From: Zobellia uliginosa
GTDB lineage: Bacteria; Bacteroidota; Bacteroidia; Flavobacteriales; Flavobacteriaceae
Reading direction: 5' to 3'
DNA: 64,000 nucleotides
Assembly (NCBI RefSeq): GCF_900156625.1
Contig: NZ_FTOB01000001.1
Location: 248,001-312,000, forward strand
The position numbers and the translations under genes are program-made. The notes beneath the pieces are model-generated. The model saw nothing but the letters and a program-made list of their open reading frames with translations. It did no database searches and was not told the origin of the DNA. The stretch's first letter is position 1. The number at the start of each line of letters is the position of its first letter. Of the stretch, positions 1 through 64,000 are shown one piece after another.

Positions 1-709
1 TGCGATATTCGATATCTACCGTATTCCGATCACCCCCTTCTATGGCCGCAACGGCGATACGTTGGGGTAGAATATATTTTCCTATTTTCTGATAATCCGT
101 ATAGTTCACCTGCAGCAATCTTTTCTTTAAGGGTTGCGAGAGCTGTTGTGAGGCCATCTTAAAGTTTTTGGGTTCTATCTGAAAAACGACCTTGAACAAT
201 TCCATGGCTTTTTTAGGCTTCAACTGATAATCGCCATTAACCACTGTAGCATCGTATTTTGCTTCCTTAAGGTTGAAAAGGGCCTGCCCCATTAAAAGGT
301 TCTGTACCTGCTCAAAATCGAGTTCAGTACCTAAGAACTTGCTCAAATAAGCAAAATCACCATCAAAGTACTCGTTCTGCAACTTGTTGTAAAAAGTAAC
401 CCTTCCCGGGGTAATATAAGCCTTGACCATGCCCAAGGGGGCACTCATCCAGATGGCCTTGTCCTTTTCCATACGCAAACTAACGGAAACCCCTTGTGTC
501 GATTCACCGTCGGAATAATCAATACGCATTTTACCGCTCAAGGTATTGAAATCGGTAGTATGGGCATAGTGGTTTTTCACTATGGCCTTCGCCGAAAGAT
601 TGCCATCGACCTTTCCATCGGCCAAAACCTTGTTCGACTTACAGGAAAGAGAAAGGGATAGTACAACAAGCGCCATCAAACGCAAGACAATTCGCAATGG
701 TAAGGCCAT
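1..709 (-). CDS. DUF4292 family lipoprotein, 3' part outside window
   Basis: The reading frame is open from an ATG at 709 to the window edge, so the C-terminus is missing (236 codons present). The N-terminus is a lipoprotein signal: basic start, hydrophobic stretch, then LSLSC with the lipidated cysteine at residue 23. The body (phrases such as IWMSAPLGMVKAYITPGRV and NKLQNEYFDGDF) matches my memory of DUF4292, a Bacteroidota outer-membrane-anchored lipoprotein family thought to resemble the LolA/LolB fold; its function is unknown. It follows the TPR gene by 15 bases and probably shares its transcript. In related genomes this gene often precedes an M23 peptidase, which would lie outside the window. 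Confidence 0.8.
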   Translation of the reverse strand, partial: MALPLRIVLRLMALVVLSLSLSCKSNKVLADGKVDGNLSAKAIVKNHYAHTTDFNTLSGKMRIDYSDGESTQGVSVSLRMEKDKAIWMSAPLGMVKAYITPGRVTFYNKLQNEYFDGDFAYLSKFLGTELDFEQVQNLLMGQALFNLKEAKYDATVVNGDYQLKPKKAMELFKVVFQIEPKNFKMASQQLSQPLKKRLLQVNYTDYQKIGKYILPQRIAVAAIEGGDRNTVDIEYR

Positions 710-724
710 AATTTTTGTAACAGT

Positions 725-1666
725 TTAAAACCCGGGTTTTATCTTACGAAGATACATATTTGCCTTGACTGAATTGTTAATGGAATTATAAGCATCGGAC
801 AGCTCTTGATAAAATTTATTGGCCAGGGAGATATCGCCCACCAAATAATCGAGTCCCGCTTCAAGCGTTTCTATGGCTTCGCGCGCCCTTCCTTTCCTGT
901 TCAGGGCGAGGCCTTGGGCATAATAAAAATAGGGTTGCGAAGGATAACTTTCCAAGGCTTCGGCGGCAACGCGGTCTAAGGCAAGGTAATTCTTGGTTTG
1001 AAGCATTCCTTGAATACGGCTTCGATATTGCTCAAAAGACCCCGATTCAGAGCCGCCATCATTGGAGAAGGTAAAGGAACTTTTACTGGCCGCAGCTTCC
1101 TGTGCCTCGATTAAATCGGCCACTTTTATGGAAAGTTGCCGGGTAAAATTAGACTTAGGTGTTTCCTTTAAAACGGATTGTGCCTCCTTGGCCCTTCCCC
1201 TTCTGAAAAAAATCAGGGCGAGGTTTTCCTTAAATTTTACATTGTCGAAAGGCAATTGCTCCCTTAGGGAATCAATAGATTTTTGCTGCTTCCGTGCGAT
1301 ATCCACGTAAGTATCGATATACCAAAGATTGTCGGGACGGGCCAAAAGTGCGGCCAAGGCATACTCTTCGGCCACAGGATACTGTTTTTCCTTTAAATAG
1401 AGCTTTGCGAGCTCATGGTCTACCACATCGTTTTCGGGGTCGAGCTGTTTGCACTCGAGCATAAGGTTGATCGCCCTATCATAGTTCTCTATACCCTTTT
1501 GTTTCAGGGCTTCGAAAAATTTATCTTGAAACGCATCCGAATAATCCTCCAAAAAAACTTCGGCACTCTGGTTTTCATCAATAGCGGGCGTTTCTTGGGC
1601 ATAGGCCGATAGGGAGACCCCAAAAAATCCTCCTACAAATAGCGATATGAGCTGTCTCGTTTTCAT
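725..1666 (-). CDS. TPR-repeat periplasmic protein
   Basis: A 313-residue protein with a Sec signal peptide (cut expected after SAYA near residue 23) followed by helical tetratricopeptide-type repeats, for example the stretches around residues 60-130 and 235-275 with A-x-x-Y/AL-x-x-P spacing. Such proteins are scaffolds for protein-protein contacts in the periplasm. It sits between dut and the DUF4292 lipoprotein in an arrangement common in Flavobacteriaceae, 35 bases downstream of dut. No catalytic motif is visible, and the specific partner is unknown. Confidence 0.75.
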   Translation of the reverse strand: MKTRQLISLFVGGFFGVSLSAYAQETPAIDENQSAEVFLEDYSDAFQDKFFEALKQKGIENYDRAINLMLECKQLDPENDVVDHELAKLYLKEKQYPVAEEYALAALLARPDNLWYIDTYVDIARKQQKSIDSLREQLPFDNVKFKENLALIFFRRGRAKEAQSVLKETPKSNFTRQLSIKVADLIEAQEAAASKSSFTFSNDGGSESGSFEQYRSRIQGMLQTKNYLALDRVAAEALESYPSQPYFYYAQGLALNRKGRAREAIETLEAGLDYLVGDISLANKFYQELSDAYNSINNSVKANMYLRKIKPGF

Positions 1667-1701
1667 TTGATACCCAAGGTAAATACTATCTTAGCCCTTG
1701 C

Positions 1702-2136
1702 CTACTTTACACCGGTACTCCCGAATCCGCCCTCACCTCTGGCGGTTTCCGATAATTCTTTTACTTCCTCCCATTCGGCGCGTTCGTGTTTGGCAATTAC
1801 CAATTGCGCGATACGCTCACCATTTTCCACGGTAAAGCTTTCATTGGAAAGGTTGACCAAGATTACACCGATTTCCCCACGATAGTCGGCATCTACCGTA
1901 CCCGGGGCGTTCAATACGGTAATTCCTTTTTTTGCGGCCAGGCCACTTCTTGGCCTTACCTGGGCCTCAAAACCGACCGGAAGCTCAATGAATAATCCGG
2001 TTTTAATAATGGCGCGCTCTAGAGGTTGTAACGTTACCGATTCGGAAATATTGGCTCTTAGGTCCATTCCCGCAGATGCTCCCGTTTCATAATGGGGAAG
2101 TTCGTGCTGCGATTTGTTGATGATCTTTATTTGCAT
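1702..2136 (-). CDS. dut: dUTP diphosphatase
   Basis: Hydrolyses dUTP to dUMP and pyrophosphate, keeping uracil out of DNA and supplying dUMP for thymidylate synthesis. All five trimeric dUTPase motifs are present: AGMDLRA (22-28), RPRSGLA (61-67), [15 protein letters not shown] (75-89, with the catalytic aspartate in the VDADYRG core), ERIAQLVI (107-114) and the glycine-rich tail [10 protein letters not shown] (133-142). Length of 144 residues is normal. It lies 72 bases downstream of the flippase and upstream of the TPR gene. Confidence 0.97.
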
Positions 2137-2208
2137 ACTGTTTTTTTTGAATGTAAATTATTGGTCTTATCCGCCATTGGCATCTACGTCCGATGCTTGA
2201 AGGCCGAC

Positions 2209-3675
2209 TTAATTCTTCTGTCTTAGGAAAATCTGTGTCAATGTATCCTTTTCAAGTTTATACACCAACCCAAGGAACAACAAAAATAAGATACTCCCAA
2301 CAATTAAGCTCCTATCGAAAATATAAAAGGACAGGATAGAAAAGAGAACGGAAACCCCTAGATAAAAAATAATCTTTCTAAAATTGTACGGCACCGGATA
2401 GCGCGACTTCCCCAAATAGTAAGATAACACCATCATACTACCATAGGCCATAAGTGTTGCAATGGCACTGGCCATATAACCGATATAAGGAATAAAAATA
2501 TAGTTCACGATGATGGTTATAAGCGCCCCGAATACCGAAATGAAAGCTCCGTAGCGTGTTTTATCGGTCACCTTGTACCAAACCGACAGGTTGTGGTAGA
2601 TGCCAAGAAAGAAACTGGCCAAAAGAATAATAGGCACGACGGACATGGCTTCCCAATACGCCGGATTTTTAACAAAAAGCACTTTGAGCACATCGGCAAA
2701 AACAACGACCCCCAATAAGATCACACTACCCAATACCACAAAATAATTGGTAATCTGCGCATAGGCCTTTTGTGGGTTTGCCGTACCTGCATGACTAAAA
2801 AAGAACGGTTCTATCCCCATACGGAAGGCGGTAGAAAACAGGGTCATGAACAAGGCAAGCTTTACACAAGCGTTGTACATACCCACCTCTTTATTGGCAA
2901 TATCCTCGGGCAAGAGTGCTTCTAGCATTACCCTATCGAAGACTTCATTAATGGTAAAGGCCACGCCAGCAATCAATACGGGAATCGCATATTTCATCAT
3001 TTGCTTCCAAAGCTTGTCATCAAAAGTATAGCGACTGATCAAATAGGGTTTCAGCATCAATAAGAGTGTAACCCCACTGGCGCAAAGGTTGGCTATGATG
3101 ATATACGAAATTTGAAAATTGGGCCTGTACAAGCCAGCTAGAAGTCCGTCTGGATTACTTGCGGCAATACCCGGTAATAGCAATAAGAAGAACACATTGA
3201 GCCCAAAATTGATGACCACGTTCAAAATCTTGACCACGGCATACCTTAACGGCCTTTCATTGGCCCTCAACCACGCGAAGGGTATAATGACCAAGGCATC
3301 TAAAGAAAGGATGAACACCACGTACTTAATGTACTTTGGGTCTATGCTCAAAAGCCGGGCCATTCCGTCTTGAAAAATCAGGGAAACCACCATAAAGAGC
3401 ATGGTGGAAGCCAAAATAGAGATCAAGGAGGTAGAAATTACCGTCTCTTTATCGTCGGATTTGCTGTAAAACCTAAAAAACGCCGTTTCCATTCCATAGG
3501 CCAAGACCACGTTGAACATGGCAAAATAGGCGAAAATCACCGCTAGTTCCCCATATATTTCCGGGGGCATGGCATCGGTATGCACCCTGACCAAAAAGAA
3601 GGAAATCATTCTGGGCAATACAGTGGCCAGACCGTAGATAGCCGTTTGCTTGAACAATTTTTTAAGCGGATTCAA
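2209..3675 (-). CDS. Oligosaccharide flippase family membrane protein
   Basis: Multi-pass membrane protein of the MOP/polysaccharide-synthase family, with about 12-14 hydrophobic segments and the usual N-terminal phrase LFKQTAIYGLATVLPRM. Such proteins flip lipid-linked sugars or related lipids across the inner membrane. The open frame extends to a TTG at 3696, but a consensus promoter (TTTG, 19 bp, TACTTTTG at 3694-3724) overlaps that codon. The TTG at 3675 gives the start MNPLKKLFKQ, which matches relatives better. It is separate from the polysaccharide locus, and this flippase-dut-TPR-DUF4292 order looks like a conserved housekeeping arrangement. Substrate unknown. Confidence 0.85.
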   Translation of the reverse strand: MNPLKKLFKQTAIYGLATVLPRMISFFLVRVHTDAMPPEIYGELAVIFAYFAMFNVVLAYGMETAFFRFYSKSDDKETVISTSLISILASTMLFMVVSLIFQDGMARLLSIDPKYIKYVVFILSLDALVIIPFAWLRANERPLRYAVVKILNVVINFGLNVFFLLLLPGIAASNPDGLLAGLYRPNFQISYIIIANLCASGVTLLLMLKPYLISRYTFDDKLWKQMMKYAIPVLIAGVAFTINEVFDRVMLEALLPEDIANKEVGMYNACVKLALFMTLFSTAFRMGIEPFFFSHAGTANPQKAYAQITNYFVVLGSVILLGVVVFADVLKVLFVKNPAYWEAMSVVPIILLASFFLGIYHNLSVWYKVTDKTRYGAFISVFGALITIIVNYIFIPYIGYMASAIATLMAYGSMMVLSYYLGKSRYPVPYNFRKIIFYLGVSVLFSILSFYIFDRSLIVGSILFLLFLGLVYKLEKDTLTQIFLRQKN

Positions 3676-3693
3676 TAGAGCTGCATTTATATC

Positions 3694-3724
3694 CAAAAGT
3701 ACCTATTTAAAGGCATCTAGCAAA
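3694..3724 (-). promoter_or_regulatory. Bacteroidota-type promoter of flippase-dut operon
   Basis: On the minus strand TTTG (3721-3724) is followed after exactly 19 bp by TACTTTTG (3694-3701), matching the -33/-7 consensus of the Bacteroidota primary sigma factor. Transcription would begin near 3688, which puts the TTG at 3675 inside the transcript and excludes the TTG at 3696. Confidence 0.7.
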
Positions 3725-3966
3725 GTGAAGTTAAACACGGATGGATTTCTTTTTGGCAACGGCGGTTTTTCTTGGTCAAAACAAAGGTAAATCAAAGCAA
3801 AAGGAAGCCATCTCCCGCCCTTTAACAACCTCAATACAACCAAGGCCCATCCGATGGAAGAAGAGACCGCTTAACCCTTAAATAGACCATATAAGAAGGG
3901 TTGCGGCGCCATAAACCGAAGCCTACGGCACCATAGTTTCGCTTGAAGAGCTAGTTATGACCCCAT
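3725..3966. other. Non-coding gap between atpG terminator and flippase promoter
   Basis: The whole gap between genes is 3676-4049. It contains the flippase promoter on one side and the atpG terminator on the other. In the middle about 240 bases hold no frame with protein-like composition and no tRNA. I noticed only a loose direct repeat (GGCGCCATA / GGCACCATA around 3905-3940). Confidence 0.5.
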
Positions 3967-4002
3967 ATAAAAAAAGGAACCCCACATGACTGTGGGGTTC
4001 CT
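3966..4002 (-). terminator. Intrinsic terminator after atpG
   Basis: Perfect 12-bp stem AGGAACCCCACA / TGTGGGGTTCCT (3975-3986 with 3991-4002) and a TGAC loop. Read on the minus strand it is followed by a run of T (complement of the A-run at 3968-3974). It lies 48 bases past the atpG stop and ends the ATP synthase operon. Confidence 0.9.
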
Positions 4003-4049
4003 ACTTATATCTATCATTTACTTCGACGATGTCAAAGCAATGGTTAAGC

Positions 4050-4910
4050 CTAATTGTTCAAGGCTTCCGCACCACCTACGATCTCTAAGATCTCATTGGT
4101 AATGGCTGCCTGTCTTGCCTTGTTATAGGTCAATTTCAATTGGTCTCTCAATTCCGTAGCGTTATCGGTAGCCTTGTGCATTGCTGTCATTCTAGCCCCG
4201 TGCTCACTGGCAAAGGAATCACGAATAGCTTTGTACAATTGCGTTTTTAACGACTTAGGGATCAACTGCTCTACGATTTCCATTTTTGATGGCTCAAAAA
4301 CGTAGTCGGTGCTCAAGTTTTCCGCACCGGCCATAGGAACGATCGGCAAAAACTGCTCGGTCATTACAATCTGCGTAGCGGCATTCTTGAATTTGTTATA
4401 TACGATATCGATGCGATCATAATTACCTGAAGTGAACTGCTCCATTAAATCTTCGGCAATAACCGATACCTTATCGAATGTCAAATCTTCGTAAAGGCTA
4501 CTATGGTTGGCTATGACTTTAGATCTTTTGGTCAGGAAATCGTCGGCCTTCTTACCAATGGCAACAAAATCAACCTCTTTACCGGCATAGGTTTCGTTAA
4601 TCAAAACCGTACACTGTTTTAAGATATTAGAGTTAAAGGCACCGGCCAAGCCCCTATTGGACGTAACAGCAACCACCAAAACTTTCTTCACCTCTCTATT
4701 ATCGGCATATTTACTACCAGAATCGGCATCTAAACTTGCACTTAGACCTTGTAACAACTCGGTAAGCTTATCGGCATAAGGTCGCATTGCAGTAATGGCG
4801 TCTTGTGCTTTCTTCAACTTTGCAGCCGATACCATTTTCATGGCACTGGTAATCTGCATGGTCGATGATACCGATGCTATTCTGTTTCGTATTTCCTTTA
4901 AGTTCGCCAT
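4050..4910 (-). CDS. atpG: ATP synthase F1 subunit gamma
   Basis: Central rotor shaft of F1, coupling proton flow to catalysis. The 286-residue protein starts MANLKEIRNRI, carries the conserved SNRGLAGAFNSN segment near residue 85 and ends with the conserved C-terminal helix RQAAITNEILEIVGGAEAL, both signatures of the family. It is the last gene of the ATP synthase operon, separated from atpA by 82 bases that contain a strong hairpin, and followed by an intrinsic terminator. Confidence 0.98.
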   Translation of the reverse strand: MANLKEIRNRIASVSSTMQITSAMKMVSAAKLKKAQDAITAMRPYADKLTELLQGLSASLDADSGSKYADNREVKKVLVVAVTSNRGLAGAFNSNILKQCTVLINETYAGKEVDFVAIGKKADDFLTKRSKVIANHSSLYEDLTFDKVSVIAEDLMEQFTSGNYDRIDIVYNKFKNAATQIVMTEQFLPIVPMAGAENLSTDYVFEPSKMEIVEQLIPKSLKTQLYKAIRDSFASEHGARMTAMHKATDNATELRDQLKLTYNKARQAAITNEILEIVGGAEALNN

Positions 4911-4934
4911 TTGATTCAGTATTTAGTAAGCGGC

Positions 4935-4965
4935 ACAAAGTGTTATTTTGAGGATAACACTTTGT
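4935..4965 (-). promoter_or_regulatory. Intercistronic stem-loop between atpA and atpG
   Basis: Perfect 12-bp inverted repeat ACAAAGTGTTAT / ATAACACTTTGT (4935-4946 and 4954-4965) with a 7-base loop. There is no T-run on the minus strand, so it is unlikely to terminate. It could act as a processing or mRNA-stability element. Next to it ACTCAGT is repeated in tandem (about 4973-4988). Confidence 0.55.
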
Positions 4966-4992
4966 ACCTGCCACTCAGTACTCAGTACTTAT

Positions 4993-6573
4993 TTAACTCT
5001 TATATTTACCAGAAAGGTCTTTGGCCACAGCAGTCAAGGTATCGGTCACCTCGTCGGTAAGTTTACCGGACTTTAAGGTATCCAATACATCCCTGTGCTT
5101 AGCATTCAAGAATTCCAAATAATCTCTTTCGAATTCCTTTACCTTTTCTACGGGAACATCACGTAACAAGTTTTTAGAACCTGCGTAGATAATCGCGATT
5201 TGGTTTTCAACGGTATAAGGATCGTTTTGGGCCTGCTTCAAGATCTCAACGTTACGACGTCCTTTCTCAATAACGTTCAACGTAGCGGCATCCAAATCGG
5301 AACCGAACTTGGCAAAAGCTTCCAATTCACGGAACTGGGCTTGATCCAATTTCAGTGTACCTGCCACTTTCTTCATTGATTTGATCTGTGCATTACCACC
5401 CACACGAGATACCGAAATACCCACGTTGATCGCTGGTCTTACCCCTTGGTTGAATAAATCTTGCTCCAAGAAAATCTGTCCGTCAGTAATCGAGATTACG
5501 TTCGTAGGAATATAGGCAGAAACGTCACCCGCTTGGGTTTCGATAATAGGAAGGGCCGTTAAAGAACCACCACCTTTTACCATAGGCTTCAACACCTCTG
5601 GCAAATCGTTCATGTTCTGTGCGATCTTGTCATCGTTGATAACCTTAGCGGCACGCTCCAACAATCTAGAGTGAAGGTAGAAAACGTCACCTGGGTAAGC
5701 CTCACGTCCTGGTGGTCTTCTCAAAAGAAGGGATACCTCACGGTAAGCTACGGCCTGTTTTGACAAATCATCATAGATGATCAAAGCAGGACGACCAGTG
5801 TCGCGAAAATACTCACCGATAGATGCACCTGCAAAAGGAGCATAAACCTGCATTGGCGCAGGGTCGGAAGCATTAGCGGCAACAATGGTAGTATATGCCA
5901 TGGCCCCTTTATCTTCTAAAGTTTGCGCAATTGCAGCAACGGTAGAAGCTTTTTGGCCAATAGCAACATAGATACAATATACTGGTTCACCAGCATCGTA
6001 AAATTCTTTTTGGTTCAAAATGGTATCGATACAAACGGTAGTCTTACCTGTTTGACGGTCACCAATTACAAGCTCCCTTTGACCACGTCCCACAGGAATC
6101 ATGGCATCGATTGCCTTAATACCGGATTGCATAGGTTCGGTTACCGGCTCCCTAAAGATAACACCGGGTGCCTTACGCTCCAATGGCATTTCGTAAGTTT
6201 CACCAGCAATAGGTCCCTTACCGTCTATAGGAGTACCTAGGGTATCTACCACACGGCCAACGATACCTTCACCCACTTTGATAGAAGCAATTCGCTGTGT
6301 ACGTTTTACGGTAGCACCTTCTCCAATAGCCTTGGAGTGTCCTAAGAGAACCACACCAACGTTATCTTCTTCAAGGTTAAGAACAATTCCTTCAAGGCCA
6401 CCTTCGAACTCCACCAATTCGCCGTATTGGGCGTTTGATAGACCGTAGACCCTGGCGATACCATCACCAACCTGTAGTACTGTTCCCACCTCGTCCAATG
6501 TAGCGGTGGCTTCAAATCCTGATAATTGTTTCTTTAAAATTGCTGATACCTCAGCGGCTTTTACTCCTGCCAT
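4993..6573 (-). CDS. atpA: ATP synthase F1 subunit alpha
   Basis: Non-catalytic nucleotide-binding subunit of F1. Walker A is GDRQTGKT at 171-178, the [33 protein letters not shown] region is intact, and the length (526) is standard for Bacteroidota. N-terminal delta-binding and beta-barrel regions are present. It lies 55 bases downstream of atpH. The partner atpD (beta) and atpC (epsilon) are not in the window, as expected where atpDC is a separate locus in this phylum. Confidence 0.99.
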
Positions 6574-6628
6574 TTTTATAGATATAAGACATGGAACTTA
6601 AGAAATTCACCTCAAGTCCTAGTTATTA

Positions 6629-7168
6629 TTATAAACTACTTGAAAACTCTCTTTTTAAATTATTCAATTTATTAGAAATGCTGGCATCATACTGCAAATC
6701 GCCAACACGTAAAACAAATCCTCCTATAATACTTTCATCGATTTTGTTTTCGATGGTTACCTCGTTACCGGTAATCTGAGCTAATTGCTTAAGCACCTTC
6801 TTCTCTAGGTCGGCGCTTAAAGGAACGGCTGTGGTAACATACGCAACACCCTCACCTTTTAAATCTTCGTTAAGAATGATATACTTTAAAGCAACCTCGT
6901 TCAAAATAGATATCCTTTTGTTCTCGGCAAGTGTATTGATCAAACCTAGGGTAATCTGGTCACCACCTTCGAACACGGCCGCCAAGGCTTTCTTTTTGGT
7001 CTCCCCATTAATCACAGGGCTGGCCAACATGGCTCTCAACTCTTTACTATCGGCAATCGTTGCCACAACCGAACGCATGTCTTTCTCGACCGCATCCGTG
7101 GCCTTGTTCTGTACCGCTAGGTCTAAAACCGCCTTTGCGTAACGTATTGCTGCTCTAGAATCGCTCAT
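6629..7168 (-). CDS. atpH: ATP synthase F1 subunit delta
   Basis: Peripheral-stalk OSCP-type subunit linking F1 to subunit b. The 179-residue protein starts SDSRAAIRYAKAVLDLAVQ and ends with the conserved IGGFVLRVGDLQYDASISNKL region of the family. It lies between atpF (66-base gap) and atpA. Confidence 0.97.
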   Translation of the reverse strand: MSDSRAAIRYAKAVLDLAVQNKATDAVEKDMRSVVATIADSKELRAMLASPVINGETKKKALAAVFEGGDQITLGLINTLAENKRISILNEVALKYIILNEDLKGEGVAYVTTAVPLSADLEKKVLKQLAQITGNEVTIENKIDESIIGGFVLRVGDLQYDASISNKLNNLKREFSSSL

Positions 7169-7234
7169 TTTTTATTTTGTTTTATTGTTCTGTCGGCAGA
7201 CCTTCATCGGCACAACAAAAAGCAATATAGCTAC

Positions 7235-7735
7235 TTAATTCAATTTAACATCGCCCAACATACTTTCAACCAATTTCAATTGCTGGTCTTTGTTGGATAG
7301 TTGCTCTTTCAAAACCTTCTCTGCAATCTCTACAGAAAGTTCGGCCACTTGGTTTTTGATATCGGCTACAGCGGCTTTTTTCTCACTCTCGATAGCGACT
7401 TGCGCCTGCTTCAGCATTTTGTCGCCTTCTACCTTGGCCTGCTCCTTAGAATCCGCAATCATTTTCTCTTTGATCTCACGGGCTTCTTTCAGCATTGCCT
7501 CGCGCTCCGCACGGGCTTCCTTTAACAACTTATCGTTATCGGCCTGAAGGTTCTGCATTTCGGCACGGGCTTTTTCAGCGGCGTCCAATGCCCCCTTGAT
7601 TCCTTCTTCACGTTCGTTCAATGAAGTCAAAATCGGCTTCCAGGCAAATTTCACCAATAGGAATATCAAACCTAATAATAGTATCGTCTGAACTACGAAA
7701 AGGCCCGGTGAAAAATCGTTTAATAAAGTTTCCAT
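7235..7735 (-). CDS. atpF: ATP synthase F0 subunit b
   Basis: Membrane-anchored peripheral stalk. One N-terminal membrane helix (about residues 12-30, ending LLVKFAWKPI) is followed by a long charged coiled coil rich in A, E and K with repeated KEAR/EKA phrases. Length 166 is typical. The upstream gap to atpE holds a strong hairpin. Confidence 0.97.
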   Translation of the reverse strand: METLLNDFSPGLFVVQTILLLGLIFLLVKFAWKPILTSLNEREEGIKGALDAAEKARAEMQNLQADNDKLLKEARAEREAMLKEAREIKEKMIADSKEQAKVEGDKMLKQAQVAIESEKKAAVADIKNQVAELSVEIAEKVLKEQLSNKDQQLKLVESMLGDVKLN

Positions 7736-7770
7736 ATATAATACTACTTTAAAATTCTAAACTTGATTAA

Positions 7771-7806
7771 AACATTTCCTGCAACCAACCGTTGCAGGAA
7801 AATGTT
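7771..7806 (-). promoter_or_regulatory. Stem-loop between atpE and atpF
   Basis: Arms AACATTTCCTGCAAC (7771-7785) and GTTGCAGGAAAATGTT (7791-7806) pair over 15 bp with one bulged A and a CAACC loop. It follows the atpE stop by about 20 bases on the minus-strand transcript. Only four T residues follow on that strand, so it may be an attenuator or a 3' stabiliser of the atpE message, which must be made in excess for the c-ring. Role inferred. Confidence 0.6.
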
Positions 7807-7825
7807 TTTTTTGGTTTTTAAACCC

Positions 7826-8035
<210 letters not shown>

Positions 8036-8055
8036 TTAAATTAAAAAACTCTCTT

Positions 8056-9234
8056 TTAGATGAAATCCCCTCGAACGTCTTCCGCGTCTGGAATCTCATG
8101 TCCTGTAGCATCGTGCTCATGTTCATGATCGTGCTCAGCAACGGCCATACCAATAAACAAGGCCGACAACATAGTAAAAATATAGGCCTGTAAAAAGGCG
8201 ACCAACACCTCAATAAGCGTAATGAAAAACGACAATACCAATGATAGTCCTGTTGCCCCGACCACACCTAAGCTCTCTTTAAGCGTAAACATGATGGCGA
8301 TCAAACTCATTACCACAATGTGCCCAGCAGATATGTTCGCGAACAAACGTACCAACAATGAAAACGGCTTGATCAAAAAAGCACCGGCCAGTTCTATAAT
8401 CGCAAGAATCGGCCTGATCAAAACAGGAACCCCTGGCATCCACACCATGTGCATCCAGTAATCCTTGTTTCCGCTAAAGGTATAAATGACCAAAGTAAAA
8501 ATTGCCAAGGCAGCGGTTACGGCCAACTGGCCCGTTACGTTAAAACCTAATGGAGTCAAACCTAAAAGGTTCAAGATCCAGATAAAGAAGAACACGGTCA
8601 ACAGGTAACCTGTGAATTTGCGATATTTTTTCTCGCCGATATTCGGCTTGGCGATCTCATCCCTAACATAGATTACCAATGGCTCCAATACCCTACCAAA
8701 ACCGGTAGGTACTTTTTTACTGGCGTATTGTTTTGCCAATGAAGAGAATCCCCAAAGCATAAGAAGACCCACCAACAAGATTCCAAAAACACTTTTGGTT
8801 ATTGAAAAGTCAAGGACTTTGGCGGCATTTTCCGCATGGTGATGCTCGTCAAACCGAACTTCGGAAGCTCCTGGGTTCAGTTCATATATTTTACTGTGAA
8901 GTTTTACAAATTTAGAACCACCTTTCTCGACAACCACCTTACCGGCATCGTCATGATGAAATTCAGAAGACATGAAAGTTACCAATCCGTTGCTCGACCA
9001 AAGGATGACCGGCAAAGGAAAACCAACGTGCTTACGCTCCCCATTATCACTTGTGTATGAAAACAAGTGAAAGTCATGAGCGTCTTTAATGTGGTGTTGG
9101 ATATATGCATCCACCTCATCTTTTGTGTCTACCGCTCCTTGATCACCTCCCTCGGAGAATGCAAAACCCTGAAGAGAAATGCAGAGTGTACAAAGTAATA
9201 CTAGTGTTCTGATCATTTTTGAAACTTCCTTCAT
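8056..9234 (-). CDS. atpB: ATP synthase F0 subunit a, with long N-terminal domain
   Basis: Stator channel subunit. The essential arginine lies in SLLVRLFANISAGH (Arg296), and the membrane domain runs from about residue 145 to 370. The protein is unusually long (392) because of a signal-peptide-like start, an N-terminal extracytoplasmic segment of roughly 110 residues with HH/HHH clusters, and a charged C-terminal tail rich in Asp, Glu and His (DHDHEHEHD). N-terminal extensions are known in Bacteroidota. ATG codons at 9234 and 9216 are both possible; the latter gives MIRTLVLLC. Confidence 0.96.
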   Translation of the reverse strand: MKEVSKMIRTLVLLCTLCISLQGFAFSEGGDQGAVDTKDEVDAYIQHHIKDAHDFHLFSYTSDNGERKHVGFPLPVILWSSNGLVTFMSSEFHHDDAGKVVVEKGGSKFVKLHSKIYELNPGASEVRFDEHHHAENAAKVLDFSITKSVFGILLVGLLMLWGFSSLAKQYASKKVPTGFGRVLEPLVIYVRDEIAKPNIGEKKYRKFTGYLLTVFFFIWILNLLGLTPLGFNVTGQLAVTAALAIFTLVIYTFSGNKDYWMHMVWMPGVPVLIRPILAIIELAGAFLIKPFSLLVRLFANISAGHIVVMSLIAIMFTLKESLGVVGATGLSLVLSFFITLIEVLVAFLQAYIFTMLSALFIGMAVAEHDHEHEHDATGHEIPDAEDVRGDFI

Positions 9235-9272
9235 TATTTTTTATCAAAAAATTATGCTCCTGAAATTTTGCG

Positions 9273-9302
9273 CAAAAGTAGGTAATATTGCCGTAATACA
9301 AA
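9273..9302 (-). promoter_or_regulatory. Promoter upstream of atpB
   Basis: Minus-strand TTTG (9299-9302), an 18-bp spacer and TACTTTTG (9273-9280) match the Bacteroidota promoter consensus. It would give atpBEFHAG a start separate from transcripts coming from sprE, bactofilin and atpZ. Confidence 0.65.
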
Positions 9303-9329
9303 CCATTTTTGTCCTTTAAAATTTTGAAA

Positions 9330-9716
9330 CTATTCGCGTTGCAAAATTTTTGAAACAAAAAAGACCTCCAGACACAAAAAAACAAACACTGGAATCAAAA
9401 GTGAGGCTCTATAAAATCTTGGTAAATGCTCATCTCCCATTAGTTGCGGGTAGCACATTGCAGTATAAGCGGCAATTTTAAAAACCAAAAGGCCGATATA
9501 GACAAAACCCAATTGAACGAAGATTTTTTCACTTTTGGAGAGTAGACGAAAAGCTATAATCACCGATAAAGAGAAAACGAAATGAAAAATATAGGCTTTT
9601 TGAAGCAGGGTGTTGAAGCCCAAATTGTCATCTGCCAATAAAAATTGATGAAGAAAAAAAGAAGCCGTGCCCACCAAAATGAACACGACTATATATTGTA
9701 CTAATTGTTTGACCAA
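9330..9716 (-). CDS. DUF6168 family small membrane protein
   Basis: A 128-residue protein with four hydrophobic segments (about 7-25, 42-60, 70-88, 105-123). It occupies the place that AtpI has upstream of atpB in other bacteria, and I recognise it as the flavobacterial DUF6168 family. AtpI-like proteins help c-ring assembly or ion supply, and a similar role here is inferred only from position. The frame begins with TTG at 9716, two bases after the atpZ stop; no ATG is available before residue 80, so a TTG start with translational coupling is likely. Confidence 0.65.
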   Translation of the reverse strand: MVKQLVQYIVVFILVGTASFFLHQFLLADDNLGFNTLLQKAYIFHFVFSLSVIIAFRLLSKSEKIFVQLGFVYIGLLVFKIAAYTAMCYPQLMGDEHLPRFYRASLLIPVFVFLCLEVFFVSKILQRE

Positions 9717-9718
9717 TG

Positions 9719-9943
9719 CTACTTATTTAATGTCATCACTTTTTTGATGACGATATACATCGACAAAAATACGGCAAGTAAAGTAATTGTATCTTCTAAA
9801 AACGTTTTTTCAAACTTTACATCTAACCAGGCCCCCAAAAGATTGCCTAAATAGATGGTTGCCCCCATTTGTATGGCAATGCCCGAAAAACCGGCCGCTG
9901 TTCGTATTAAATTCGAATTATCACGAGGCTTTTGCTGCTTCAT
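9719..9943 (-). CDS. atpZ: AtpZ/AtpI family ATP synthase accessory protein
   Basis: A 74-residue protein with two membrane helices and the family phrase GIAIQMGATIYLGNLLGAWLD before helix 2. AtpZ/AtpI proteins assist assembly of the F0 rotor ring and may conduct Mg2+ or Ca2+. The start overlaps the end of the bactofilin gene by 23 bases, suggesting translational coupling, and it precedes the rest of the atp genes. Confidence 0.85.
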   Translation of the reverse strand: MKQQKPRDNSNLIRTAAGFSGIAIQMGATIYLGNLLGAWLDVKFEKTFLEDTITLLAVFLSMYIVIKKVMTLNK

Positions 9944-10361
9944 TGTTTTTGCTTAGGGGCGACTTAAAGCCCGAAGAGGCATTACTGTTCAAGCTCCCTC
10001 CTTTACCTTTCATGGTACAGGACGCGTTAAAAGTAGCACCGGGTTCAACCGCCAACTTGGTTACCGACACCGTACCTTCTATTACTGCCGAAGATTTAAG
10101 CGACAGTAGGTCTGACACCAAAAGCTCTCCGTTGAAGCTTCCTTCTATATCGGCATTGACACACTCTACCTTACCATGGATATAGCCATCTTTACCAATA
10201 ACAACCTTACCTGTTGTCTTTACGTTGCCGTCTAATTTACCGTCAATTCTAAAATCAGCTTCAGATTCGATATCCCCTTTAATTTTTGTGTGCTTGGAGA
10301 TTCTGTTGGGTTGTGCGCCTATTTCGTTCATAGTTCTTGGTTTTTTGTTGTCAGAAAACAT
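9921..10361 (-). CDS. Bactofilin (polymer-forming cytoskeletal protein)
   Basis: A 146-residue protein with a central right-handed beta-helix of short repeats (about residues 20-125: GDIESEADFRIDGKLDGNV, TGKVVIGKDGYIHGKV and onward), flanked by disordered tails. Bactofilins self-polymerise without nucleotides and organise membrane-associated or cell-wall processes. It sits 3 bases after sprE and overlaps atpZ, so it is co-transcribed with both. An internal ATG at residue 11 is an alternative start. Confidence 0.92.
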   Translation of the reverse strand: MFSDNKKPRTMNEIGAQPNRISKHTKIKGDIESEADFRIDGKLDGNVKTTGKVVIGKDGYIHGKVECVNADIEGSFNGELLVSDLLSLKSSAVIEGTVSVTKLAVEPGATFNASCTMKGKGGSLNSNASSGFKSPLSKNNEAAKAS

Positions 10362-10364
10362 TGT

Positions 10365-12917
10365 TTATGGTTTTGGGGTTAAAATTTGACTTTTATACTC
10401 TTGTAAGTTTTTATGTACTTGGATAATTTTATAGTTGGTAGATAAAATTACAAAATTCTCATTCTCAATACGGTAATCCTTGTTAAATTTTATAAGTTCG
10501 GCAAAGCCAAGGGCGTAATCTTTAGACTTAAAGCCATGTACGACGACGAATTGGTCTTCTAAAGTATAAATATCTTTTGAAACCTTGTTCTTGTACCTTA
10601 AATCGACAATGGCATCCTCGAGTTCTTTCTTTACCCTTTTGGCTATTTCATCGTTGCTTCTTCTAAAAGGAAATACCACTTTCCAATTACCCGTTCCGGT
10701 TGAACCCAGTTCGGTAGAAAATTCCTTTACCGCCAGCTTAGGAAGCTGCTCGGCCACCATGGCCTCCGCTTTTTTCCCTTCCGGATTGTTAGGATAGGTC
10801 AACGCCACGTAGTTGAGGGCCTCTTCAAATGCCTTAAAACCGTTAAGCCTTCCGATGGCGTTGGCCTTCAGCATTTCGAACTTGGGAACTATGGGGTCGC
10901 CTGTGTACTTTTCTATATTCTCTTCGGCCCCTGTAATGGTCTTCAAGTATTCTTGCTGTCGATATAGGCGATATAGGGCCGCATAACGTGCCTCTGGGCT
11001 ATCGGCATCGTCTTCGAGCACCGCTCTCGGGTTCAATATAATTTCGGCATAGCGCGAATCACCATGGTTTTGGAGAATATCTTGCTTCATGGAGGCCAAA
11101 AGCGGACTCCCCTCTTCTTCGTATATCTTATACAGGTTGTATTTGGAAGGAAGCACCAAACGCTCCTCTGGATCGGCATCCAAAACCTTTTCAAGTTTTT
11201 CGGCCGCCAATAGATTTTCCTTGAACTTCTCCTTGTAGATCAGTCCGAGTTGATAATTGGCAAAATTTCGTTCGCCCTTAAGACTATCTATCACCGCCAC
11301 ATCTGTAGGCACGCGGTCCAAATAATAGTCTACAGAAAAGTTTTCTTCGTCGGTAACCGCGCTCAAACTATCGTTCGAAACCGCGGCATTACCCGCTACT
11401 TCTTGTGGCAAGACACGTCTTTTATCGCTCCAACGCCAGTCGTCTTCAAGTGTTCTCTTGCCCCATCTCTGAACAAAGTCGTTTTTACCATATCCCAAAC
11501 TGGTCAGGTTATAGAAATAGAATTTCCCCTTGTTTTCTTTTCCTCCTTTACTCTTTGCAAACTGGGCAAAACCGGCCGCCAATCTTCTTTCCTCTTTCTT
11601 GGCCGCGGCCTCCTTTGCCGCCTTGAGCTTCGCTATATGCTCTTCAAAATAAGCCGTACGCTCGGCCAAGGGAAGGTTGTACAACCTTATGATACTATCG
11701 GTACGATGTGCAATATCCTCGTACTTGATAACGTCTTCAAGGTTATCGAGCTTTTTCCTGGTTCTCCTATATCTTTTTGTGTTTTCCTCTAAATTGCTAA
11801 CGACACTGTCGTAGTAGGCCCCTGCCAGTTTATATTCGTTTCTATCAAAGTGGTAGACGGCCAGGTTTTCGTAATTGAGCGCGTTCAACTTTGGTTCGTT
11901 CTGGGTGGCGCGCAGCGACTTATTGAAATAGACCACGGCCAAACTATCGTTTTCACGGTCGAGGTAGTATTCCGCCATCTGGCGATAAATTTTATCCAAG
12001 AATGGGCGGTTCTCACGATTTTCCTGAAGGTCGGTCAGGTACTCCAATATTTCCTCGCTGTTCTCCGAAGTAATTTCGGTATTTCTCAACTTCTGTATTT
12101 CGGCATTGATCATATAGACCCTTGGCGACCTACGGTTTAGCTCAATTACCTTATTGAAGGCATAGTTGGCACTGTCTTTATGGCCCAACCGATTGTACAA
12201 TTGCCCAATTATGTAGTAATAACGCCCTTTTTCAGGGTTTTTCTTAGTGTAATGCGATGCAATCTTTAAGTTTTGAACCGCGGTATCAAGTACCTTTTCA
12301 TTGATGTAGGCTTGGGCGATCATAGCCCTTGTATCGGCATATTCTTGGTCGCTGAGCTGTTCATATTTCAAAAGCCGCTTTAGGTTTTTAATGGCCAGTT
12401 CCTCGTTTTCGAGGCGAATGTTTACCTTCTCGCGCCAGATATGGGCCTCGTTCAGTTTATCACTGTAGTTGTATTTCTTTATAATGTAGTTGAAGGCTTC
12501 GAGGGCCGGCATATAGCGTTGATCGAAATAACGCGCCTTGCCCAAAAGTAAAAAGGCCTCGTCGGTTTGTGGGTTACGCTCCACATCCTTAATATCCATA
12601 CTGTGCTTTTGTATGGCCTTGGTCGCCTTTTCTTCGGCAATGATAAAATTGGGGTTGTTATCTTCGGAATCTAACTTGATATCTTCGGTAACCTCCAAAC
12701 GTTCAATAGGAAGTATTTCCCAGTAATCATCTTTGTAGTTCAGGTTAAGTTCTTCCCTACCTTCATCAAAGGCAATATTGCCATTGTACAAGGTGTTGTA
12801 CTTGGTATTGAGCGCGTGCCAATTTCGGTTCACGAACGCGTCTTTTTTGGTGGAACACGAATTTAACGCGATACCTCCTAGAACCGTACATAAGATGAGT
12901 TTAATGTGAAGTTTCAT
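10365..12917 (-). CDS. sprE: SprE/PorW-type gliding and T9SS lipoprotein
   Basis: An 850-residue lipoprotein (lipobox IALNSC, Cys21) with many TPR-type repeats through residues 110-400 and a C-terminal region with further repeats and a conserved end (VVHGFKSKDYALGFAELIKFNKDYRI). The N-terminal phrase STKKDAFVNRNWHALNTKYNTLYNG and the length match SprE of Flavobacterium johnsoniae and PorW of Porphyromonas. These link the outer-membrane type IX secretion core to the motor complex and are needed for secretion and gliding. Linkage to bactofilin and atp genes is also seen in other flavobacteria as I recall. Confidence 0.9.
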   Translation of the reverse strand: MKLHIKLILCTVLGGIALNSCSTKKDAFVNRNWHALNTKYNTLYNGNIAFDEGREELNLNYKDDYWEILPIERLEVTEDIKLDSEDNNPNFIIAEEKATKAIQKHSMDIKDVERNPQTDEAFLLLGKARYFDQRYMPALEAFNYIIKKYNYSDKLNEAHIWREKVNIRLENEELAIKNLKRLLKYEQLSDQEYADTRAMIAQAYINEKVLDTAVQNLKIASHYTKKNPEKGRYYYIIGQLYNRLGHKDSANYAFNKVIELNRRSPRVYMINAEIQKLRNTEITSENSEEILEYLTDLQENRENRPFLDKIYRQMAEYYLDRENDSLAVVYFNKSLRATQNEPKLNALNYENLAVYHFDRNEYKLAGAYYDSVVSNLEENTKRYRRTRKKLDNLEDVIKYEDIAHRTDSIIRLYNLPLAERTAYFEEHIAKLKAAKEAAAKKEERRLAAGFAQFAKSKGGKENKGKFYFYNLTSLGYGKNDFVQRWGKRTLEDDWRWSDKRRVLPQEVAGNAAVSNDSLSAVTDEENFSVDYYLDRVPTDVAVIDSLKGERNFANYQLGLIYKEKFKENLLAAEKLEKVLDADPEERLVLPSKYNLYKIYEEEGSPLLASMKQDILQNHGDSRYAEIILNPRAVLEDDADSPEARYAALYRLYRQQEYLKTITGAEENIEKYTGDPIVPKFEMLKANAIGRLNGFKAFEEALNYVALTYPNNPEGKKAEAMVAEQLPKLAVKEFSTELGSTGTGNWKVVFPFRRSNDEIAKRVKKELEDAIVDLRYKNKVSKDIYTLEDQFVVVHGFKSKDYALGFAELIKFNKDYRIENENFVILSTNYKIIQVHKNLQEYKSQILTPKP

Positions 12918-12931
12918 CTGCTCAAGTCAAT

Positions 12932-12963
12932 CAATGTTAATGGTCAGATGCAATTTGCCCAAA
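12932..12963 (-). promoter_or_regulatory. Probable sprE promoter
   Basis: Minus-strand TTTG (12960-12963), 20 bp, then TAACATTG (12932-12939), one base off the TAnnTTTG consensus. It is about 15 bases before the sprE ATG. Confidence 0.5.
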
Positions 12964-13276
12964 CTGTTTTCATACTTTTTCCGTGTGTAAATGGCAGATT
13001 TTTATAATGTTCGCCTGCTTACTTAACTCTAACTAAAAAAGAACCGGATTATTATGCAGTTGGTCGATAAAAAGTTAATTGTTCGGGCCTTGCGTTCCCC
13101 AAAAAAAATAAAATTCGCTCGAACCCAAATTCTATTTTCAAGGGATTACCCGCCGCTAACCGCCACTTTCTATTCTCGATTTCGATTTACCGCTTCAAAT
13201 ATGGCCTTTCCTTACTCGCTTTTTGCGCAAAATACGTGAAGTTTGAAAAAAGCGGAAGAAGTCGCTTTTATTTTTT

Positions 13277-13294
13277 ACCGACCGAGCGGTCTGT
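13277..13294. promoter_or_regulatory. Orphan TetR-operator-like palindrome
   Basis: ACCGACCGAGCGGTCTGT: arms ACCGACC and GGTCTGT around a 4-base spacer, one mismatch from perfect symmetry. No TetR gene is adjacent. It resembles sites at 13402 and in front of the TetR gene at 29.3 kb. Protein binding is inferred. Confidence 0.45.
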
Positions 13295-13391
13295 GATTGC
13301 CCCGTTCAAAGACCAAGAACCCATTTTACGTACATTAGACGGCAATAGTCGACAACTTATCGACCCATTTCCCTAAGTGCCGAATCACGCA

Positions 13392-13420
13392 AAAACCAAG
13401 AACCGACCCAAGGGTCGGTT
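13392..13420 (-). terminator. Possible terminator after ABC operon, or operator
   Basis: AACCGACCC / GGGTCGGTT (13401-13409 and 13412-13420) is a perfect inverted repeat lying 14 bases past the ABC ATPase stop. On the minus strand a T-rich stretch (CTTGGTTTTTG) follows, but not immediately. The core ACCGACCCAAGGGTCGGT also has the form of the TetR-like site at 13277, so either role is possible. Confidence 0.45.
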
Positions 13421-13433
13421 TAGGGGTGTAGCA

Positions 13434-14162
13434 TTATAGCGTTGGTATCTCATCTTGGGGAGTTTCGCTTCCCCCAAAAAATGACTCCAATTCCTTTAAG
13501 GTAGCCTCTGAAGTCTTTATATCTTTTACTATTTCCCCTTTGTTCAACACGACAATGCGTTCACATACCTCCGTCACATGGATCAAGTCATGGCTAGAGA
13601 CCAATACGGTAACCCCTTGTTTAGAAGCCAGGTCTTTAATTATACCTTTTAATCGAATTTGGGTCGTGGGGTCGAGATTGGCAAAAGGCTCATCTAAGAT
13701 TACCACATCGGGGTTGCCAATAAACGAGGCGACGATTCCGGCTTTCTTTTGATTCCCTTTGGAAAGATCGCGCAAGTATTTTTTCTGGTTTAGGATCTCG
13801 CCGTGAAAGAAATCGTCAAAATTCATCAATAGCGTATCAACATCGGCCTTATTTTGGTTACGCAATTCGCCGATAAAATAAAAGTATTCCTCAGGGGTCA
13901 GGTAACCGATCAAAAAGCTCTCATCTATAAAAGCCGAGGTATAAGGCTTCCATGCTTCGCTCTGGTCTACTTGCACCCCATGGTTCTCTATATGTCCCGT
14001 AGTGGGTTGGATCAGATCCAACAAAAGGCTAAAAAAAGTAGTTTTGCCAGCACCGTTGTTCCCCACAAGTCCAAAACTCTGTCCTTTGGGTATATCAAGC
14101 TGTTCGATATTCAATACGGTTTTACCAAGATACTTCTTGGTGAGATTCTGTACGGTAAGCAT
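13434..14162 (-). CDS. ABC transporter ATP-binding protein
   Basis: Energises the membrane protein encoded just upstream. Walker A is GNNGAGKTT (34-42), the signature is the variant LSKGNQKK (133-140), Walker B is VVILDEP (153-159), and the switch histidine lies in VSSHDL near 191. The LSKG signature and the 'LGKTVLNIEQLDIPKGQ' start fit exporter-type ABC-2 ATPases. Length 242 is normal. It is the last gene of a likely four-gene operon (PadR, membrane protein, DUF5687 permease, ATPase). Confidence 0.93.
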   Translation of the reverse strand: MLTVQNLTKKYLGKTVLNIEQLDIPKGQSFGLVGNNGAGKTTFFSLLLDLIQPTTGHIENHGVQVDQSEAWKPYTSAFIDESFLIGYLTPEEYFYFIGELRNQNKADVDTLLMNFDDFFHGEILNQKKYLRDLSKGNQKKAGIVASFIGNPDVVILDEPFANLDPTTQIRLKGIIKDLASKQGVTVLVSSHDLIHVTEVCERIVVLNKGEIVKDIKTSEATLKELESFFGGSETPQDEIPTL

Positions 14163-14216
14163 AGATTCGATATAAAGTTCCTGTTTCGTTTAAAGCCTCA
14201 TAAGGTAAATTGGGAT

Positions 14217-15686
14217 TTAGCTGTTCCGTTCCTTAAAGCCGGCAATCATCACATATTTTTTCTTCCTGTAGGCCTTAGTAATTTGGTTTAGCCATATATT
14301 TCTTAGGGCAAAACCTATAATTCCAAGGAGACAAAGGGCAATTATGGCGGCTTCAAAGGAGATGAAAAAGGACAATAACCCATAAATTGCCATAGGCATC
14401 CCAAATAGTGGGAGGGCCACCAAAAACTGGGTTGCACTCGTTCCCTGCATATTACTAAGGGCACTTTTGGTCAAATCGATACGCTTTTTGTTCATAGACC
14501 CAAAGAAAAGGATCACCGGAACGTTGACACCTAGATTGTACAAGGCACAACTAAAATTTATGGCCAAGGAGTCCCACCCAAAATAAACATAGGGAATAGA
14601 GAGCAAAAACATAATTCCGATACTAACCGAAATCAGGGCCGCCTTAGACTCCAAATATTTTCTTAGGGGAATGTTCTGCGACATCATCATACTGTAATAA
14701 GCGCTGTCCCAAGCCGGAATAAACTGCCCGAAGTTCATTAAAAACACCCCGGTCATAAAAATGCCGACAAAAACCAACATTCCAGACTGCATACCAAAGT
14801 CTTCCATAGTATAGAAGACCAATCCGTAAAAGGCCATTCCCAATGACACAAAGACCTGTGACCTCGTCCGCTTATTTCGCCATATGAGTTTTAGATCCAA
14901 CTGCAAAAAGGGCGCTATGGCGCCGAAACGGCGGGTCCATGCCAACTCCGAAGAGCTTGCCTCTGCCGTTTTCTTTTTTAGGGAGACATCTAAAAAAATG
15001 CGTTTTCTCAAATAGGAATAATTGACAAAATAGGACAATACCGCAAGACCCAAGGGAAGCATGGCATAGAACGGATTTTCATAAAGGGCGTAAAATAATC
15101 CTCCGGCATAGGCCCTTATAGGGAGGAGCTGAAAATAATCGAAGCCATAGCAAGCCAACAAAAGTGTGCCGACCACAATCAAAGCCTTATCGCTCTTATT
15201 TATTATAAAATTGATGTAGTTGATACTCAACACAACCCCTATAATCCCCAGTATCCAAAAGAAAACGTTCAAAAAGACATACCCCTTTATAAGCAAGACC
15301 ACCCCAAAGGGCACAAAGAAAAATAGGGCTAAAAAATTATAGAAAGAAACCGCCGAACGGCCTAGGATGTAATGTGCAATACTGCTTTTTTGTATAGGAA
15401 GGACCAGAAAGGGCTTGATATCCATAACCGGAAGCTTTTGCATAAAATACCGTAGAAACAGTTCGGCAAGTACCCAATACCCTAGATATTGGCTTAAGGT
15501 GGCAAGTGGATCCGTATCGGGAAAGATCTTTTCTAAAGCAAAGAACAATGTTGAACCCAAAACGGACAACATTGCCAAAAAGTACAGCGCGAAAAAGCCC
15601 ATCATTAGTTTCACTCCAAGGCTTTTGCCTAAAGACGAAGACCTAAAGAAGGATTTCCACTGCAGCCTACTGAAACTTTTAAACAT
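14217..15686 (-). CDS. DUF5687 family ABC-type permease
   Basis: A 489-residue protein with about 12 hydrophobic segments, which I recognise as the Bacteroidota DUF5687 family of ABC permeases. It pairs with the ATPase 54 bases downstream. The substrate is not known; such exporters are often linked to envelope stress or antimicrobial compounds, and here the PadR gene suggests induction by a small molecule. No periplasmic binding protein is nearby, supporting export rather than uptake. Confidence 0.85.
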   Translation of the reverse strand: MFKSFSRLQWKSFFRSSSLGKSLGVKLMMGFFALYFLAMLSVLGSTLFFALEKIFPDTDPLATLSQYLGYWVLAELFLRYFMQKLPVMDIKPFLVLPIQKSSIAHYILGRSAVSFYNFLALFFFVPFGVVLLIKGYVFLNVFFWILGIIGVVLSINYINFIINKSDKALIVVGTLLLACYGFDYFQLLPIRAYAGGLFYALYENPFYAMLPLGLAVLSYFVNYSYLRKRIFLDVSLKKKTAEASSSELAWTRRFGAIAPFLQLDLKLIWRNKRTRSQVFVSLGMAFYGLVFYTMEDFGMQSGMLVFVGIFMTGVFLMNFGQFIPAWDSAYYSMMMSQNIPLRKYLESKAALISVSIGIMFLLSIPYVYFGWDSLAINFSCALYNLGVNVPVILFFGSMNKKRIDLTKSALSNMQGTSATQFLVALPLFGMPMAIYGLLSFFISFEAAIIALCLLGIIGFALRNIWLNQITKAYRKKKYVMIAGFKERNS

Positions 15687-15747
15687 AAGAAAGGGGTTAC
15701 CTGTTCGGTAAGTTAGTATTTAAAGCGATAGGGTTTGTTACAGGGCA

Positions 15748-16458
15748 TTACAATAATTTGTATTCGGGATAAGTCTTCCCCAACAATTCGTCTGCCTTTG
15801 ACGGGATTACGAAAAAGGTTACGTAAGAGATAATTATAGTAAAAGTAATTACGATGGAAAAGGATATCAGCACCCATAAACTATCCATAGGAATAGTATT
15901 TCTTAGGTATTTTATATTTAACGTTATCGGTAGAACGTTAATAATATTGATTAATTTACCATAAGCATATATTTGGTCCTTCAGCATCCATTTTTTACCT
16001 TGTTTTACTATTTCTAATTCATTATCCTTTCTTCTTTTGAAAACCAGATAGAATAGGATGAAAATAATTAAAAAGAATATTCCAATTATCGTGTTATACC
16101 TAAACGCAAAGGGAATGAAGACAAGTGAAGTTGCAATAATCAGGACTAAACCAAGTACGAGTACTATTTTGGGAAACCTAAAAAAATCTTTATAAAAACC
16201 CCATACGATATTCCGATATTTCTTTTGTACAGACCGCGCCTTCTCTTTTATCACATCATGAAAACCAGCAACCCCAAATTTTCTAAACTCCGTAAGGCGT
16301 GCCTCGTTGAAAGTTCGTTCAGGATGACGTTGCCATTGTTCTTCTATACCATTGGCCAGATGATCTACCAATTCCGTCTGTAAGTCATAGTGCTCAACGT
16401 AGTGTTTGCGAACAAATGAACAAAGTTCTTGTATCTGTTCTTTGGTGAGTTGTGCCAT
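15748..16458 (-). CDS. PadR-associated membrane protein
   Basis: A 236-residue protein: N-terminal helical cytoplasmic part (MAQLTKEQIQELCSFVRKHY, residues 1-80) followed by four hydrophobic segments. Similar proteins sit next to PadR genes in many Flavobacteria; the architecture recalls HAAS-type membrane proteins that co-occur with PadR. The frame can extend to a TTG at 16503 overlapping padR, but ATG at 16458 gives the usual start. It probably links the regulator to the ABC exporter, though its role is unknown. Confidence 0.65.
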   Translation of the reverse strand: MAQLTKEQIQELCSFVRKHYVEHYDLQTELVDHLANGIEEQWQRHPERTFNEARLTEFRKFGVAGFHDVIKEKARSVQKKYRNIVWGFYKDFFRFPKIVLVLGLVLIIATSLVFIPFAFRYNTIIGIFFLIIFILFYLVFKRRKDNELEIVKQGKKWMLKDQIYAYGKLINIINVLPITLNIKYLRNTIPMDSLWVLISFSIVITFTIIISYVTFFVIPSKADELLGKTYPEYKLL

Positions 16459-16495
16459 AACACTTGGTTGTTTTAAAAATACCTTTAAAAAAGGG

Positions 16496-16834
16496 TTAGT
16501 CAATACTCCAATTCGGGTTCACTAGTTGCTGCATGCTACGGATAAACTCCTCCAATTCGGCCAAACGGTTTACGGTTTCCTTTTCTCCGGCTTCGGTCAG
16601 TTTATAATATTTGCGCAAACGGTTATCGACCTTGACCACTTCAACATCGAGCAGGCCTCCGGCCTCAAGCTTGTGAAGCGCCGGGTAAAGCGCCCCTTCG
16701 GTTATGTGAAGTTCGCCCTTGGTAAGGGCCTTCACCTTTTGGGTAATTTCATAACCATACATTTTGCCCTGTTCTTCCAACAGTTTTAAAATAATGGTGT
16801 TCAGACTTCCTTTATAAAGTTTTGAATTTGCCAT
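16496..16834 (-). CDS. PadR family transcriptional regulator
   Basis: A 112-residue winged-helix repressor. The PadR hallmarks are MANSKLYKGSLNTIILKLL at the start, YGYEI, then the recognition part LHITEGALYPALHKLEAGGLL and RKYYKLTEAGE. PadR proteins repress neighbouring genes until a ligand (often a phenolic or antibiotic) binds. The frame is open to an ATG at 16894, but that extension crosses the palindromic operator and is not family-like, so 16834 is preferred. It heads the operon with the ABC exporter. Confidence 0.9.
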   Translation of the reverse strand: MANSKLYKGSLNTIILKLLEEQGKMYGYEITQKVKALTKGELHITEGALYPALHKLEAGGLLDVEVVKVDNRLRKYYKLTEAGEKETVNRLAELEEFIRSMQQLVNPNWSID

Positions 16835-16839
16835 TACTT

Positions 16840-16847
16840 CAAATATA
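16840..16847 (-). promoter_or_regulatory. padR -7 promoter element
   Basis: TATATTTG on the minus strand fits TAnnTTTG and touches the edge of the palindrome at 16847-16882. It is only 5 bases before the padR ATG, so the transcript would be leaderless or nearly so. No clear -33 TTTG is seen. Confidence 0.4.
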
Positions 16848-16882
16848 TACATAAAGAACTTATGCATAAGATATTTATGTAT
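16847..16882. promoter_or_regulatory. 36-bp nested palindrome, likely PadR operator
   Basis: Two inverted repeats share one centre: inner CTTATGCATAAG (16859-16870) and outer ATACATAAA / TTTATGTAT (16847-16855 and 16874-16882). Only two of 18 symmetric base pairs mismatch. The outer arms hold ACAT/ATGT half-sites, typical of PadR targets. It lies in the divergent region between padR and the reductase gene and would cover the padR promoter. Confidence 0.75.
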
Positions 16883-16902
16883 TCTTTTTTTCATGCTTTC
16901 CG

Positions 16903-16933
16903 TTTCAATTGGCTATTTCAATGCTTATTTTCG
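16903..16933 (+). promoter_or_regulatory. Possible promoter of the reductase gene
   Basis: TTTC (16903-16906), 19 bp, TATTTTCG (16926-16933): close to the TTTG/TAnnTTTG consensus with one change in each box, 28 bases before the ATG at 16962. Confidence 0.4.
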
Positions 16934-16961
16934 CGTTTACATTAGACCCAAAAAATTAATA

Positions 16962-18011
16962 ATGGTGCATTTTCATTCTTTGACCGTAAAACATATCAAA
17001 CCGCTCACGCCTAGTTCCGTGGCCATAACTTTTAGCTTACCTAAAGATCTTATACAAGCCTTCGATTTTATTCCCGGGCAGTATATTACCATTAAAACCG
17101 AGCTGAAGGGAAAAGAAATTAGAAGAGCCTATTCACTATGCTCTTCGCCCAAAAGCGATTCTATCACCATTGGGGTTAAAAAAGTGGACAGGGGCGGATT
17201 TTCGGATTATGCGAACACCAAACTTAAGGTCGGCGATGTACTTGAGGTCATGCCTCCCGAAGGTAGATTTACCTTTCAACCTACCGGGAAGCCCAAGAAT
17301 ATAGCAGCTTTTGCCGCCGGTAGCGGTATTACCCCGATCATGAGCATTGCCAAGGCGGTTTTGGCCGACAACCCCAGCAATAAGTTCGTGCTCGTATATG
17401 GAAACAAATCGTATAAAGAGACCATGTTCTATACCGATTTGGCCAAACTGGAATTGGACTATGCAGGCCGATTCAATGTATACTTCATTACCAGCCAGAC
17501 CCAAGAGGACGACTCCCTTTTCGGACGCATTGACGTTTCAACCGTTAACTATGCCCTTAAGAACAAGCATAAGGATGTAAATTTTGACGGTTATTACCTT
17601 TGTGGCCCTGAAGCCATGATCCATTTGGTTTCAGATACCTTACAAGAAAATAAGGTTCCAAAGGACAAAATACATTTTGAACTTTTTACCTCCACTGAAA
17701 TTTTAGATGAAATGCCGGTACAGGCCGAAGGTAAAACCGAGGTTTCCGTAGTGGTCGATGACGAAGAGTTCACCTTGACCATGGATAAAAAGGAAATCGT
17801 TCTCGATGCCGTTCTAAAACAGAATATCGATGCCCCTTACTCTTGTCAGGGCGGTGTTTGTAGTAGCTGTATAGCACGAGTGACCGAAGGCAAGGCCGAA
17901 ATGGTAAAGAATCAAATCCTTACCGATGGGGAAATCGCCGACGGTCTAATCTTAACCTGTCAGGCACACCCAACGACACCAACTTTAAAACTCGATTATG
18001 ACGATGTTTAA
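16962..18011 (+). CDS. Ferredoxin-NADP-reductase-like protein with 2Fe-2S domain (PaaE type)
   Basis: Transfers electrons from NAD(P)H through FAD to a [2Fe-2S] centre. Domains in order: FAD-binding barrel with RRAYSLCS (54-61), NAD(P) domain with GSGITPIMS (120-128) and YLCGPEAMI, then a plant-type ferredoxin domain with ligands Cys295, Cys300, Cys303 and Cys333. This order is that of PaaE and related flavohaemoprotein-like reductases. No paaABCD genes are nearby, so it probably serves another oxygenase or desaturase. Start ATG 16962 is chosen over 16893 because the extension is non-family and lies across the operator. Confidence 0.88.
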   Translation: MVHFHSLTVKHIKPLTPSSVAITFSLPKDLIQAFDFIPGQYITIKTELKGKEIRRAYSLCSSPKSDSITIGVKKVDRGGFSDYANTKLKVGDVLEVMPPEGRFTFQPTGKPKNIAAFAAGSGITPIMSIAKAVLADNPSNKFVLVYGNKSYKETMFYTDLAKLELDYAGRFNVYFITSQTQEDDSLFGRIDVSTVNYALKNKHKDVNFDGYYLCGPEAMIHLVSDTLQENKVPKDKIHFELFTSTEILDEMPVQAEGKTEVSVVVDDEEFTLTMDKKEIVLDAVLKQNIDAPYSCQGGVCSSCIARVTEGKAEMVKNQILTDGEIADGLILTCQAHPTTPTLKLDYDDV

Positions 18012-18037
18012 AAAGCAGATCGAGCAAAGATAAACCG

Positions 18038-18072
18038 AGCCACAAGCGTACCTTACACTTGTGGCTTTTTTA
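18038..18072 (+). terminator. Terminator after reductase gene
   Basis: Stem AGCCACAAG / CTTGTGGCT (18038-18046 and 18058-18066) with an 11-base loop, followed by TTTTTT on the plus strand. Its right arm lies inside the 3' end of the convergent patatin gene. Confidence 0.8.
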
Positions 18073-18838
18073 ATAGTTCCTCTAACCTGCGACAGGTGTT
18101 TTCGTATCCTACGAGATAGGCTTTCTCTATACCTTTACGGTCCAATACGCCGATTTTTTCGAGTTCCTTGAACTCCATCAACAGATCACAAGCATTGAGT
18201 TTTTTGCGGTTGATGGCATAAATCATGAGTCCTGTTACCCTTCCGGTCAGTTGCAAGGAATTCTTCAAGGCGTTTTTATTCAGTTCGCCTACCACCGATA
18301 CATTACTGCCAATGATATATTCCGCTTGGCCCATTACGGGTTCCAAGGGGAAGTTGTTCATAATTCCGCCATCGGCATAAAGTTGCCCTTCCATCTCTAC
18401 GGGACTAAAAACCGGAGGCAGGGCAGCAGAGGCCAATAGGGGTCGGATCAGTTCACCTTCTGAAAAATATTCAAGATCTCCCTTTTGAAGGTTCGTGGCC
18501 ACCACGTGCAATTTCTTTTCGAGGCTATCAAAGCTGTTCTGGGGGAAATAGGTCTTGAACACATCAAAATACCTATCGGTATCTATAAATCCCGGTTTTG
18601 CTATGGTCAAGAAATTGTACCGAAATAATGGAGTTTCTTTAAAAAAGGCCATCATATCCAAAACAGAATTTCCATTGGCGTACAAGGCCCCTACCAAGGC
18701 TCCCACGCTACTACCTCCCACTACCTGTGCCGAAAGGCCAAACTCGTTCATCGCTTGTATAAGGCCAATATGCGCCATACCGCGCACCCCTCCGCCCGAA
18801 AGCACAAGACCAATTGATTTTGTTTGTATATCGTTCAT
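18053..18838 (-). CDS. Patatin-like phospholipase family protein
   Basis: Lipid acyl hydrolase with a Ser-Asp dyad. The oxyanion motif GGGVRG is at 15-20, the nucleophile is Ser44 in GGSSVG, and the catalytic aspartate is Asp156 in ADGGIMNNF. The 261-residue length and lack of signal peptide match small cytoplasmic bacterial patatins (RssA-like). It is 34 bases downstream of the nucleoside hydrolase gene and could share its transcript. Confidence 0.93.
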   Translation of the reverse strand: MNDIQTKSIGLVLSGGGVRGMAHIGLIQAMNEFGLSAQVVGGSSVGALVGALYANGNSVLDMMAFFKETPLFRYNFLTIAKPGFIDTDRYFDVFKTYFPQNSFDSLEKKLHVVATNLQKGDLEYFSEGELIRPLLASAALPPVFSPVEMEGQLYADGGIMNNFPLEPVMGQAEYIIGSNVSVVGELNKNALKNSLQLTGRVTGLMIYAINRKKLNACDLLMEFKELEKIGVLDRKGIEKAYLVGYENTCRRLEELLKKPQV

Positions 18839-18872
18839 TGTAGTTTGTCTGAAAGTCGCACTACGAAGGTAT

Positions 18873-19793
18873 TTATTTCAACAGACTATCCATTAATTTT
18901 TTATGATAACCCGAAACTACATCATAGCAGTACTTTACGGGAAAACCTTCACTTTTATCGCAAAGCAGATAGGCCTTAAAAACCTGTTTGTCATTTTCCC
19001 TAACGGTATCGTCTTGGTGTATTTCAAGCCGCGCGTTCAGTGCTTCGCATACAATATCTTCCGGGGCGATGATATAGTGGCTTGCCAGCACGTCAAAGGG
19101 GTTGAAACCCTCAGCACCCTGGTCGAGCCATTGTTGCAACCAGGCCCTAGAAGCCTTGGCCAACCATTGGTTGCCCTTATCCCCTTGCTCCAAAAGATCT
19201 AAGTCTTCCGCTTTTAACCACACCTTGCTCGAAATTTCGAAGGGACAAAGGGTTACCGGTACACCGTGTTCGAACATTACCCGAAAGGCCACATTATCCA
19301 AATCAAAATTAAGGTCTTGCGCATGATTGCCTTTATTGCCGATCTTAAAATAATCTTGGGGGGTTCTACGGCCGGCGACGAGCACGACCTCCAAGATTCG
19401 GGATTTCAACTCAGGATATTTTAAAAGCAAGAGCCCTATATTCGTGGCCGGACCGATGGCCATGATGACCATAGGCTGTTTTTTCAGCGCTTCTGCCAAG
19501 GCTTCTACCGCTTCGTTACTCTTTACCCCCTTCAAATCTATAGCTTCACCAGCCCCTTTAAAAACCGGTATTTCACCCAAGGCAAAATCTGAACTCATCT
19601 GTTGGCTCAGCGGGTAGGAGTTTTCGATAAGGGTATTTCCAAAAACGGCACTGATACCGCATATTTCAACATTATCGGCCTTCATCAATTGTAAAACGGC
19701 ATATCCATCGTCTACATCGCAGTAACCTTCACGCTTATGCCTCGTCATACCTACGGAAAGATCGGTGTCTATCCATACCATTTTCTTCGTCAT
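18873..19793 (-). CDS. Inosine/uridine-preferring-type nucleoside hydrolase family protein
   Basis: Cleaves the N-glycosidic bond of ribonucleosides or related compounds in the cytoplasm. Calcium-binding and active-site elements are recognisable: DTD at 8-10, DVDDG shortly after, AVFGNT, AIGPATNIG, NFDLDN and FNPFDVL. Between the first aspartates there are some 15 extra residues (SVGMTRHKREGYC) compared with the usual DTDPGxDDA, so substrate choice may differ from inosine or uridine. Start is ATG 19793 (a GTG precedes it). It ends a block with an ABC importer and SusCD. Confidence 0.85.
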   Translation of the reverse strand: MTKKMVWIDTDLSVGMTRHKREGYCDVDDGYAVLQLMKADNVEICGISAVFGNTLIENSYPLSQQMSSDFALGEIPVFKGAGEAIDLKGVKSNEAVEALAEALKKQPMVIMAIGPATNIGLLLLKYPELKSRILEVVLVAGRRTPQDYFKIGNKGNHAQDLNFDLDNVAFRVMFEHGVPVTLCPFEISSKVWLKAEDLDLLEQGDKGNQWLAKASRAWLQQWLDQGAEGFNPFDVLASHYIIAPEDIVCEALNARLEIHQDDTVRENDKQVFKAYLLCDKSEGFPVKYCYDVVSGYHKKLMDSLLK

Positions 19794-19842
19794 CACTATC
19801 TAAATTTAGTATTGTCTTTTAACTCAACTTTTTTGGGGATTA

Positions 19843-20562
19843 TTATCTTAAGCCTCCCCAAAATTCGATTTCATTTTGTACCCCCGTTTGCGGATCTTGA
19901 ATAAAATCTTTCTTGTCGCTATAAACGGTTAAAAGTCCGTTTTGCATAAAACCGATTTGGTCGCCCATCAATACGGCCTCCTTTAGGTCGTGGGTCACAA
20001 AAAGGGATGTAATATCATATTCCGCCGTCAGTTTTTTGAACAGTTCTTGCATCCGTTGCCTTGTGCCCGTATCCAAACTACCGAAGGGTTCGTCCAAGAG
20101 CAAAAGTGAGGGATTGGTACTAATGGCCCGCCCAAATGAAACACGCTGCCGTTGGCCGCCCGAGAGCTGGTTCGGCATTTTTTCGGCCTGCCCCTCAAGT
20201 TCAAGGCTATGCAGCATATGCCCTACCTTTTCCTTTATTAAACCTTCCGGTATTTTTTTTAGCCTTAATCCAAAAGCAATGTTTTCGTATGCATTCAAAT
20301 GCGGAAACAATAAGTCTTCCTGATATAGGTAAACGATGTTGCGCTTCTCAGGTCGGGTCTCCGTAATATCCTCTCCATCCAATAGGATCTTTCCCGAATC
20401 GGGCGATAAAAGCCCCCCTATGGTCTTGAGCATGGTGGTCTTGCCACAGCCCGATTTCCCCAAAATGCTCAAGGTCTGCTTGGCCTTCAGCGAAAAGCTC
20501 AGGTCTTTGACCACTTTTTCGGCACCGAAACTTTTTATAATATGCTGAACCTCAAGAAACAT
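19843..20562 (-). CDS. ABC importer ATP-binding protein (YnjD-like)
   Basis: Powers the two permeases encoded upstream. Walker A GKSGCGKTT (35-43), Q-loop YQEDLLFPH, signature LSGGQRQRV (133-141) and Walker B LLLLDEPFGSLD are all intact. It resembles ATPases of the YnjBCD, thiamine, iron and sulfate group. ATG at 20562 overlaps the permease stop as TGATG, so the two are translationally coupled. Confidence 0.93.
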   Translation of the reverse strand: MFLEVQHIIKSFGAEKVVKDLSFSLKAKQTLSILGKSGCGKTTMLKTIGGLLSPDSGKILLDGEDITETRPEKRNIVYLYQEDLLFPHLNAYENIAFGLRLKKIPEGLIKEKVGHMLHSLELEGQAEKMPNQLSGGQRQRVSFGRAISTNPSLLLLDEPFGSLDTGTRQRMQELFKKLTAEYDITSLFVTHDLKEAVLMGDQIGFMQNGLLTVYSDKKDFIQDPQTGVQNEIEFWGGLR

Positions 20563-21335
20563 CAAACTAATTTTTTAAACACATAACGTTTGTTAAAATA
20601 CAATAAAACCACGGGTGGAAAAATCAATAGGCAACAACTTAAGGCGCCATAATAATAATTGGCTTCCTTAATGAACATGAATACCTTGATCGTCAGGGTC
20701 TGCACTTTTCCGATACCAATGATCGAGGTGAGTCCGTATTCGAACCAAGAAATAAGAAAGGTCTGAAAAAAGCAGATCATCAAAAGACCTTTGGCCAAGG
20801 GCAATACCACTTTTGTATAGGTCTGCCACTTGTTGCCGCCTAAGGTAGCCACCAAATCTTCATAACTCTTTACTTTTTCATTCCAAAAACTACTGAAAAA
20901 CAGCAGGGCATATGGAAAGGCGATGATAAACTGAGCCACCACTACACCGGTCATATTGCCGAACAGGCCCATCTTTAAAAAGAAAAAACTCAGGCATGCC
21001 GCAAACACGACCGGCGCCAAGATGTACGGGAAATAAGCCAATAGCGTTAAGGTTCTTTTCTTGGGATGGTAAAAAACCGCCTTACTGATCATAAACCCGG
21101 AAGCCGTAGAAAAAACCGCCACCGAGAGCGAAATCAATAAAGAAGAGAAAAAACTCCTTAGTAGTCCCGTTTCTGAACCAAAAACGGTGACCCAGTTCTT
21201 CAATCCAAGGTATGAAGGCCACACTTCGGGAAAGCGCCACTCTGAAGCCAATGATAAAAAGACCAGGTACACAAACGGAAACAAGATCAACAGCACCGCC
21301 AGACTCAGCACAAAAGGTTTCCAATTAACTCGCAT
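20562..21335 (-). CDS. ABC importer permease 2 (YnjC C-terminal-half-like)
   Basis: A 257-residue inner-membrane protein with six hydrophobic segments and the binding-protein-dependent transport motif near DLVATLGGNKWQTYTKVVLPLAKG (the EAA loop that contacts the ATPase). ATG at 21335 overlaps the first permease by 11 bases; a TTG at 21368 is less likely. Together with permease 1 it corresponds to the single fused permease YnjC of E. coli. Confidence 0.9.
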   Translation of the reverse strand: MRVNWKPFVLSLAVLLILFPFVYLVFLSLASEWRFPEVWPSYLGLKNWVTVFGSETGLLRSFFSSLLISLSVAVFSTASGFMISKAVFYHPKKRTLTLLAYFPYILAPVVFAACLSFFFLKMGLFGNMTGVVVAQFIIAFPYALLFFSSFWNEKVKSYEDLVATLGGNKWQTYTKVVLPLAKGLLMICFFQTFLISWFEYGLTSIIGIGKVQTLTIKVFMFIKEANYYYGALSCCLLIFPPVVLLYFNKRYVFKKLV

Positions 21336-22179
21336 AGGCTCTTTTTCTTTTAGGGAGAAACAAGGCAAGGGCCGCTACCGAAACCAGCAGGGTATATAGT
21401 ACGGCCACCACATATCCTTCTGAAATCTTATCCAGGTCGTATTGTTTGATTTCCTGAATAATAAGCACCGATAGCATTTGTGGTGATTCTTGCCCCAAAA
21501 TTAAAGGGACTTCATAAGCGCCCAGTAGAAAGATAAAATAGAGTATGATAAGCACCCATGTCTTTCGGATAAGGATAGGAAGAAATACGCAGTGCACCAC
21601 TTGTCGGCTATTGGCCCCAAGGGATTGGGCCAATATCGAAAGCTCTTCAATCCGTTCGTTCTTGTACACATTCAAAAAGAGCAGTACAAAAAAAGGCATG
21701 ACCATAGTGATAAAAGAAAGTATAATTCCGACGGCCAGGCCATCATTGACCAAATCGGGAAACTGCGAAGCCTCGGTAATAAATCCAAGTTTGTGGCTTA
21801 TCCGCGCAAAAAAACCACCTTTGGAAAAAAGCTGAAAGGTAAAGAAGCCGGTAACAATGCCCGGTATGGCCAAGGGCAAATAAATGACGAAGGACAAGAT
21901 GCGTTTTTCCAATTGCCTTCTAAACTTGAGGGTGACCCATAGGGCCCCTCCTACGGAAAGGCTTACGGCCACCAATGCAATTACAACACTATAGCCCAAG
22001 GATTTAAAAAATGTGCCCGAAGCCAGCACCGACTCCCAGAACCGCAGGGTAAAACCCTGGTTCGCCACGCCTATTATACCAAAGCTATACAACAGGGCGT
22101 ATACAAAGGCAGCAGCAAATGGTACCACACCAATGGCGACAAACAATACTATCCCTATGTTCGGTTTTTTAGTTTTCAA
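21325..22179 (-). CDS. ABC importer permease 1 (YnjC N-terminal-half-like)
   Basis: A 284-residue inner-membrane protein with six hydrophobic segments and an EAA-type loop (LAQSLGANSRQVVHCVFLPIL). It probably starts with TTG at 22179, inside the last codons of the binding-protein gene, since no ATG or GTG fits; stop and start overlap by 11 bases. It forms a heterodimer with permease 2. Confidence 0.88.
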   Translation of the reverse strand: MKTKKPNIGIVLFVAIGVVPFAAAFVYALLYSFGIIGVANQGFTLRFWESVLASGTFFKSLGYSVVIALVAVSLSVGGALWVTLKFRRQLEKRILSFVIYLPLAIPGIVTGFFTFQLFSKGGFFARISHKLGFITEASQFPDLVNDGLAVGIILSFITMVMPFFVLLFLNVYKNERIEELSILAQSLGANSRQVVHCVFLPILIRKTWVLIILYFIFLLGAYEVPLILGQESPQMLSVLIIQEIKQYDLDKISEGYVVAVLYTLLVSVAALALFLPKRKRAYAS

Positions 22180-23392
22180 TTACCTTTTTTCTAAAATCTT
22201 CGTACAAACGTATCATATATTCGGGGGCGGGTTCAGCAATGGCATTGGCCTCCAGTTCCTCTAAGATAGGTCCGTACTGGCGTTTACGTGCTTCCAAGAA
22301 CTTATCTTTCCATTCGAGTTCAAGCTTATCCATGGCCAAAACGGTATTGGAATCCATTCCGTTTGCATCTGCCTTTTTAAATTGCGCCTCAGGGGAAAGC
22401 AAAAAATTAATGACCTGCATGGCCCCCGCTTTTTGAGGTGCATTATAAAGAATTCCCAAGTAATTTGAGTTTCTTATGGTGCCGTTTTCCCACGCATAAC
22501 CTTTCGTAGTTTTCGGATAAAGACCGTTCAGTACTTTATCTTCTATTCCCCCCTCACTAAATCCATAGGCAATAAGCAATTCCCCATTGGCATAAAGCTG
22601 GTGCATTTTAGATTGTTCCTTGGGAAAAGTGCGTCCCTCCTTCCAAAAATACCGTTTGTTATCGTTGATGAATTTCCAGAGTTTTTCAGATAGCTCCTTG
22701 TATTTTTTTTCATCGAACGGGCCATTTAGTGCATTGGGACTTCCTCCCAATTCTGCCAATAAACTCTTTAAAAGGGTCATTCCTGTAAAATCGTTCGATA
22801 TGGTAAAAGTACCGGGGTGTTCTTTGATGAAATTTTCGAGTTCAGGAATGTTTTTTGGCGGGTTAGGCACCTTCTTATAATCGTATACGATTGCAAATTG
22901 ATTTATGCTCCACGGGGCTTCCATGCCATTAATAGGCTGCTGGAAATCGGTACTGATGAAGCTGTCTTCAAAATTGATCAAAGCGGCATTGGGAAGCTGT
23001 TCTACGAACGGCCCCCATAAGCCATTTATCTTTCTCAATTGAAAAAATGTCTCCCCATTGATCCACACCATGTCTACTTGGCCTTCTTCTATATCGGCTT
23101 GTTTTTCGCCCATGACCAATTGCACTATTTCCGGACCTTGCCCTCCGCTGATTTGCAGGTCGATGTTGTATTTTTCCTTTACACTAGGTACCACATAATT
23201 ATTGATATAATCGTTAATGGCGGTACTGCCCTGCCACATCATAAAATTGACCGTGGTTCCACGGGCCTCGGACGCAATCGATTCCCAGGTCGCCGTTTTC
23301 AGACGTTCATCGTTCTTTGAGGCTTTCTCCCCGCAGGAAAGCAGGATTGTCCCCAATAATAAACCGAATAGTATATAATTGATTTTCCTCAT
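22169..23392 (-). CDS. ABC importer substrate-binding lipoprotein (YnjB-like)
   Basis: Lipoprotein (LGTILLSC, Cys20) that captures the substrate outside the inner membrane. It matches E. coli YnjB through its length: TVNFMMWQGSTAINDYINNYV, VDMVWINGETFFQLR, APWSINQFAIVYD, PGTFTISNDFTGM and NFLLSPEAQFKKADA. YnjBCD belongs to the thiamine/iron/spermidine-type ABC importers, and its substrate is not settled. Having a full ABC importer beside SusCD is unusual in this phylum, where inner-membrane uptake usually uses secondary transporters. Confidence 0.9.
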   Translation of the reverse strand: MRKINYILFGLLLGTILLSCGEKASKNDERLKTATWESIASEARGTTVNFMMWQGSTAINDYINNYVVPSVKEKYNIDLQISGGQGPEIVQLVMGEKQADIEEGQVDMVWINGETFFQLRKINGLWGPFVEQLPNAALINFEDSFISTDFQQPINGMEAPWSINQFAIVYDYKKVPNPPKNIPELENFIKEHPGTFTISNDFTGMTLLKSLLAELGGSPNALNGPFDEKKYKELSEKLWKFINDNKRYFWKEGRTFPKEQSKMHQLYANGELLIAYGFSEGGIEDKVLNGLYPKTTKGYAWENGTIRNSNYLGILYNAPQKAGAMQVINFLLSPEAQFKKADANGMDSNTVLAMDKLELEWKDKFLEARKRQYGPILEELEANAIAEPAPEYMIRLYEDFRKKVIEN

Positions 23393-23471
23393 TTTTTAAA
23401 CTTGATGGTTATCTGTGGCCCTTAGTCGCTTAATCTGCTGAACCTTTAAAAAACTTCCTTATCATCTTAAA

Positions 23472-24914
23472 TTAATCTTTTTCCCACCAAGATGGGCTGT
23501 TGATATTATCCCCACCGATACGTTCGGCCGCGGTCTTGTAATTGACACTATTGGTCGCTTGCTCAGACTCCGGATATAAATACCGAACGGGATATTTATT
23601 GTCGTTCAAATTGTCCGGCCCGGGCTTCAGGTTGGGAATGCCCGTTCTGCGCACGTTAAACCACGCCTCATGACCATTGGAAATTAGACTGAACCACTTT
23701 TGGGTCATAATCTTGGTCAAGTTATCGGTACCGTTGAGGGCCACTGCCTCTTGGTCAAGGTATCCTTCGGGAAGCCCCACCTCATAATATTCGAAACTAG
23801 CCGCAATACCCGCTTCGTAATAGGCTTCAACATCACCGGTAATATACCCTCTTTCCGCAGCTTCCGCCAAAGCGAATTGAACCTCTGCATATTGCATAAA
23901 TTGGGCATCTACCCCGTCAGGTACATCCCTAAAAATAGCGCCGAACAAAGAAATATCATTTAGGTCGATACCCTTTTCCGCAATGGTTTCCCGGTCTTGA
24001 CCGTTACGCAAGCCCTTATATTCGGGTATACCCGCATTAACGCTGGCCTGTGTAGGTTTGTAGAGCACCTCTACCCTTGGGTCGTTCCATAGCGTCAATA
24101 CCGAATCTACCGTTGTTGTCATACGGTGCTCTTGGTACAATCCCAAAGACGACAAGCTCATAGGGTATTGGTTCGGGGCGGAATTTAAATAGGGCAATAC
24201 CGCATTATCGGCATTCGACTGCATCAGTTTGCCAGAACCGGCCAAAGCCTGTATCTCTGAATAATCGGTCAAGCGTTTACTGATGCGCATAAGGTACCGT
24301 AAACGCAATGAATTGGCAAAACGCACCCATTTGTTCAGGTCTCCGTTAAATAACACGTCGCCACTTATAGTCGCATTAGAGTTTTCCAAGCTAGTGGCGG
24401 CACGCTCCAAAACGGCGAGAATTCCCGTTTCGGGATCGGTATAAATACTTTCCTGGGTGTCGTAGACAGGCGTAAACTGCCCATCGAGGGCCTTTACGGC
24501 TTCGGTATAGGGCACGTCTCCCCATAAATCGGTGAGTTGGGAGAATAGAAAGCTCTGCATAATATCGCCTACGGCATTATAGGCTTCGTTAGTTCCCGGT
24601 AGTTCCCGCATTGATTTGATGTCGCTCAGCAATTGAAAAATGATATTCCAATATTCGCTGTTCGTTCCCATTTCATAGCGGTCGATTCGTTCAAATTCTA
24701 CACTGGCGGCAAACTGTTCGATATAATTTGCCAAACGAAACCCTTGATAGAAGGCATTTTGGTCGGCTTCAACCGAAATAACGTTCGCCAATAAAAACTG
24801 CGGATCTACATTTTCCGGGGCGTTGGGATTTTCATTGAGTTCCTCAAAATCATCGGTACATGCACCCAGCAGTCCGATACCCCCTATAAAACCCAATATA
24901 TATAATTTTTTCAT
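23472..24914 (-). CDS. SusD/RagB-like outer-membrane lipoprotein
   Basis: Surface lipoprotein forming the lid of a SusCD transporter. Start ATG 24914 (MKKLYILG) gives lipobox LLGAC with Cys19; an upstream ATG at 24941 is less suited. The start DDFEELNENPNAPENVDPQFLLANV and the end region (KWFSLISNGHEAWFNVRRTGIPNLKPG, then RYLYPESEQATNSVNY) are typical of the SusD-like_2 subfamily. It follows susC by 39 bases. Substrate cannot be read from sequence, and no glycoside hydrolase is nearby. Confidence 0.95.
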   Translation of the reverse strand: MKKLYILGFIGGIGLLGACTDDFEELNENPNAPENVDPQFLLANVISVEADQNAFYQGFRLANYIEQFAASVEFERIDRYEMGTNSEYWNIIFQLLSDIKSMRELPGTNEAYNAVGDIMQSFLFSQLTDLWGDVPYTEAVKALDGQFTPVYDTQESIYTDPETGILAVLERAATSLENSNATISGDVLFNGDLNKWVRFANSLRLRYLMRISKRLTDYSEIQALAGSGKLMQSNADNAVLPYLNSAPNQYPMSLSSLGLYQEHRMTTTVDSVLTLWNDPRVEVLYKPTQASVNAGIPEYKGLRNGQDRETIAEKGIDLNDISLFGAIFRDVPDGVDAQFMQYAEVQFALAEAAERGYITGDVEAYYEAGIAASFEYYEVGLPEGYLDQEAVALNGTDNLTKIMTQKWFSLISNGHEAWFNVRRTGIPNLKPGPDNLNDNKYPVRYLYPESEQATNSVNYKTAAERIGGDNINSPSWWEKD

Positions 24915-24953
24915 TGTTTTAATTTTTTGATTTCCGATCATCCTTCCTTCCCT

Positions 24954-27900
24954 TTAAAAATCAGTTTTAACACTAAAGCCGAAACTTCTTGTGGAGGGAT
25001 ATGAAAAGTCTTCCACCCCATAGACGATCCGCTGTTCTTGTAGCGCATTCAGTTCTGGATCGAAATGCGGGTTTTCGGTAAACAGCAATAAATTACTACC
25101 TACCAAGCCCAATTTAATGTTCTGAAAACCGATAGATTTCGACACTTTTTCAGGAAGGTTGTAATACAGGCCCACTTGGCGCAACTTCACATAGGAAGCA
25201 CTGTAAAGGGCGCTGTCTTCATTCCCTCGATCATAAAAGTTGTTGTAAAACTGGCTGGCAGGTACCGAGGTGGTATTCGGTACGTATTGTGGGTTTTCTA
25301 CCGTACCCACGTTCACGACCCCATCGCCGATAATACCTTCTTCACGCCCGACCAAGGTTTCTTTTAAAACACCGGAAGTACTCCCTAACGCCTTAATACG
25401 GGAAACAATGGTTCCGCCCTTCCGCCAATCGAAAAGTACGGTCAAGTCAATATTTTTATAGGAAAACCTATTATTGAAACCTAGGGTAAAATCAGGATTG
25501 TAATTGCCCAAAAGCCTTAAGTTTCCATCTTGGATCGGAAGTCCGTTGGCACCGTACAGCGTTTTTCCATCGACCTCAACAAAACCGGTACCGTACATAT
25601 CGCCTACACGACCATTTTCCTTAGCGATATAAAAAACGGTATTGGAGCCTCCCCCACCGGAAAAAATATTGGCCGTGCCCGTTACAAACTGGTCGACCCC
25701 ATCGGGCAACTTGGTCACTTCACTGCGGTAGGTTGAGAAATTCACCGATGATTGCCACCCGAAATCTTCGGAACGTAGCAAGGCGGCACTCACCAAGGCT
25801 TCAAAACCACGGGTTCTTACTTCTCCCCCGTTTACGTTAAAGTTCGCGAAACCACTGGTCTGTGATATGGGCCGTGAGATGATCTGGTCGATACTGGTGT
25901 TCTGATACCCGGCCAGGTCCAATTGAAGCCTTCCGCCTAAAAACCAAGCTTCCACACCCCCTTCTAAGGCATTCAAGCGCTCGGGCCTTAGATTGGCATT
26001 TTTCAATACCGTTTCATTGGTCACCCTAAAACTAGACCCGTAATTTTGGTTGAACACAAAATTCTGCACGTTTTGGTAGGGGTCGGTGTCATTGCCTACA
26101 CTGGCCGCACTGAACCTCAGGTTTAGATACGATATGGCTTCGGGCAAGGTAAACATGTTACTCACCACATAACTGAGTCCCCCTGAATAATAGCCAAAAG
26201 AATTGCTATCACTTGGCAGTGTACTACTCCAGTCGTTTCGGAAAGTGGCATCAAAATAAAGGGAGTTTTTATAAGACAGGTTAGCGCTGGCATATACACT
26301 GTTGATGCGTTTGCGGAATTTCTGGCTGTCGCCCTTTAAAGGAGTCCGCGAATTGGCCAAGGTATAAATGCCCGGAATGGCCAATTGTGAGGCTTCGGAG
26401 TATTTGTATTGAATATCTTGATCGAAACGGTTGCCTCCTGCCGATAGGTTGTATTTTACATCTTCATTGATCTTATCGGAATAAGAAAGAAGAAAATCGG
26501 TATTCAATTCCCGAAAACGCACATCGTCTTCGCGATAGGTACCCAAGGGATTCTGGTTGGTACTGACCGCTCGGCGAAACTCCCTTTTATCATCGTAGGT
26601 ATCGATACCTGCCCGAAGGCTTAAACTCAATTTATCGGAGATATCGTACGTAGCGGACGCATTACCTAAAATACGGTTTTTGTTGAAGCTATTGGTGTTC
26701 TCAAAAACGGTCAGGTACGGATTGGTCAGCCACAGGTAGTTAAAGTCAAAATGTTGTATTCCCTCTTGACCGGCCTGCCAGTAGTCGCGCAACGATTCGA
26801 TATTGGTCTGACGGCCCGTCCAGTTGAACCCATATAGCGGATTTTCGTATCCATAGCCCAAATTAGGACGGTTGCCACTACGTGTATTGATATAGTTAAG
26901 GAAGGCCTTGACCTTGAGTTTCTCATGTAGGCTTTGGTCGACGCTAATGGCGAGACCGTTACGTTTTAGGTCCGTATTGGGAACGATGCCGTTGTTCTTC
27001 AGGTTACTGTACGACAAGCGTGCACTCCCTTTTTCACCGCCCGTACTGATCGAAATATTGTTTTGATAGGTTACGCCCGTTTCAAAGAAATTCCGAACGT
27101 TATCGGGCCTTGATACCCAAGGTGTGGGGGTGATATCGGTAAACGAGCCGTCGGGCCGTGTCCTTGAGATGACATCGCCCGCACGAACGGGGTTTCCTTC
27201 AATATCAACGGAAGGGCTATCGAACTGGGGGATCAACTGTCCTTGATCCAAACGCGGACCATAACTACTGATTCCCCCATCGTTTATACCGGCCCCTATT
27301 CCGTTTTGAAAGGCATACTCGCCATTGGACCCTCCACCGTATTCATTTTGATAATCAGGCAAGGTCAACAAAGTCTCTACGGTCAACGTGCTGTTAATAC
27401 TTATGCCAAGACCTTTTTTCTTTCTGCCCCTTTTGGTCGTGATGACGACGACACCATTGGCTGCCCGCGCCCCATATAAGGCCGCTGAACCTGCTCCCTT
27501 TAAAATGGAAATGGAAGCAATGTCATCAGGACTGATATCGGCGCCCCCATTACCAAAATCCACTTCTTGAAGTGCGCCATCGTTTACCAGGTCACTCGTA
27601 ATCTGCTCGTTGCTAATAGGCACCCCATCAACCACGAATAAGGGCTGGTTGCTTCCGCCCAAAGAATTCTCGCCACGGATAACGATACGTGAGGAAGCCC
27701 CCACGCCCGATGAGCCGTTCGTAATCTGAACACCGGCGACACGACCCGCCAGACTGTTTACCATATTGGTAAGGGGTACTTCGGTAAGCTGTTCGGCCTT
27801 TACCGTGGTTACCGCGGAAACCAGCGATTGTTTCTCGCGTTCAATTCCCAGAGCCGTTACCACGATTTCATCGAGCTGCTCTGAAGACAGTTCAAGGATA

Positions 27901-28172
27901 ATTCGGTCGGGCAGGCTTCCGTTGACCGTTTTTATTTCTTTCGTTGTGTAGCCTATAGAGGCAATACTAATCGTAAAATCAGTGGCATCGGTCCGAAGGG
28001 TAAAAAAACCCGATTCATCGGTGACCACATAATTATTGGTTCCAAGTTCGTTTACCGTTGCATAGGGTACGGGCAAATTCTCGGTATCCACTAACCTTGC
28101 AGTATATGAATTGGTCTGACCAAAAGCCAAGACCGCACATAGCTGCATAAGCGCTATCATAGCTGTTTTCAT
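24954..28172 (-). CDS. SusC/RagA-like TonB-dependent outer-membrane transporter
   Basis: About 1072 residues. Order: signal peptide (MKTAMIALMQL...AFGQ), carboxypeptidase-regulatory-like domain (about 25-95), TonB box region LDEIVVTALGIEREK, plug domain (RVAGVQITNGSSGVG, RIVIRGENSLGG, PLFVVDGVPI) and a beta-barrel ending in FGFSVKTDF with a terminal aromatic. It imports the substrate caught by SusD. ATG 28172 is preferred to GTG 28244, which would put 24 unrelated residues before the signal peptide. Confidence 0.96.
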   Translation of the reverse strand: MKTAMIALMQLCAVLAFGQTNSYTARLVDTENLPVPYATVNELGTNNYVVTDESGFFTLRTDATDFTISIASIGYTTKEIKTVNGSLPDRIILELSSEQLDEIVVTALGIEREKQSLVSAVTTVKAEQLTEVPLTNMVNSLAGRVAGVQITNGSSGVGASSRIVIRGENSLGGSNQPLFVVDGVPISNEQITSDLVNDGALQEVDFGNGGADISPDDIASISILKGAGSAALYGARAANGVVVITTKRGRKKKGLGISINSTLTVETLLTLPDYQNEYGGGSNGEYAFQNGIGAGINDGGISSYGPRLDQGQLIPQFDSPSVDIEGNPVRAGDVISRTRPDGSFTDITPTPWVSRPDNVRNFFETGVTYQNNISISTGGEKGSARLSYSNLKNNGIVPNTDLKRNGLAISVDQSLHEKLKVKAFLNYINTRSGNRPNLGYGYENPLYGFNWTGRQTNIESLRDYWQAGQEGIQHFDFNYLWLTNPYLTVFENTNSFNKNRILGNASATYDISDKLSLSLRAGIDTYDDKREFRRAVSTNQNPLGTYREDDVRFRELNTDFLLSYSDKINEDVKYNLSAGGNRFDQDIQYKYSEASQLAIPGIYTLANSRTPLKGDSQKFRKRINSVYASANLSYKNSLYFDATFRNDWSSTLPSDSNSFGYYSGGLSYVVSNMFTLPEAISYLNLRFSAASVGNDTDPYQNVQNFVFNQNYGSSFRVTNETVLKNANLRPERLNALEGGVEAWFLGGRLQLDLAGYQNTSIDQIISRPISQTSGFANFNVNGGEVRTRGFEALVSAALLRSEDFGWQSSVNFSTYRSEVTKLPDGVDQFVTGTANIFSGGGGSNTVFYIAKENGRVGDMYGTGFVEVDGKTLYGANGLPIQDGNLRLLGNYNPDFTLGFNNRFSYKNIDLTVLFDWRKGGTIVSRIKALGSTSGVLKETLVGREEGIIGDGVVNVGTVENPQYVPNTTSVPASQFYNNFYDRGNEDSALYSASYVKLRQVGLYYNLPEKVSKSIGFQNIKLGLVGSNLLLFTENPHFDPELNALQEQRIVYGVEDFSYPSTRSFGFSVKTDF

Positions 28173-28264
28173 TAAAAATCTTATAAAGGAAGTTGTTATT
28201 TGTTTTTTGAGAGGGAAACCGCCGTGATAGGGCCGTTTTCCCACTTAACCTAAAATAGGTTCAA

Positions 28265-28975
28265 CTAGGCTGCTACGGGAAATGCAGGAGGACCCCTTAA
28301 ATAAGAAGAAAGCGCGTGATCGTTGGTATATAGCAACACCGCACCCTTAAAGGTCCGGTCAGTATAAACAAGCAAATGGTTTAAAATAAAGTCTACAAGA
28401 ACTGCGTCTTCAGAACTATAGGCAAACTGAAGCAGTTGACGAACAGTATCAATATCAGAAAGTTCCTCAAGACAATGGGTTTGCGCCCCTTTCGAAAAAG
28501 AGCCGCCCAGCATTGTCTTCAACAAATCCGATTGCAACCAAGGTAGGGCCTTGAATTCATCAAGCTTGAAAAATTCGCGGTGCATTCCCAGCAAATAGAC
28601 CCCTCCATCAGACGAAGGTCCCACAAGCAAATCGTTTTGCTGCATTTGACCAATGGCTTCACCAAGTATATCGGAGGTTAAATCGGGGGTATCGTTTCCT
28701 ATGGATATGACTTTGTCGTAGCCTTGGTCAAAAAGTTCTTGAAAGGCATTGGCATAGCGCTCGCCAAAACTTCGTCCTTTTTGTTGATGCTCATCCACCA
28801 CAACCACGTCGGCGCCAGTTCGGCTAGCCGTAGTCTTGGTAAGCTCGATAAGCATATCAAAAAAACTTTCGGTGGTCTTTTTGCCCCTTTTGCCAAAAAG
28901 CGTTTTACGCTCCGCTTCCCGACGTGCGGAAAGAGAGAAAATCAATATGGCGGTATTCGTGTTGGCTTGCCCCAT
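28265..28975 (-). CDS. DUF2064 (GT-A-like) protein
   Basis: A 236-residue protein of the DUF2064/TIGR04282 family, described as GT-A-fold transferases. The metal/nucleotide motifs SIGNDTPDLT (91-100) and GPSSDGGVYLLGM (119-131) are present. The usual N-terminal FAKAPxPGxVKTRL motif is replaced by FSLSARREAERKTLFG, so the donor site may be altered, and about 50 residues after the core end in GPPAFPVAA. It lies directly upstream of susC. Related proteins occur with radical-SAM genes (arsenosugar-type clusters), but none is present here. Confidence 0.75.
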   Translation of the reverse strand: MGQANTNTAILIFSLSARREAERKTLFGKRGKKTTESFFDMLIELTKTTASRTGADVVVVDEHQQKGRSFGERYANAFQELFDQGYDKVISIGNDTPDLTSDILGEAIGQMQQNDLLVGPSSDGGVYLLGMHREFFKLDEFKALPWLQSDLLKTMLGGSFSKGAQTHCLEELSDIDTVRQLLQFAYSSEDAVLVDFILNHLLVYTDRTFKGAVLLYTNDHALSSYLRGPPAFPVAA

Positions 28976-29176
28976 TTGCGGAACTTGGTCGTAAAAGTTG
29001 AAGAATCTTACTTGAATTCGCCTGCAAGATAGTAAAGAAGTGATGATCCTTCTTTTCGGTATGTGTATTTTCTCACAAAATATAAGTTATGGAGTCCAAA
29101 ACACATCCATTCCTCCTTAAAAACCAAATTTTCGAACACCCCAAATGGCTTTTCACTCGGCAATCGGCATCAATTT

Positions 29177-29194
29177 TCCGACTAGGCGGTTTGT
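29177..29194. promoter_or_regulatory. Weak TetR-operator-like site
   Basis: TCCGACTAGGCGGTTTGT keeps the arrangement of the site at 13277 (13 of 18 bases identical), with arms around a 4-base spacer, but its own symmetry is imperfect. Confidence 0.3.
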
Positions 29195-29303
29195 AAACAA
29201 CTCGGTGAACGACCACATATTTAAAATTTTTTGCCTTTCATCGAAAAAAATGGTAAAACACCCCCCATTTCTCACATAGCCCTAATGCCGAAGGTTCTTT
29301 GTA

Positions 29304-29321
29304 TGAGACCAATCGGTCGGT
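29304..29321. promoter_or_regulatory. TetR-operator-like site before TetR gene
   Basis: TGAGACCAATCGGTCGGT contains the GACC-N4-GGTC core and one full GGTCGGT half-site. It is 20 bases upstream of the TetR ATG, a normal place for autoregulation. Confidence 0.5.
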
Positions 29322-29341
29322 TTAACCCAAATCTTAAAATT

Positions 29342-29959
29342 ATGACCAAGAGTTTAAAACGCATGGCTACCATGCAAAGAATGCAAGTAACAGGACTGGA
29401 GCTTTTTTACAGAAACGGTTATTACAACACTAGTATTGATGACATATTAAAAGAATTGTCACTATCGAAAGGAGCTTTCTATTATCATTTTGAATCAAAG
29501 GAAGACTTCTTTATTCAAATCATAGAAAACCTTTTGGTCAGAAAAATGTACAGTATGCTCATAGAACCTATCGAAGGGCATGAAAACACTCTGGACCTTA
29601 TTACGCAATGTTTTGAGGAAGCTTTGGAAACCGCTGTACATAACGAATTCGACTTTGGATTTGTACTGAGCAATTTTATCAGTGAATTCAACGGCAAGAA
29701 TGAAACCATAATGAAGCACTTGAACGATATCTTACGTATTTGGGAAGTGAACTTGGTATCGGCGGTACAACGCGGAAAATTCAATGGATATATAGATAGA
29801 CACGTAGACAGTGAAGGCGTTGCGGTGTACCTTATGAGCTCGTATATCGGTGTTAGGACCTTGATGGTGGAAACGGCCCCAAGTGCCCGCAAATATCGTT
29901 TTATGTCGCAATTACGCCAATACTTTAAATCATTGGAACCTAAAACGACTACAGTGTAA
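29342..29959 (+). CDS. TetR/AcrR family transcriptional regulator
   Basis: A 205-residue repressor. The N-terminal helix-turn-helix is typical: MQVTGLELFYRNGYYNTSIDDILKEL, SLSKGAFYYHFESKEDFF. The C-terminal ligand domain is all-helical with CFEEALETAV and YIDRHVDSEGVAVYLMSSYIGVRTL. ATG 29342 is chosen because the longer frame from 29231 runs through the putative operator. It is divergent from the DUF2064-SusCD-ABC block, which makes that block its likely target. Confidence 0.93.
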   Translation: MTKSLKRMATMQRMQVTGLELFYRNGYYNTSIDDILKELSLSKGAFYYHFESKEDFFIQIIENLLVRKMYSMLIEPIEGHENTLDLITQCFEEALETAVHNEFDFGFVLSNFISEFNGKNETIMKHLNDILRIWEVNLVSAVQRGKFNGYIDRHVDSEGVAVYLMSSYIGVRTLMVETAPSARKYRFMSQLRQYFKSLEPKTTTV

Positions 29960-29965
29960 AACGGT

Positions 29966-31015
29966 TCAGTCCCTATCTAAAATTTGTTTGAGTTTATCTA
30001 CAACGGTTTTGGGTAGTATAGTATGCATGGCCTTTTCGTATCCTTCCGGCATTTTATTACCATAGACCGATGTCGGAATCAGGGGATAAGTATTCCGATC
30101 GGAACATAGGGCGTTATCCAGATCTTGACCAAAGGGAGAAAAACCGGCGAACGGATGGGTAACCCCCCACAGCGTAACCACGGGAACGCCGTACATGGCA
30201 GCAAGGTGCGCATTACCGCTATCCATTGATAGCATGAGGTCTAAATTTGAAATCAGGGCGAGTTCTTCGCCAAAAGACAGTTTCCCGACCAAGTTCAAGC
30301 AGTTTTTGAACTTCTTCTTAAAGCCTTCAAGCGTTCGCTCTTGATCGGCCCCTCCTCCAAATAGAAAAATAGTATACTTTTCACTATCATTAAGTTCGGA
30401 AACGACTTCCTCCATTAATTCCAAGGGATAGGTTTTACCTTCAAATGCCGCAAAAGGGGCAATACCGATCCATTTTTTTGAATTTGTCCCGATCAGCCCC
30501 AAGGTTTTTTCGGATAAGCGCTGTTTAGACAACACCTGTTTTTTCGATACTTCAACGGGAAGTCCCAATTTCACGAATACATCGGTGTATCGCTGATGCG
30601 TGGACTTAAGCGGTTTAAAAAATTTTGGATTACCCGATGTCAGGGCCTTCTTTTCAGCCCGCCCTTTATCGATTTGTACAACGGGAATTCCCCCGAACTG
30701 AAAATACCTCTTCAAGACCTTACTCCGCAACACATTGTGCAAGTCGGCAACAGCATCGATTTTCAATTGAACGAGCTCTTTGTAGAGCTTCCAAAGTCCG
30801 AAGACCCCTTTATGCCTTCCCTTTACATCGGCCTCGTATACACTAAGGTTCGGTATGCCTTCGAACATCGGGGCAAAGAACTTTCGGGTAAGCACCGTCA
30901 CCTTCAGTTTGGGGTGCTGCCGGGTCAAGGCAATAAGCACAGGCACCGTCATGGCCACATCGCCCATGGCAGATAGCCGAATGACCAATATATGTCCCGG
31001 TTTATTTTTGACCAC
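29966..31015 (-). CDS. Glycosyltransferase family 9 (heptosyltransferase-like)
   Basis: A 349-residue GT-B enzyme. The N-terminus ILVIRLSAMGDVAMTVPV and the C-terminal donor-site region (MLSMDSGNAHLAAMYGVPVVTLWGVTHPFAGFSP) are hallmarks of GT9, enzymes that add heptose or related sugars to the inner lipopolysaccharide core. The start codon is GTG at 31015, inside the end of DUF4254 (14-base overlap). Its 3' end is 6 bases from the convergent TetR gene. Confidence 0.93.
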   Translation of the reverse strand: MVKNKPGHILVIRLSAMGDVAMTVPVLIALTRQHPKLKVTVLTRKFFAPMFEGIPNLSVYEADVKGRHKGVFGLWKLYKELVQLKIDAVADLHNVLRSKVLKRYFQFGGIPVVQIDKGRAEKKALTSGNPKFFKPLKSTHQRYTDVFVKLGLPVEVSKKQVLSKQRLSEKTLGLIGTNSKKWIGIAPFAAFEGKTYPLELMEEVVSELNDSEKYTIFLFGGGADQERTLEGFKKKFKNCLNLVGKLSFGEELALISNLDLMLSMDSGNAHLAAMYGVPVVTLWGVTHPFAGFSPFGQDLDNALCSDRNTYPLIPTSVYGNKMPEGYEKAMHTILPKTVVDKLKQILDRD

Positions 31016-31604
31016 GGAGGATAGGGTTCATCTCATCGTCATTGTACATCTTCATCTGCTTGTATACCTTCATATATTTATCCCCGGCCTCGATATCGGC
31101 CAACAATTGGTCGATTGCCGTAGAAAGGTCTTTACGCTGCTCGAGCAATATGTTCAGTTTTTGGGTACACTTTTCAATGTGTTCGGCGGAAGCATCGGTG
31201 CGGCCGGCCTCTTCTTGCATATGGTAAACTTTCAATGCCAAGATGGATAGACGATCTATGGCCCAAGCAGGACTTTCGGTGTTGATCCTTGCGCCCTCCT
31301 TCACCTCAACATCTTTGTACTTGTTAAGGAAGTAACTGTCTATAAATTCGACCAAGTCGGTTCGGTCTTGATTGCTCGCATCAATTTTTCTTTTTAGGAC
31401 CAAGGCATCGGCAGGAGCGATGTCAGGATCACGAATAATATCTTCGTAGTGCCATTGTACGGTATCTATCCAGTTCTTACGATAGAGCAGGTGTGCAATA
31501 TCATCTTTGGGATAAGGATTTTCGAAAGGTTGATAAACATCGTCTATGACGTGGTACTTTTGAATACTTTCTTCAAAAATTGAGTAGGCGAACTTACTGA
31601 ACAT
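31002..31604 (-). CDS. DUF4254 family protein
   Basis: A 200-residue, mostly helical, soluble protein. I recognise it as DUF4254 from its start (SIFEESIQKYHVIDDVYQPFENP) and central segment (HLLYRKNWIDTVQWHYEDIIRDPDI). The family is regularly found next to GT9 heptosyltransferase genes in Bacteroidota, as here, suggesting a role in lipopolysaccharide core assembly. The function is not known. Confidence 0.85.
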   Translation of the reverse strand: MFSKFAYSIFEESIQKYHVIDDVYQPFENPYPKDDIAHLLYRKNWIDTVQWHYEDIIRDPDIAPADALVLKRKIDASNQDRTDLVEFIDSYFLNKYKDVEVKEGARINTESPAWAIDRLSILALKVYHMQEEAGRTDASAEHIEKCTQKLNILLEQRKDLSTAIDQLLADIEAGDKYMKVYKQMKMYNDDEMNPILRGQK

Positions 31605-31639
31605 CTCTTTATAGCTTTAAAGGCAAAGTTATTCATAAA

Positions 31640-32578
31640 TTATTTGATGGCAATGCTCGTTGCCAATACCAGAAAAGGAATTATTACAGCGGCCATAAGT
31701 ACGATTTCGCGCATGTTCGCCTTTCTGAGCGACTCTACATATTTGGTCATGAACACTACGGAAGGAAAAAAGGTAATCATTACCGGATACACATTATCGG
31801 TCAACATAAATACGTTCAGCACAAGACCTATGACAAAGGAGAAAGCTATTAACCGCATAGTAACCACCTTGCCAAAGCCCGCCTTTCCCAGTTTTAAAAA
31901 AGCCAGTAGCCCCGCAACAAAGGTAGCCAAGGCGAAGAGCACCAATTTGGAACTATGCCCCCAGTAAGAAAAATAGTCTACATCAAAAGAGGCCTGAAAC
32001 GTGTAATGCTCCACAAAAAACTGTTGATTATTGGCCAGTACAAGTACGCATTCGGTTATCATAACTACCGTAAAAGCCCCGGCCAAGGGCACAAGCCAGT
32101 TCCTAATATTTTTCGGTTCATAAAAATAGATGGCGGCAAAAACAAGGATCATATACAACAAGGCCCAATCATAGAAGAGGCTGGCTGCCAGAATCCAAAT
32201 GGTGGCGTCAAAAATCTTAAACTTTATATTTTTCAAGGAACGCAAGCTAATAAGCCTACGTGTAGCCAGTAAAAGAAAGAAACTACAGAAGACCGCATTG
32301 GAATCGATCAAGGTCTCAGGAAAAATTACGACCAAAAGACCGTAGAAAAGTATCGCATAGGAGTTAAGGCCCGTAACCTTGTTTCGCTTTACTATAAAAT
32401 TGACAAGAAAAACACTGAAAAACAGTACCGCCAAAATAAAAACATGCCATATCAGGTCTAAGGGTTCGTAAGTTCTTTGAAAAAGATAGTAATGGGCGAA
32501 CCAATAGAATATGAAAAGAAACGAATAAACGATTATAAAATTTATTGGCTTTGTCTTACCAAAAATGATTGATATCAT
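31640..32578 (-). CDS. DUF6427 family membrane protein
   Basis: A 312-residue protein with about nine or ten hydrophobic segments, starting MISIIFGKTKPINFIIVYSF. I recognise it as flavobacterial DUF6427. No catalytic motif is visible. It lies 35 bases upstream of DUF4254 and likely shares its transcript, so a role in envelope sugar metabolism is possible but unproven. Confidence 0.75.
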   Translation of the reverse strand: MISIIFGKTKPINFIIVYSFLFIFYWFAHYYLFQRTYEPLDLIWHVFILAVLFFSVFLVNFIVKRNKVTGLNSYAILFYGLLVVIFPETLIDSNAVFCSFFLLLATRRLISLRSLKNIKFKIFDATIWILAASLFYDWALLYMILVFAAIYFYEPKNIRNWLVPLAGAFTVVMITECVLVLANNQQFFVEHYTFQASFDVDYFSYWGHSSKLVLFALATFVAGLLAFLKLGKAGFGKVVTMRLIAFSFVIGLVLNVFMLTDNVYPVMITFFPSVVFMTKYVESLRKANMREIVLMAAVIIPFLVLATSIAIK

Positions 32579-32741
32579 CTGAAAACTATCTATTTATAAA
32601 TGAGACGGCCTGAATATTGCCGGTACGGGCTTAACCTAAAACTTTCCGAAATACCTCTAAAACAAAGCTACGAATGACAGGCAAAAAAGGGAGCTGCCCG
32701 ATAGCAACGATTAAAATTTAGAAAGTTTCTCAGCTTTTTTA

Positions 32742-32749
32742 TACTTTTG
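32742..32749 (+). promoter_or_regulatory. -7 promoter element of DUF6341 gene
   Basis: TACTTTTG matches TAnnTTTG; TTTA 21 bp upstream may serve as -33 box. It is 20 bases before the ATG at 32770. Confidence 0.5.
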
Positions 32750-32769
32750 CACACGTAAATATAGCTAAG

Positions 32770-32991
32770 ATGACATCATTTTTTAAAGGAATAGAAGATT
32801 TGTTCGTAAACCACTTGTTTTGGCCACTTGATCAATTGCGTCACATGCACAGCTGGTGGGGCGCCAATACATTAAATTGGATCCTTATGGCCATTTGTTT
32901 TGCCGCATTTGTTTATTGGATGCTACAATTGAAACAATACAGTGACAATGATGAAGAAGACAAATCGATTTCTTCCCATTCATACCTATAG
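32770..32991 (+). CDS. Small membrane protein, DUF6341 family
   Basis: A 73-residue protein with one hydrophobic helix (about 37-56, WILMAICFAAFVYWMLQL) after an amphipathic aromatic start (FFKGIEDLFVNHLFWPLDQL) and an acidic tail. Small conserved proteins of this kind sit next to purD in Flavobacteriaceae, and I believe the family is DUF6341. It has its own promoter and a shared terminator with convergent purD. Function unknown. Confidence 0.75.
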   Translation: MTSFFKGIEDLFVNHLFWPLDQLRHMHSWWGANTLNWILMAICFAAFVYWMLQLKQYSDNDEEDKSISSHSYL

Positions 32992-33020
32992 ATCCTAATA
33001 CCTTAATAGCTTAGGACTTT

Positions 33021-33065
33021 AAAGACATTGGATTCTTTCTTAAAGATCGAACCCAATGTCTTTTC
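33021..33065. terminator. Bidirectional terminator between DUF6341 gene and purD
   Basis: Perfect 11-bp stem AAAGACATTGG / CCAATGTCTTT (33021-33031 and 33053-33063) with a 21-base loop, followed by TTTT on the plus strand. The right arm overlaps the last codons of purD. Confidence 0.6.
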
Positions 33066-34311
33066 TATAATTCATCTTATCGAACTTGATTTTTTCGATG
33101 TTCCTGTAGGATGTAGCCAAGGCTTCCTTAAAATCGTTTCCATAGGAAGTAATCGCCATTACCCTACCCCCGCTGGTAAGCACCTTGCCGTCTTTCAATT
33201 GTGTACCAGCATGAAAGACCAATGAATCCTCTACTCCTTCAAAGCCTTTGATCTCTATCCCCTTGGTATATGCTTCGGGATAACCGCCCGAAACCAACAT
33301 TACGGTCGATGCCGTACGCGGATCGAGCTCTAGATCTATTTCATTGAGCCTTCCTTGGGCCACGGCTTCCAAAACTTCAACCAAGTCATTTTTGATACGT
33401 GGGATTACGACCTCGGTCTCGGGATCGCCCATACGAACATTGTACTCGATAACCTTCGGATCCTCGCCCACCTTGATCAGACCGATAAAGATAAATCCCT
33501 TATACGGCAAATTATCCTTTTTAAGCCCCTCTACGGTCGGTTTTACGATTCGCTCGTGTATCTTGTCCATAAAGCTGTCATCTGCGAAAGGGACGGGGGA
33601 TATGGCCCCCATACCGCCTGTATTCAATCCGGTATCGCCTTCACCTATGCGTTTGTAGTCTTTGGCCGTGGGCAAAACCTTATACCCTTCCCCATCGGTC
33701 AAGACAAAGACGCTAAGTTCGATTCCCGATAAAAACTCTTCAATGACCACTGTAGTGCTCGCTGCGCCGAATTTAGCATCGACAAGCATGGTCTTTAGTT
33801 CTTTCTTGGCCTCTTCAATATCTTCGAGAATGACCACTCCCTTACCCGCTGCCAATCCATCTGCCTTTAGCACATATGGCGCTTGTAGGGTTTCGAGAAA
33901 ATCGTACCCTTGCTGTAAGGTTTCAGAAGTAAAGCTTTGGTAGGCCGCCGTAGGTATGTTATGGCGCATCATGAACTTTTTGGCGAACTCTTTACTGCCT
34001 TCAAGTTCGGCACCGGCCTTTTGCGGACCGATAACCGGTATATGCCGAATAGCGGCATCGTTTAAAAAGAAATCATGAACCCCGTTTACCAACGGGTCTT
34101 CGGGGCCGACCACGACCAAATCGATATCATTTTCCAAGACCGCTTCCTTAATGGCCTCAAAATCATTTACCCCAATTGGCAAATTGGTAGCGACCTCGCG
34201 TGTACCGGCGTTTCCGGGTGCGACAAAAAGATGGTTCAATTTGGAACTTTGGCTAAGCTTCCATGCCAAGGTGTGCTCTCGACCTCCGGCACCTAAAATA
34301 AGAATATTCAT
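33040..34311 (-). CDS. purD: Phosphoribosylamine-glycine ligase
   Basis: ATP-grasp enzyme making glycinamide ribonucleotide in purine synthesis. Its 423 residues hold the N-terminal MNILILGAGGREHTLAWKL, the APGNAG segment, ATP-grasp motifs YVLKADGLAAGKGVVI and EEFLSGIELSVFVLTDG, the metal-binding EYNVRMGDPETEVV and the C-terminal GGYP region. All are characteristic of PurD. It is flanked by unrelated envelope genes. Confidence 0.98.
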   Translation of the reverse strand: MNILILGAGGREHTLAWKLSQSSKLNHLFVAPGNAGTREVATNLPIGVNDFEAIKEAVLENDIDLVVVGPEDPLVNGVHDFFLNDAAIRHIPVIGPQKAGAELEGSKEFAKKFMMRHNIPTAAYQSFTSETLQQGYDFLETLQAPYVLKADGLAAGKGVVILEDIEEAKKELKTMLVDAKFGAASTTVVIEEFLSGIELSVFVLTDGEGYKVLPTAKDYKRIGEGDTGLNTGGMGAISPVPFADDSFMDKIHERIVKPTVEGLKKDNLPYKGFIFIGLIKVGEDPKVIEYNVRMGDPETEVVIPRIKNDLVEVLEAVAQGRLNEIDLELDPRTASTVMLVSGGYPEAYTKGIEIKGFEGVEDSLVFHAGTQLKDGKVLTSGGRVMAITSYGNDFKEALATSYRNIEKIKFDKMNYRKDIGFDL

Positions 34312-34326
34312 GTTCTAAGGTTTGCG

Positions 34327-34334
34327 CAAAAATA
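34327..34334 (-). promoter_or_regulatory. purD -7 promoter element
   Basis: Minus-strand TATTTTTG fits TAnnTTTG and lies 15 bases before the purD ATG. The -33 box is weak. Confidence 0.45.
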
Positions 34335-34430
34335 CGTTTTGAAGTGGAATTAGCACTAAAATGCACAAAATATTCATTTGTTGTGCCAGCTCTATAGAAC
34401 CTGGCAATGGCAGCCCTAGGAATAACCAGG

Positions 34431-35798
34431 TTAAACGCCCCTTGAAAACAGAACTGTGGTCACGGTTTTGAACAATATTCGAAAATCGAGTGTTATTGAT
34501 TTGTTCTTGATATAATACAGGTCGTACTCAAGCTTACGGATGGAGTCTTCAAGATTTTCCCCGTATTTATATTTTACTTGGGCCCATCCGGTAATTCCAG
34601 GTTTGATCAAGTGCCGTACCCCGTAGTAGGGTATCATTTCGTTCAATTGGTCAACAAATACCTTACGCTCGGGTCTCGGACCGATAAATTGCATATCGCC
34701 ATTGATAATGGAAATGATCTGTGGCAACTCGTCAATTCGGAACAACCTCAATATTTTACCAAAGGGGGTAATTCGCGCATCATTGGCCTTTGCCATGGCC
34801 GCACCACTTTTTTCGGCATCGACGACCATTGACCTGAACTTATATATCTTGAATTCCTTACCGTGCAAGCCGACCCGTTTTTGGGTGTAAAATAAGGGGC
34901 CCTTGTTGAAAAAAAGGTTTAAGAACCAAACTATGGGGATACAAAAAACACAAATGAATCCCACCACAATAGAGAGTATAAAATTTACACTGAAGGTAAA
35001 GATTCTACCCAGGTATCGTATTTTTCGGTTTCTAAGCTGCAATATTTCGTAAAAGCTATCATTTCGAGATCTAATGGGCAAGGCTTCGTAAGTATTCTCA
35101 TAGAACGAAGTAAACGTTACGACTTCCCTTCCGAGCAAAATAGCCCTTAAGAGCATTTTCTCCAGATCTTTGGGCAAGTCGTCATAGCTGCGGAGGTTTA
35201 TAATGTAGGCATCAATTTTATCGGCTGCCGAAATAAAGGATGGCTTCGTAAAGTAATTGGCGTCATCTAAGGGGTAGGTAAGTTTAACCTTGTAAAAGGT
35301 CTTCATCTCGTCCCCGTTGATTAATCCGATGTCGTCCTTTACCGTGCCCATAGCATGCCCGTCGTAGATATAAAGCACATTCTTAGTAACGGGAATCACG
35401 CTAAATATATTTCTAAAGAACAATCTCCAAAGACCGATTTCTATAGGGGTAAGTACCAAAAAATACAATAATGGCATTCGCCAAAAACTGACATCGTAAA
35501 CGATGACCAAGAAGAGGAAGACCGCCAAAACATATAATCCGCTTATATAGAGCGATTGTGAAAAAACCTTCTTGCGATTCGATACTTTCTCAAGATTATA
35601 AAATTCTAGAATATACGCTAATACCAAGTAACTAGTTATTCCGAATGAAAAAACAATTACTTTAATGCCCATTAGGATATACTTGGCATCAATAGCATTA
35701 TTGACAAGTACATTCAACGATGCCAAAATAATAATTAAGTCACCTACAAATAGTATAAACTTTCTTTCTACAGAATTTAAAATGGAAGGCCTAGGCAT
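34431..35798 (-). CDS. Polyprenyl-phosphate sugar-1-phosphate transferase (initiating sugar transferase)
   Basis: Starts repeat-unit assembly by moving a sugar-1-phosphate onto undecaprenyl phosphate. N-terminal half has four membrane helices and a CoA-binding-like domain; a fifth hydrophobic segment near residue 280 leads into the catalytic domain with KRVGLHGKEFKIYKFRSM, LRLFRIDELPQ, GDMQFIGPRPER and HLIKPGITGWAQV, as in WcaJ/WbaP-type enzymes. It is the last gene of the long polysaccharide operon. The sugar (Glc, Gal or an amino sugar) cannot be told from sequence. Confidence 0.95.
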   Translation of the reverse strand: MPRPSILNSVERKFILFVGDLIIILASLNVLVNNAIDAKYILMGIKVIVFSFGITSYLVLAYILEFYNLEKVSNRKKVFSQSLYISGLYVLAVFLFLVIVYDVSFWRMPLLYFLVLTPIEIGLWRLFFRNIFSVIPVTKNVLYIYDGHAMGTVKDDIGLINGDEMKTFYKVKLTYPLDDANYFTKPSFISAADKIDAYIINLRSYDDLPKDLEKMLLRAILLGREVVTFTSFYENTYEALPIRSRNDSFYEILQLRNRKIRYLGRIFTFSVNFILSIVVGFICVFCIPIVWFLNLFFNKGPLFYTQKRVGLHGKEFKIYKFRSMVVDAEKSGAAMAKANDARITPFGKILRLFRIDELPQIISIINGDMQFIGPRPERKVFVDQLNEMIPYYGVRHLIKPGITGWAQVKYKYGENLEDSIRKLEYDLYYIKNKSITLDFRILFKTVTTVLFSRGV

Positions 35799-35815
35799 TT
35801 CTTAATAATTTTGAA

Positions 35816-36556
35816 CTACCAAATGTAGCTTTTCAATTTTAAAATGATTGCGGAAACGGTATAAAATATAGATTGTAAGAGGGATAAGCCTTCTACTTCT
35901 CGGTAAATTCGCCATTCATATTTAATCAATTTAAACTTGTTGGAAGATATTGATTCATTGCCTATTCTGTAAGTAGATAATATCTTGTCTAAGCCATATG
36001 CGTCAGTTTTCTTCAATAATTTCAGCCAAAGTGCATAATCTTGGCGCTTACGAATCTCCGGCATATATTGTTTCCCAAAAAAATCTACATCATACATTGC
36101 GGTCAAACAGCCAATAGGGTTTTTGAATAAAGCAGAATGGTAGGTGGTTTTAGATTTTACATTTACAGGTTGATTCAGAGATTCACCCAATTCATTCATT
36201 TTGTCATAGGCCGTATACGTAAAATAATAATTGTTATCCTGCATAAAGGATACTTGCGTCTTTAACTTTTGGGGAAGCCAAGCATCATCACTGTCCAAAA
36301 AGGCTATATAACGCCCTTTGGCGGCTTCTATGGCCGTATTTCTTGCTATACCCGCACCACTATTACTCTCTAATTGCAAAAGACGAATTCGTGTGTCGTT
36401 TTTCGCATACTCAGATATTATTGCAATACTCTTATCTGTAGAACAGTCATCAACAAGAATATGCTCCCAATTACCGTAGGTTTGGGCGAGTACAGACTCA
36501 ATACAATGAGTAATATACTTTTCTGAGTTATAGACGGGTGTTATTATACTAACCAT
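35816..36556 (-). CDS. Family 2 glycosyltransferase
   Basis: A 246-residue GT-A enzyme with the GT2 start VSIITPVYNSEKYITHCIESVLAQTY, donor motif VDDCSTD and DxD-like FLDSDDAW. It belongs to the small bacterial GT2 group that adds one sugar of a repeat unit at the cytoplasmic face. It follows the propeller protein gene by 12 bases. Confidence 0.93.
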   Translation of the reverse strand: MVSIITPVYNSEKYITHCIESVLAQTYGNWEHILVDDCSTDKSIAIISEYAKNDTRIRLLQLESNSGAGIARNTAIEAAKGRYIAFLDSDDAWLPQKLKTQVSFMQDNNYYFTYTAYDKMNELGESLNQPVNVKSKTTYHSALFKNPIGCLTAMYDVDFFGKQYMPEIRKRQDYALWLKLLKKTDAYGLDKILSTYRIGNESISSNKFKLIKYEWRIYREVEGLSLLQSIFYTVSAIILKLKSYIW

Positions 36557-36568
36557 TAAAAAAATTAA

Positions 36569-37813
36569 TTATTCCCCTTTCAGCTTCATCACACAAATTG
36601 ACCTTACACCAGTATGGACAGAATCAAAACAAATCATATTCCCCAATCTATCCCATCTTGGATGCAAATCACACCTGTAGACTTCCTTATATTTTAATGG
36701 CGAAAAAAAGGAGCCTAACACTTTTTTCTCTTGCTCAGCGACATCCAAGAGAAATAATTGTTGCATTCTGGACCTGTTAGGATAGGTGTCAGATACTATC
36801 AACCCGTTATTATTACAAAACTGAGGGTGACCATCTGAGTTAAATTCATCAGGATTTAGAATCGCAACATCTTCCGACTTATCCGTAAAAATAGTGTAAG
36901 CATCACCATATTTTTTTGTTGAAGCATAGGCTAAAATCTTATTCCCCCTAAACCACGTTAAGTGAGAGACCATCCCATTGCTATTGAGGAGATAAAGGTC
37001 TTTCCCTTCCAAATCACTTGTCAGTAGCCTGGTATTAACCCTTTTACTAGAACCTTCTTGCCACCTATGTAGAAATAAAAATCTTTTTGAATCTGGTGAA
37101 AATTGTGTGTGGGTCAAAAAGTGATACGCCCCATCCATTGATTCTTCCCTCTTATAATTGGCAATAGTCTTTACAGAAAATAACATCTTAAAGGTGTCCC
37201 CTTTGTAATCATAAAGGTAGATTCCACTATCCTCAGGTTCCTGAATAGAAACGTCTTCACCCCTGTCTACATGTTCATACCCATATCCCGGCATTCCAAC
37301 ACCAAGTCGATTGAATGAAAATGAAAGGGCAAACTGTCCACAATTGGAAACTACGCTAACCGGATGGTTAAGGTTTCTGATAACCTTTCCCGTCAAATCA
37401 ATTATTCTAGCTCCATTGCCCTTTCCGTCCCAAACATTAAAAATAATCTCTTCACTATTTACCCACTGCAACATACTTCCCTGTTGCCAATTCCAAGATG
37501 AGGTTACCCCTAATGGCTCGAACGTTTCTAAATCTTCATGGAAATACCCAATTTCAATTTCCCCTTCACTATTGATTGAATTTACATTTTTGATTCGGTG
37601 AGCCAAAAGCTTAGAATTGTCATAAGACCATGGAATTTTATCATGAAATCCAAAAAAAAAGCCTTCTCGCTCAATAACATTATAGTCTGTTACTTTCTTG
37701 CTTTTAGGAGGAGATACCATAACCATTATGCCCTGATAGACATCACGAACAAATGATTTTAAAAATGGAAATTTCTTAACCGTATTGTAAACGACCTTCT
37801 CGAACTTATTCAT
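36569..37813 (-). CDS. Predicted beta-propeller protein of unknown function in polysaccharide locus
   Basis: A 414-residue protein without signal peptide. It has WD40/PD40-like blades (FGFHDKIPWSYDNSKLLAHR, HTQFSPDSKRFLFLHRW, HPQFCNNNGLIVSD, DLHPRWDRLGNMICFDS) with histidines just before the SPD-type turns, resembling the oligogalacturonate-lyase-type propeller. It overlaps the upstream glycosyltransferase by 4 bases (ATGA), so it belongs to the operon. A cytoplasmic propeller is not a standard part of Wzy-dependent synthesis. It could be a lyase-like modifying enzyme or a scaffold; I assign no function. Confidence 0.7.
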   Translation of the reverse strand: MNKFEKVVYNTVKKFPFLKSFVRDVYQGIMVMVSPPKSKKVTDYNVIEREGFFFGFHDKIPWSYDNSKLLAHRIKNVNSINSEGEIEIGYFHEDLETFEPLGVTSSWNWQQGSMLQWVNSEEIIFNVWDGKGNGARIIDLTGKVIRNLNHPVSVVSNCGQFALSFSFNRLGVGMPGYGYEHVDRGEDVSIQEPEDSGIYLYDYKGDTFKMLFSVKTIANYKREESMDGAYHFLTHTQFSPDSKRFLFLHRWQEGSSKRVNTRLLTSDLEGKDLYLLNSNGMVSHLTWFRGNKILAYASTKKYGDAYTIFTDKSEDVAILNPDEFNSDGHPQFCNNNGLIVSDTYPNRSRMQQLFLLDVAEQEKKVLGSFFSPLKYKEVYRCDLHPRWDRLGNMICFDSVHTGVRSICVMKLKGE

Positions 37814-38607
37814 TTATTTCTATATTTAAAAAAGCCCTTAATTCCTGAAGAAATACCATTCATAAAGTTGAGCCCAGAATCCTTCATTTCTTTTCTTTTC
37901 TTAATACAAAAAACAATAATTATCGCTAATCCTTTTAAACCAAACATCCTTCTAAATACCGCTCCCTTTGCAAAAAGGTGTCCTGCATTTAGTACTCGTC
38001 CGGAATTTTCAAAAGGGTGAATTACGATTGTTTCGGGAACATATCCCATTAGCAGTCCTTTTCTATGAGCGTCTAAAAGAAAGATATTGTTCTCACCCGT
38101 ATTATACTTGGCACCCAAACCGAACTGTTCATCAAATTTTACGTCAGAATTCAACTCACTAACATTCAACACCATATCAATCGACGAAACCTTTAGAAGA
38201 CTCCTTGCATTATGCTCAAAAGCTTCACTAGCATAATCCTTGAAAAATCCGCCCTCGGGTGTTTCGATCCTAAATGTAAGTATAGCTCGCTTTTTGAACT
38301 TTTGAAATGCCTGTCTTATTCTTTCTTCAAATCCATCAACATATACCACATCATCGTCAGCTACGATTGCATACCCGGACCTAACCTCGTTCAATGCCAA
38401 ATTCCTACTGACGGACAATCCTTTTGTTTTACTGTTTATGATTTTACAGTGATCTCTCTGAATAGATAACGGCACATCGTTCTTTATCATTTGATTTACG
38501 ATTACCATATTCAAACTAGTTGAAAGAGGCATGTTTAAAAGGGTGTCGTTCCGTAATATTCCACCGTCAACCGTTGATACCAAGATTGTAATTTTAGTCT
38601 CTGACAT
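37810..38607 (-). CDS. Family 2-like glycosyltransferase
   Basis: A 265-residue protein with a divergent GT2 fold: start ITILVSTVDGGI, then GLSVSRNLAL (63-72), and the DxD motif as VADDDVVYVDGF (Asp84-86). The phrase TGENNIFLLDAHRKGLLMGYVP resembles the acceptor region of GT2 enzymes. It probably adds one sugar of the repeat unit. It overlaps both neighbours slightly. Confidence 0.85.
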   Translation of the reverse strand: MSETKITILVSTVDGGILRNDTLLNMPLSTSLNMVIVNQMIKNDVPLSIQRDHCKIINSKTKGLSVSRNLALNEVRSGYAIVADDDVVYVDGFEERIRQAFQKFKKRAILTFRIETPEGGFFKDYASEAFEHNARSLLKVSSIDMVLNVSELNSDVKFDEQFGLGAKYNTGENNIFLLDAHRKGLLMGYVPETIVIHPFENSGRVLNAGHLFAKGAVFRRMFGLKGLAIIIVFCIKKRKEMKDSGLNFMNGISSGIKGFFKYRNK

Positions 38608-39817
38608 AGAGCTTATTTAATTTGATATTGACCATAATGTAAGAGACAAGAGGAATCAGAAAAAAAACAGCACTAATTCTATGTCTATAAGCTCCGGAAA
38701 TATTTGTTTCAAATAAAGCCGGAACAACTAAGAAAATCAAAAACAGCAATAACCAACCCTTCATATATTTTTTATAAAACAGCAGAATCGGTGTAATTAG
38801 CACAAAAATAATATAGAATGCATCAATTAATGGAATTAATTTATTCATGGTTACCGTTGGGGAAACCAAAATAGGTAGAGGAGACAGTAAATATTGTAAA
38901 ACTAAAAACATAACATTCTTAACGTAGTCAAAAGGTCCTGACCAGTTCATCGTAGAATAGCCTTCCGTTCCAAACCTTGCATTGGAAGCGTCACGATAAG
39001 ATATAAGCCAAGCCATATTAAAGTCCAACTGGTATAAATTTGAAACCACTGTCTTTATACTAAAATTCACAATTACAATTATTACGGCCAACCAAATAAA
39101 GTTCTTTAAGGAATAGAGTTTGTTCTTATAACAATACCCCAAGAAAAGGGCGATTACCGAACACACCCCAGTTAGTGGCCTAGTTACAAAAACAAGGGTT
39201 AAAACAAAAAGGGCCATTAGCATCGTGCCTTTTTGGGCTACGATATATCTAATCAACAAATAACTAAATATTGCCAAGAACATAAGAGCCATAGACTCCC
39301 GTAAAATACTGGCATTAATAATGACTGTGATTGGATAAAACGAAGACCAAACGACAAGTATAGCATAAAACTTTCGCTGGTCCACCATTTTGTTGTGGTA
39401 AACAAGAAAGGTCTTAAATGCCTTATAAATAAATAGAACGGCAACCTGATAATAGAAAATGTTAAAGACAACAAAGACAAAGGGCCTTTTAAAACAAAGT
39501 TGATACTGAAGGAAATTAAGGATAGAATATCCTTTTACACCAAACGAGTAAAAATTGAAATAAGTGCCAAAATCTTGTATTATACTTGCGTATACCACGC
39601 TATCAGGTGGGGTTGATTTGAAATTTACCACCTCATTCACAATGAAGAAAAAAAGGGGCCACAAAAAAGAAGCTATAACCAATATACAAACGACAAGGGA
39701 ATTAAGTTTTTCTCTTTTTAGCAAAACAAAAAACAGTGCAAACAAGAAACAGGAATATACCCCCATCAAGAGCAATCCCAGAGCATCTAAAGTGAAAACC
39801 TTATCTAATTCAATCAT
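38594..39817 (-). CDS. EpsG/Wzy-like polysaccharide polymerase candidate
   Basis: A 407-residue protein with about 10-11 membrane helices. ASILRESMALMFLAIFSYLL and VFVTRPLTGVCSVIALFLGY resemble the conserved Arg-containing loops of EpsG/Wzy-type polymerases. It overlaps the O-antigen-ligase-like gene by 4 bases. Sequence identity among such proteins is low, so the call rests on topology and context. If it is the polymerase, the next gene may be a ligase, or the reverse. Confidence 0.65.
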   Translation of the reverse strand: MIELDKVFTLDALGLLLMGVYSCFLFALFFVLLKREKLNSLVVCILVIASFLWPLFFFIVNEVVNFKSTPPDSVVYASIIQDFGTYFNFYSFGVKGYSILNFLQYQLCFKRPFVFVVFNIFYYQVAVLFIYKAFKTFLVYHNKMVDQRKFYAILVVWSSFYPITVIINASILRESMALMFLAIFSYLLIRYIVAQKGTMLMALFVLTLVFVTRPLTGVCSVIALFLGYCYKNKLYSLKNFIWLAVIIVIVNFSIKTVVSNLYQLDFNMAWLISYRDASNARFGTEGYSTMNWSGPFDYVKNVMFLVLQYLLSPLPILVSPTVTMNKLIPLIDAFYIIFVLITPILLFYKKYMKGWLLLFLIFLVVPALFETNISGAYRHRISAVFFLIPLVSYIMVNIKLNKLYVRD

Positions 39818-41073
39818 CTAACCGGTTTTTTCAAATTCAACAAATGCAGTTGAAAAATAAATGCCATATATATTACCCCCATTTCCCGAAATAAGGTGCT
39901 TTCGGTCAGGGAAAATAACAGAAAGATTAAAAGTACGCCCAAGAAAAGGAAATCTTTGTATTTAATAAAGAAATAAAAGCAAACTAGAACGAATAAAAAC
40001 AAGACAATTATCCCCAATACTCCGTATCGCAGACCGAACTCAAGAAAATTATTGTGTGCGTTTTTTTCGACTAATTCTTCCTTGTTCGTTTTATCAAGTC
40101 GAGACCATATTTGTTCTTTGGTGTCGATACAGAAACGGCCAAAAGGGTTCTCTTCAATAAGCATAATACTGGTACGCCAAATATGAATTCGCTCAGAAGC
40201 CGGACTGTTATTGTCTAAAACAAAATTTTTAGAAGCAAAGGTGCGATAATCTACGGTAATCCTATCTTTAATTGACGGTAAGGTATAGTACAACACGGAT
40301 ATCAGAACAACAAACACAAATAAAATACCTCCAACCCATTTCAATTTATTCGCTACAATTAGCCTAACTACAAATAGAGCGAATAAAACAACTAAAATTA
40401 AATATGCCATCTTAGATGATAACAGCACAAGAAAAGTGAGGTTCAATGCAAATACCCCTAATGACAGGCCAATAACTTTATTCTCCAATATGCTCCTATA
40501 CAGTCGCTCTAAATTTCCATTAATGGCAACCAAAACGAGCATTGAAACATAACTTGGGTGCTGATTTAAAATCTCTACAAATGACTTATGAACAAAAGAA
40601 TTCCACCAATATTCCGGAGTTCTATCTGACAGTTTGAGAAGCACGCTTGTAAGACACAGAAAAAATATAATACATATAGAAATGTTTAAAGACTTATACA
40701 GGTATACAATTATTCTAGTACTTGAGAAAAATTTACTGCCTAAAATCAACAACAGCAAGGGTATTACAATATTGAGCATTAAAACCCTATCATTACAACC
40801 ATTAACGATAAAAAAAAATAATGGTAATATAAAAAATAGCTGTGTATACAAATCTCTCAATCGTAACCTCAGCGGCTCTCTGTGATATAAATAGCTCAAA
40901 ATAGAGAAAACGAACATACACAACAACGTAATTCTATTTGGCACTAAAGTGATTTCTAGAAAGAAAATAGATAGAACATATAAAAGAATCAAAAGAAAAA
41001 CTATTTGCCCGCTATAAGGTGAGGACATATACTTTTTAAACCGAAGAATAAAACTGTTTTCCTGAATATTCAT
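39814..41073 (-). CDS. O-antigen ligase/polymerase family protein
   Basis: A 419-residue protein with about 11-12 membrane helices and the Wzy_C/O-antigen-ligase region: SERIHIWRTSIMLIEENPFG then EKNAHNNFLEFGLRYGVLGI, containing the His-Asn-Asn-x-x-x-E pattern of the large periplasmic loop. It either polymerises repeat units or joins the polymer to its acceptor. The overlapping neighbour is the other candidate. Confidence 0.85.
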   Translation of the reverse strand: MNIQENSFILRFKKYMSSPYSGQIVFLLILLYVLSIFFLEITLVPNRITLLCMFVFSILSYLYHREPLRLRLRDLYTQLFFILPLFFFIVNGCNDRVLMLNIVIPLLLLILGSKFFSSTRIIVYLYKSLNISICIIFFLCLTSVLLKLSDRTPEYWWNSFVHKSFVEILNQHPSYVSMLVLVAINGNLERLYRSILENKVIGLSLGVFALNLTFLVLLSSKMAYLILVVLFALFVVRLIVANKLKWVGGILFVFVVLISVLYYTLPSIKDRITVDYRTFASKNFVLDNNSPASERIHIWRTSIMLIEENPFGRFCIDTKEQIWSRLDKTNKEELVEKNAHNNFLEFGLRYGVLGIIVLFLFVLVCFYFFIKYKDFLFLGVLLIFLLFSLTESTLFREMGVIYMAFIFQLHLLNLKKPVR

Positions 41074-41101
41074 TTAGCTATATTAGAATAATTTGGTAAT
41101 T

Positions 41102-42244
41102 CTAAATTCTATTTGCGCGAACTCTGTCAAAAAATTGTAACCTAAGCTTTTCTATTTCAGAAACATCTATGTACTGTAATACATCTTCTTGTCTAAGATT
41201 AAATCCGTGACAACGTTCCAAGAACGTGTTTATACCTTTAGCCACACAAGCTATTCCATCTTTTTCAAAATCCACTCTCAAAACCCAATCAGGATAACCC
41301 TTCATCTCAAATGCCGTCTCTTTGTAAGGAAGAACAACAGGTCTACAGCAGGCTAGATACTCACGTACCTTTAATGGGCAAGCCTCTTCCATATTTTTTC
41401 GAGAAAGAGCCAATGTTCCTATAGCTGCTGTTGATTGAAGTATAAACCTAAGATACTCTTCCTTTTTTAAAAAGCCATGGAGTAAAACATTGTTCGGAAC
41501 ATCCGGTAAATCGGTAGAACTATATCCAACTATATGAAATTTAACATGATTAAGTATTTTAGCCATTTCGATTAAAATATCTATGCCATGCCATGCCATA
41601 CCGGGTGTTCCCAAAAATATCATACTCCGCTCATTAGAATTAGGCTTATATGAAGAGATTTCATAATCGGAAACTTTTAAGGAATTTGGAAAAACTGCAG
41701 TGGGCCTACTAGTATACTTTTCTCCCAACTCATTGGTTACAGCCGCAATCCCAGAAACACTCTTTAAAAAAAGTGAATTAGTGCATTTATAGTATAAATA
41801 CCTCAAACACCTCTTTATCCCTTCCTTCCTCAATAAAAAATATTCTGATTCAAAATCAGTATTCACTTCAATAATTAATTTGAACCTTTCACCAATTCTA
41901 CGATAAAAAGGCTGGTACAGGCTATACCGTGCATAAACTATATCTGGGTTAAAACTATCTAGATGCTCTCGGGCTTCAATAAAAGTTGAATGTAAACCGA
42001 CCCAGTCTTTCAAAACATCTATAGGTAGCAAACCTAAACTCTTTGTTCTAAAAAGCTTTACATAACCTTGTTCATTTAATTCGGACAGAGCAGTGCTCTC
42101 CAGTAACTTATTAGAATCGCTCGTTAGAATAATCAATTTTACCTCATGACCAATTGACAACCAAGCATCTACTTGGTTCTTAATTTTATTTATAACCCCG
42201 TCATTCTTGTACAAACTAATTTGGGCAAAATATACAATTTTCAT
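41102..42244 (-). CDS. Glycosyltransferase (GT4-like)
   Basis: A 380-residue GT-B protein. The N-terminus KIVYFAQISLYKNDGVINKI has the usual acceptor-side strand, and the C-terminal half holds MIFLGTPGMAWHGIDILIEMAKIL and the nucleotide-sugar segment CPLKVREYLACCRPVVLPY, in place of the classical EGFGLxxxEAMA. It adds a sugar to the repeat unit, probably in the cytoplasm. Confidence 0.88.
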   Translation of the reverse strand: MKIVYFAQISLYKNDGVINKIKNQVDAWLSIGHEVKLIILTSDSNKLLESTALSELNEQGYVKLFRTKSLGLLPIDVLKDWVGLHSTFIEAREHLDSFNPDIVYARYSLYQPFYRRIGERFKLIIEVNTDFESEYFLLRKEGIKRCLRYLYYKCTNSLFLKSVSGIAAVTNELGEKYTSRPTAVFPNSLKVSDYEISSYKPNSNERSMIFLGTPGMAWHGIDILIEMAKILNHVKFHIVGYSSTDLPDVPNNVLLHGFLKKEEYLRFILQSTAAIGTLALSRKNMEEACPLKVREYLACCRPVVLPYKETAFEMKGYPDWVLRVDFEKDGIACVAKGINTFLERCHGFNLRQEDVLQYIDVSEIEKLRLQFFDRVRANRI

Positions 42245-42332
42245 AATGAGATATTTAGAGAAAATAAATGTTTGTTGAAATTAATAAAACAGTTTTTGCC
42301 TGTTTCTTGGATATTTAATAATTCTAACAACT

Positions 42333-42878
42333 TTATGAGATGGTCTTTAAGACTTTAGCAGGGTTACCAGCAATTACTAGTTTTCCTTGAGGAAAACTCT
42401 TAGTCACGACAGATCCAGCGCCAACAATTGTATGATCACCTAAATGAACACCTGGCAAAAGGACCGAATTCATTCCTATCCAACATTTTTTGCCTAAAAC
42501 AATATCTTTGCCTTCTAAATGCTTGTCTAAATTACTTAAATCGTGGTTTGAAGTTATTAACCCCACGTTAGGGGCAATATAGCAACCTTTCCCTAAAAAG
42601 ATTTTTCCAGAAAAATTTTGAAAATAACATCCAGCCGATTGAAAATTATTTAAATCATCTACATGAAATTCTATATTCCTCCAGTTGGAAAGCGTTATAG
42701 TATGATTTATAGGCCAAGGTATGGACTTGTTAAATCCCAAAATTTTCTGTTTGAATAACCCTTGGGCAACCCATCTCCAACCAACCTTAGAGTTTTCAAA
42801 ATATTTTCCCTTTAGATATTCTTTTCTAAAAAAAAAAGGTGCTATCAGCTTTACAAAAACAAACAAGATCTCTTTCAT
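42333..42878 (-). CDS. Hexapeptide-repeat acyltransferase
   Basis: A 181-residue left-handed beta-helix enzyme. Repeats run from GKIFLGKGCYIAPNVGLITSNHDLSNL to GKKCWIGMNSVLLPGVHLGDHTIVGAGSVVTKSFP, ending with AGNPAKVLK, as in WcaF/maltose-acetyltransferase-like proteins. The catalytic histidine is probably in SNHD. It likely O-acetylates a repeat-unit sugar. The base composition is AT-rich, like neighbouring genes. Confidence 0.88.
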   Translation of the reverse strand: MKEILFVFVKLIAPFFFRKEYLKGKYFENSKVGWRWVAQGLFKQKILGFNKSIPWPINHTITLSNWRNIEFHVDDLNNFQSAGCYFQNFSGKIFLGKGCYIAPNVGLITSNHDLSNLDKHLEGKDIVLGKKCWIGMNSVLLPGVHLGDHTIVGAGSVVTKSFPQGKLVIAGNPAKVLKTIS

Positions 42879-42936
42879 ATTTCATAAAATTTCCAGTAGA
42901 ACATATATGCTATAGAATCTTTTTTTAAAAATAAAA

Positions 42937-44214
42937 TTATGTGCTTAATAAACTACTTCGCTTAAAAGAACTGTATATATATCCAAGAATCAAAATGTAA
43001 ACTGCACTTAATCCTATCGTATAAAGTTCAATGGCATTTTTGATATTCATTTCATAGATATATGCAAAGAACCAGATTAAGACTGTGCCTATAATGATGG
43101 CCACGTGCATCAATAATTCTTTGTCTTGCTTTTCCATAACTGTTAGAGATATTGACAATGTCGAGACAACAAACCTAACTCCCATCAAAGGTGTTAATAT
43201 TTTTGCATATTCTCCCGCAACAATCCATTTTTCTCCAAAGAAAATTGGAAAAAAACTTTCTATAAAAAAATAGACAGGCAAAAAAACGATTATTGCGATA
43301 AGAATTATTTTTTTTAAACTGGCTATAAAAATCTCCTCCATAGATTTGGCATTTCCCCTTTGAGAAGAAAGTCTTTGAAAATAAACCTGACCTATTGATC
43401 TGCCTATTAAAGTGATGGGGACGGTTAAATATCTATAAGCATGAGCATATTGACCTAATATCACCATCGAATAGAACCAAGAAACAAAAAAATTGGTTAC
43501 ATTTATAGCCAACGTATTAAGAAAAATACCCCACATTGAAAATTTAGGAAAATTAATATATCTCTTCGCCAAAACTTTCAAATCTAATCTGGAAGTACTT
43601 CTAATTTCTTCCTTATACTTCAAAAAAGTTTTTGCCATTTTAATATTCCCAAAAAGATGAGACACTACTTGACCAATGATTAGCCCCCCACTTGTAAATT
43701 TTGCAAGTCCCAGAAGAAGTTGTGTTAAATTACCTCCGAATGATTTGAAAATATTTGCCTTGGCAATATTTTTAAACTTCTTCTTTCGCGTGTTGAAGTA
43801 ATTCAAAGCATTAAATAACCCCATTAACAAAACACTAAGAGGAACTAAATAAAGCCACTCTGACAACTTTGAATCCCCAAGAGCAATGGCTATGTCATTC
43901 GAAAAGAACAGAACAGCCAATAGAGTAATTGTTGAAAATATAAAAGTAATTATAATTGAAAGCAGTGTAACCTGAACTCCTTCCTTTTGCTTTTTAGGCA
44001 ACATTATGGCCAACTCATAACGCCCGCTTGATACTACTCCCAAAATTTGAACAATTGATAAATATAAAGCCAATCTGCCAAACTCCTCAGGGTTATAAAT
44101 TCTAGACAAAAATGGGGCTAACAACAATGGTATTAACTGAGCAAACGCCGTTCCAGATGTCAATGTCAGAACATTCCTAACAAACTCAGATTTAATTGTG
44201 AACTTTTTAGCCAA
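42937..44214 (-). CDS. Oligosaccharide flippase (Wzx)
   Basis: A 425-residue MOP-family protein with about 12 membrane helices; start FVRNVLTLTSGTAFAQLIPLLLAPFLSRIYNPEEFG is typical of Wzx. It moves the undecaprenyl-linked repeat unit across the inner membrane for polymerisation. The start codon is TTG at 44214; GGAG stands two bases before it, one of the few Shine-Dalgarno-like sites in the window, and supports this start 8 bases after the wbpI stop. Confidence 0.93.
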   Translation of the reverse strand: MAKKFTIKSEFVRNVLTLTSGTAFAQLIPLLLAPFLSRIYNPEEFGRLALYLSIVQILGVVSSGRYELAIMLPKKQKEGVQVTLLSIIITFIFSTITLLAVLFFSNDIAIALGDSKLSEWLYLVPLSVLLMGLFNALNYFNTRKKKFKNIAKANIFKSFGGNLTQLLLGLAKFTSGGLIIGQVVSHLFGNIKMAKTFLKYKEEIRSTSRLDLKVLAKRYINFPKFSMWGIFLNTLAINVTNFFVSWFYSMVILGQYAHAYRYLTVPITLIGRSIGQVYFQRLSSQRGNAKSMEEIFIASLKKIILIAIIVFLPVYFFIESFFPIFFGEKWIVAGEYAKILTPLMGVRFVVSTLSISLTVMEKQDKELLMHVAIIIGTVLIWFFAYIYEMNIKNAIELYTIGLSAVYILILGYIYSSFKRSSLLST

Positions 44215-44222
44215 ACTCCAGT

Positions 44223-45272
44223 TTATTGCAAAAATTGAATAATCTTATCAATCATTTTTGATCCACTAGCGCCATCACCGTACAAGGTTTCATCCCATTT
44301 TTTTGGGAGTTTTTGCAATTCCTCTTTTATTTTCAACAAATCCGTAAATACAAGAACATTTGCGTTGTCTTCCAAAGTTTCCCTCCACTCTGTCTCTTTT
44401 CGTATGGTCATGCATTTCTTTTTAAGCCAAAAAGCTTCCTTTTGCATGCCCCCACTATCTGTAATAAGACCGTCCGAGTTTTGAAGGTACCCCAAGTTGG
44501 AGAAATAGGATTGTGGTTCTATAAAATTGATGTTGGTATAGTCTTCTAGATTTAAACCGTAGCTAGAAGCCAAGTTTTTCGTTCTTGGATGAAGTGAAAA
44601 AACAACTTTTTTATCCAGTTGTTCAAGAACGTCCAACACATGTTTTAGTCGATTTTTTTCATCGGTATTATAGGGCCTATGTATGGTTGCATAATAAAAG
44701 TTCCTTTCTTTTGGAACATACTCCCTCAATAAATCGTTTTGGGTTACATATTGCACTAAATCCTTCATTATATCCCCAACTACATGTACTCCTTTTCGAA
44801 CCCCTTCGTTTTCAAGGTTCTGTACAGAAATAGCACTAGGTACGAACAGTAAGTCTGAAATATGATCGGTAAGCACGCGATTTACCTCTTCGGGCATTTT
44901 TTTATTAAAGCTTCTCAAACCCGCTTCGATATGAAACAAAGGAATATGCATTTTTGATGCCACCAATGCACCAGCTAGAGTTGAATTGGTATCACCATAA
45001 ACAACCACTCCATCCGGCTTCGTCTCTTCTATGATTTTTTCTATTTCAATCATCATCTTCCCCGTTTGCTCACCATGGGCACCACTTCCAACATGTAGCG
45101 TATAATCGGGCTGGGTCATTTTCAGTTGATTGAAAAAAACCTCACTCATATTTGCATCATAATGTTGCCCCGTATGAATCGTTACCAATTCAACCTTTCC
45201 TTTACAAGCCAGTTCAAATGGAAAATGTTTGATAAACTGGGGCCTTGCTCCAATTATGGCTACTATTTTCAT
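44223..45272 (-). CDS. wbpI: UDP-GlcNAc-type 2-epimerase, probable UDP-GlcNAc3NAcA 2-epimerase
   Basis: Non-hydrolysing 2-epimerase of the WecB/WbpI group (349 residues): MKIVAIIGARPQFIKHFPFE, HTGQHYDANMSEVFF, VVVYGDTNSTLAGALVASK, HIEAGLRSFNKKMPEEVNR and DSGGMQKEAFWL. Given wbpB, wbpE and wbpD next to it, it most likely converts UDP-2,3-diacetamido-dideoxy-glucuronate into the mannuronate form (UDP-ManNAc3NAcA). WecB activity (UDP-ManNAc) is the alternative. Confidence 0.88.
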   Translation of the reverse strand: MKIVAIIGARPQFIKHFPFELACKGKVELVTIHTGQHYDANMSEVFFNQLKMTQPDYTLHVGSGAHGEQTGKMMIEIEKIIEETKPDGVVVYGDTNSTLAGALVASKMHIPLFHIEAGLRSFNKKMPEEVNRVLTDHISDLLFVPSAISVQNLENEGVRKGVHVVGDIMKDLVQYVTQNDLLREYVPKERNFYYATIHRPYNTDEKNRLKHVLDVLEQLDKKVVFSLHPRTKNLASSYGLNLEDYTNINFIEPQSYFSNLGYLQNSDGLITDSGGMQKEAFWLKKKCMTIRKETEWRETLEDNANVLVFTDLLKIKEELQKLPKKWDETLYGDGASGSKMIDKIIQFLQ

Positions 45273-45284
45273 AAAATCTATTTG

Positions 45285-47317
<2,033 letters not shown>

Positions 47318-47337
47318 ATAGGGTCTATGATTTAGTA

Positions 47338-47919
47338 TTATTTTATTCGTATTACACTATTGCCGCTTAATTTGTATTCTTGTCCACTTTCTGGGCATAT
47401 AGCCAAATGATCCTCGTTAAATTTTAGACGGTGGCCGTACTCGCTTACCCAACCTATCTGCCTCCCGGGATTTCCGACAATAAGCGCATAATCGGGAACT
47501 TCCTTGGTCACTACCGCACCGGCACCAATAAGACAAAACCTTCCTAAGGCATTGCCACAGACAATGGTAGCGTTGGCACCGACCGAAGCTCCTTCCTTTA
47601 CGAGTGTCTCCTGATAACTATCGCGACGGATAATGGCACTTCTAGGATTGATGATATTCGTAAAGACCATGGAAGGCCCTAGAAAAACATCATCCTCACA
47701 GATAACGCCCGTATATATCGATACATTATTTTGAACTTTAACATTGTTACCGAGCACTACCTGGGGCGAGACTACGACGTTCTGCCCAATATTACACCTT
47801 TCCCCTATTTTGCAATCGGACATGATGTGGGAAAAGTGCCATATTTTAGTGCCTTCTCCAATGGTACAGCCTTCATCGACAACGGCGGTTTCATGGGCAA
47901 AAAATGTAGGGGTAGACAT
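47338..47919 (-). CDS. wbpD: UDP-GlcNAc3NA N-acetyltransferase (hexapeptide family)
   Basis: Acetylates the new C3 amino group from acetyl-CoA. A 193-residue left-handed beta-helix protein with FAHETAVVDEGCTIGEGTKIWHFSHIMSDCKIG, FTNIINPRSAIIRRDSYQETLVKEGASVGANATIVCG and VVTKEVPDYALIVGNPGRQIGWVSEYG, as in WbpD/WlbB. It is 18 bases downstream of rfbD and upstream of wbpE. Confidence 0.93.
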   Translation of the reverse strand: MSTPTFFAHETAVVDEGCTIGEGTKIWHFSHIMSDCKIGERCNIGQNVVVSPQVVLGNNVKVQNNVSIYTGVICEDDVFLGPSMVFTNIINPRSAIIRRDSYQETLVKEGASVGANATIVCGNALGRFCLIGAGAVVTKEVPDYALIVGNPGRQIGWVSEYGHRLKFNEDHLAICPESGQEYKLSGNSVIRIK

Positions 47920-47937
47920 ATTGGGAAATTTATTCTA

Positions 47938-48714
47938 TTATTTTTTTAAGACACTATACTTGGGCCTTCTAGCAAAAGTACGATAATTCTTCGCTTTCTC
48001 AAGTAGCACCTTATCCGCCAGATTATTTTCACTTAGTATTTTTTGTGCGAAACCGTACCAACTTAAACTTTCTTCATCCGTAAAATGGTGAATGCCATAA
48101 GTTTCACGGTCTTCTACTACTAAATCCAATACATATCTGGCCAAATTTTCTGCATGGGTCGGGCAACCGACCTGCTCATCGGTCACACTAAGATCAGCTC
48201 CTTCTTTGGCTTTTTGAAGAATCGTCTTATAGAAGTTTTTTCCATACTCCGAATAGAGCCAAGACGTTCTTACAATAAAATAAGCGCTCATCAAACTTTG
48301 AATATGCTGTTCCCCTTCCAACTTAGATGCCCCATAGACATTGATGGGATTAGTTGTATCGGTCACCAAGTATGGAGAACCTTTCTCCCCGTCAAAAACA
48401 TAGTCTGTTGAAATATGGATCAGTACCGTTTGTTGTTCTTGACAAAGCAATGCCAAGTTCCTAACGCCTTCTGAATTGACTTTAAACGCCTTCTCAGGCT
48501 CTTTTTCAGAGTTTTCTACATTGGTATAGGCAGCACAATTGATACAATGGCTAAAGGCCTTATTCGAAAGTTTTTCCGCAACGGATTTTGGATCCGTAAT
48601 ATCTAAATCTTTGGAATCAGCGAATGTAAAGTGTAATTGTGGGTAGTCAGAAGCGATTTTCTGAATACTTTTCCCCAACTGCCCCTTGGCCCCGGTAACG
48701 AGTACGGACTTCAT
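47938..48714 (-). CDS. rfbD: dTDP-4-dehydrorhamnose reductase, short C-terminus
   Basis: Last step to dTDP-L-rhamnose. Rossmann motif GAKGQLGKSI (8-17), active-site pair in STDYVFDG and YGASKLEGE, and the FTDEE/SWYGFA segment are present. It ends at ARRPKYSVLKK, 258 residues, whereas family members usually continue some 25-30 residues past 'RPxYSxLD'. The end is an A7 run followed by TAA TAG; shifting the frame there does not restore the missing helix. It overlaps rfbC by 4 bases. Confidence 0.88.
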   Translation of the reverse strand: MKSVLVTGAKGQLGKSIQKIASDYPQLHFTFADSKDLDITDPKSVAEKLSNKAFSHCINCAAYTNVENSEKEPEKAFKVNSEGVRNLALLCQEQQTVLIHISTDYVFDGEKGSPYLVTDTTNPINVYGASKLEGEQHIQSLMSAYFIVRTSWLYSEYGKNFYKTILQKAKEGADLSVTDEQVGCPTHAENLARYVLDLVVEDRETYGIHHFTDEESLSWYGFAQKILSENNLADKVLLEKAKNYRTFARRPKYSVLKK

Positions 48715-49256
48715 TTAAAAAATTCTTTAAAGGTAGGAAGTAACTTGTCTTTTTCGGAAATAATAGGCGACTCTACCGGGCTCTCCCAATCAATTTTTAA
48801 ATCCTCGTCGTTATAGATTATACCACTTTCGGAAGCCAAGTTGTAAAAAGCATCGCACTTATACATAAAGGTGGCCTCTTCGCTCAAGGTCAAAAAACCA
48901 TGGGCCATACCTTTTGGTATAAAAATAGAGGTTCTATTTTCACTAGACAATATTTGCTTAAAATGCTGTCCGAAAGTAGGACTTTCAGGCCTTAAGTCGA
49001 CTACCACATCCAATACTTCCCCATGGGCTACCTGCACCAATTTGGCCTGGGCGTGAAGCCCTGTCTGCAAATGAAGTCCTCTTAGTACCCCTTTTTTCGA
49101 TACCGAGATATTATCTTGGACAAAGTGGACTTCTTTCCCGATAGCGCTTTCGAATTTTTTTTGTTGATACGATTCAAAAAAGAGACCTCTCTCATCTCTA
49201 AATAATCTCGGTTGTATGATAAAACAGCCTTTTAAGCTGGTTTCCGTTATTTTCAT
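48711..49256 (-). CDS. rfbC: dTDP-4-dehydrorhamnose 3,5-epimerase
   Basis: Cupin-fold epimerase, 181 residues. Catalytic-region segments FVQDNISVSKKGVLRGLHLQ (His in LRGLHLQ), VVDLRPESPTFGQH, IFIPKGMAHGFLTLSE and YKCDAFYN are intact. It belongs to the rfbABCD group for dTDP-L-rhamnose. Confidence 0.97.
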   Translation of the reverse strand: MKITETSLKGCFIIQPRLFRDERGLFFESYQQKKFESAIGKEVHFVQDNISVSKKGVLRGLHLQTGLHAQAKLVQVAHGEVLDVVVDLRPESPTFGQHFKQILSSENRTSIFIPKGMAHGFLTLSEEATFMYKCDAFYNLASESGIIYNDEDLKIDWESPVESPIISEKDKLLPTFKEFFK

Positions 49257-49274
49257 ATTGCGGTTTTCCGTCGA

Positions 49275-50129
49275 TTATAACTCTAGCAAATAGCTGCCGT
49301 AACCACTTTTTACCAGCGGTTTGGCCAATTTATGTAGTTGTTCCCGAGAAATATATCCCATCGTATAGGCCACCTCTTCAATGGCTCCCACCTTTAGTCC
49401 CTGACGCTCTTCAATAACCTCAACAAATTGCGAGGCCTGCATAAGGGAACTGAAGGTTCCGGTATCTAACCAGGCCGTACCTCGATCTAAGATACTCACC
49501 GTCAATTTTTCCTTAGCGAGATACTCTTTATTAATATCGGTAATTTCCAATTCGCCCCTAGGGCTGGGTTTAATGCGCTTTGCTATTTCCAACACCTCAT
49601 TATCGTAGAAGTAGATGCCAGGAACCGCATAATTAGATTTAGGGTTCTGGGGTTTTTCCTCTATGGAAATTGCCTTCCCGCTCTTATCAAACTCCACTAC
49701 ACCGTAGCGCTTCGGGTCTTGTACGTGATAGCCATAAATGATACCTCCATCGGGGTCGTTGTTCGCCTGGAGTAGCTTTGCAAGACCGGAGCCATAAAAT
49801 ATATTATCGCCTAAAATAAGGGCCACTTTATCGTTTCCTATAAAATCCGCCCCTATAATGAAAGCTTCTGCCAATCCGTTCGGGTTCTCTTGTACGGCAA
49901 ATTGAAAATTACAGCCCAATTGACTTCCGTCTCCCAATAATTTTTGAAAAAGGCCAATATCCTGTGGGGTCGTTATAATCAAAATTTCTTGAATACCAGC
50001 GGACAAAAGGGTGGCCAATGGGTAATATATCATCGGCTTGTCGTAAATGGGCATAAGCTGCTTGCTTACGGCCAATGTAAGGGGGTGTAAGCGCGTTCCT
50101 GATCCTCCTGCTAAAATGATACCCTTCAT
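49275..50129 (-). CDS. rfbA: Glucose-1-phosphate thymidylyltransferase
   Basis: Makes dTDP-glucose from dTTP and glucose-1-phosphate. Signature [18 protein letters not shown] (GGSGTR at 8-13), [51 protein letters not shown] and TAWLDTGT. Length 284 is typical. It starts 3 bases after the rfbB stop. Confidence 0.98.
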
Positions 50130-50132
50130 ATG

Positions 50133-51155
50133 CTAAACCTTCTGATATTTGTTAATATACCATGAGACCGTCTCCCGAAGTCCGGAATCAAAATCCGATT
50201 TCGGTTCCCAATCGAGTTCCGTCTTGATTTTGGTCGCATCTATGGCATATCTGAAATCATGCCCTAAACGATCTTTAACAAAGGCTATCTGTTCCGTATA
50301 GCTTCCTTTCCGTCTCGGCCGTACTTCGTCTAAAATAGCACATATTTTTTGGGCAATGTGAATATTGTTGTGCTCATTATTGCCTCCAATAACGTAGGTT
50401 TCTCCAGCTTTCCCTCGGGTAAAGGCGGCATTTATACCCGTACAATGATCCCGTACATATAACCAATCCCTAACATTCTTTCCATCTCCATAAATGGGGA
50501 TTTCCTCTCCCGCCAAGGCCTTTCGGATAATGGTAGGAATCAATTTTTCATCGTGCTGTTTAGGCCCGTAATTGTTAGAACAATTGCTGGTAACCACATG
50601 AAGTCCATAGGTATGAAAATAACTTCTCACCAAAAAATCGGAAGCCGCCTTTGAAGCGCTATAAGGACTATTGGGGGCGTATGCGGTATTTTCATCAAAA
50701 AATCCCGATTCCCCTAAACTACCATAGACCTCATCCGTAGAAATATGGTGAAAACGCGAGGTTTCAAAACCGGTCTTCGCACGATTCGCCTTATCCAGCC
50801 AATGTTGCCGCGCAGCTTCGAGCAAGGTAAAGGTTCCGTTAATATTGGTTTTAATAAATGCCTCGGGGCCTTCTATTGAATTGTCTACATGAGACTCTGC
50901 CGCAAAGTGAATAACATCCGTAATGCGGTGGTTGTTAAAAATTGACCCCACCAAACCGGCATCGCAAATATCGCCCTGAACAAACTTATACCGTTCGTTA
51001 TTTTTAACTTCTTCGAGATGGTCAAGGTTTCCAGCATAGGTAAGTTTATCAAGGTTCACGATGGAAACATCGCGATGTTCCTCCAAGAAAAACGGAATGA
51101 AGTTGCTTCCTATGAAACCTGCCCCACCTGTTATAAGAATTGTTCTATTAGGCAT
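50133..51155 (-). CDS. rfbB: dTDP-glucose 4,6-dehydratase
   Basis: NAD-dependent conversion of dTDP-glucose into the 4-keto-6-deoxy sugar. Rossmann motif GGAGFIGS (10-17), HFAAESHVD, HISTDEVYG (Thr-Asp-Glu around 140-142) and the catalytic Tyr165-x3-Lys169 in YSASKAASD are all present. Length 340 is standard. Confidence 0.98.
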   Translation of the reverse strand: MPNRTILITGGAGFIGSNFIPFFLEEHRDVSIVNLDKLTYAGNLDHLEEVKNNERYKFVQGDICDAGLVGSIFNNHRITDVIHFAAESHVDNSIEGPEAFIKTNINGTFTLLEAARQHWLDKANRAKTGFETSRFHHISTDEVYGSLGESGFFDENTAYAPNSPYSASKAASDFLVRSYFHTYGLHVVTSNCSNNYGPKQHDEKLIPTIIRKALAGEEIPIYGDGKNVRDWLYVRDHCTGINAAFTRGKAGETYVIGGNNEHNNIHIAQKICAILDEVRPRRKGSYTEQIAFVKDRLGHDFRYAIDATKIKTELDWEPKSDFDSGLRETVSWYINKYQKV

Positions 51156-51165
51156 TTTTGCTTTT

Positions 51166-52173
51166 CTATAACTGCAACTCTTTAGCTCTCCTGTTCAAGA
51201 ACCGAATAAAGGATATCACAAAAAACAAAACCACCAAGGCCATAGGCACCAAGAAGAACTTATCGTTAAAAAAAGGCTTTTTAAAGACTTGGGGGTTTCC
51301 CATGTTGATAATACTAAGGATTTCTCCTTGATTCGTAAGTTCCGCTTGCTTTTCCTCTATTTCCTTTAAAAAATCGTTCTTTAAGGTCAATAGGGAAGCT
51401 ATGTTCAGGGCACTTTCGTTTTCCATATAAACCGAACCATTTGCCTTTTCTGAACCCTCCCTTAATAAGGTTTTCGAGTAGTTCTCCAAAAGCTGATCAA
51501 TTTGAGCAATAAGCCCGGTATTTTTGTCGATACGCATTTGAGCATTTTCCTTAAATGTCTTTATAACTTTATCATAGTAGGCGTTGCCGTTAATATAATC
51601 CAATATTTTCCGGGCCGCTTCGGTTCCCTTGTCAGCATCGATATACGTAAAGGTCACACGGTGGGCCAAAATACTCTTTTTGGTAAGTTCTGAACGTACA
51701 ATATCGACGACAAAGCTCTCCTCCTTAAAATTCTCTAAAAGCTCCAGATAACGCAGTTCCTGCTCTTCCTTCTCCTTAGCCTCTTCTAGGTCTGAAATAG
51801 GTTGGATCTCAATTTTAAACCCTTTTAAATCGTGTACCGAAATCCCTATTTTTTGAAAGAAGGCCGTGTCTTGACTGTAAATGTTGGACTGTATTTCCGC
51901 AATGGCATCGTACACATAATCCGTACTATCAAAATTGGGCCTTACGATGGTCTCCGATTTCAATTTTTCATTCCCCAGTATGCTCAATACAAAACTAATG
52001 ACCACGCCCAGCACAATCAGACCGATTAATATGAGTGCATTTTTCTTAAGGTATAAAAACACACGTAAAAAAGCGATTCCCACACGGTTAAAACCATTGG
52101 CGATCATCTTGAGCAACTGCCCCAAATCGATTTCATCAGAGGAAGTGGTACTGTTTGGTTTGTTATCGGTCAT
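51166..52173 (-). CDS. Wzz-like chain-length determinant
   Basis: A 335-residue inner-membrane protein with an N-terminal helix (about 49-69, LILIGLIVLGVVISFVL), a large periplasmic helical part with coiled coils, and a second helix near 311-328 (FFLVPMALVVLFFVISFI). The topology and EIDLGQLLKMI start match Wzz/GNVR-type proteins that set polymer length. There is no kinase domain, so it is not a Wzc. It is 3 bases after DUF6909. Confidence 0.85.
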   Translation of the reverse strand: MTDNKPNSTTSSDEIDLGQLLKMIANGFNRVGIAFLRVFLYLKKNALILIGLIVLGVVISFVLSILGNEKLKSETIVRPNFDSTDYVYDAIAEIQSNIYSQDTAFFQKIGISVHDLKGFKIEIQPISDLEEAKEKEEQELRYLELLENFKEESFVVDIVRSELTKKSILAHRVTFTYIDADKGTEAARKILDYINGNAYYDKVIKTFKENAQMRIDKNTGLIAQIDQLLENYSKTLLREGSEKANGSVYMENESALNIASLLTLKNDFLKEIEEKQAELTNQGEILSIINMGNPQVFKKPFFNDKFFLVPMALVVLFFVISFIRFLNRRAKELQL

Positions 52174-52176
52174 CTA

Positions 52177-53862
52177 TTATGAATTAAAAATTTGTTCCAA
52201 TATTTTCTCGGTTATGAGATAGGTAGGTTTTACCCCGGTAGTTCCTAGGCCGCCCGAGGCCAAGGTGCTTCCGGTTTCCAATGGGTTATCGGAGGCATAG
52301 TAGGCATATCGTACTTTAACATTATCCTGTATGCTTTTACGAATCTTGGAGGCGGACTGTATTGCCTTTTGATAATGTACTCCTTCCATTTCAAGGCCTA
52401 CCACGTTCCATGTACTTTGGTGAAAAAACTCGAGTACATCCTTGTTTTGAAGGGAAGTACCCAAAACGGTTACCATGGTGCCTTCAAAAACCTTAAGTCC
52501 GTGTCCTTTAAAATCTTCGGCACACAGTTCGTTTTTGAACGGATAATTGTCTGCCGTACCTTCAAAGATATGGGCCGAAGGAATCATTAAATCTCCTTTT
52601 CCTCCTTCAAGAATGCCAGCCTTTCCCATTACCGAAATAGAAGCTACATTCAGAAAAACCGGTGCTTTGCCCGGTTCCTTATAAGGCTTTAAGAGTTCAT
52701 CAATGGTTTCATAGGCTTGTTCGCCAAAAGCATAATCCATGACAAAGATTACCGGCTTTTCCGCTTCCTTCATTCCTTTGGGCAGTGCATAACCACAGGC
52801 GTCAGCACCCATTTTTGCCGTATCGAACAACTGTACGTCTATGTTGGTGCCCGAAAAATCATCAATAGCAATCATCCCGTTCTTTTTGGCCACTACCGTT
52901 ACCTTGGCTCTCAGTTCTTCATTTAGGGAAGAGCTTAAGGCTTCATAGATTTTTAAGGATTCCTTTCCTGAAAATTCCTTTTTTAAGGCATTTTTGGCGA
53001 ATAAAGTATTCATGACACTGTGCATGTTCGCACTAATGATATGAATCGGCCGATGTAAGAGTCCGTTCTTTCGTAAGGTTTCCTTAATGGTGTCCGCCCA
53101 ACGTTCCCCGTGGATATGGTGGCCCAAACGCTCGCGCAACAGCGAACTGAACGTTATGGCCCTTTTATTACCGGTAATTTCTTCTTCTATGGCCAATTTG
53201 CCCAGCCAATAAACAATTTCCAAAAAGCGATCGGGTCGTTCTTCGGTGGCAAATTGCTCATGAACCTCCATAATTTCAATGAAGGAGCGGCCCAAAATGT
53301 TTGCGGTATGTATAACGGCCACCTCTCTTTCGGCCAAACTAAGTTCTTCTTTATTGACGGCCTCTTCCAATTTAGACCAATCACGTATCGTACGATCGGT
53401 ATCTTCGATCAACACCCTTTTACAGATTTTCTCCGATTCAATGAACAGAAACGTGAGGTGGGTCAAAATATCGTAGATATCTGAACGTCCACGGGTAATT
53501 TCTATATTCATTTGCTCGTCATCGATACGATAACAATTTCTTCTCCGCTTAGGGGGTACGATGGGTACAAAATGAGATTTGCTATACCCTTCATCTGAGG
53601 TCAAATTGATAAAGCGGCATTGTTCGATGCCCTTTGGTAAGCGTTCAAGAACATAGATGAGTCCGCTCAACTCGGCCTTTTCTTCGGCTATGGATCCGTA
53701 TATTTCAGGTCGAAGTTGCAGCAATGCGTTTTTCAACGATTCACCCGATACGCCCGTAGGCTTATAAAAACCGCGATTGAACAGATGGCGCATTGTGATA
53801 TAGAGGCGTTCAATGGCATTCGTAGATTCTTGGGCCCGCGTATTGTTAGTTGTATTTCCCAT
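52177..53862 (-). CDS. DUF6909 family protein with nucleosidase-like C-terminus
   Basis: A 561-residue soluble protein that I recognise as the Bacteroidota DUF6909 family. The first 250 residues are charged and helical. The C-terminal part resembles the nucleoside phosphorylase/MTA nucleosidase fold: GKGDLMIPSAHIFEG, VVGLEMEGVHY (Met492-Glu493-Gly494) and YYASDNP (Ser524-Asp525), recalling the MExAA glutamate and the SD aspartate that bind ribose and protonate the base. It heads the polysaccharide operon, just before the Wzz-like gene. No function is established, so the enzymatic idea is inference. Confidence 0.7.
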   Translation of the reverse strand: MGNTTNNTRAQESTNAIERLYITMRHLFNRGFYKPTGVSGESLKNALLQLRPEIYGSIAEEKAELSGLIYVLERLPKGIEQCRFINLTSDEGYSKSHFVPIVPPKRRRNCYRIDDEQMNIEITRGRSDIYDILTHLTFLFIESEKICKRVLIEDTDRTIRDWSKLEEAVNKEELSLAEREVAVIHTANILGRSFIEIMEVHEQFATEERPDRFLEIVYWLGKLAIEEEITGNKRAITFSSLLRERLGHHIHGERWADTIKETLRKNGLLHRPIHIISANMHSVMNTLFAKNALKKEFSGKESLKIYEALSSSLNEELRAKVTVVAKKNGMIAIDDFSGTNIDVQLFDTAKMGADACGYALPKGMKEAEKPVIFVMDYAFGEQAYETIDELLKPYKEPGKAPVFLNVASISVMGKAGILEGGKGDLMIPSAHIFEGTADNYPFKNELCAEDFKGHGLKVFEGTMVTVLGTSLQNKDVLEFFHQSTWNVVGLEMEGVHYQKAIQSASKIRKSIQDNVKVRYAYYASDNPLETGSTLASGGLGTTGVKPTYLITEKILEQIFNS

Positions 53863-53875
53863 AACTAATTTCGTT

Positions 53876-53883
53876 CAAAATTA
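53876..53883 (-). promoter_or_regulatory. -7 promoter element of the polysaccharide operon
   Basis: Minus-strand TAATTTTG fits TAnnTTTG and lies 13 bases before the DUF6909 ATG. No good -33 box at the usual spacing. All genes from 53862 to 34431 are on the same strand with small gaps, so this may be a main start for the locus. Confidence 0.45.
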
Positions 53884-54017
53884 CGATATTTTTCCCGGTA
53901 TCGAGAACAGGGCAAATGTTGACTCTTTCTTTACTCGATATACGTGTTCAATTGTTTTTAAGATTAAAAATATAGCAACTATAGCGCCTTACCAAAAAGA
54001 AGATATCCTTCTTCGTA

Positions 54018-55514
54018 TTATTTCCTGAAAGAAACCAATCCGTCGGCCACTTTACGGTCGTTGGCCAAACGTTGAACCTTGTTCTGCCCCCCTAGTTTTC
54101 CAATCGATTTCATATAGGCGTTGAAACCGCCTTCCTTTATCGGTGTGACCTTTAAGGTCTGCAAGATTTTCCCATCGATCAGGTCAAAATAGTAACTGTT
54201 CTGTTTTTGTAAGGAAACATCTAGAATTTCTATGAACTTCGCCATATCGGAGGGTTCCTGTTCAAATTCCACCAACCATTCATGATAGGGCAGTTGATTG
54301 CCCTCGGGAGTAATTTGGGGTGCTACCGTAAACTCGTTGATACGGGCCCCGGTTTCATTCACCGCCAATTGCATGGCTTCTTCCACTTCTTTAGCGATTA
54401 CGTGTTCACCAAAGGCCGAGATAAAATGTTTGATTCGCCCAGAAACAATGATTTTATAGGGCTTCAAAGAAATAAACTGAATGGTATCCCCTAAATTATA
54501 GGCCCAGAGACCTGCATCTGTGGAAATGATCATCACGTAGTTCACGTGCAGCTCTACATCTTTGATAGTAATCCGTTCGGGATCTTCATCAAAAAACTCA
54601 TCGGCCTTAACAAACTCATAGAATATTCCCGAATTCAACAACAAGAGCATCCCCTTTTCATTTTGGGCATCTTGATAGGCAAAGAAGCCTTCACTTGCGG
54701 GAAAGAGTTCTATGCTATCTACTTTTTTGCCGATCAGACCTTCAAATTTGGCCCGATAGGGTTCGTAGTTGACCCCACCGTAAATAAAGAGTTGAAAATT
54801 TTTGAAGAGGTCCCCTATTTTCTGTCCCGACTTACTTTCCAACTTTTCAAAATACATCTGAACCCAAGAAGGTATGCCGGCAATAACGGTCATATCTTCG
54901 TTCATGGTTTCTTCGACAATGGTATTTACCTTGGTCTCCCAATCTTCAATACAATTGGTCTCCCAACTGGGAAGGCGATTTTTCTGGAGATAGTTAGGCA
55001 CATAGTGGGCCGAAATACCTGAGAGCCTGCCCAATTTTATTCCGTTCTTTTCATCCAGTTCGGGACTTCCTTGTAAAAAAATCATCTTCCCGGTTACAAA
55101 ATCGGCATTTCCGGTTTCGTTGATATAATTGAGAATGGCGTTACGCGATGCGTTTACCTGATGTTTGATGGAAGTATCGCTAATAGGGATATATTTGGCC
55201 CCTGAAGTCGTTCCCGAGGTTTTGGCAAAATAAATGGGTTTGCCCGGCCAAAGAATATCTTCCTTACCTTCTACGACTTCTTGTACGTAAGGCTTTAATG
55301 CTTCGTAATCACGAATAGGCACCTTCTTCTTAAAATCTTCGTGCGATTTTATGTGCTCAAAACCATGGTCAAGACCAAACTTGGTACGCTTGGCTTTTTG
55401 CACCAACTCATGAAAGACCGCTTCTTGGGTAGCTACGGGGTTATCTCTCCACTTCGCCGTTTGCTTGGCGATGCGTTTTGCGAAAATTTTTGCTGCAAGT
55501 GATTTTATCGACAT
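54018..55514 (-). CDS. GH3 auxin-responsive-promoter family protein (acyl-adenylate fold)
   Basis: A 498-residue member of the GH3 branch of ANL adenylating enzymes, which activate carboxylic acids with ATP and couple them to amino groups. The P-loop-like motif FAKTSGTTSGAKYIPIS (about 108-125), YGGVNYEPYRAKFEGL, the ELFPASEGFFAYQ segment and AYNLGDTIQF are visible. Bacterial substrates are unknown. It lies upstream of the polysaccharide operon and 74 bases downstream of the M23 peptidase. Confidence 0.9.
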   Translation of the reverse strand: MSIKSLAAKIFAKRIAKQTAKWRDNPVATQEAVFHELVQKAKRTKFGLDHGFEHIKSHEDFKKKVPIRDYEALKPYVQEVVEGKEDILWPGKPIYFAKTSGTTSGAKYIPISDTSIKHQVNASRNAILNYINETGNADFVTGKMIFLQGSPELDEKNGIKLGRLSGISAHYVPNYLQKNRLPSWETNCIEDWETKVNTIVEETMNEDMTVIAGIPSWVQMYFEKLESKSGQKIGDLFKNFQLFIYGGVNYEPYRAKFEGLIGKKVDSIELFPASEGFFAYQDAQNEKGMLLLLNSGIFYEFVKADEFFDEDPERITIKDVELHVNYVMIISTDAGLWAYNLGDTIQFISLKPYKIIVSGRIKHFISAFGEHVIAKEVEEAMQLAVNETGARINEFTVAPQITPEGNQLPYHEWLVEFEQEPSDMAKFIEILDVSLQKQNSYYFDLIDGKILQTLKVTPIKEGGFNAYMKSIGKLGGQNKVQRLANDRKVADGLVSFRK

Positions 55515-55588
55515 ATAAGAATCAAATATCCAGGTTTAGGTGAGCGCATCGGTCACGGCACTTTCCGTAATTAATTAGGGGTATGAAC

Positions 55589-56455
55589 TTAAAAATCTAT
55601 GTAGTCTAAAGGATTTACTGCATTACCGTTGCTCCATAATTCAAAGTGTAGATGAGGTCCGGTGGTGAATTCACCGGTATTGCCGACGGAGGCGATCACT
55701 TCTCCGGCCCTGACCACTTCCCCTTGTCTTTTATTGAGCGAACCGTTGTGCTTGTAAACACTTATGAGTCCATCTTTATGCTCTAGAATAATGACATAAC
55801 CTGTATCGGCCGTCCATTCGGAGAAAATTACGGTACCGTTCGCAACCGCTTTTATAGGGGTATCTTTAGGAGCCGTTACATCGACCGCGTAGTGTTGTTT
55901 TTCGGCATCGTAATGGTTTGATATTTCTCCGCTCAGGGGAGGAAAGAGTTCAATCTCGGCCCCGGTGGCATTGCGCTCGAACAAATTGTATTTATCTTCT
56001 AACGCCACCTCGGCCCTTAATAGGGAATCTTCTTTTATTGGGGTAAGATCTATACTCGATGGGTCAATCTTAAAACGTTCGCGTAATGAATCTAAGTTCA
56101 CCTCTTGTGATGCCACATCTCCCCGTAAGACCATGCGTATGCTCTCTAAATACCTATTGGTATTATGTAAGGAGGCCACTAGGGAATCCGTTTTATACGT
56201 TAAATCGGTTGCCTGCTTCTTAAGTTTGGTACTCGAGTAACCTGGTATATATTCCCGCAAGGGCGTAAAGGCAATCAACAGGGTGGTGAGTGCGATAAGC
56301 CCAATTGTACAGAGCGAACCCGTAACAAAGACGTTCAGGCGACTCAGCTTGAAAGAGATTTTCTCTTCAAAGGTAGACTCATTAAGAATGACCAAACGAT
56401 ACTTGTGCAGCAGCTTGCGTTTGATCTCTTTTCTCTTTTTGACTTTTTTCGCCAT
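55589..56455 (-). CDS. M23 family metallopeptidase, membrane-anchored
   Basis: A 288-residue protein: basic N-terminus, one membrane helix (about 43-63), coiled coil (75-125) and C-terminal LytM domain. Zinc and catalytic residues appear as His188 and Asp192 in HYAVD, His235 in VYKHNG and His268/His270 in GPHLHFELW, so it should be an active peptidoglycan endopeptidase. The layout is that of Bacteroidota MepM-like proteins acting at the periplasmic side. Confidence 0.95.
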   Translation of the reverse strand: MAKKVKKRKEIKRKLLHKYRLVILNESTFEEKISFKLSRLNVFVTGSLCTIGLIALTTLLIAFTPLREYIPGYSSTKLKKQATDLTYKTDSLVASLHNTNRYLESIRMVLRGDVASQEVNLDSLRERFKIDPSSIDLTPIKEDSLLRAEVALEDKYNLFERNATGAEIELFPPLSGEISNHYDAEKQHYAVDVTAPKDTPIKAVANGTVIFSEWTADTGYVIILEHKDGLISVYKHNGSLNKRQGEVVRAGEVIASVGNTGEFTTGPHLHFELWSNGNAVNPLDYIDF

Positions 56456-56459
56456 AAAG

Positions 56460-56467
56460 CAAATATA
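56460..56467 (-). promoter_or_regulatory. -7 promoter element of the M23 gene
   Basis: Minus-strand TATATTTG fits TAnnTTTG, but its last base is only 4 bases before the ATG, implying a leaderless transcript. No -33 box seen. Confidence 0.4.
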
Positions 56468-56621
56468 AAGGATGGAATCGGATTCTTATACGGTTGCCCG
56501 AAATTAATGATTCTTTGAAATACCACGGGCTAGCTTATAATACATTTAAGAAAACTCGGGCATATCTGTTAAAATAATTGCGTTGCCACTACATTTACGG
56601 TGATTGGAGTAACTTTTTTAG

Positions 56622-56629
56622 TATCTTTG
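56622..56629 (+). promoter_or_regulatory. -7 promoter element of tatA
   Basis: TATCTTTG fits TAnnTTTG and lies 21 bases before the tatA ATG at 56651. Confidence 0.5.
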
Positions 56630-56650
56630 AATCTGTTTAAAAACAAAACT

Positions 56651-56833
56651 ATGACAACTTTACAGATATTTTTGGCGATAGGGCCATGGCAAATAGCCAT
56701 CGTCGTGTTGGTGGTTCTTTTATTGTTTGGAGGAAAAAAGATTCCTGAATTGATGCGCGGACTTGGTAGTGGTATAAAAGAATTCAAAGATGCTTCTAAA
56801 GAAGACGAGCCCTTAGAAGAAAAGAAAGACTAA
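56651..56833 (+). CDS. tatA: Sec-independent translocase subunit TatA/E
   Basis: A 60-residue protein: short N-terminus, one membrane helix ([31 protein letters not shown]) with the conserved FGxKKIPEL turn, amphipathic helix and acidic tail. TatA oligomers form the pore for folded twin-arginine proteins. The frame opens upstream at 56600, but the promoter element lies inside that extension, so ATG 56651 is the start. tatC is not in the window. Confidence 0.95.
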
Positions 56834-56857
56834 TTTATTACGACATAATTTTAGTTA

Positions 56858-56888
56858 GAGACCTTTGCCCAAAGCAGAGGTTTTTTTT
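56858..56888 (+). terminator. Terminator after tatA
   Basis: Hairpin ACCTTTG / CAGAGGT (56861-56867 and 56875-56881, one mismatch) followed by eight T residues. Confidence 0.65.
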
Positions 56889-57192
56889 GACCTATAAATA
56901 TACCGTTTAGTATATTTATACTACGAATTACGGACAATCACTTGTGCCCTTCAACCTCCCAGACTAAAGTAGGCCTACTCTTCAGGCATCGTCCTTATAG
57001 GGTTTCATACCTCAAAACCAGCATTTCACAACAAAAGAAAGCTCGCGTATAACCTTCACCTGAAATTTACGTTATCAAAGAATATATGGTTAAGGTATCC
57101 CCCAGTTCAAAATAGCCTTAGCACCTACCTTTTTTAAAAACCCTACATGCCGCATCTGTTGGATCGGCAAATTTTTTTCAACATACCAAATC
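56889..57192. other. Intergenic region before OmpA-family gene
   Basis: About 300 bases without a gene. It holds a small perfect palindrome TAGTATATTTATACTA (56908-56923) and presumably the promoter of the next gene; only TACCTTTT (57126-57133) resembles a -7 box. Confidence 0.45.
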
Positions 57193-59727
57193 ATGAAAAA
57201 ACTAATCGCCACCTATATTTTTCTAGTGTCGTTCACCTGTATGGCCCAAGAATTTCAGAATATCGACTCGGAAGAAATCGCACCACGTTCCGAAACCCCA
57301 AGCATTGATTTTACCCCAGTCTCGGAAGAAACCTTTTCCGTCACCGAAACTTTCGAAAACGCCGCCGATCGACACGGTATTCCCAACAGAACTTTCAGTG
57401 ACCTTGAAGGTGTCGAAAACGGCTATTATCTCATTTCAGGGGTTTTCACCGATTCTAAATCACTCGACAAATCCGTAAAAAAATTAAAAAGGAAAGGCTT
57501 TGAATCGGCCAACTATATCAAAAACACAAACAATGACCTCAATTACGTCTATATAGCTTACTATCCTTTTGGACTAGAGGCCGTAGATGCATGGGTTTCA
57601 AAACTAGACGGCACATACAAAAATGATCTTTGGATATTGGAAATTGAAAACAGTGAAGCCATTGGCGGTGAAGGCATAATGTTCGACGACGAAGCCGAAA
57701 CTATTGAAAGCGGCATAGCATCGCCCAAAGACCAAGCGGCCATGCCTGTCATTGAAACACCTGCAGACAAGGTTTTCGCCATTGCTGAAAGCACACCAAA
57801 GAGCAGCATCAATGAATCTTCCGGCAAGACCAAACTCATTCAAAGAGCCGATTATTTCTTTGATAAAATGTGGTATGCCGAAGCTGCCGAACTATACGAG
57901 CAGGCCTTGGAAAAAGGTGATAAATACCGATCAAAAGATATCATCCAAAAAGCGGCCGACGCCTATTATTTCAACACCAATATGGAAAAGGCATACGAAT
58001 GGTACAACGTACTTTATGAAAACTATGGCGAAGAGATGTCTTCCGAGAATATTTTTAAATACGCCCATTCCCTAAAAGGCACCGGAAAATTTGCCCGATC
58101 CAAACGCTTAATGCGCCTCTACAACAAAAAAGTTAAGGCTACTCCTAACGACGCATTGGCAAACAGGGCCCAAGTGAATGAGACAACCTTGGATAACATC
58201 CTAAGTTCGAAAAGCGATTTGGAACTTAAAAACTTGGCCATTAATACGCAGTACTCCGATTTTTCCCCAATGTTCCTTGATTCCAATCAGGTGGTTTTTT
58301 CCTCTGCCAAAGACTCCTCTATATTTACCTCCCGAAAGTATAAGTGGAACAACCAGCCTTACCTCGACCTGTACGTGGCCAAAATAAACGAAGAGACCAA
58401 CGACCTAAAGGAAGCTTTAAAGCTTTCCCAAAAAATCAATACCAAATACCATGAAGCCTCGGTTACGTTTTCACCCGATAACAAGACCATGTATTTTACC
58501 CGCAACAACTATGGTAAAAAACTCAAGAGGGACAAGAAGGGTATAAACCATTTGAAAATTTACAAATCGACCAAAGTGGACACGGAATGGACAGAAGCGA
58601 CGGAAGTCTCCTTTAATAGCGATAATTACTCCACTGGCCACCCCGCATTGAGTCCTGATGGCAAACAGCTTTATTTTGTTTCGGATATGCCGGGTAGCTT
58701 GGGCAAAACCGACATCTTTGTTGTAGACGTACTTGATGACGGCGGTTTCTCCGAGCCCAGAAACTTGGGTCCGAGCATCAATACGGAACAACGTGAAATG
58801 TTCCCTTTCTTTAATGGGGAAAAACTGTATTTTTCTTCGGACGGATTAACCGGTCTTGGGGGATTGGACATCTATGAGAGCGCTTACGATCCCGAAAACG
58901 GATTTCAGGAAGTAAAAAATCTTGGACAACCGATAAACAGCAATAAGGATGACTTTTCATATATCGTGAACGAGGCCAACCAACAAGGATATTTTGCCTC
59001 AAACCGTGAAGGCGGTAAAGGCGATGACGATATTTATTCGTTCAAACGTTTGACCCTAGAGGAAACACCTGCCAACCATAATGCCATTGCCGGTGTTGTT
59101 ACCGAACTGGTAACGGGCGAGGTAATGCCCCAGGCCTTGGTCGAGCTTTTAGATGAAAACGGTATAAAACTTAAAGAAACGATTGCCGATGACGAAGGGA
59201 ATTTCATTTTCGAGGACCTCGACAGTTCAACCAAATACATTCTTAAAACGGTTGAAGACAAATTCGTAGATAACGAAAGATTGATAGCAACAACACAAAA
59301 CGATACCGTAAAAGTCGATATCGCCATGAAACGTCTTGAAGAAATGATCGCTATTGAAGATGGTATCAAGAAAATCAAGACCGAAATGATCTATTTCAAC
59401 TTTGACAAGTCGCACATCAGACCTGATGCGGCCAAAGAATTGGATAAGCTCGTCAATGTAATGAAGGAGTACCCGAGCATGGTCATCAAAATAGAATCGC
59501 ACACCGATTCAAGGGGTAGCAAAGCATACAACGAACACCTATCCGATAAAAGGGCCAAATCGACTAGGGACTATATCATTTCCCAAGGTATCTCCCCTGA
59601 ACGTATAGAGAGTGCCATCGGTTATGGTGAGAGCAAGCTTCTTAACGAATGTGACGGGTCTACGCCTTGTTCAGAAGCAGACCACGTACTCAACCGAAGA
59701 TCCGAGTTCATCATTACACATATGTAA
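57193..59727 (+). CDS. OmpA-family protein with SPOR-like, TPR, PD40 and OmpA domains (PorE-like)
   Basis: An 844-residue exported protein (signal peptide to about residue 18). Domains in order: SPOR-like module (about 77-150, GYYLISGVFTDSKSLDKSVKKL), TPR region (about 215-330), PD40 beta-propeller blades (FSPDNKTMYFTRN, LSPDGKQLYFVSD, FNGEKLYFSSDGLTG), a carboxypeptidase-regulatory-like domain (about 630-700) and C-terminal OmpA domain (from about 725: FNFDKSHIRPDAAKEL, HTDSRGSKAYNEHLSDKRA). TPR-propeller-CRD-OmpA is the order of PorE of the type IX secretion system, which binds peptidoglycan. The N-terminal SPOR-like part is an extra. No porP/sprF gene is adjacent. Confidence 0.88.
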   Translation: MKKLIATYIFLVSFTCMAQEFQNIDSEEIAPRSETPSIDFTPVSEETFSVTETFENAADRHGIPNRTFSDLEGVENGYYLISGVFTDSKSLDKSVKKLKRKGFESANYIKNTNNDLNYVYIAYYPFGLEAVDAWVSKLDGTYKNDLWILEIENSEAIGGEGIMFDDEAETIESGIASPKDQAAMPVIETPADKVFAIAESTPKSSINESSGKTKLIQRADYFFDKMWYAEAAELYEQALEKGDKYRSKDIIQKAADAYYFNTNMEKAYEWYNVLYENYGEEMSSENIFKYAHSLKGTGKFARSKRLMRLYNKKVKATPNDALANRAQVNETTLDNILSSKSDLELKNLAINTQYSDFSPMFLDSNQVVFSSAKDSSIFTSRKYKWNNQPYLDLYVAKINEETNDLKEALKLSQKINTKYHEASVTFSPDNKTMYFTRNNYGKKLKRDKKGINHLKIYKSTKVDTEWTEATEVSFNSDNYSTGHPALSPDGKQLYFVSDMPGSLGKTDIFVVDVLDDGGFSEPRNLGPSINTEQREMFPFFNGEKLYFSSDGLTGLGGLDIYESAYDPENGFQEVKNLGQPINSNKDDFSYIVNEANQQGYFASNREGGKGDDDIYSFKRLTLEETPANHNAIAGVVTELVTGEVMPQALVELLDENGIKLKETIADDEGNFIFEDLDSSTKYILKTVEDKFVDNERLIATTQNDTVKVDIAMKRLEEMIAIEDGIKKIKTEMIYFNFDKSHIRPDAAKELDKLVNVMKEYPSMVIKIESHTDSRGSKAYNEHLSDKRAKSTRDYIISQGISPERIESAIGYGESKLLNECDGSTPCSEADHVLNRRSEFIITHM

Positions 59728-59750
59728 AAACCAAAAAATATAGAAAAAGA

Positions 59751-59780
59751 AACCGCTGTCCTACCAACAGCGGTTTTTTT
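59751..59780 (+). terminator. Terminator after OmpA-family gene
   Basis: Perfect 9-bp stem AACCGCTGT / ACAGCGGTT (59751-59759 and 59767-59775) with a 7-base loop and T-run. Confidence 0.92.
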
Positions 59781-60131
59781 ATGTTTTAAAGACACGGGAT
59801 ACTTTTAACATCGAGAGAACTTTTTAAGTGAATCTACCATCATTTTACAGATGACAACACCCAAGGCACTGCCACAATAACACAGCTTATTAGATGCCTT
59901 ATGGCTATCCCAAAACCACTAGTCAAAATACGTTTTGAAAGGGAAGCCAAAAGCAGCAAAGCTTGTTTTAAGCGCATTTAAAAGCTGTTTCCTCCTTAAT
60001 CGTGGTTCTTTACCATGTACGGGCGAAAAGCCTGGGCAAAAGCCCCTGTTTGCCCAAATAAGGCGTTTGGGCACCAAACAAATACGGCCATCTTTGAAGA
60101 TGGCCGTATTTGTTGTTTTATCTGAGTAAGA
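59781..60131. other. Intergenic region with stacked inverted repeats
   Basis: No convincing gene (a 64-codon frame at 59935 runs through the hairpins and has no family look). The right half contains GGGC-AAAA-GCCC near 60034-60045, TGCCCAAA / TTTGGGCA (60051-60058 and 60066-60073) and the long hairpin at 60078-60113. Confidence 0.5.
60078..60113 (-). terminator. Long hairpin after DUF4837 gene, probable terminator
   Basis: Perfect 17-bp inverted repeat ACAAATACGGCCATCTT / AAGATGGCCGTATTTGT around TG, 18 bases past the DUF4837 stop. The T-tract after it on the minus strand is weak (TTTGTTTGG), so termination is likely but not certain. Confidence 0.6.
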
Positions 60132-61127
60132 TCAGTTTTTGACTCCCTCTATTTTAAATGTCTTCAAGATAGCTTCCAATTCAAACAGATCGTTTCTTTT
60201 TTCGGTTGCCGGGGCAAATACAAAGCCTTCCAACACCAGTTTTCGATTGTTTTCCTTATCGTTTAAGATGTAGGTAAGAAAGGGTCCTGCCATAGGGAAG
60301 TTCTTAATATCCCAAAGGCCTCTTACCTCTACGCCTTTTAACCCCCCGATTTCAGCAGGATAAACATAGGGAGCAAATGCAGGTTCGGTGCGCATATGGG
60401 TGATCTTGTTGGGAACATCGGGGCCGGGAATGTATAGGGCCCCTATAGAATCACGCATGGCCACAATATCCTTTACCAAGGTAGAATCGTTCGAAAAACT
60501 ATCGGCGGGCATTTCATATACGGTAATATTGGCGGTACCCCTTTGTATTTCACGATCGATCCAAACAAAATTATCTTCTTGCTTTCCCACTTTATAAATA
60601 GACGGTATGTTCAGGGAAATACCGAACTTATCTTGCAGTACGGTCTCTTTGCTCAATGAGCGCTCGAAGCGCTTTTGGGCGGCCTCGATTTCCATATCCT
60701 TAAAAGCGGTGATAATATCATCGGCCTTTGCCCTTACATTTTCTATAATTTCGTCCTTGCTCGTACCCTTGATAACCCCAACACGTTGCGGTGAGGCGTA
60801 CATATCGGTTTTTACGTGGGCCAGGTTTAAAGAGTCTTCCATCACATAAAGAATAGATCGTGTATTTCGAATTGATCCCGTGAAAAATTTTGGGGCTACC
60901 TGGTCAATAGTGAACAAAGGCTCGTCCATGGGCATTCCGACAACGGGGGCCGCAAAATGCCGCCTTATGGTATCGCCCACACTCCCCTTCCATAGTTCGC
61001 TATCTATAACAACGACCATAGAATTGATCGCGCCAACGGAAGACGGTAGGTATTTTTTGCTTTTTGATTCTTTACAAGAAGAGAATAAGAGGGTTAAGAG
61101 TAAAAATAATGTTCCAGCTTGTTTCAT
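60132..61127 (-). CDS. DUF4837 family lipoprotein
   Basis: A 331-residue lipoprotein (LLLTLLFSSC, Cys18). The start of the mature protein, SSVGAINSMVVVIDSELWKGSVGD, is the mark of Bacteroidota DUF4837; the C-terminal half holds RGLWDIKNFPMAGPFLTY and a final helix. Function unknown. It follows the lytic transglycosylase by 13 bases, a common pairing in Flavobacteria, which hints at a role near peptidoglycan. Confidence 0.9.
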   Translation of the reverse strand: MKQAGTLFLLLTLLFSSCKESKSKKYLPSSVGAINSMVVVIDSELWKGSVGDTIRRHFAAPVVGMPMDEPLFTIDQVAPKFFTGSIRNTRSILYVMEDSLNLAHVKTDMYASPQRVGVIKGTSKDEIIENVRAKADDIITAFKDMEIEAAQKRFERSLSKETVLQDKFGISLNIPSIYKVGKQEDNFVWIDREIQRGTANITVYEMPADSFSNDSTLVKDIVAMRDSIGALYIPGPDVPNKITHMRTEPAFAPYVYPAEIGGLKGVEVRGLWDIKNFPMAGPFLTYILNDKENNRKLVLEGFVFAPATEKRNDLFELEAILKTFKIEGVKN

Positions 61128-61140
61128 TTTAGGTTTAGGT

Positions 61141-62784
61141 TTACGATGAACATTCGCACAATTTCAATTTTGTGCCCGGTTTTAGATTTTTACCACTAAT
61201 ACCGTTCCATTGTCGTAAATTTTCAACAGAAATTCCTGGATATTTTTTCGAGATGGTCCAGAGTGAGTCCCCGCTCCTTACTGTATGGGTTTTTGTCCCA
61301 GGCGCGTAGTTCTTTGATGAAGTCGATGTTTTGGTCGACGCCACCGTTGAACCCGGCATTCTTCTCGGGTAAATGGTAAGGCGCTGGCCAATTCTAAGAT
61401 TGTTGCTTCTAAGACCGTTCCATTGTTTAATCTGGCTTACGCGCACCCCATAGAGTTCGGCGATACGTCCGAGAAAATCGCCGCTGCGTACCTTGTAGCG
61501 GATGCGGTTTTCCTCTGCCTCCTTTACCAATTTCGGCAAGGGGCTTTCCTCGCTCTCCAATTCTTTCTTCACATGGGCATAAATGGCCTCTTCGTTATGT
61601 ACAAAACTGCCAATAGCATATTTCGGTAGGCGCAGAACGTGTTTCTTTCCCTCAACATAAGGGATAACGTTCAACTTGTACGAAGGGTTCAAAACGATGA
61701 GTTCTTCTTTTCCTACACCCGTGAGTTCGGCTATCTGATCAAAGGTGATAAGACTCTTTACATGAACGGTGTCGGTTTCAAAATAGGCCCTTTCTACCTG
61801 TTGCCCCTTTAGACCGTGCTCTTCGGCATATTCAAATAAATACATCGTCGCCAAGAAAGCCGGTACGTAACCCGCTGTTTCACGTGGAAGATAGCGACGA
61901 ATGTTCCAGTAGTTCTTATAGCCTCCTGACCTTCTTATCGCCTTGTTCACGTTACCCGGACCAGAATTGTATGCGGCCAAGGCCAAGTCCCAATCCCCAT
62001 AAATATCATATAATTTCGCTAAGAACTGGCATGCGGCAGTGGTCGATTTAATAGGGTCGCTCCGTTCATCCACAAAACTGTTCACATTGAGATTGTACTG
62101 TTTTCCGGTGCCGTACATAAATTGCCAAAGCCCGGTAGCCCCGACACGTGACCTTGCCCTCGGGTTCAATGCGGATTCAACAATGGAAAGGTATTTCATT
62201 TCCAAAGGAATATCATAATTGTCAAGCTCTTGTTCAAACAAGGGAAAGTAGAACTGGCTTACCGTTAGCATGCGTTCCATAAGGTCCCTTTTTCTAAAAA
62301 GAAAAGATTTGATGACATTTTCCAACGAAGGGTTATAGGCTATATTGAACGGTGTCTTTTGGTTCAATCGCTCCAAACGAGCCTTGAGGGTATCGGTGGG
62401 CAATGAGGTCGGATAGGTCTTGTCGTAATCCAGTTTTTCAACCTCTCCGAACATCTCTTGCGAGAGGCTTGCGTTGGCGTAAAGTTCCTTCATCCACAGA
62501 CTATCGTACTTAGCGGCTTCCGGCAAATCACGCAATTTTACTTTTAAGCCCGTACTGTCTTTTAAGAGCACAATGGGACTGTCGTTCAACGCGATACTGT
62601 CATGGACCATTTGCTCCATTTGTTCAACACCGTTCATATCCATCGCCAAGGTATCGGATACCATACCGACCGTTTCGTCTTGAAGGCCTGCAACAGAATC
62701 TCTTTCCTGTTCTTGGGCCACTATAGGCAGAGCCAATACCAGACTTGAGAATATCGTGAGAAAATGTTTTCTGTTTTTTGTCAT
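61141..62784 (-). CDS. LysM-containing lytic transglycosylase (MltD-like)
   Basis: Exported murein lytic enzyme of 547 residues. Signal peptide about 1-24; acidic linker; SLT domain with catalytic Glu203 in YLSIVESALNPRARSRVGATGLWQFM and LALAAYNSGPGNVNKAI; two LysM domains for glycan binding (about 432-476, RYKVRSGDFLGRIAELYGV; and 500-545, THTVRSGDSLWTISKKYPG). The ATG at 62784 is preferred to a TTG one codon earlier. Confidence 0.95.
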   Translation of the reverse strand: MTKNRKHFLTIFSSLVLALPIVAQEQERDSVAGLQDETVGMVSDTLAMDMNGVEQMEQMVHDSIALNDSPIVLLKDSTGLKVKLRDLPEAAKYDSLWMKELYANASLSQEMFGEVEKLDYDKTYPTSLPTDTLKARLERLNQKTPFNIAYNPSLENVIKSFLFRKRDLMERMLTVSQFYFPLFEQELDNYDIPLEMKYLSIVESALNPRARSRVGATGLWQFMYGTGKQYNLNVNSFVDERSDPIKSTTAACQFLAKLYDIYGDWDLALAAYNSGPGNVNKAIRRSGGYKNYWNIRRYLPRETAGYVPAFLATMYLFEYAEEHGLKGQQVERAYFETDTVHVKSLITFDQIAELTGVGKEELIVLNPSYKLNVIPYVEGKKHVLRLPKYAIGSFVHNEEAIYAHVKKELESEESPLPKLVKEAEENRIRYKVRSGDFLGRIAELYGVRVSQIKQWNGLRSNNLRIGQRLTIYPRRMPGSTVASTKTSTSSKNYAPGTKTHTVRSGDSLWTISKKYPGISVENLRQWNGISGKNLKPGTKLKLCECSS

Positions 62785-62824
62785 CAAATGTGTTTATAAA
62801 ACAAGGCGAATTTATTTATACAAA

Positions 62825-62850
62825 TAGGGTTACAGCGTGCCGTAACCCTA
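62825..62850 (-). terminator. Possible pgk terminator
   Basis: Stem TAGGGTTAC / GTAACCCTA (62825-62833 and 62842-62850), 8-base loop, about 90 bases past the pgk stop. Downstream sequence on the minus strand (TTTGTATAAAT) is only mildly T-rich. Confidence 0.45.
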
Positions 62851-62939
62851 CTAAAATCGTTCTTTTTTATTGAATAATAAAATTTTTAACCAATAAAGCG
62901 TTGGTGCACAAGGCGCCCCGTTTATCGATAACGCCTTTA

Positions 62940-64000
62940 CTAGCCCTTTATTGCAGCAATACCGGGCAGTGTTTTTCCTTCTAGGCTTTCTAACATGGCT
63001 CCTCCACCGGTAGACACATAACTTACCTTGTTCTCAAAGCCGAACTGTTTTACGGCCGCGACCGAATCACCTCCACCTACAAGTGAAAATGCCCCGTTTT
63101 TAGTAGCCTCATCGATAAAGTTTCCTACGGCAATGGTTCCTTTTGCAAAACTCTCCATTTCAAAAACACCGATAGGTCCGTTCCACAAAATGGTCTTTGA
63201 CTTCAAAATGACCTCTTTAAAGATTTCCAAGGTTTTTGGACCGGCGTCCAATCCTTGCCATCCGTCCGGTATTTTAGTGACATCGACTATTTGGGTATTG
63301 GCATCGTTGGCAAAATCGTCAGCTGCCAAAACATCAACAGGAATATGAACTTCAACGTTCTTTTCCTTGGCCTGCTTTAGAATATCCATTGCCAGGTCCA
63401 TTTTATCGTCTTCGCAGATAGAATCCCCAACATGTCCCCCTTGGGCCTTGATAAAAGTATAGGTCATTCCCCCGCCAATAATCAAGTGATCCACCTTGTC
63501 CAAAATATTTTCGATAATGGTAATCTTTGACGAAACCTTAGCTCCCCCTAAAATTGCAAGAACCGGTTTTTCGCCAGTTTGCATCACTTTATCGATCGCT
63601 TCGATTTCCTTGGCCAATAATAGTCCGAAACATTTCTCTTCAGGAAAGAACTTGGCTATAATAGTGGTCGATGCATGGGCCCTGTGTGCCGTACCGAATG
63701 CATCGTTGATATAAATGTCTCCCAACTTTGACAGTTGCTCGGCAAAGGCTTCATCGCCTTTTTCCTCCTCGGCATGAAACCTTAGGTTTTCCAACAACAA
63801 AATTTCGCCAGGTTTTAAATCGGCAACGGCCTTTTCGGCCACCTCACCAACACAGTCGGCTACGAATTTTACGGTTACGCCGATAACATCGGAAACCGTA
63901 CTGCAGATATGCTGTAAAGACAGATCCGGATTGCTTTGCCCCTTAGGCCTTCCTAGGTGGCTCATCAAAACAGCGCTACCGCCATCTTCAAGAACCTTGA
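62940..64000 (-). CDS. pgk: Phosphoglycerate kinase, 5' end outside window
   Basis: Glycolytic enzyme moving phosphate between 1,3-bisphosphoglycerate and ADP. The frame is open to the window edge ([20 protein letters not shown]), so roughly 40 N-terminal residues are missing. Segments [61 protein letters not shown] and [12 protein letters not shown] (nucleotide site) with the final [19 protein letters not shown] are all diagnostic. Confidence 0.98.

Follow-up and report, generated by a model that had tools for sequence, protein, structure and literature searches.

An importer block of Zobellia uliginosa lies in its relatives' slot for an arsenosugar-precursor enzyme, suggesting uptake of what they make

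The systems closest to the locus studied here are the ArsS arsenosugar biosynthesis cluster (TIGR04167, TIGR04169, NF038099, TIGR04282, TIGR04283), with ArsS reportedly the subject of papers by Cheng (2021) and Xue (2019); the SusCD-type importers; the YnjBCD ABC importer of E. coli; and the salvage of 5'-methylthioadenosine (MTA), in which a nucleosidase and a methylthioribose (MTR) kinase cleave a 5'-modified nucleoside and phosphorylate the 5-X-ribose at C1. The block of eight genes that we describe occurs in a 64,000-nucleotide stretch of the Z. uliginosa genome, the whole of which we call the window. It has in common with the ArsS cluster its chromosomal slot, a TetR neighbour, paired operator-like sites, a DUF2064 clade and the downstream cluster, but the genus Zobellia lacks ArsS and AsSugarArsM and has an importer and a hydrolase instead, with a kinase at a second locus. 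As in SusCD-type importers, a SusC scoring above the curated cut-off is paired with a SusD partner; unlike in those importers, SusC and SusD here go together with a nucleoside hydrolase and a complete ABC importer, and none of the eight genes encodes a glycoside hydrolase, as a preliminary description of this DNA had stated. The block and YnjBCD are both ABC importers with a receptor above the cut-off of the YnjB family (PRK11622), whereas the annotated ynjABCDEF neighbourhood has no outer-membrane receptor, nucleoside hydrolase or MTR kinase (MTRK)-like kinase. The proposed module would work in the manner of MTA salvage, although its hydrolase belongs to another superfamily and its kinase scores under the MTRK cut-off.

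The preliminary description's eight co-oriented genes with a TetR gene facing them were all recovered in place by Pfam and NCBIfam models. They run on the minus strand from 28975 to 18873, with neighbouring ORFs at most 79 bp apart or overlapping (about 95 bp ahead of SusC if ATG 28172 is its start). These genes and the operator-like sites are as follows:

28265..28975, minus strand: divergent DUF2064/TIGR04282-like GT-A protein (P0008), first gene of the block; PF09837, 74.8 bits
24954..28244, minus strand: SusC TonB-dependent outer-membrane transporter; TIGR04056, 599.9 bits, cut-off 368.25; the ORF opens at GTG 28244, ATG 28172 being the likelier start
23472..24914, minus strand: SusD-like lipoprotein; PF12771, 307 bits against 27
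22169..23392, minus strand: YnjB-type substrate-binding lipoprotein (receptor) of the ABC importer; NF008633 (PRK11622), 369.7 bits, cut-off 203
21325..22179, minus strand: ABC permease A; PF00528, 37.6 bits
20562..21368, minus strand: ABC permease B; PF00528, 41.9 bits
19843..20565, minus strand: ABC ATPase; PF00005, 123.7 bits
18873..19793, minus strand: IU-type nucleoside hydrolase (IU-NH superfamily), no signal peptide seen; PF01156, 108.8 bits
29342..29959, plus strand: TetR-type regulator; PF00440, 49.2 bits; the ORF extends from TTG 29231, ATG 29342 being the likelier start
29177..29194, no strand: operator-like near-palindrome, first of a pair; 11 of 14 positions of ACMGACCNNNNGGTCKGT
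29304..29321, no strand: second site of this pair, 127 bp from the first; 12 of 14 positions
13277..13294, no strand: first site of a second pair, upstream of the minus-strand ORF 10365-12917; 14 of 14 positions
13402..13419, no strand: second site of the second pair, 125 bp away; 14 of 14 positions

The grouping of the eight genes is far beyond what chance would give. The comparison of gene order across Bacteroidota that had been proposed for this block found that 24 of the 31 related loci carry the full set. These loci, whose gene labels denote genes matching the queries used, were collected with a pattern aimed at close relatives of YnjB, and hence with a bias towards similar loci; of the seven incomplete ones, four sit on contigs no longer than 15 kb. 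In relatives an MTRK-like kinase may be added to the block, or an MTAP-like phosphorylase may replace the hydrolase, and other blocks have a TonB-type receptor in place of SusCD. Neither hydrolase nor kinase turned up in the rSAM variants (L044, L045 and L048). The preliminary description had held that SusCD genes found in relatives apart from the ABC and hydrolase genes would speak against a unit, and here the picture is mixed: in L087 (whose SusC is 43% identical) and L088, SusCD stands beside a sodium-symporter-like protein and ArsS, with neither ABC nor hydrolase genes, and in L108 a related SusCD lacks the ABC importer yet keeps the hydrolase, together with the kinase.

The genetic tie of the block to the arsenosugar pathway is strong. 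The block lies between c5/c4pat and a TetR-heptosyltransferase-DUF4254 run, and in other Flavobacteriaceae the same slot, beside the same TetR gene, holds a DUF2064 gene, TIGR04169 and ArsS. Orthologues of the TetR gene occur in 22 of 149 genomes of the family; it lies on the same strand within 600 bp downstream of ArsS in 13 of these and at 1,040 bp in one, two have ArsS on another contig, three have the TetR gene beside the block, and three have neither. (E. coli YnjA, considered as a relative of TIGR04169, matches a YciW-like model instead and was set aside.) The GT-A-like DUF2064 assignment of the first gene stands, with a refinement: P0008 reaches 96.7 bits against TIGR04282, under the cut-off of 134, and so falls outside the arsenosugar glycosyltransferases proper. 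A DUF2064 tree separated the TIGR04282 proteins of the pathway (23 rows) from the block and ArsS-slot proteins (49 rows) with 100/100 support, such that the block protein shares a clade with the DUF2064 proteins encoded upstream of ArsS in other genomes, the two forming separate subgroups within it.

Block loci and ArsS loci are alike preceded by paired operator-like sites 125-128 bp apart. Across 26 TetR loci, 34 of the 38 site pairs with a spacing of 20-400 bp fell at this distance (24 of 28 when the five Zobellia loci were left out), against zero in reversed versions of the same loci; the pair is absent from 4 of the 26. Having the same TetR gene adjacent and the paired sites, the block groups with the putative ArsS-linked TetR regulon, in which TetR would bind these sites. 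The second pair in the window precedes an evidently unrelated ORF of 850 aa, and thus TetR is not specific to the pathway. Scans for sigma-70 promoters and for terminators gave counts not above those in shuffles, with one weak promoter-like site at the start of YnjB, and the Bacteroidetes promoter pattern had five matches in the window (3.85 expected), none of them inside the block.

Presence of the importer goes with absence of ArsS. In a draw of 395 Bacteroidota genomes, ArsS occurred in 0 of 20 genomes with YnjB versus 155 of the 375 others (family-stratified P = 0.0013), and among genomes with TIGR04283 in 0 of 15 versus 134 of 186. None of nine Zobellia genomes has ArsS, so that the genus is without an ArsS-type synthesis cluster, and none has AsSugarArsM, an absence that is informative within the family only, as this model is narrow (2 of 16 ArsS-positive genomes outside it). 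The exclusion is not strict: one genome outside the draw (G063, locus L058) joins importer, ArsS and TIGR04282/TIGR04283 cluster in one run, without hydrolase and kinase. TIGR04283 is missing from 5 of the 20 genomes with YnjB, and 52 genomes with TIGR04283 have neither ArsS nor YnjB. The idea that the block accompanies TIGR04283 in every such genome without ArsS found no support (0 of 19 TIGR04283 loci, from 19 of the 52); five of the 52 have ABC-less versions away from these loci (L109, L110, L108, L116 and L137).

The predicted structure of the hydrolase (AF2, pLDDT 91.5) has RihA (3g5i) as its best PDB match, with a TM of 0.75. D11, D28, D29 and D234 are invariant in an alignment of 22 sequences, and we take them to be the Ca-site aspartates, equivalent to D10/14/15/242, with a spacing from the first Asp to the DD pair presumably about 13 residues longer than in the classical motif. 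Its Pfam family, its fold and these presumed Ca-site aspartates place the protein with the IU-type nucleoside hydrolases, the activity itself being a prediction. A signal peptide was found on the hydrolase at 4/4 loci without the ABC importer and at 0/25 loci with it, a pattern by which the compound probably stays whole during its passage through the importer. The predicted model of YnjB (pLDDT 89.7) falls in the PotD/AfuA/FbpA fold class, where a fold search matched several ligand classes and hence assigned no substrate; a sequence search of the PDB gave two matches, both marginal.

In many relatives the MTRK-like kinase is encoded within the block; in Zobellia, where 9/9 genomes have it, it opens a second locus, which in Z. 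uliginosa reads kinase, ADP-ribosylglycohydrolase-family gene (ARH), rhodanese, TIGR04282 (218.2 bits, above the cut-off of 134), PNP, DUF547 and TIGR04283. Against the methylthioribose kinase cut-off of 275, the kinases score 103.7 (L012), 129.5 (this second locus) and 118.2 (L108), and those of more distant blocks 89, 74 and 48.4, so that none qualifies as a member; HGD, DPEF and RR are retained. Two PDB matches were found, one an MTRK and the second presumably a plant MTRK. The kinase is also strongly matched in seven genomes with ArsS and is thus not limited to those lacking it.

Together, the ArsS slot, the TetR gene with its operator-like sites, the kinase and the TIGR04282/TIGR04283 cluster argue for a ribose modified at position 5 and against an ordinary nucleoside. 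The bacterium apparently draws in a modified sugar-nucleoside across both of its membranes. We give an even chance to the reading that the block serves, in place of ArsS, to take up and salvage a 5-substituted ribofuranosyl compound, the likeliest candidate being a nucleoside or riboside of the arsenosugar type. SusCD would bring the compound across the outer membrane; from there YnjB, together with its ABC transporter, would carry it intact into the cytoplasm, the hydrolase would cleave the ribosidic bond, and the MTRK-like kinase would phosphorylate the released 5-X-ribose at C1; the product could then enter the TIGR04282/TIGR04283/PNP/DUF547/rhodanese pathway, which ArsS feeds elsewhere. 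We infer that the substrate contains arsenic and that X is dimethylarsinoyl; the 'arsenosugar' names of TIGR04282, TIGR04283 and TIGR04169 presumably derive from their association with ArsS. The preliminary description's nucleoside-like uptake across both membranes with internal cleavage thus keeps its outline, borne out by the co-travelling genes, the signal-less hydrolase found with the ABC importer and the MTAP-like replacement, but it had overlooked the pathway to which the slot, the common TetR and operator-like sites, the kinase and the second-locus cluster point.

The same kinase could be read as part of sulfur salvage, the module taking up 5'-methylthioadenosine or methylthioribose with a tie to arsenosugars of position and regulation only. 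We regard this as unlikely: the kinase is MTRK-like and the phosphorylase of other blocks is closest to MTAP, but both score far under the curated cut-offs of 275 (85-107 for the phosphorylase), and the slot exchange and near-exclusion of ArsS are left without explanation. Somewhat less probable is that arsenosugars from algae are a carbon source which the module degrades or detoxifies, with no pathway supplied. Zobellia is marine and often lives on algae, and the ARH gene beside the kinase could open O-ribosides; against this, the genome keeps a TIGR04282/TIGR04283 cluster that is biosynthetic by name. Uptake and cleavage of ordinary nucleosides for carbon or bases, queuosine salvage included, is the reading to which we give least credence, since for all that the IU-NH fold suits it and a SusCD-ABC pair could serve many nucleosides, the hydrolase is accompanied by an MTRK-like kinase and the slot, operator-site and DUF2064 ties lead to ArsS. 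In searches aimed at other genes, nothing indicative of thiamine, queuosine or futalosine turned up.

An importer block in the relatives' slot for an arsenosugar-precursor enzyme suggests that this bacterium takes in what its relatives make. A literature search, which mostly stopped short of full texts, found no description of such a module. Tentatively, with the balance slightly against it, we propose that the block may be the first system for taking up organoarsenic sugars or nucleosides, by which Bacteroidota losing ArsS would import a precursor made by algae or neighbours, split off the base or aglycone and put the 5-dimethylarsinoyl-ribose to use again. The purpose of arsenosugars and the bacterial handling of those from seaweed are, to our knowledge, open questions, and the block offers a defined set of genes, in marine bacteria that can be cultured, for tests of arsenosugar uptake. 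If the proposal is true, SusCD cargo would widen to small modified nucleosides, with SusCD coupled to an ABC importer; arsenosugars would act as a shared metabolite worth salvaging; and dedicated import in the place of the enzyme for synthesis would show the compound to be something wanted, and more than a detoxification product.

The block of eight genes given in the preliminary description is present: its genes lie on the minus strand, from DUF2064 (28975) through the nucleoside hydrolase (18873), and a TetR gene faces them. A YnjB pattern search of the species-genome collection gave 31 related loci, in which the closest YnjB proteins belong to named Zobellia species (84-88% identity). SusC and SusD were present in 26 of these loci, the hydrolase in 24 and a DUF2064 gene in 29, split or short in a few. 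The proposed comparison of gene order found all eight genes together in 24/31 loci, but their order was not constant (A and B, permeases; ATP, ATPase; NH, hydrolase; rSAM, radical SAM protein):

D2064-SusCD-YnjB-A-B-ATP-NH
D2064-YnjB-A-B-ATP-NH-kinase-SusCD
YnjB-A-B-ATP-NH-kinase-rSAM-D2064-SusCD

The same content in shuffled orders argues for a functional tie rather than mere synteny. Two Bacteroidota genomes of one genus (L040, L041) encode a YnjB with a higher PRK11622 score, outside this block type, adjoined by a permease gene of ~580 codons, perhaps a fused permease comparable to E. coli YnjC.

The slot that holds the block in Flavobacteriaceae is framed on one side by c8 and c5, often with c4pat, and on the other by TetR, the heptosyltransferase-like c3, the DUF4254 gene c2 and c7. 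Its occupants are varied, and many encode the arsenosugar-pathway protein ArsS.

Occupants of the slot
L079, L085, L089, L093, L095-L098 (8 loci): D2064-TIGR04169-ArsS; c4pat absent in four
L084, L086, L094: TIGR04169-ArsS, no recognised DUF2064; left flank differs (L086) or lies past the contig (L094)
L087, L088: D2064-SusCD-symporter-TIGR04169-ArsS; left flank not reached
Zobellia, Kriegella (L012), Pricia (L034): the block
L108: D2064-SusCD-hydrolase-kinase
L081: short ArsS remnant and CotH gene
L082, L083: empty

L092 holds D2064, TIGR04169, ArsS and TetR together, but in a different neighbourhood. TetR was found in 22/149 family genomes: within 600 bp downstream of ArsS in 13 and at 1,040 bp in one, with ArsS on a different contig in two, next to the block in three, and with neither in three. 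Besides ArsS, L087:9433-19723 and L088:1180-11223 encode SusC, SusD and a protein resembling sodium/solute symporters, which is a second arrangement that joins an outer-membrane importer to ArsS. In L087, identity to the window's proteins is 43% for SusC and 40% for SusD.

Sites upstream of TetR yielded the motif ACMGACCNNNNGGTCKGT, which was then used for scanning; the data for building and testing it overlapped, and spacing was not an input. Across 29 TetR-bearing sequences, the scan gave 126 sites: 61 within upstream regions that total 26 kb, and 65 within the remaining 538 kb. Of 38 site pairs lying 20-400 bp apart in 26 TetR loci, 34 had a spacing of 125-128 bp (24/28 without five Zobellia loci), and the same sequences reversed gave no pair at that spacing. 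One hundred control loci (1.85 Mb, 165 sites) contained one pair at 124 bp and one at 125 bp, the latter in L011, which is one of the Pricia block loci. At a looser score of 10, 22/26 TetR loci carried an operator-like pair; even so, none was found in L034, L083, L089 and L092.

Such pairs stand before TetR, before the block and before 6/8 slot D2064-ArsS operons (L079, L085, L095-L098). In Zobellia, a pair sits between the divergent D2064 and TetR genes; in Kriegella, where block and TetR are separated, each has one, although the pair before the block, which also faces c4pat, includes a site scoring just 10. In the window, a perfect pair (13277-13419) is also found 360 bp upstream of an ORF (10365-12917) that encodes a lipoprotein-like product of 850 aa without a Pfam match, which we take to be SprE/PorW-like. 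Other Zobellia loci have similar pairs at the corresponding position, and L082 and L084 have them close to their ends. The CotH-kinase gene adjoining the ArsS remnant (L081:10722-12626) has its own pair within the ArsS slot. In the Pricia loci L011 and L032, a pair (L011:9195-9337; L032:13000-13142) follows the second permease gene, where the block ends and no ATPase or hydrolase was seen, perhaps as a trace of rearrangement.

In a 395-genome draw from the phylum, YnjB occurred in 20 genomes, ArsS in 155 and TIGR04283 in 201, and no genome held both YnjB and ArsS (plain Fisher P = 6e-5, or 2e-8 among TIGR04283-positive genomes, both ignoring kinship). Stratification by family put the chance of no overlap at 0.0013; for two genera of a single family, the two in which both kinds occur, it was 0.002. 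In the family draw, ArsS occurred in 1/4 YnjB-positive genomes (G063) versus 109/145 YnjB-less ones. AsSugarArsM was found in none of 30 genomes that carry YnjB or belong to the window's genus; in an 80-genome list, it occurred in 13/18 ArsS-positive family genomes and, outside the family, in only 2/16. Nineteen genomes with neither route had no block at their TIGR04283 loci, and two of them carry the MTRK-like kinase elsewhere (L112 in G223, L137 in G338). At L118-L122 and L126-L130, from genomes without ArsS or YnjB, TIGR04282-TIGR04283 pairs adjoin a series of large, unassigned ORFs that are alike in size, in most loci with a TonB-type receptor as well; these may represent a further branch.

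The window's own genome has a second locus, kinase-ADP-ribosylglycohydrolase-rhodanese-TIGR04282-PNP-DUF547-TIGR04283 (TIGR04282, 218.2 bits; TIGR04283, 237.4 bits). The ArsS cluster of G042 reads TIGR04169-ArsS-rhodanese-TIGR04282-PNP-ArsM-DUF547-TIGR04283, so that the second locus corresponds to this cluster minus ArsS and ArsM. In G063, a single run (L058:4252-18570) joins TIGR04169, ArsS, DUF2064, a TonB receptor, a YnjB-type ABC importer and a radical SAM protein to rhodanese, TIGR04282, PNP, FA hydroxylase, DUF547 and TIGR04283, with no hydrolase or kinase in the run.

The kinase follows the hydrolase in 18/31 YnjB loci, and a radical SAM protein comes next in nine by clustering (10 by BLAST); the Zobellia and Pricia blocks contain no kinase. 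It retains HGD, DPEF and the twin Arg, scores far under the methylthioribose kinase (MTRK) cut-off, and matches two PDB entries, 2olc (methylthioribose kinase) and 2pyw (a protein without a name, presumably plant methylthioribose kinase). L043, L046, L047 and L053 have a TonB-type protein as outer-membrane receptor, and their ABC genes are followed by a kinase and a PNP-superfamily protein in place of the hydrolase; L042, L051 and L054 showed no receptor within the examined stretch. MTAP was the top NCBIfam match, under cut-off, for the phosphorylases of L042, L043, L051 and L054, while that of L053 was checked in Pfam only and those of L046 and L047 by BLAST only. The pairing of two unrelated nucleosidase superfamilies with one kinase class suggests that they cleave a 5'-modified nucleoside at its N-ribosidic bond. 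This kinase is not restricted to importers, since seven ArsS-positive genomes among 80 searched had strong matches; in some ArsS-bearing relatives (L100-L103), kinase and ARH lie inside the cluster together with ArsM.

Receptor, hydrolase and kinase also occur with the ABC genes missing (L108, L109, L110), as do hydrolase and kinase only (L111), in four genomes with no YnjB match. Judged from N-terminal hydropathy, not by a trained predictor, all four hydrolases of these loci carry a signal peptide (one of lipoprotein type), as compared with 0/25 ABC-linked hydrolases, of which the L008 ORF begins upstream of its likely Met. The substrate of the hydrolase is therefore probably the cargo of the ABC importer.

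According to PMC12159101, adenosylation of arsenic during oxo-arsenosugar biosynthesis has been reported for a radical SAM enzyme, which is ArsS by the title cited there. In the reading we favour, the block would serve uptake and salvage of a 5-substituted ribosyl compound of the arsenosugar type in place of ArsS: the compound would be imported intact, its ribosidic bond cleaved and the product phosphorylated at C1 before joining the TIGR04282/TIGR04283 steps, and the two routes may converge on 5-dimethylarsinoyl-ribose or its 1-phosphate.
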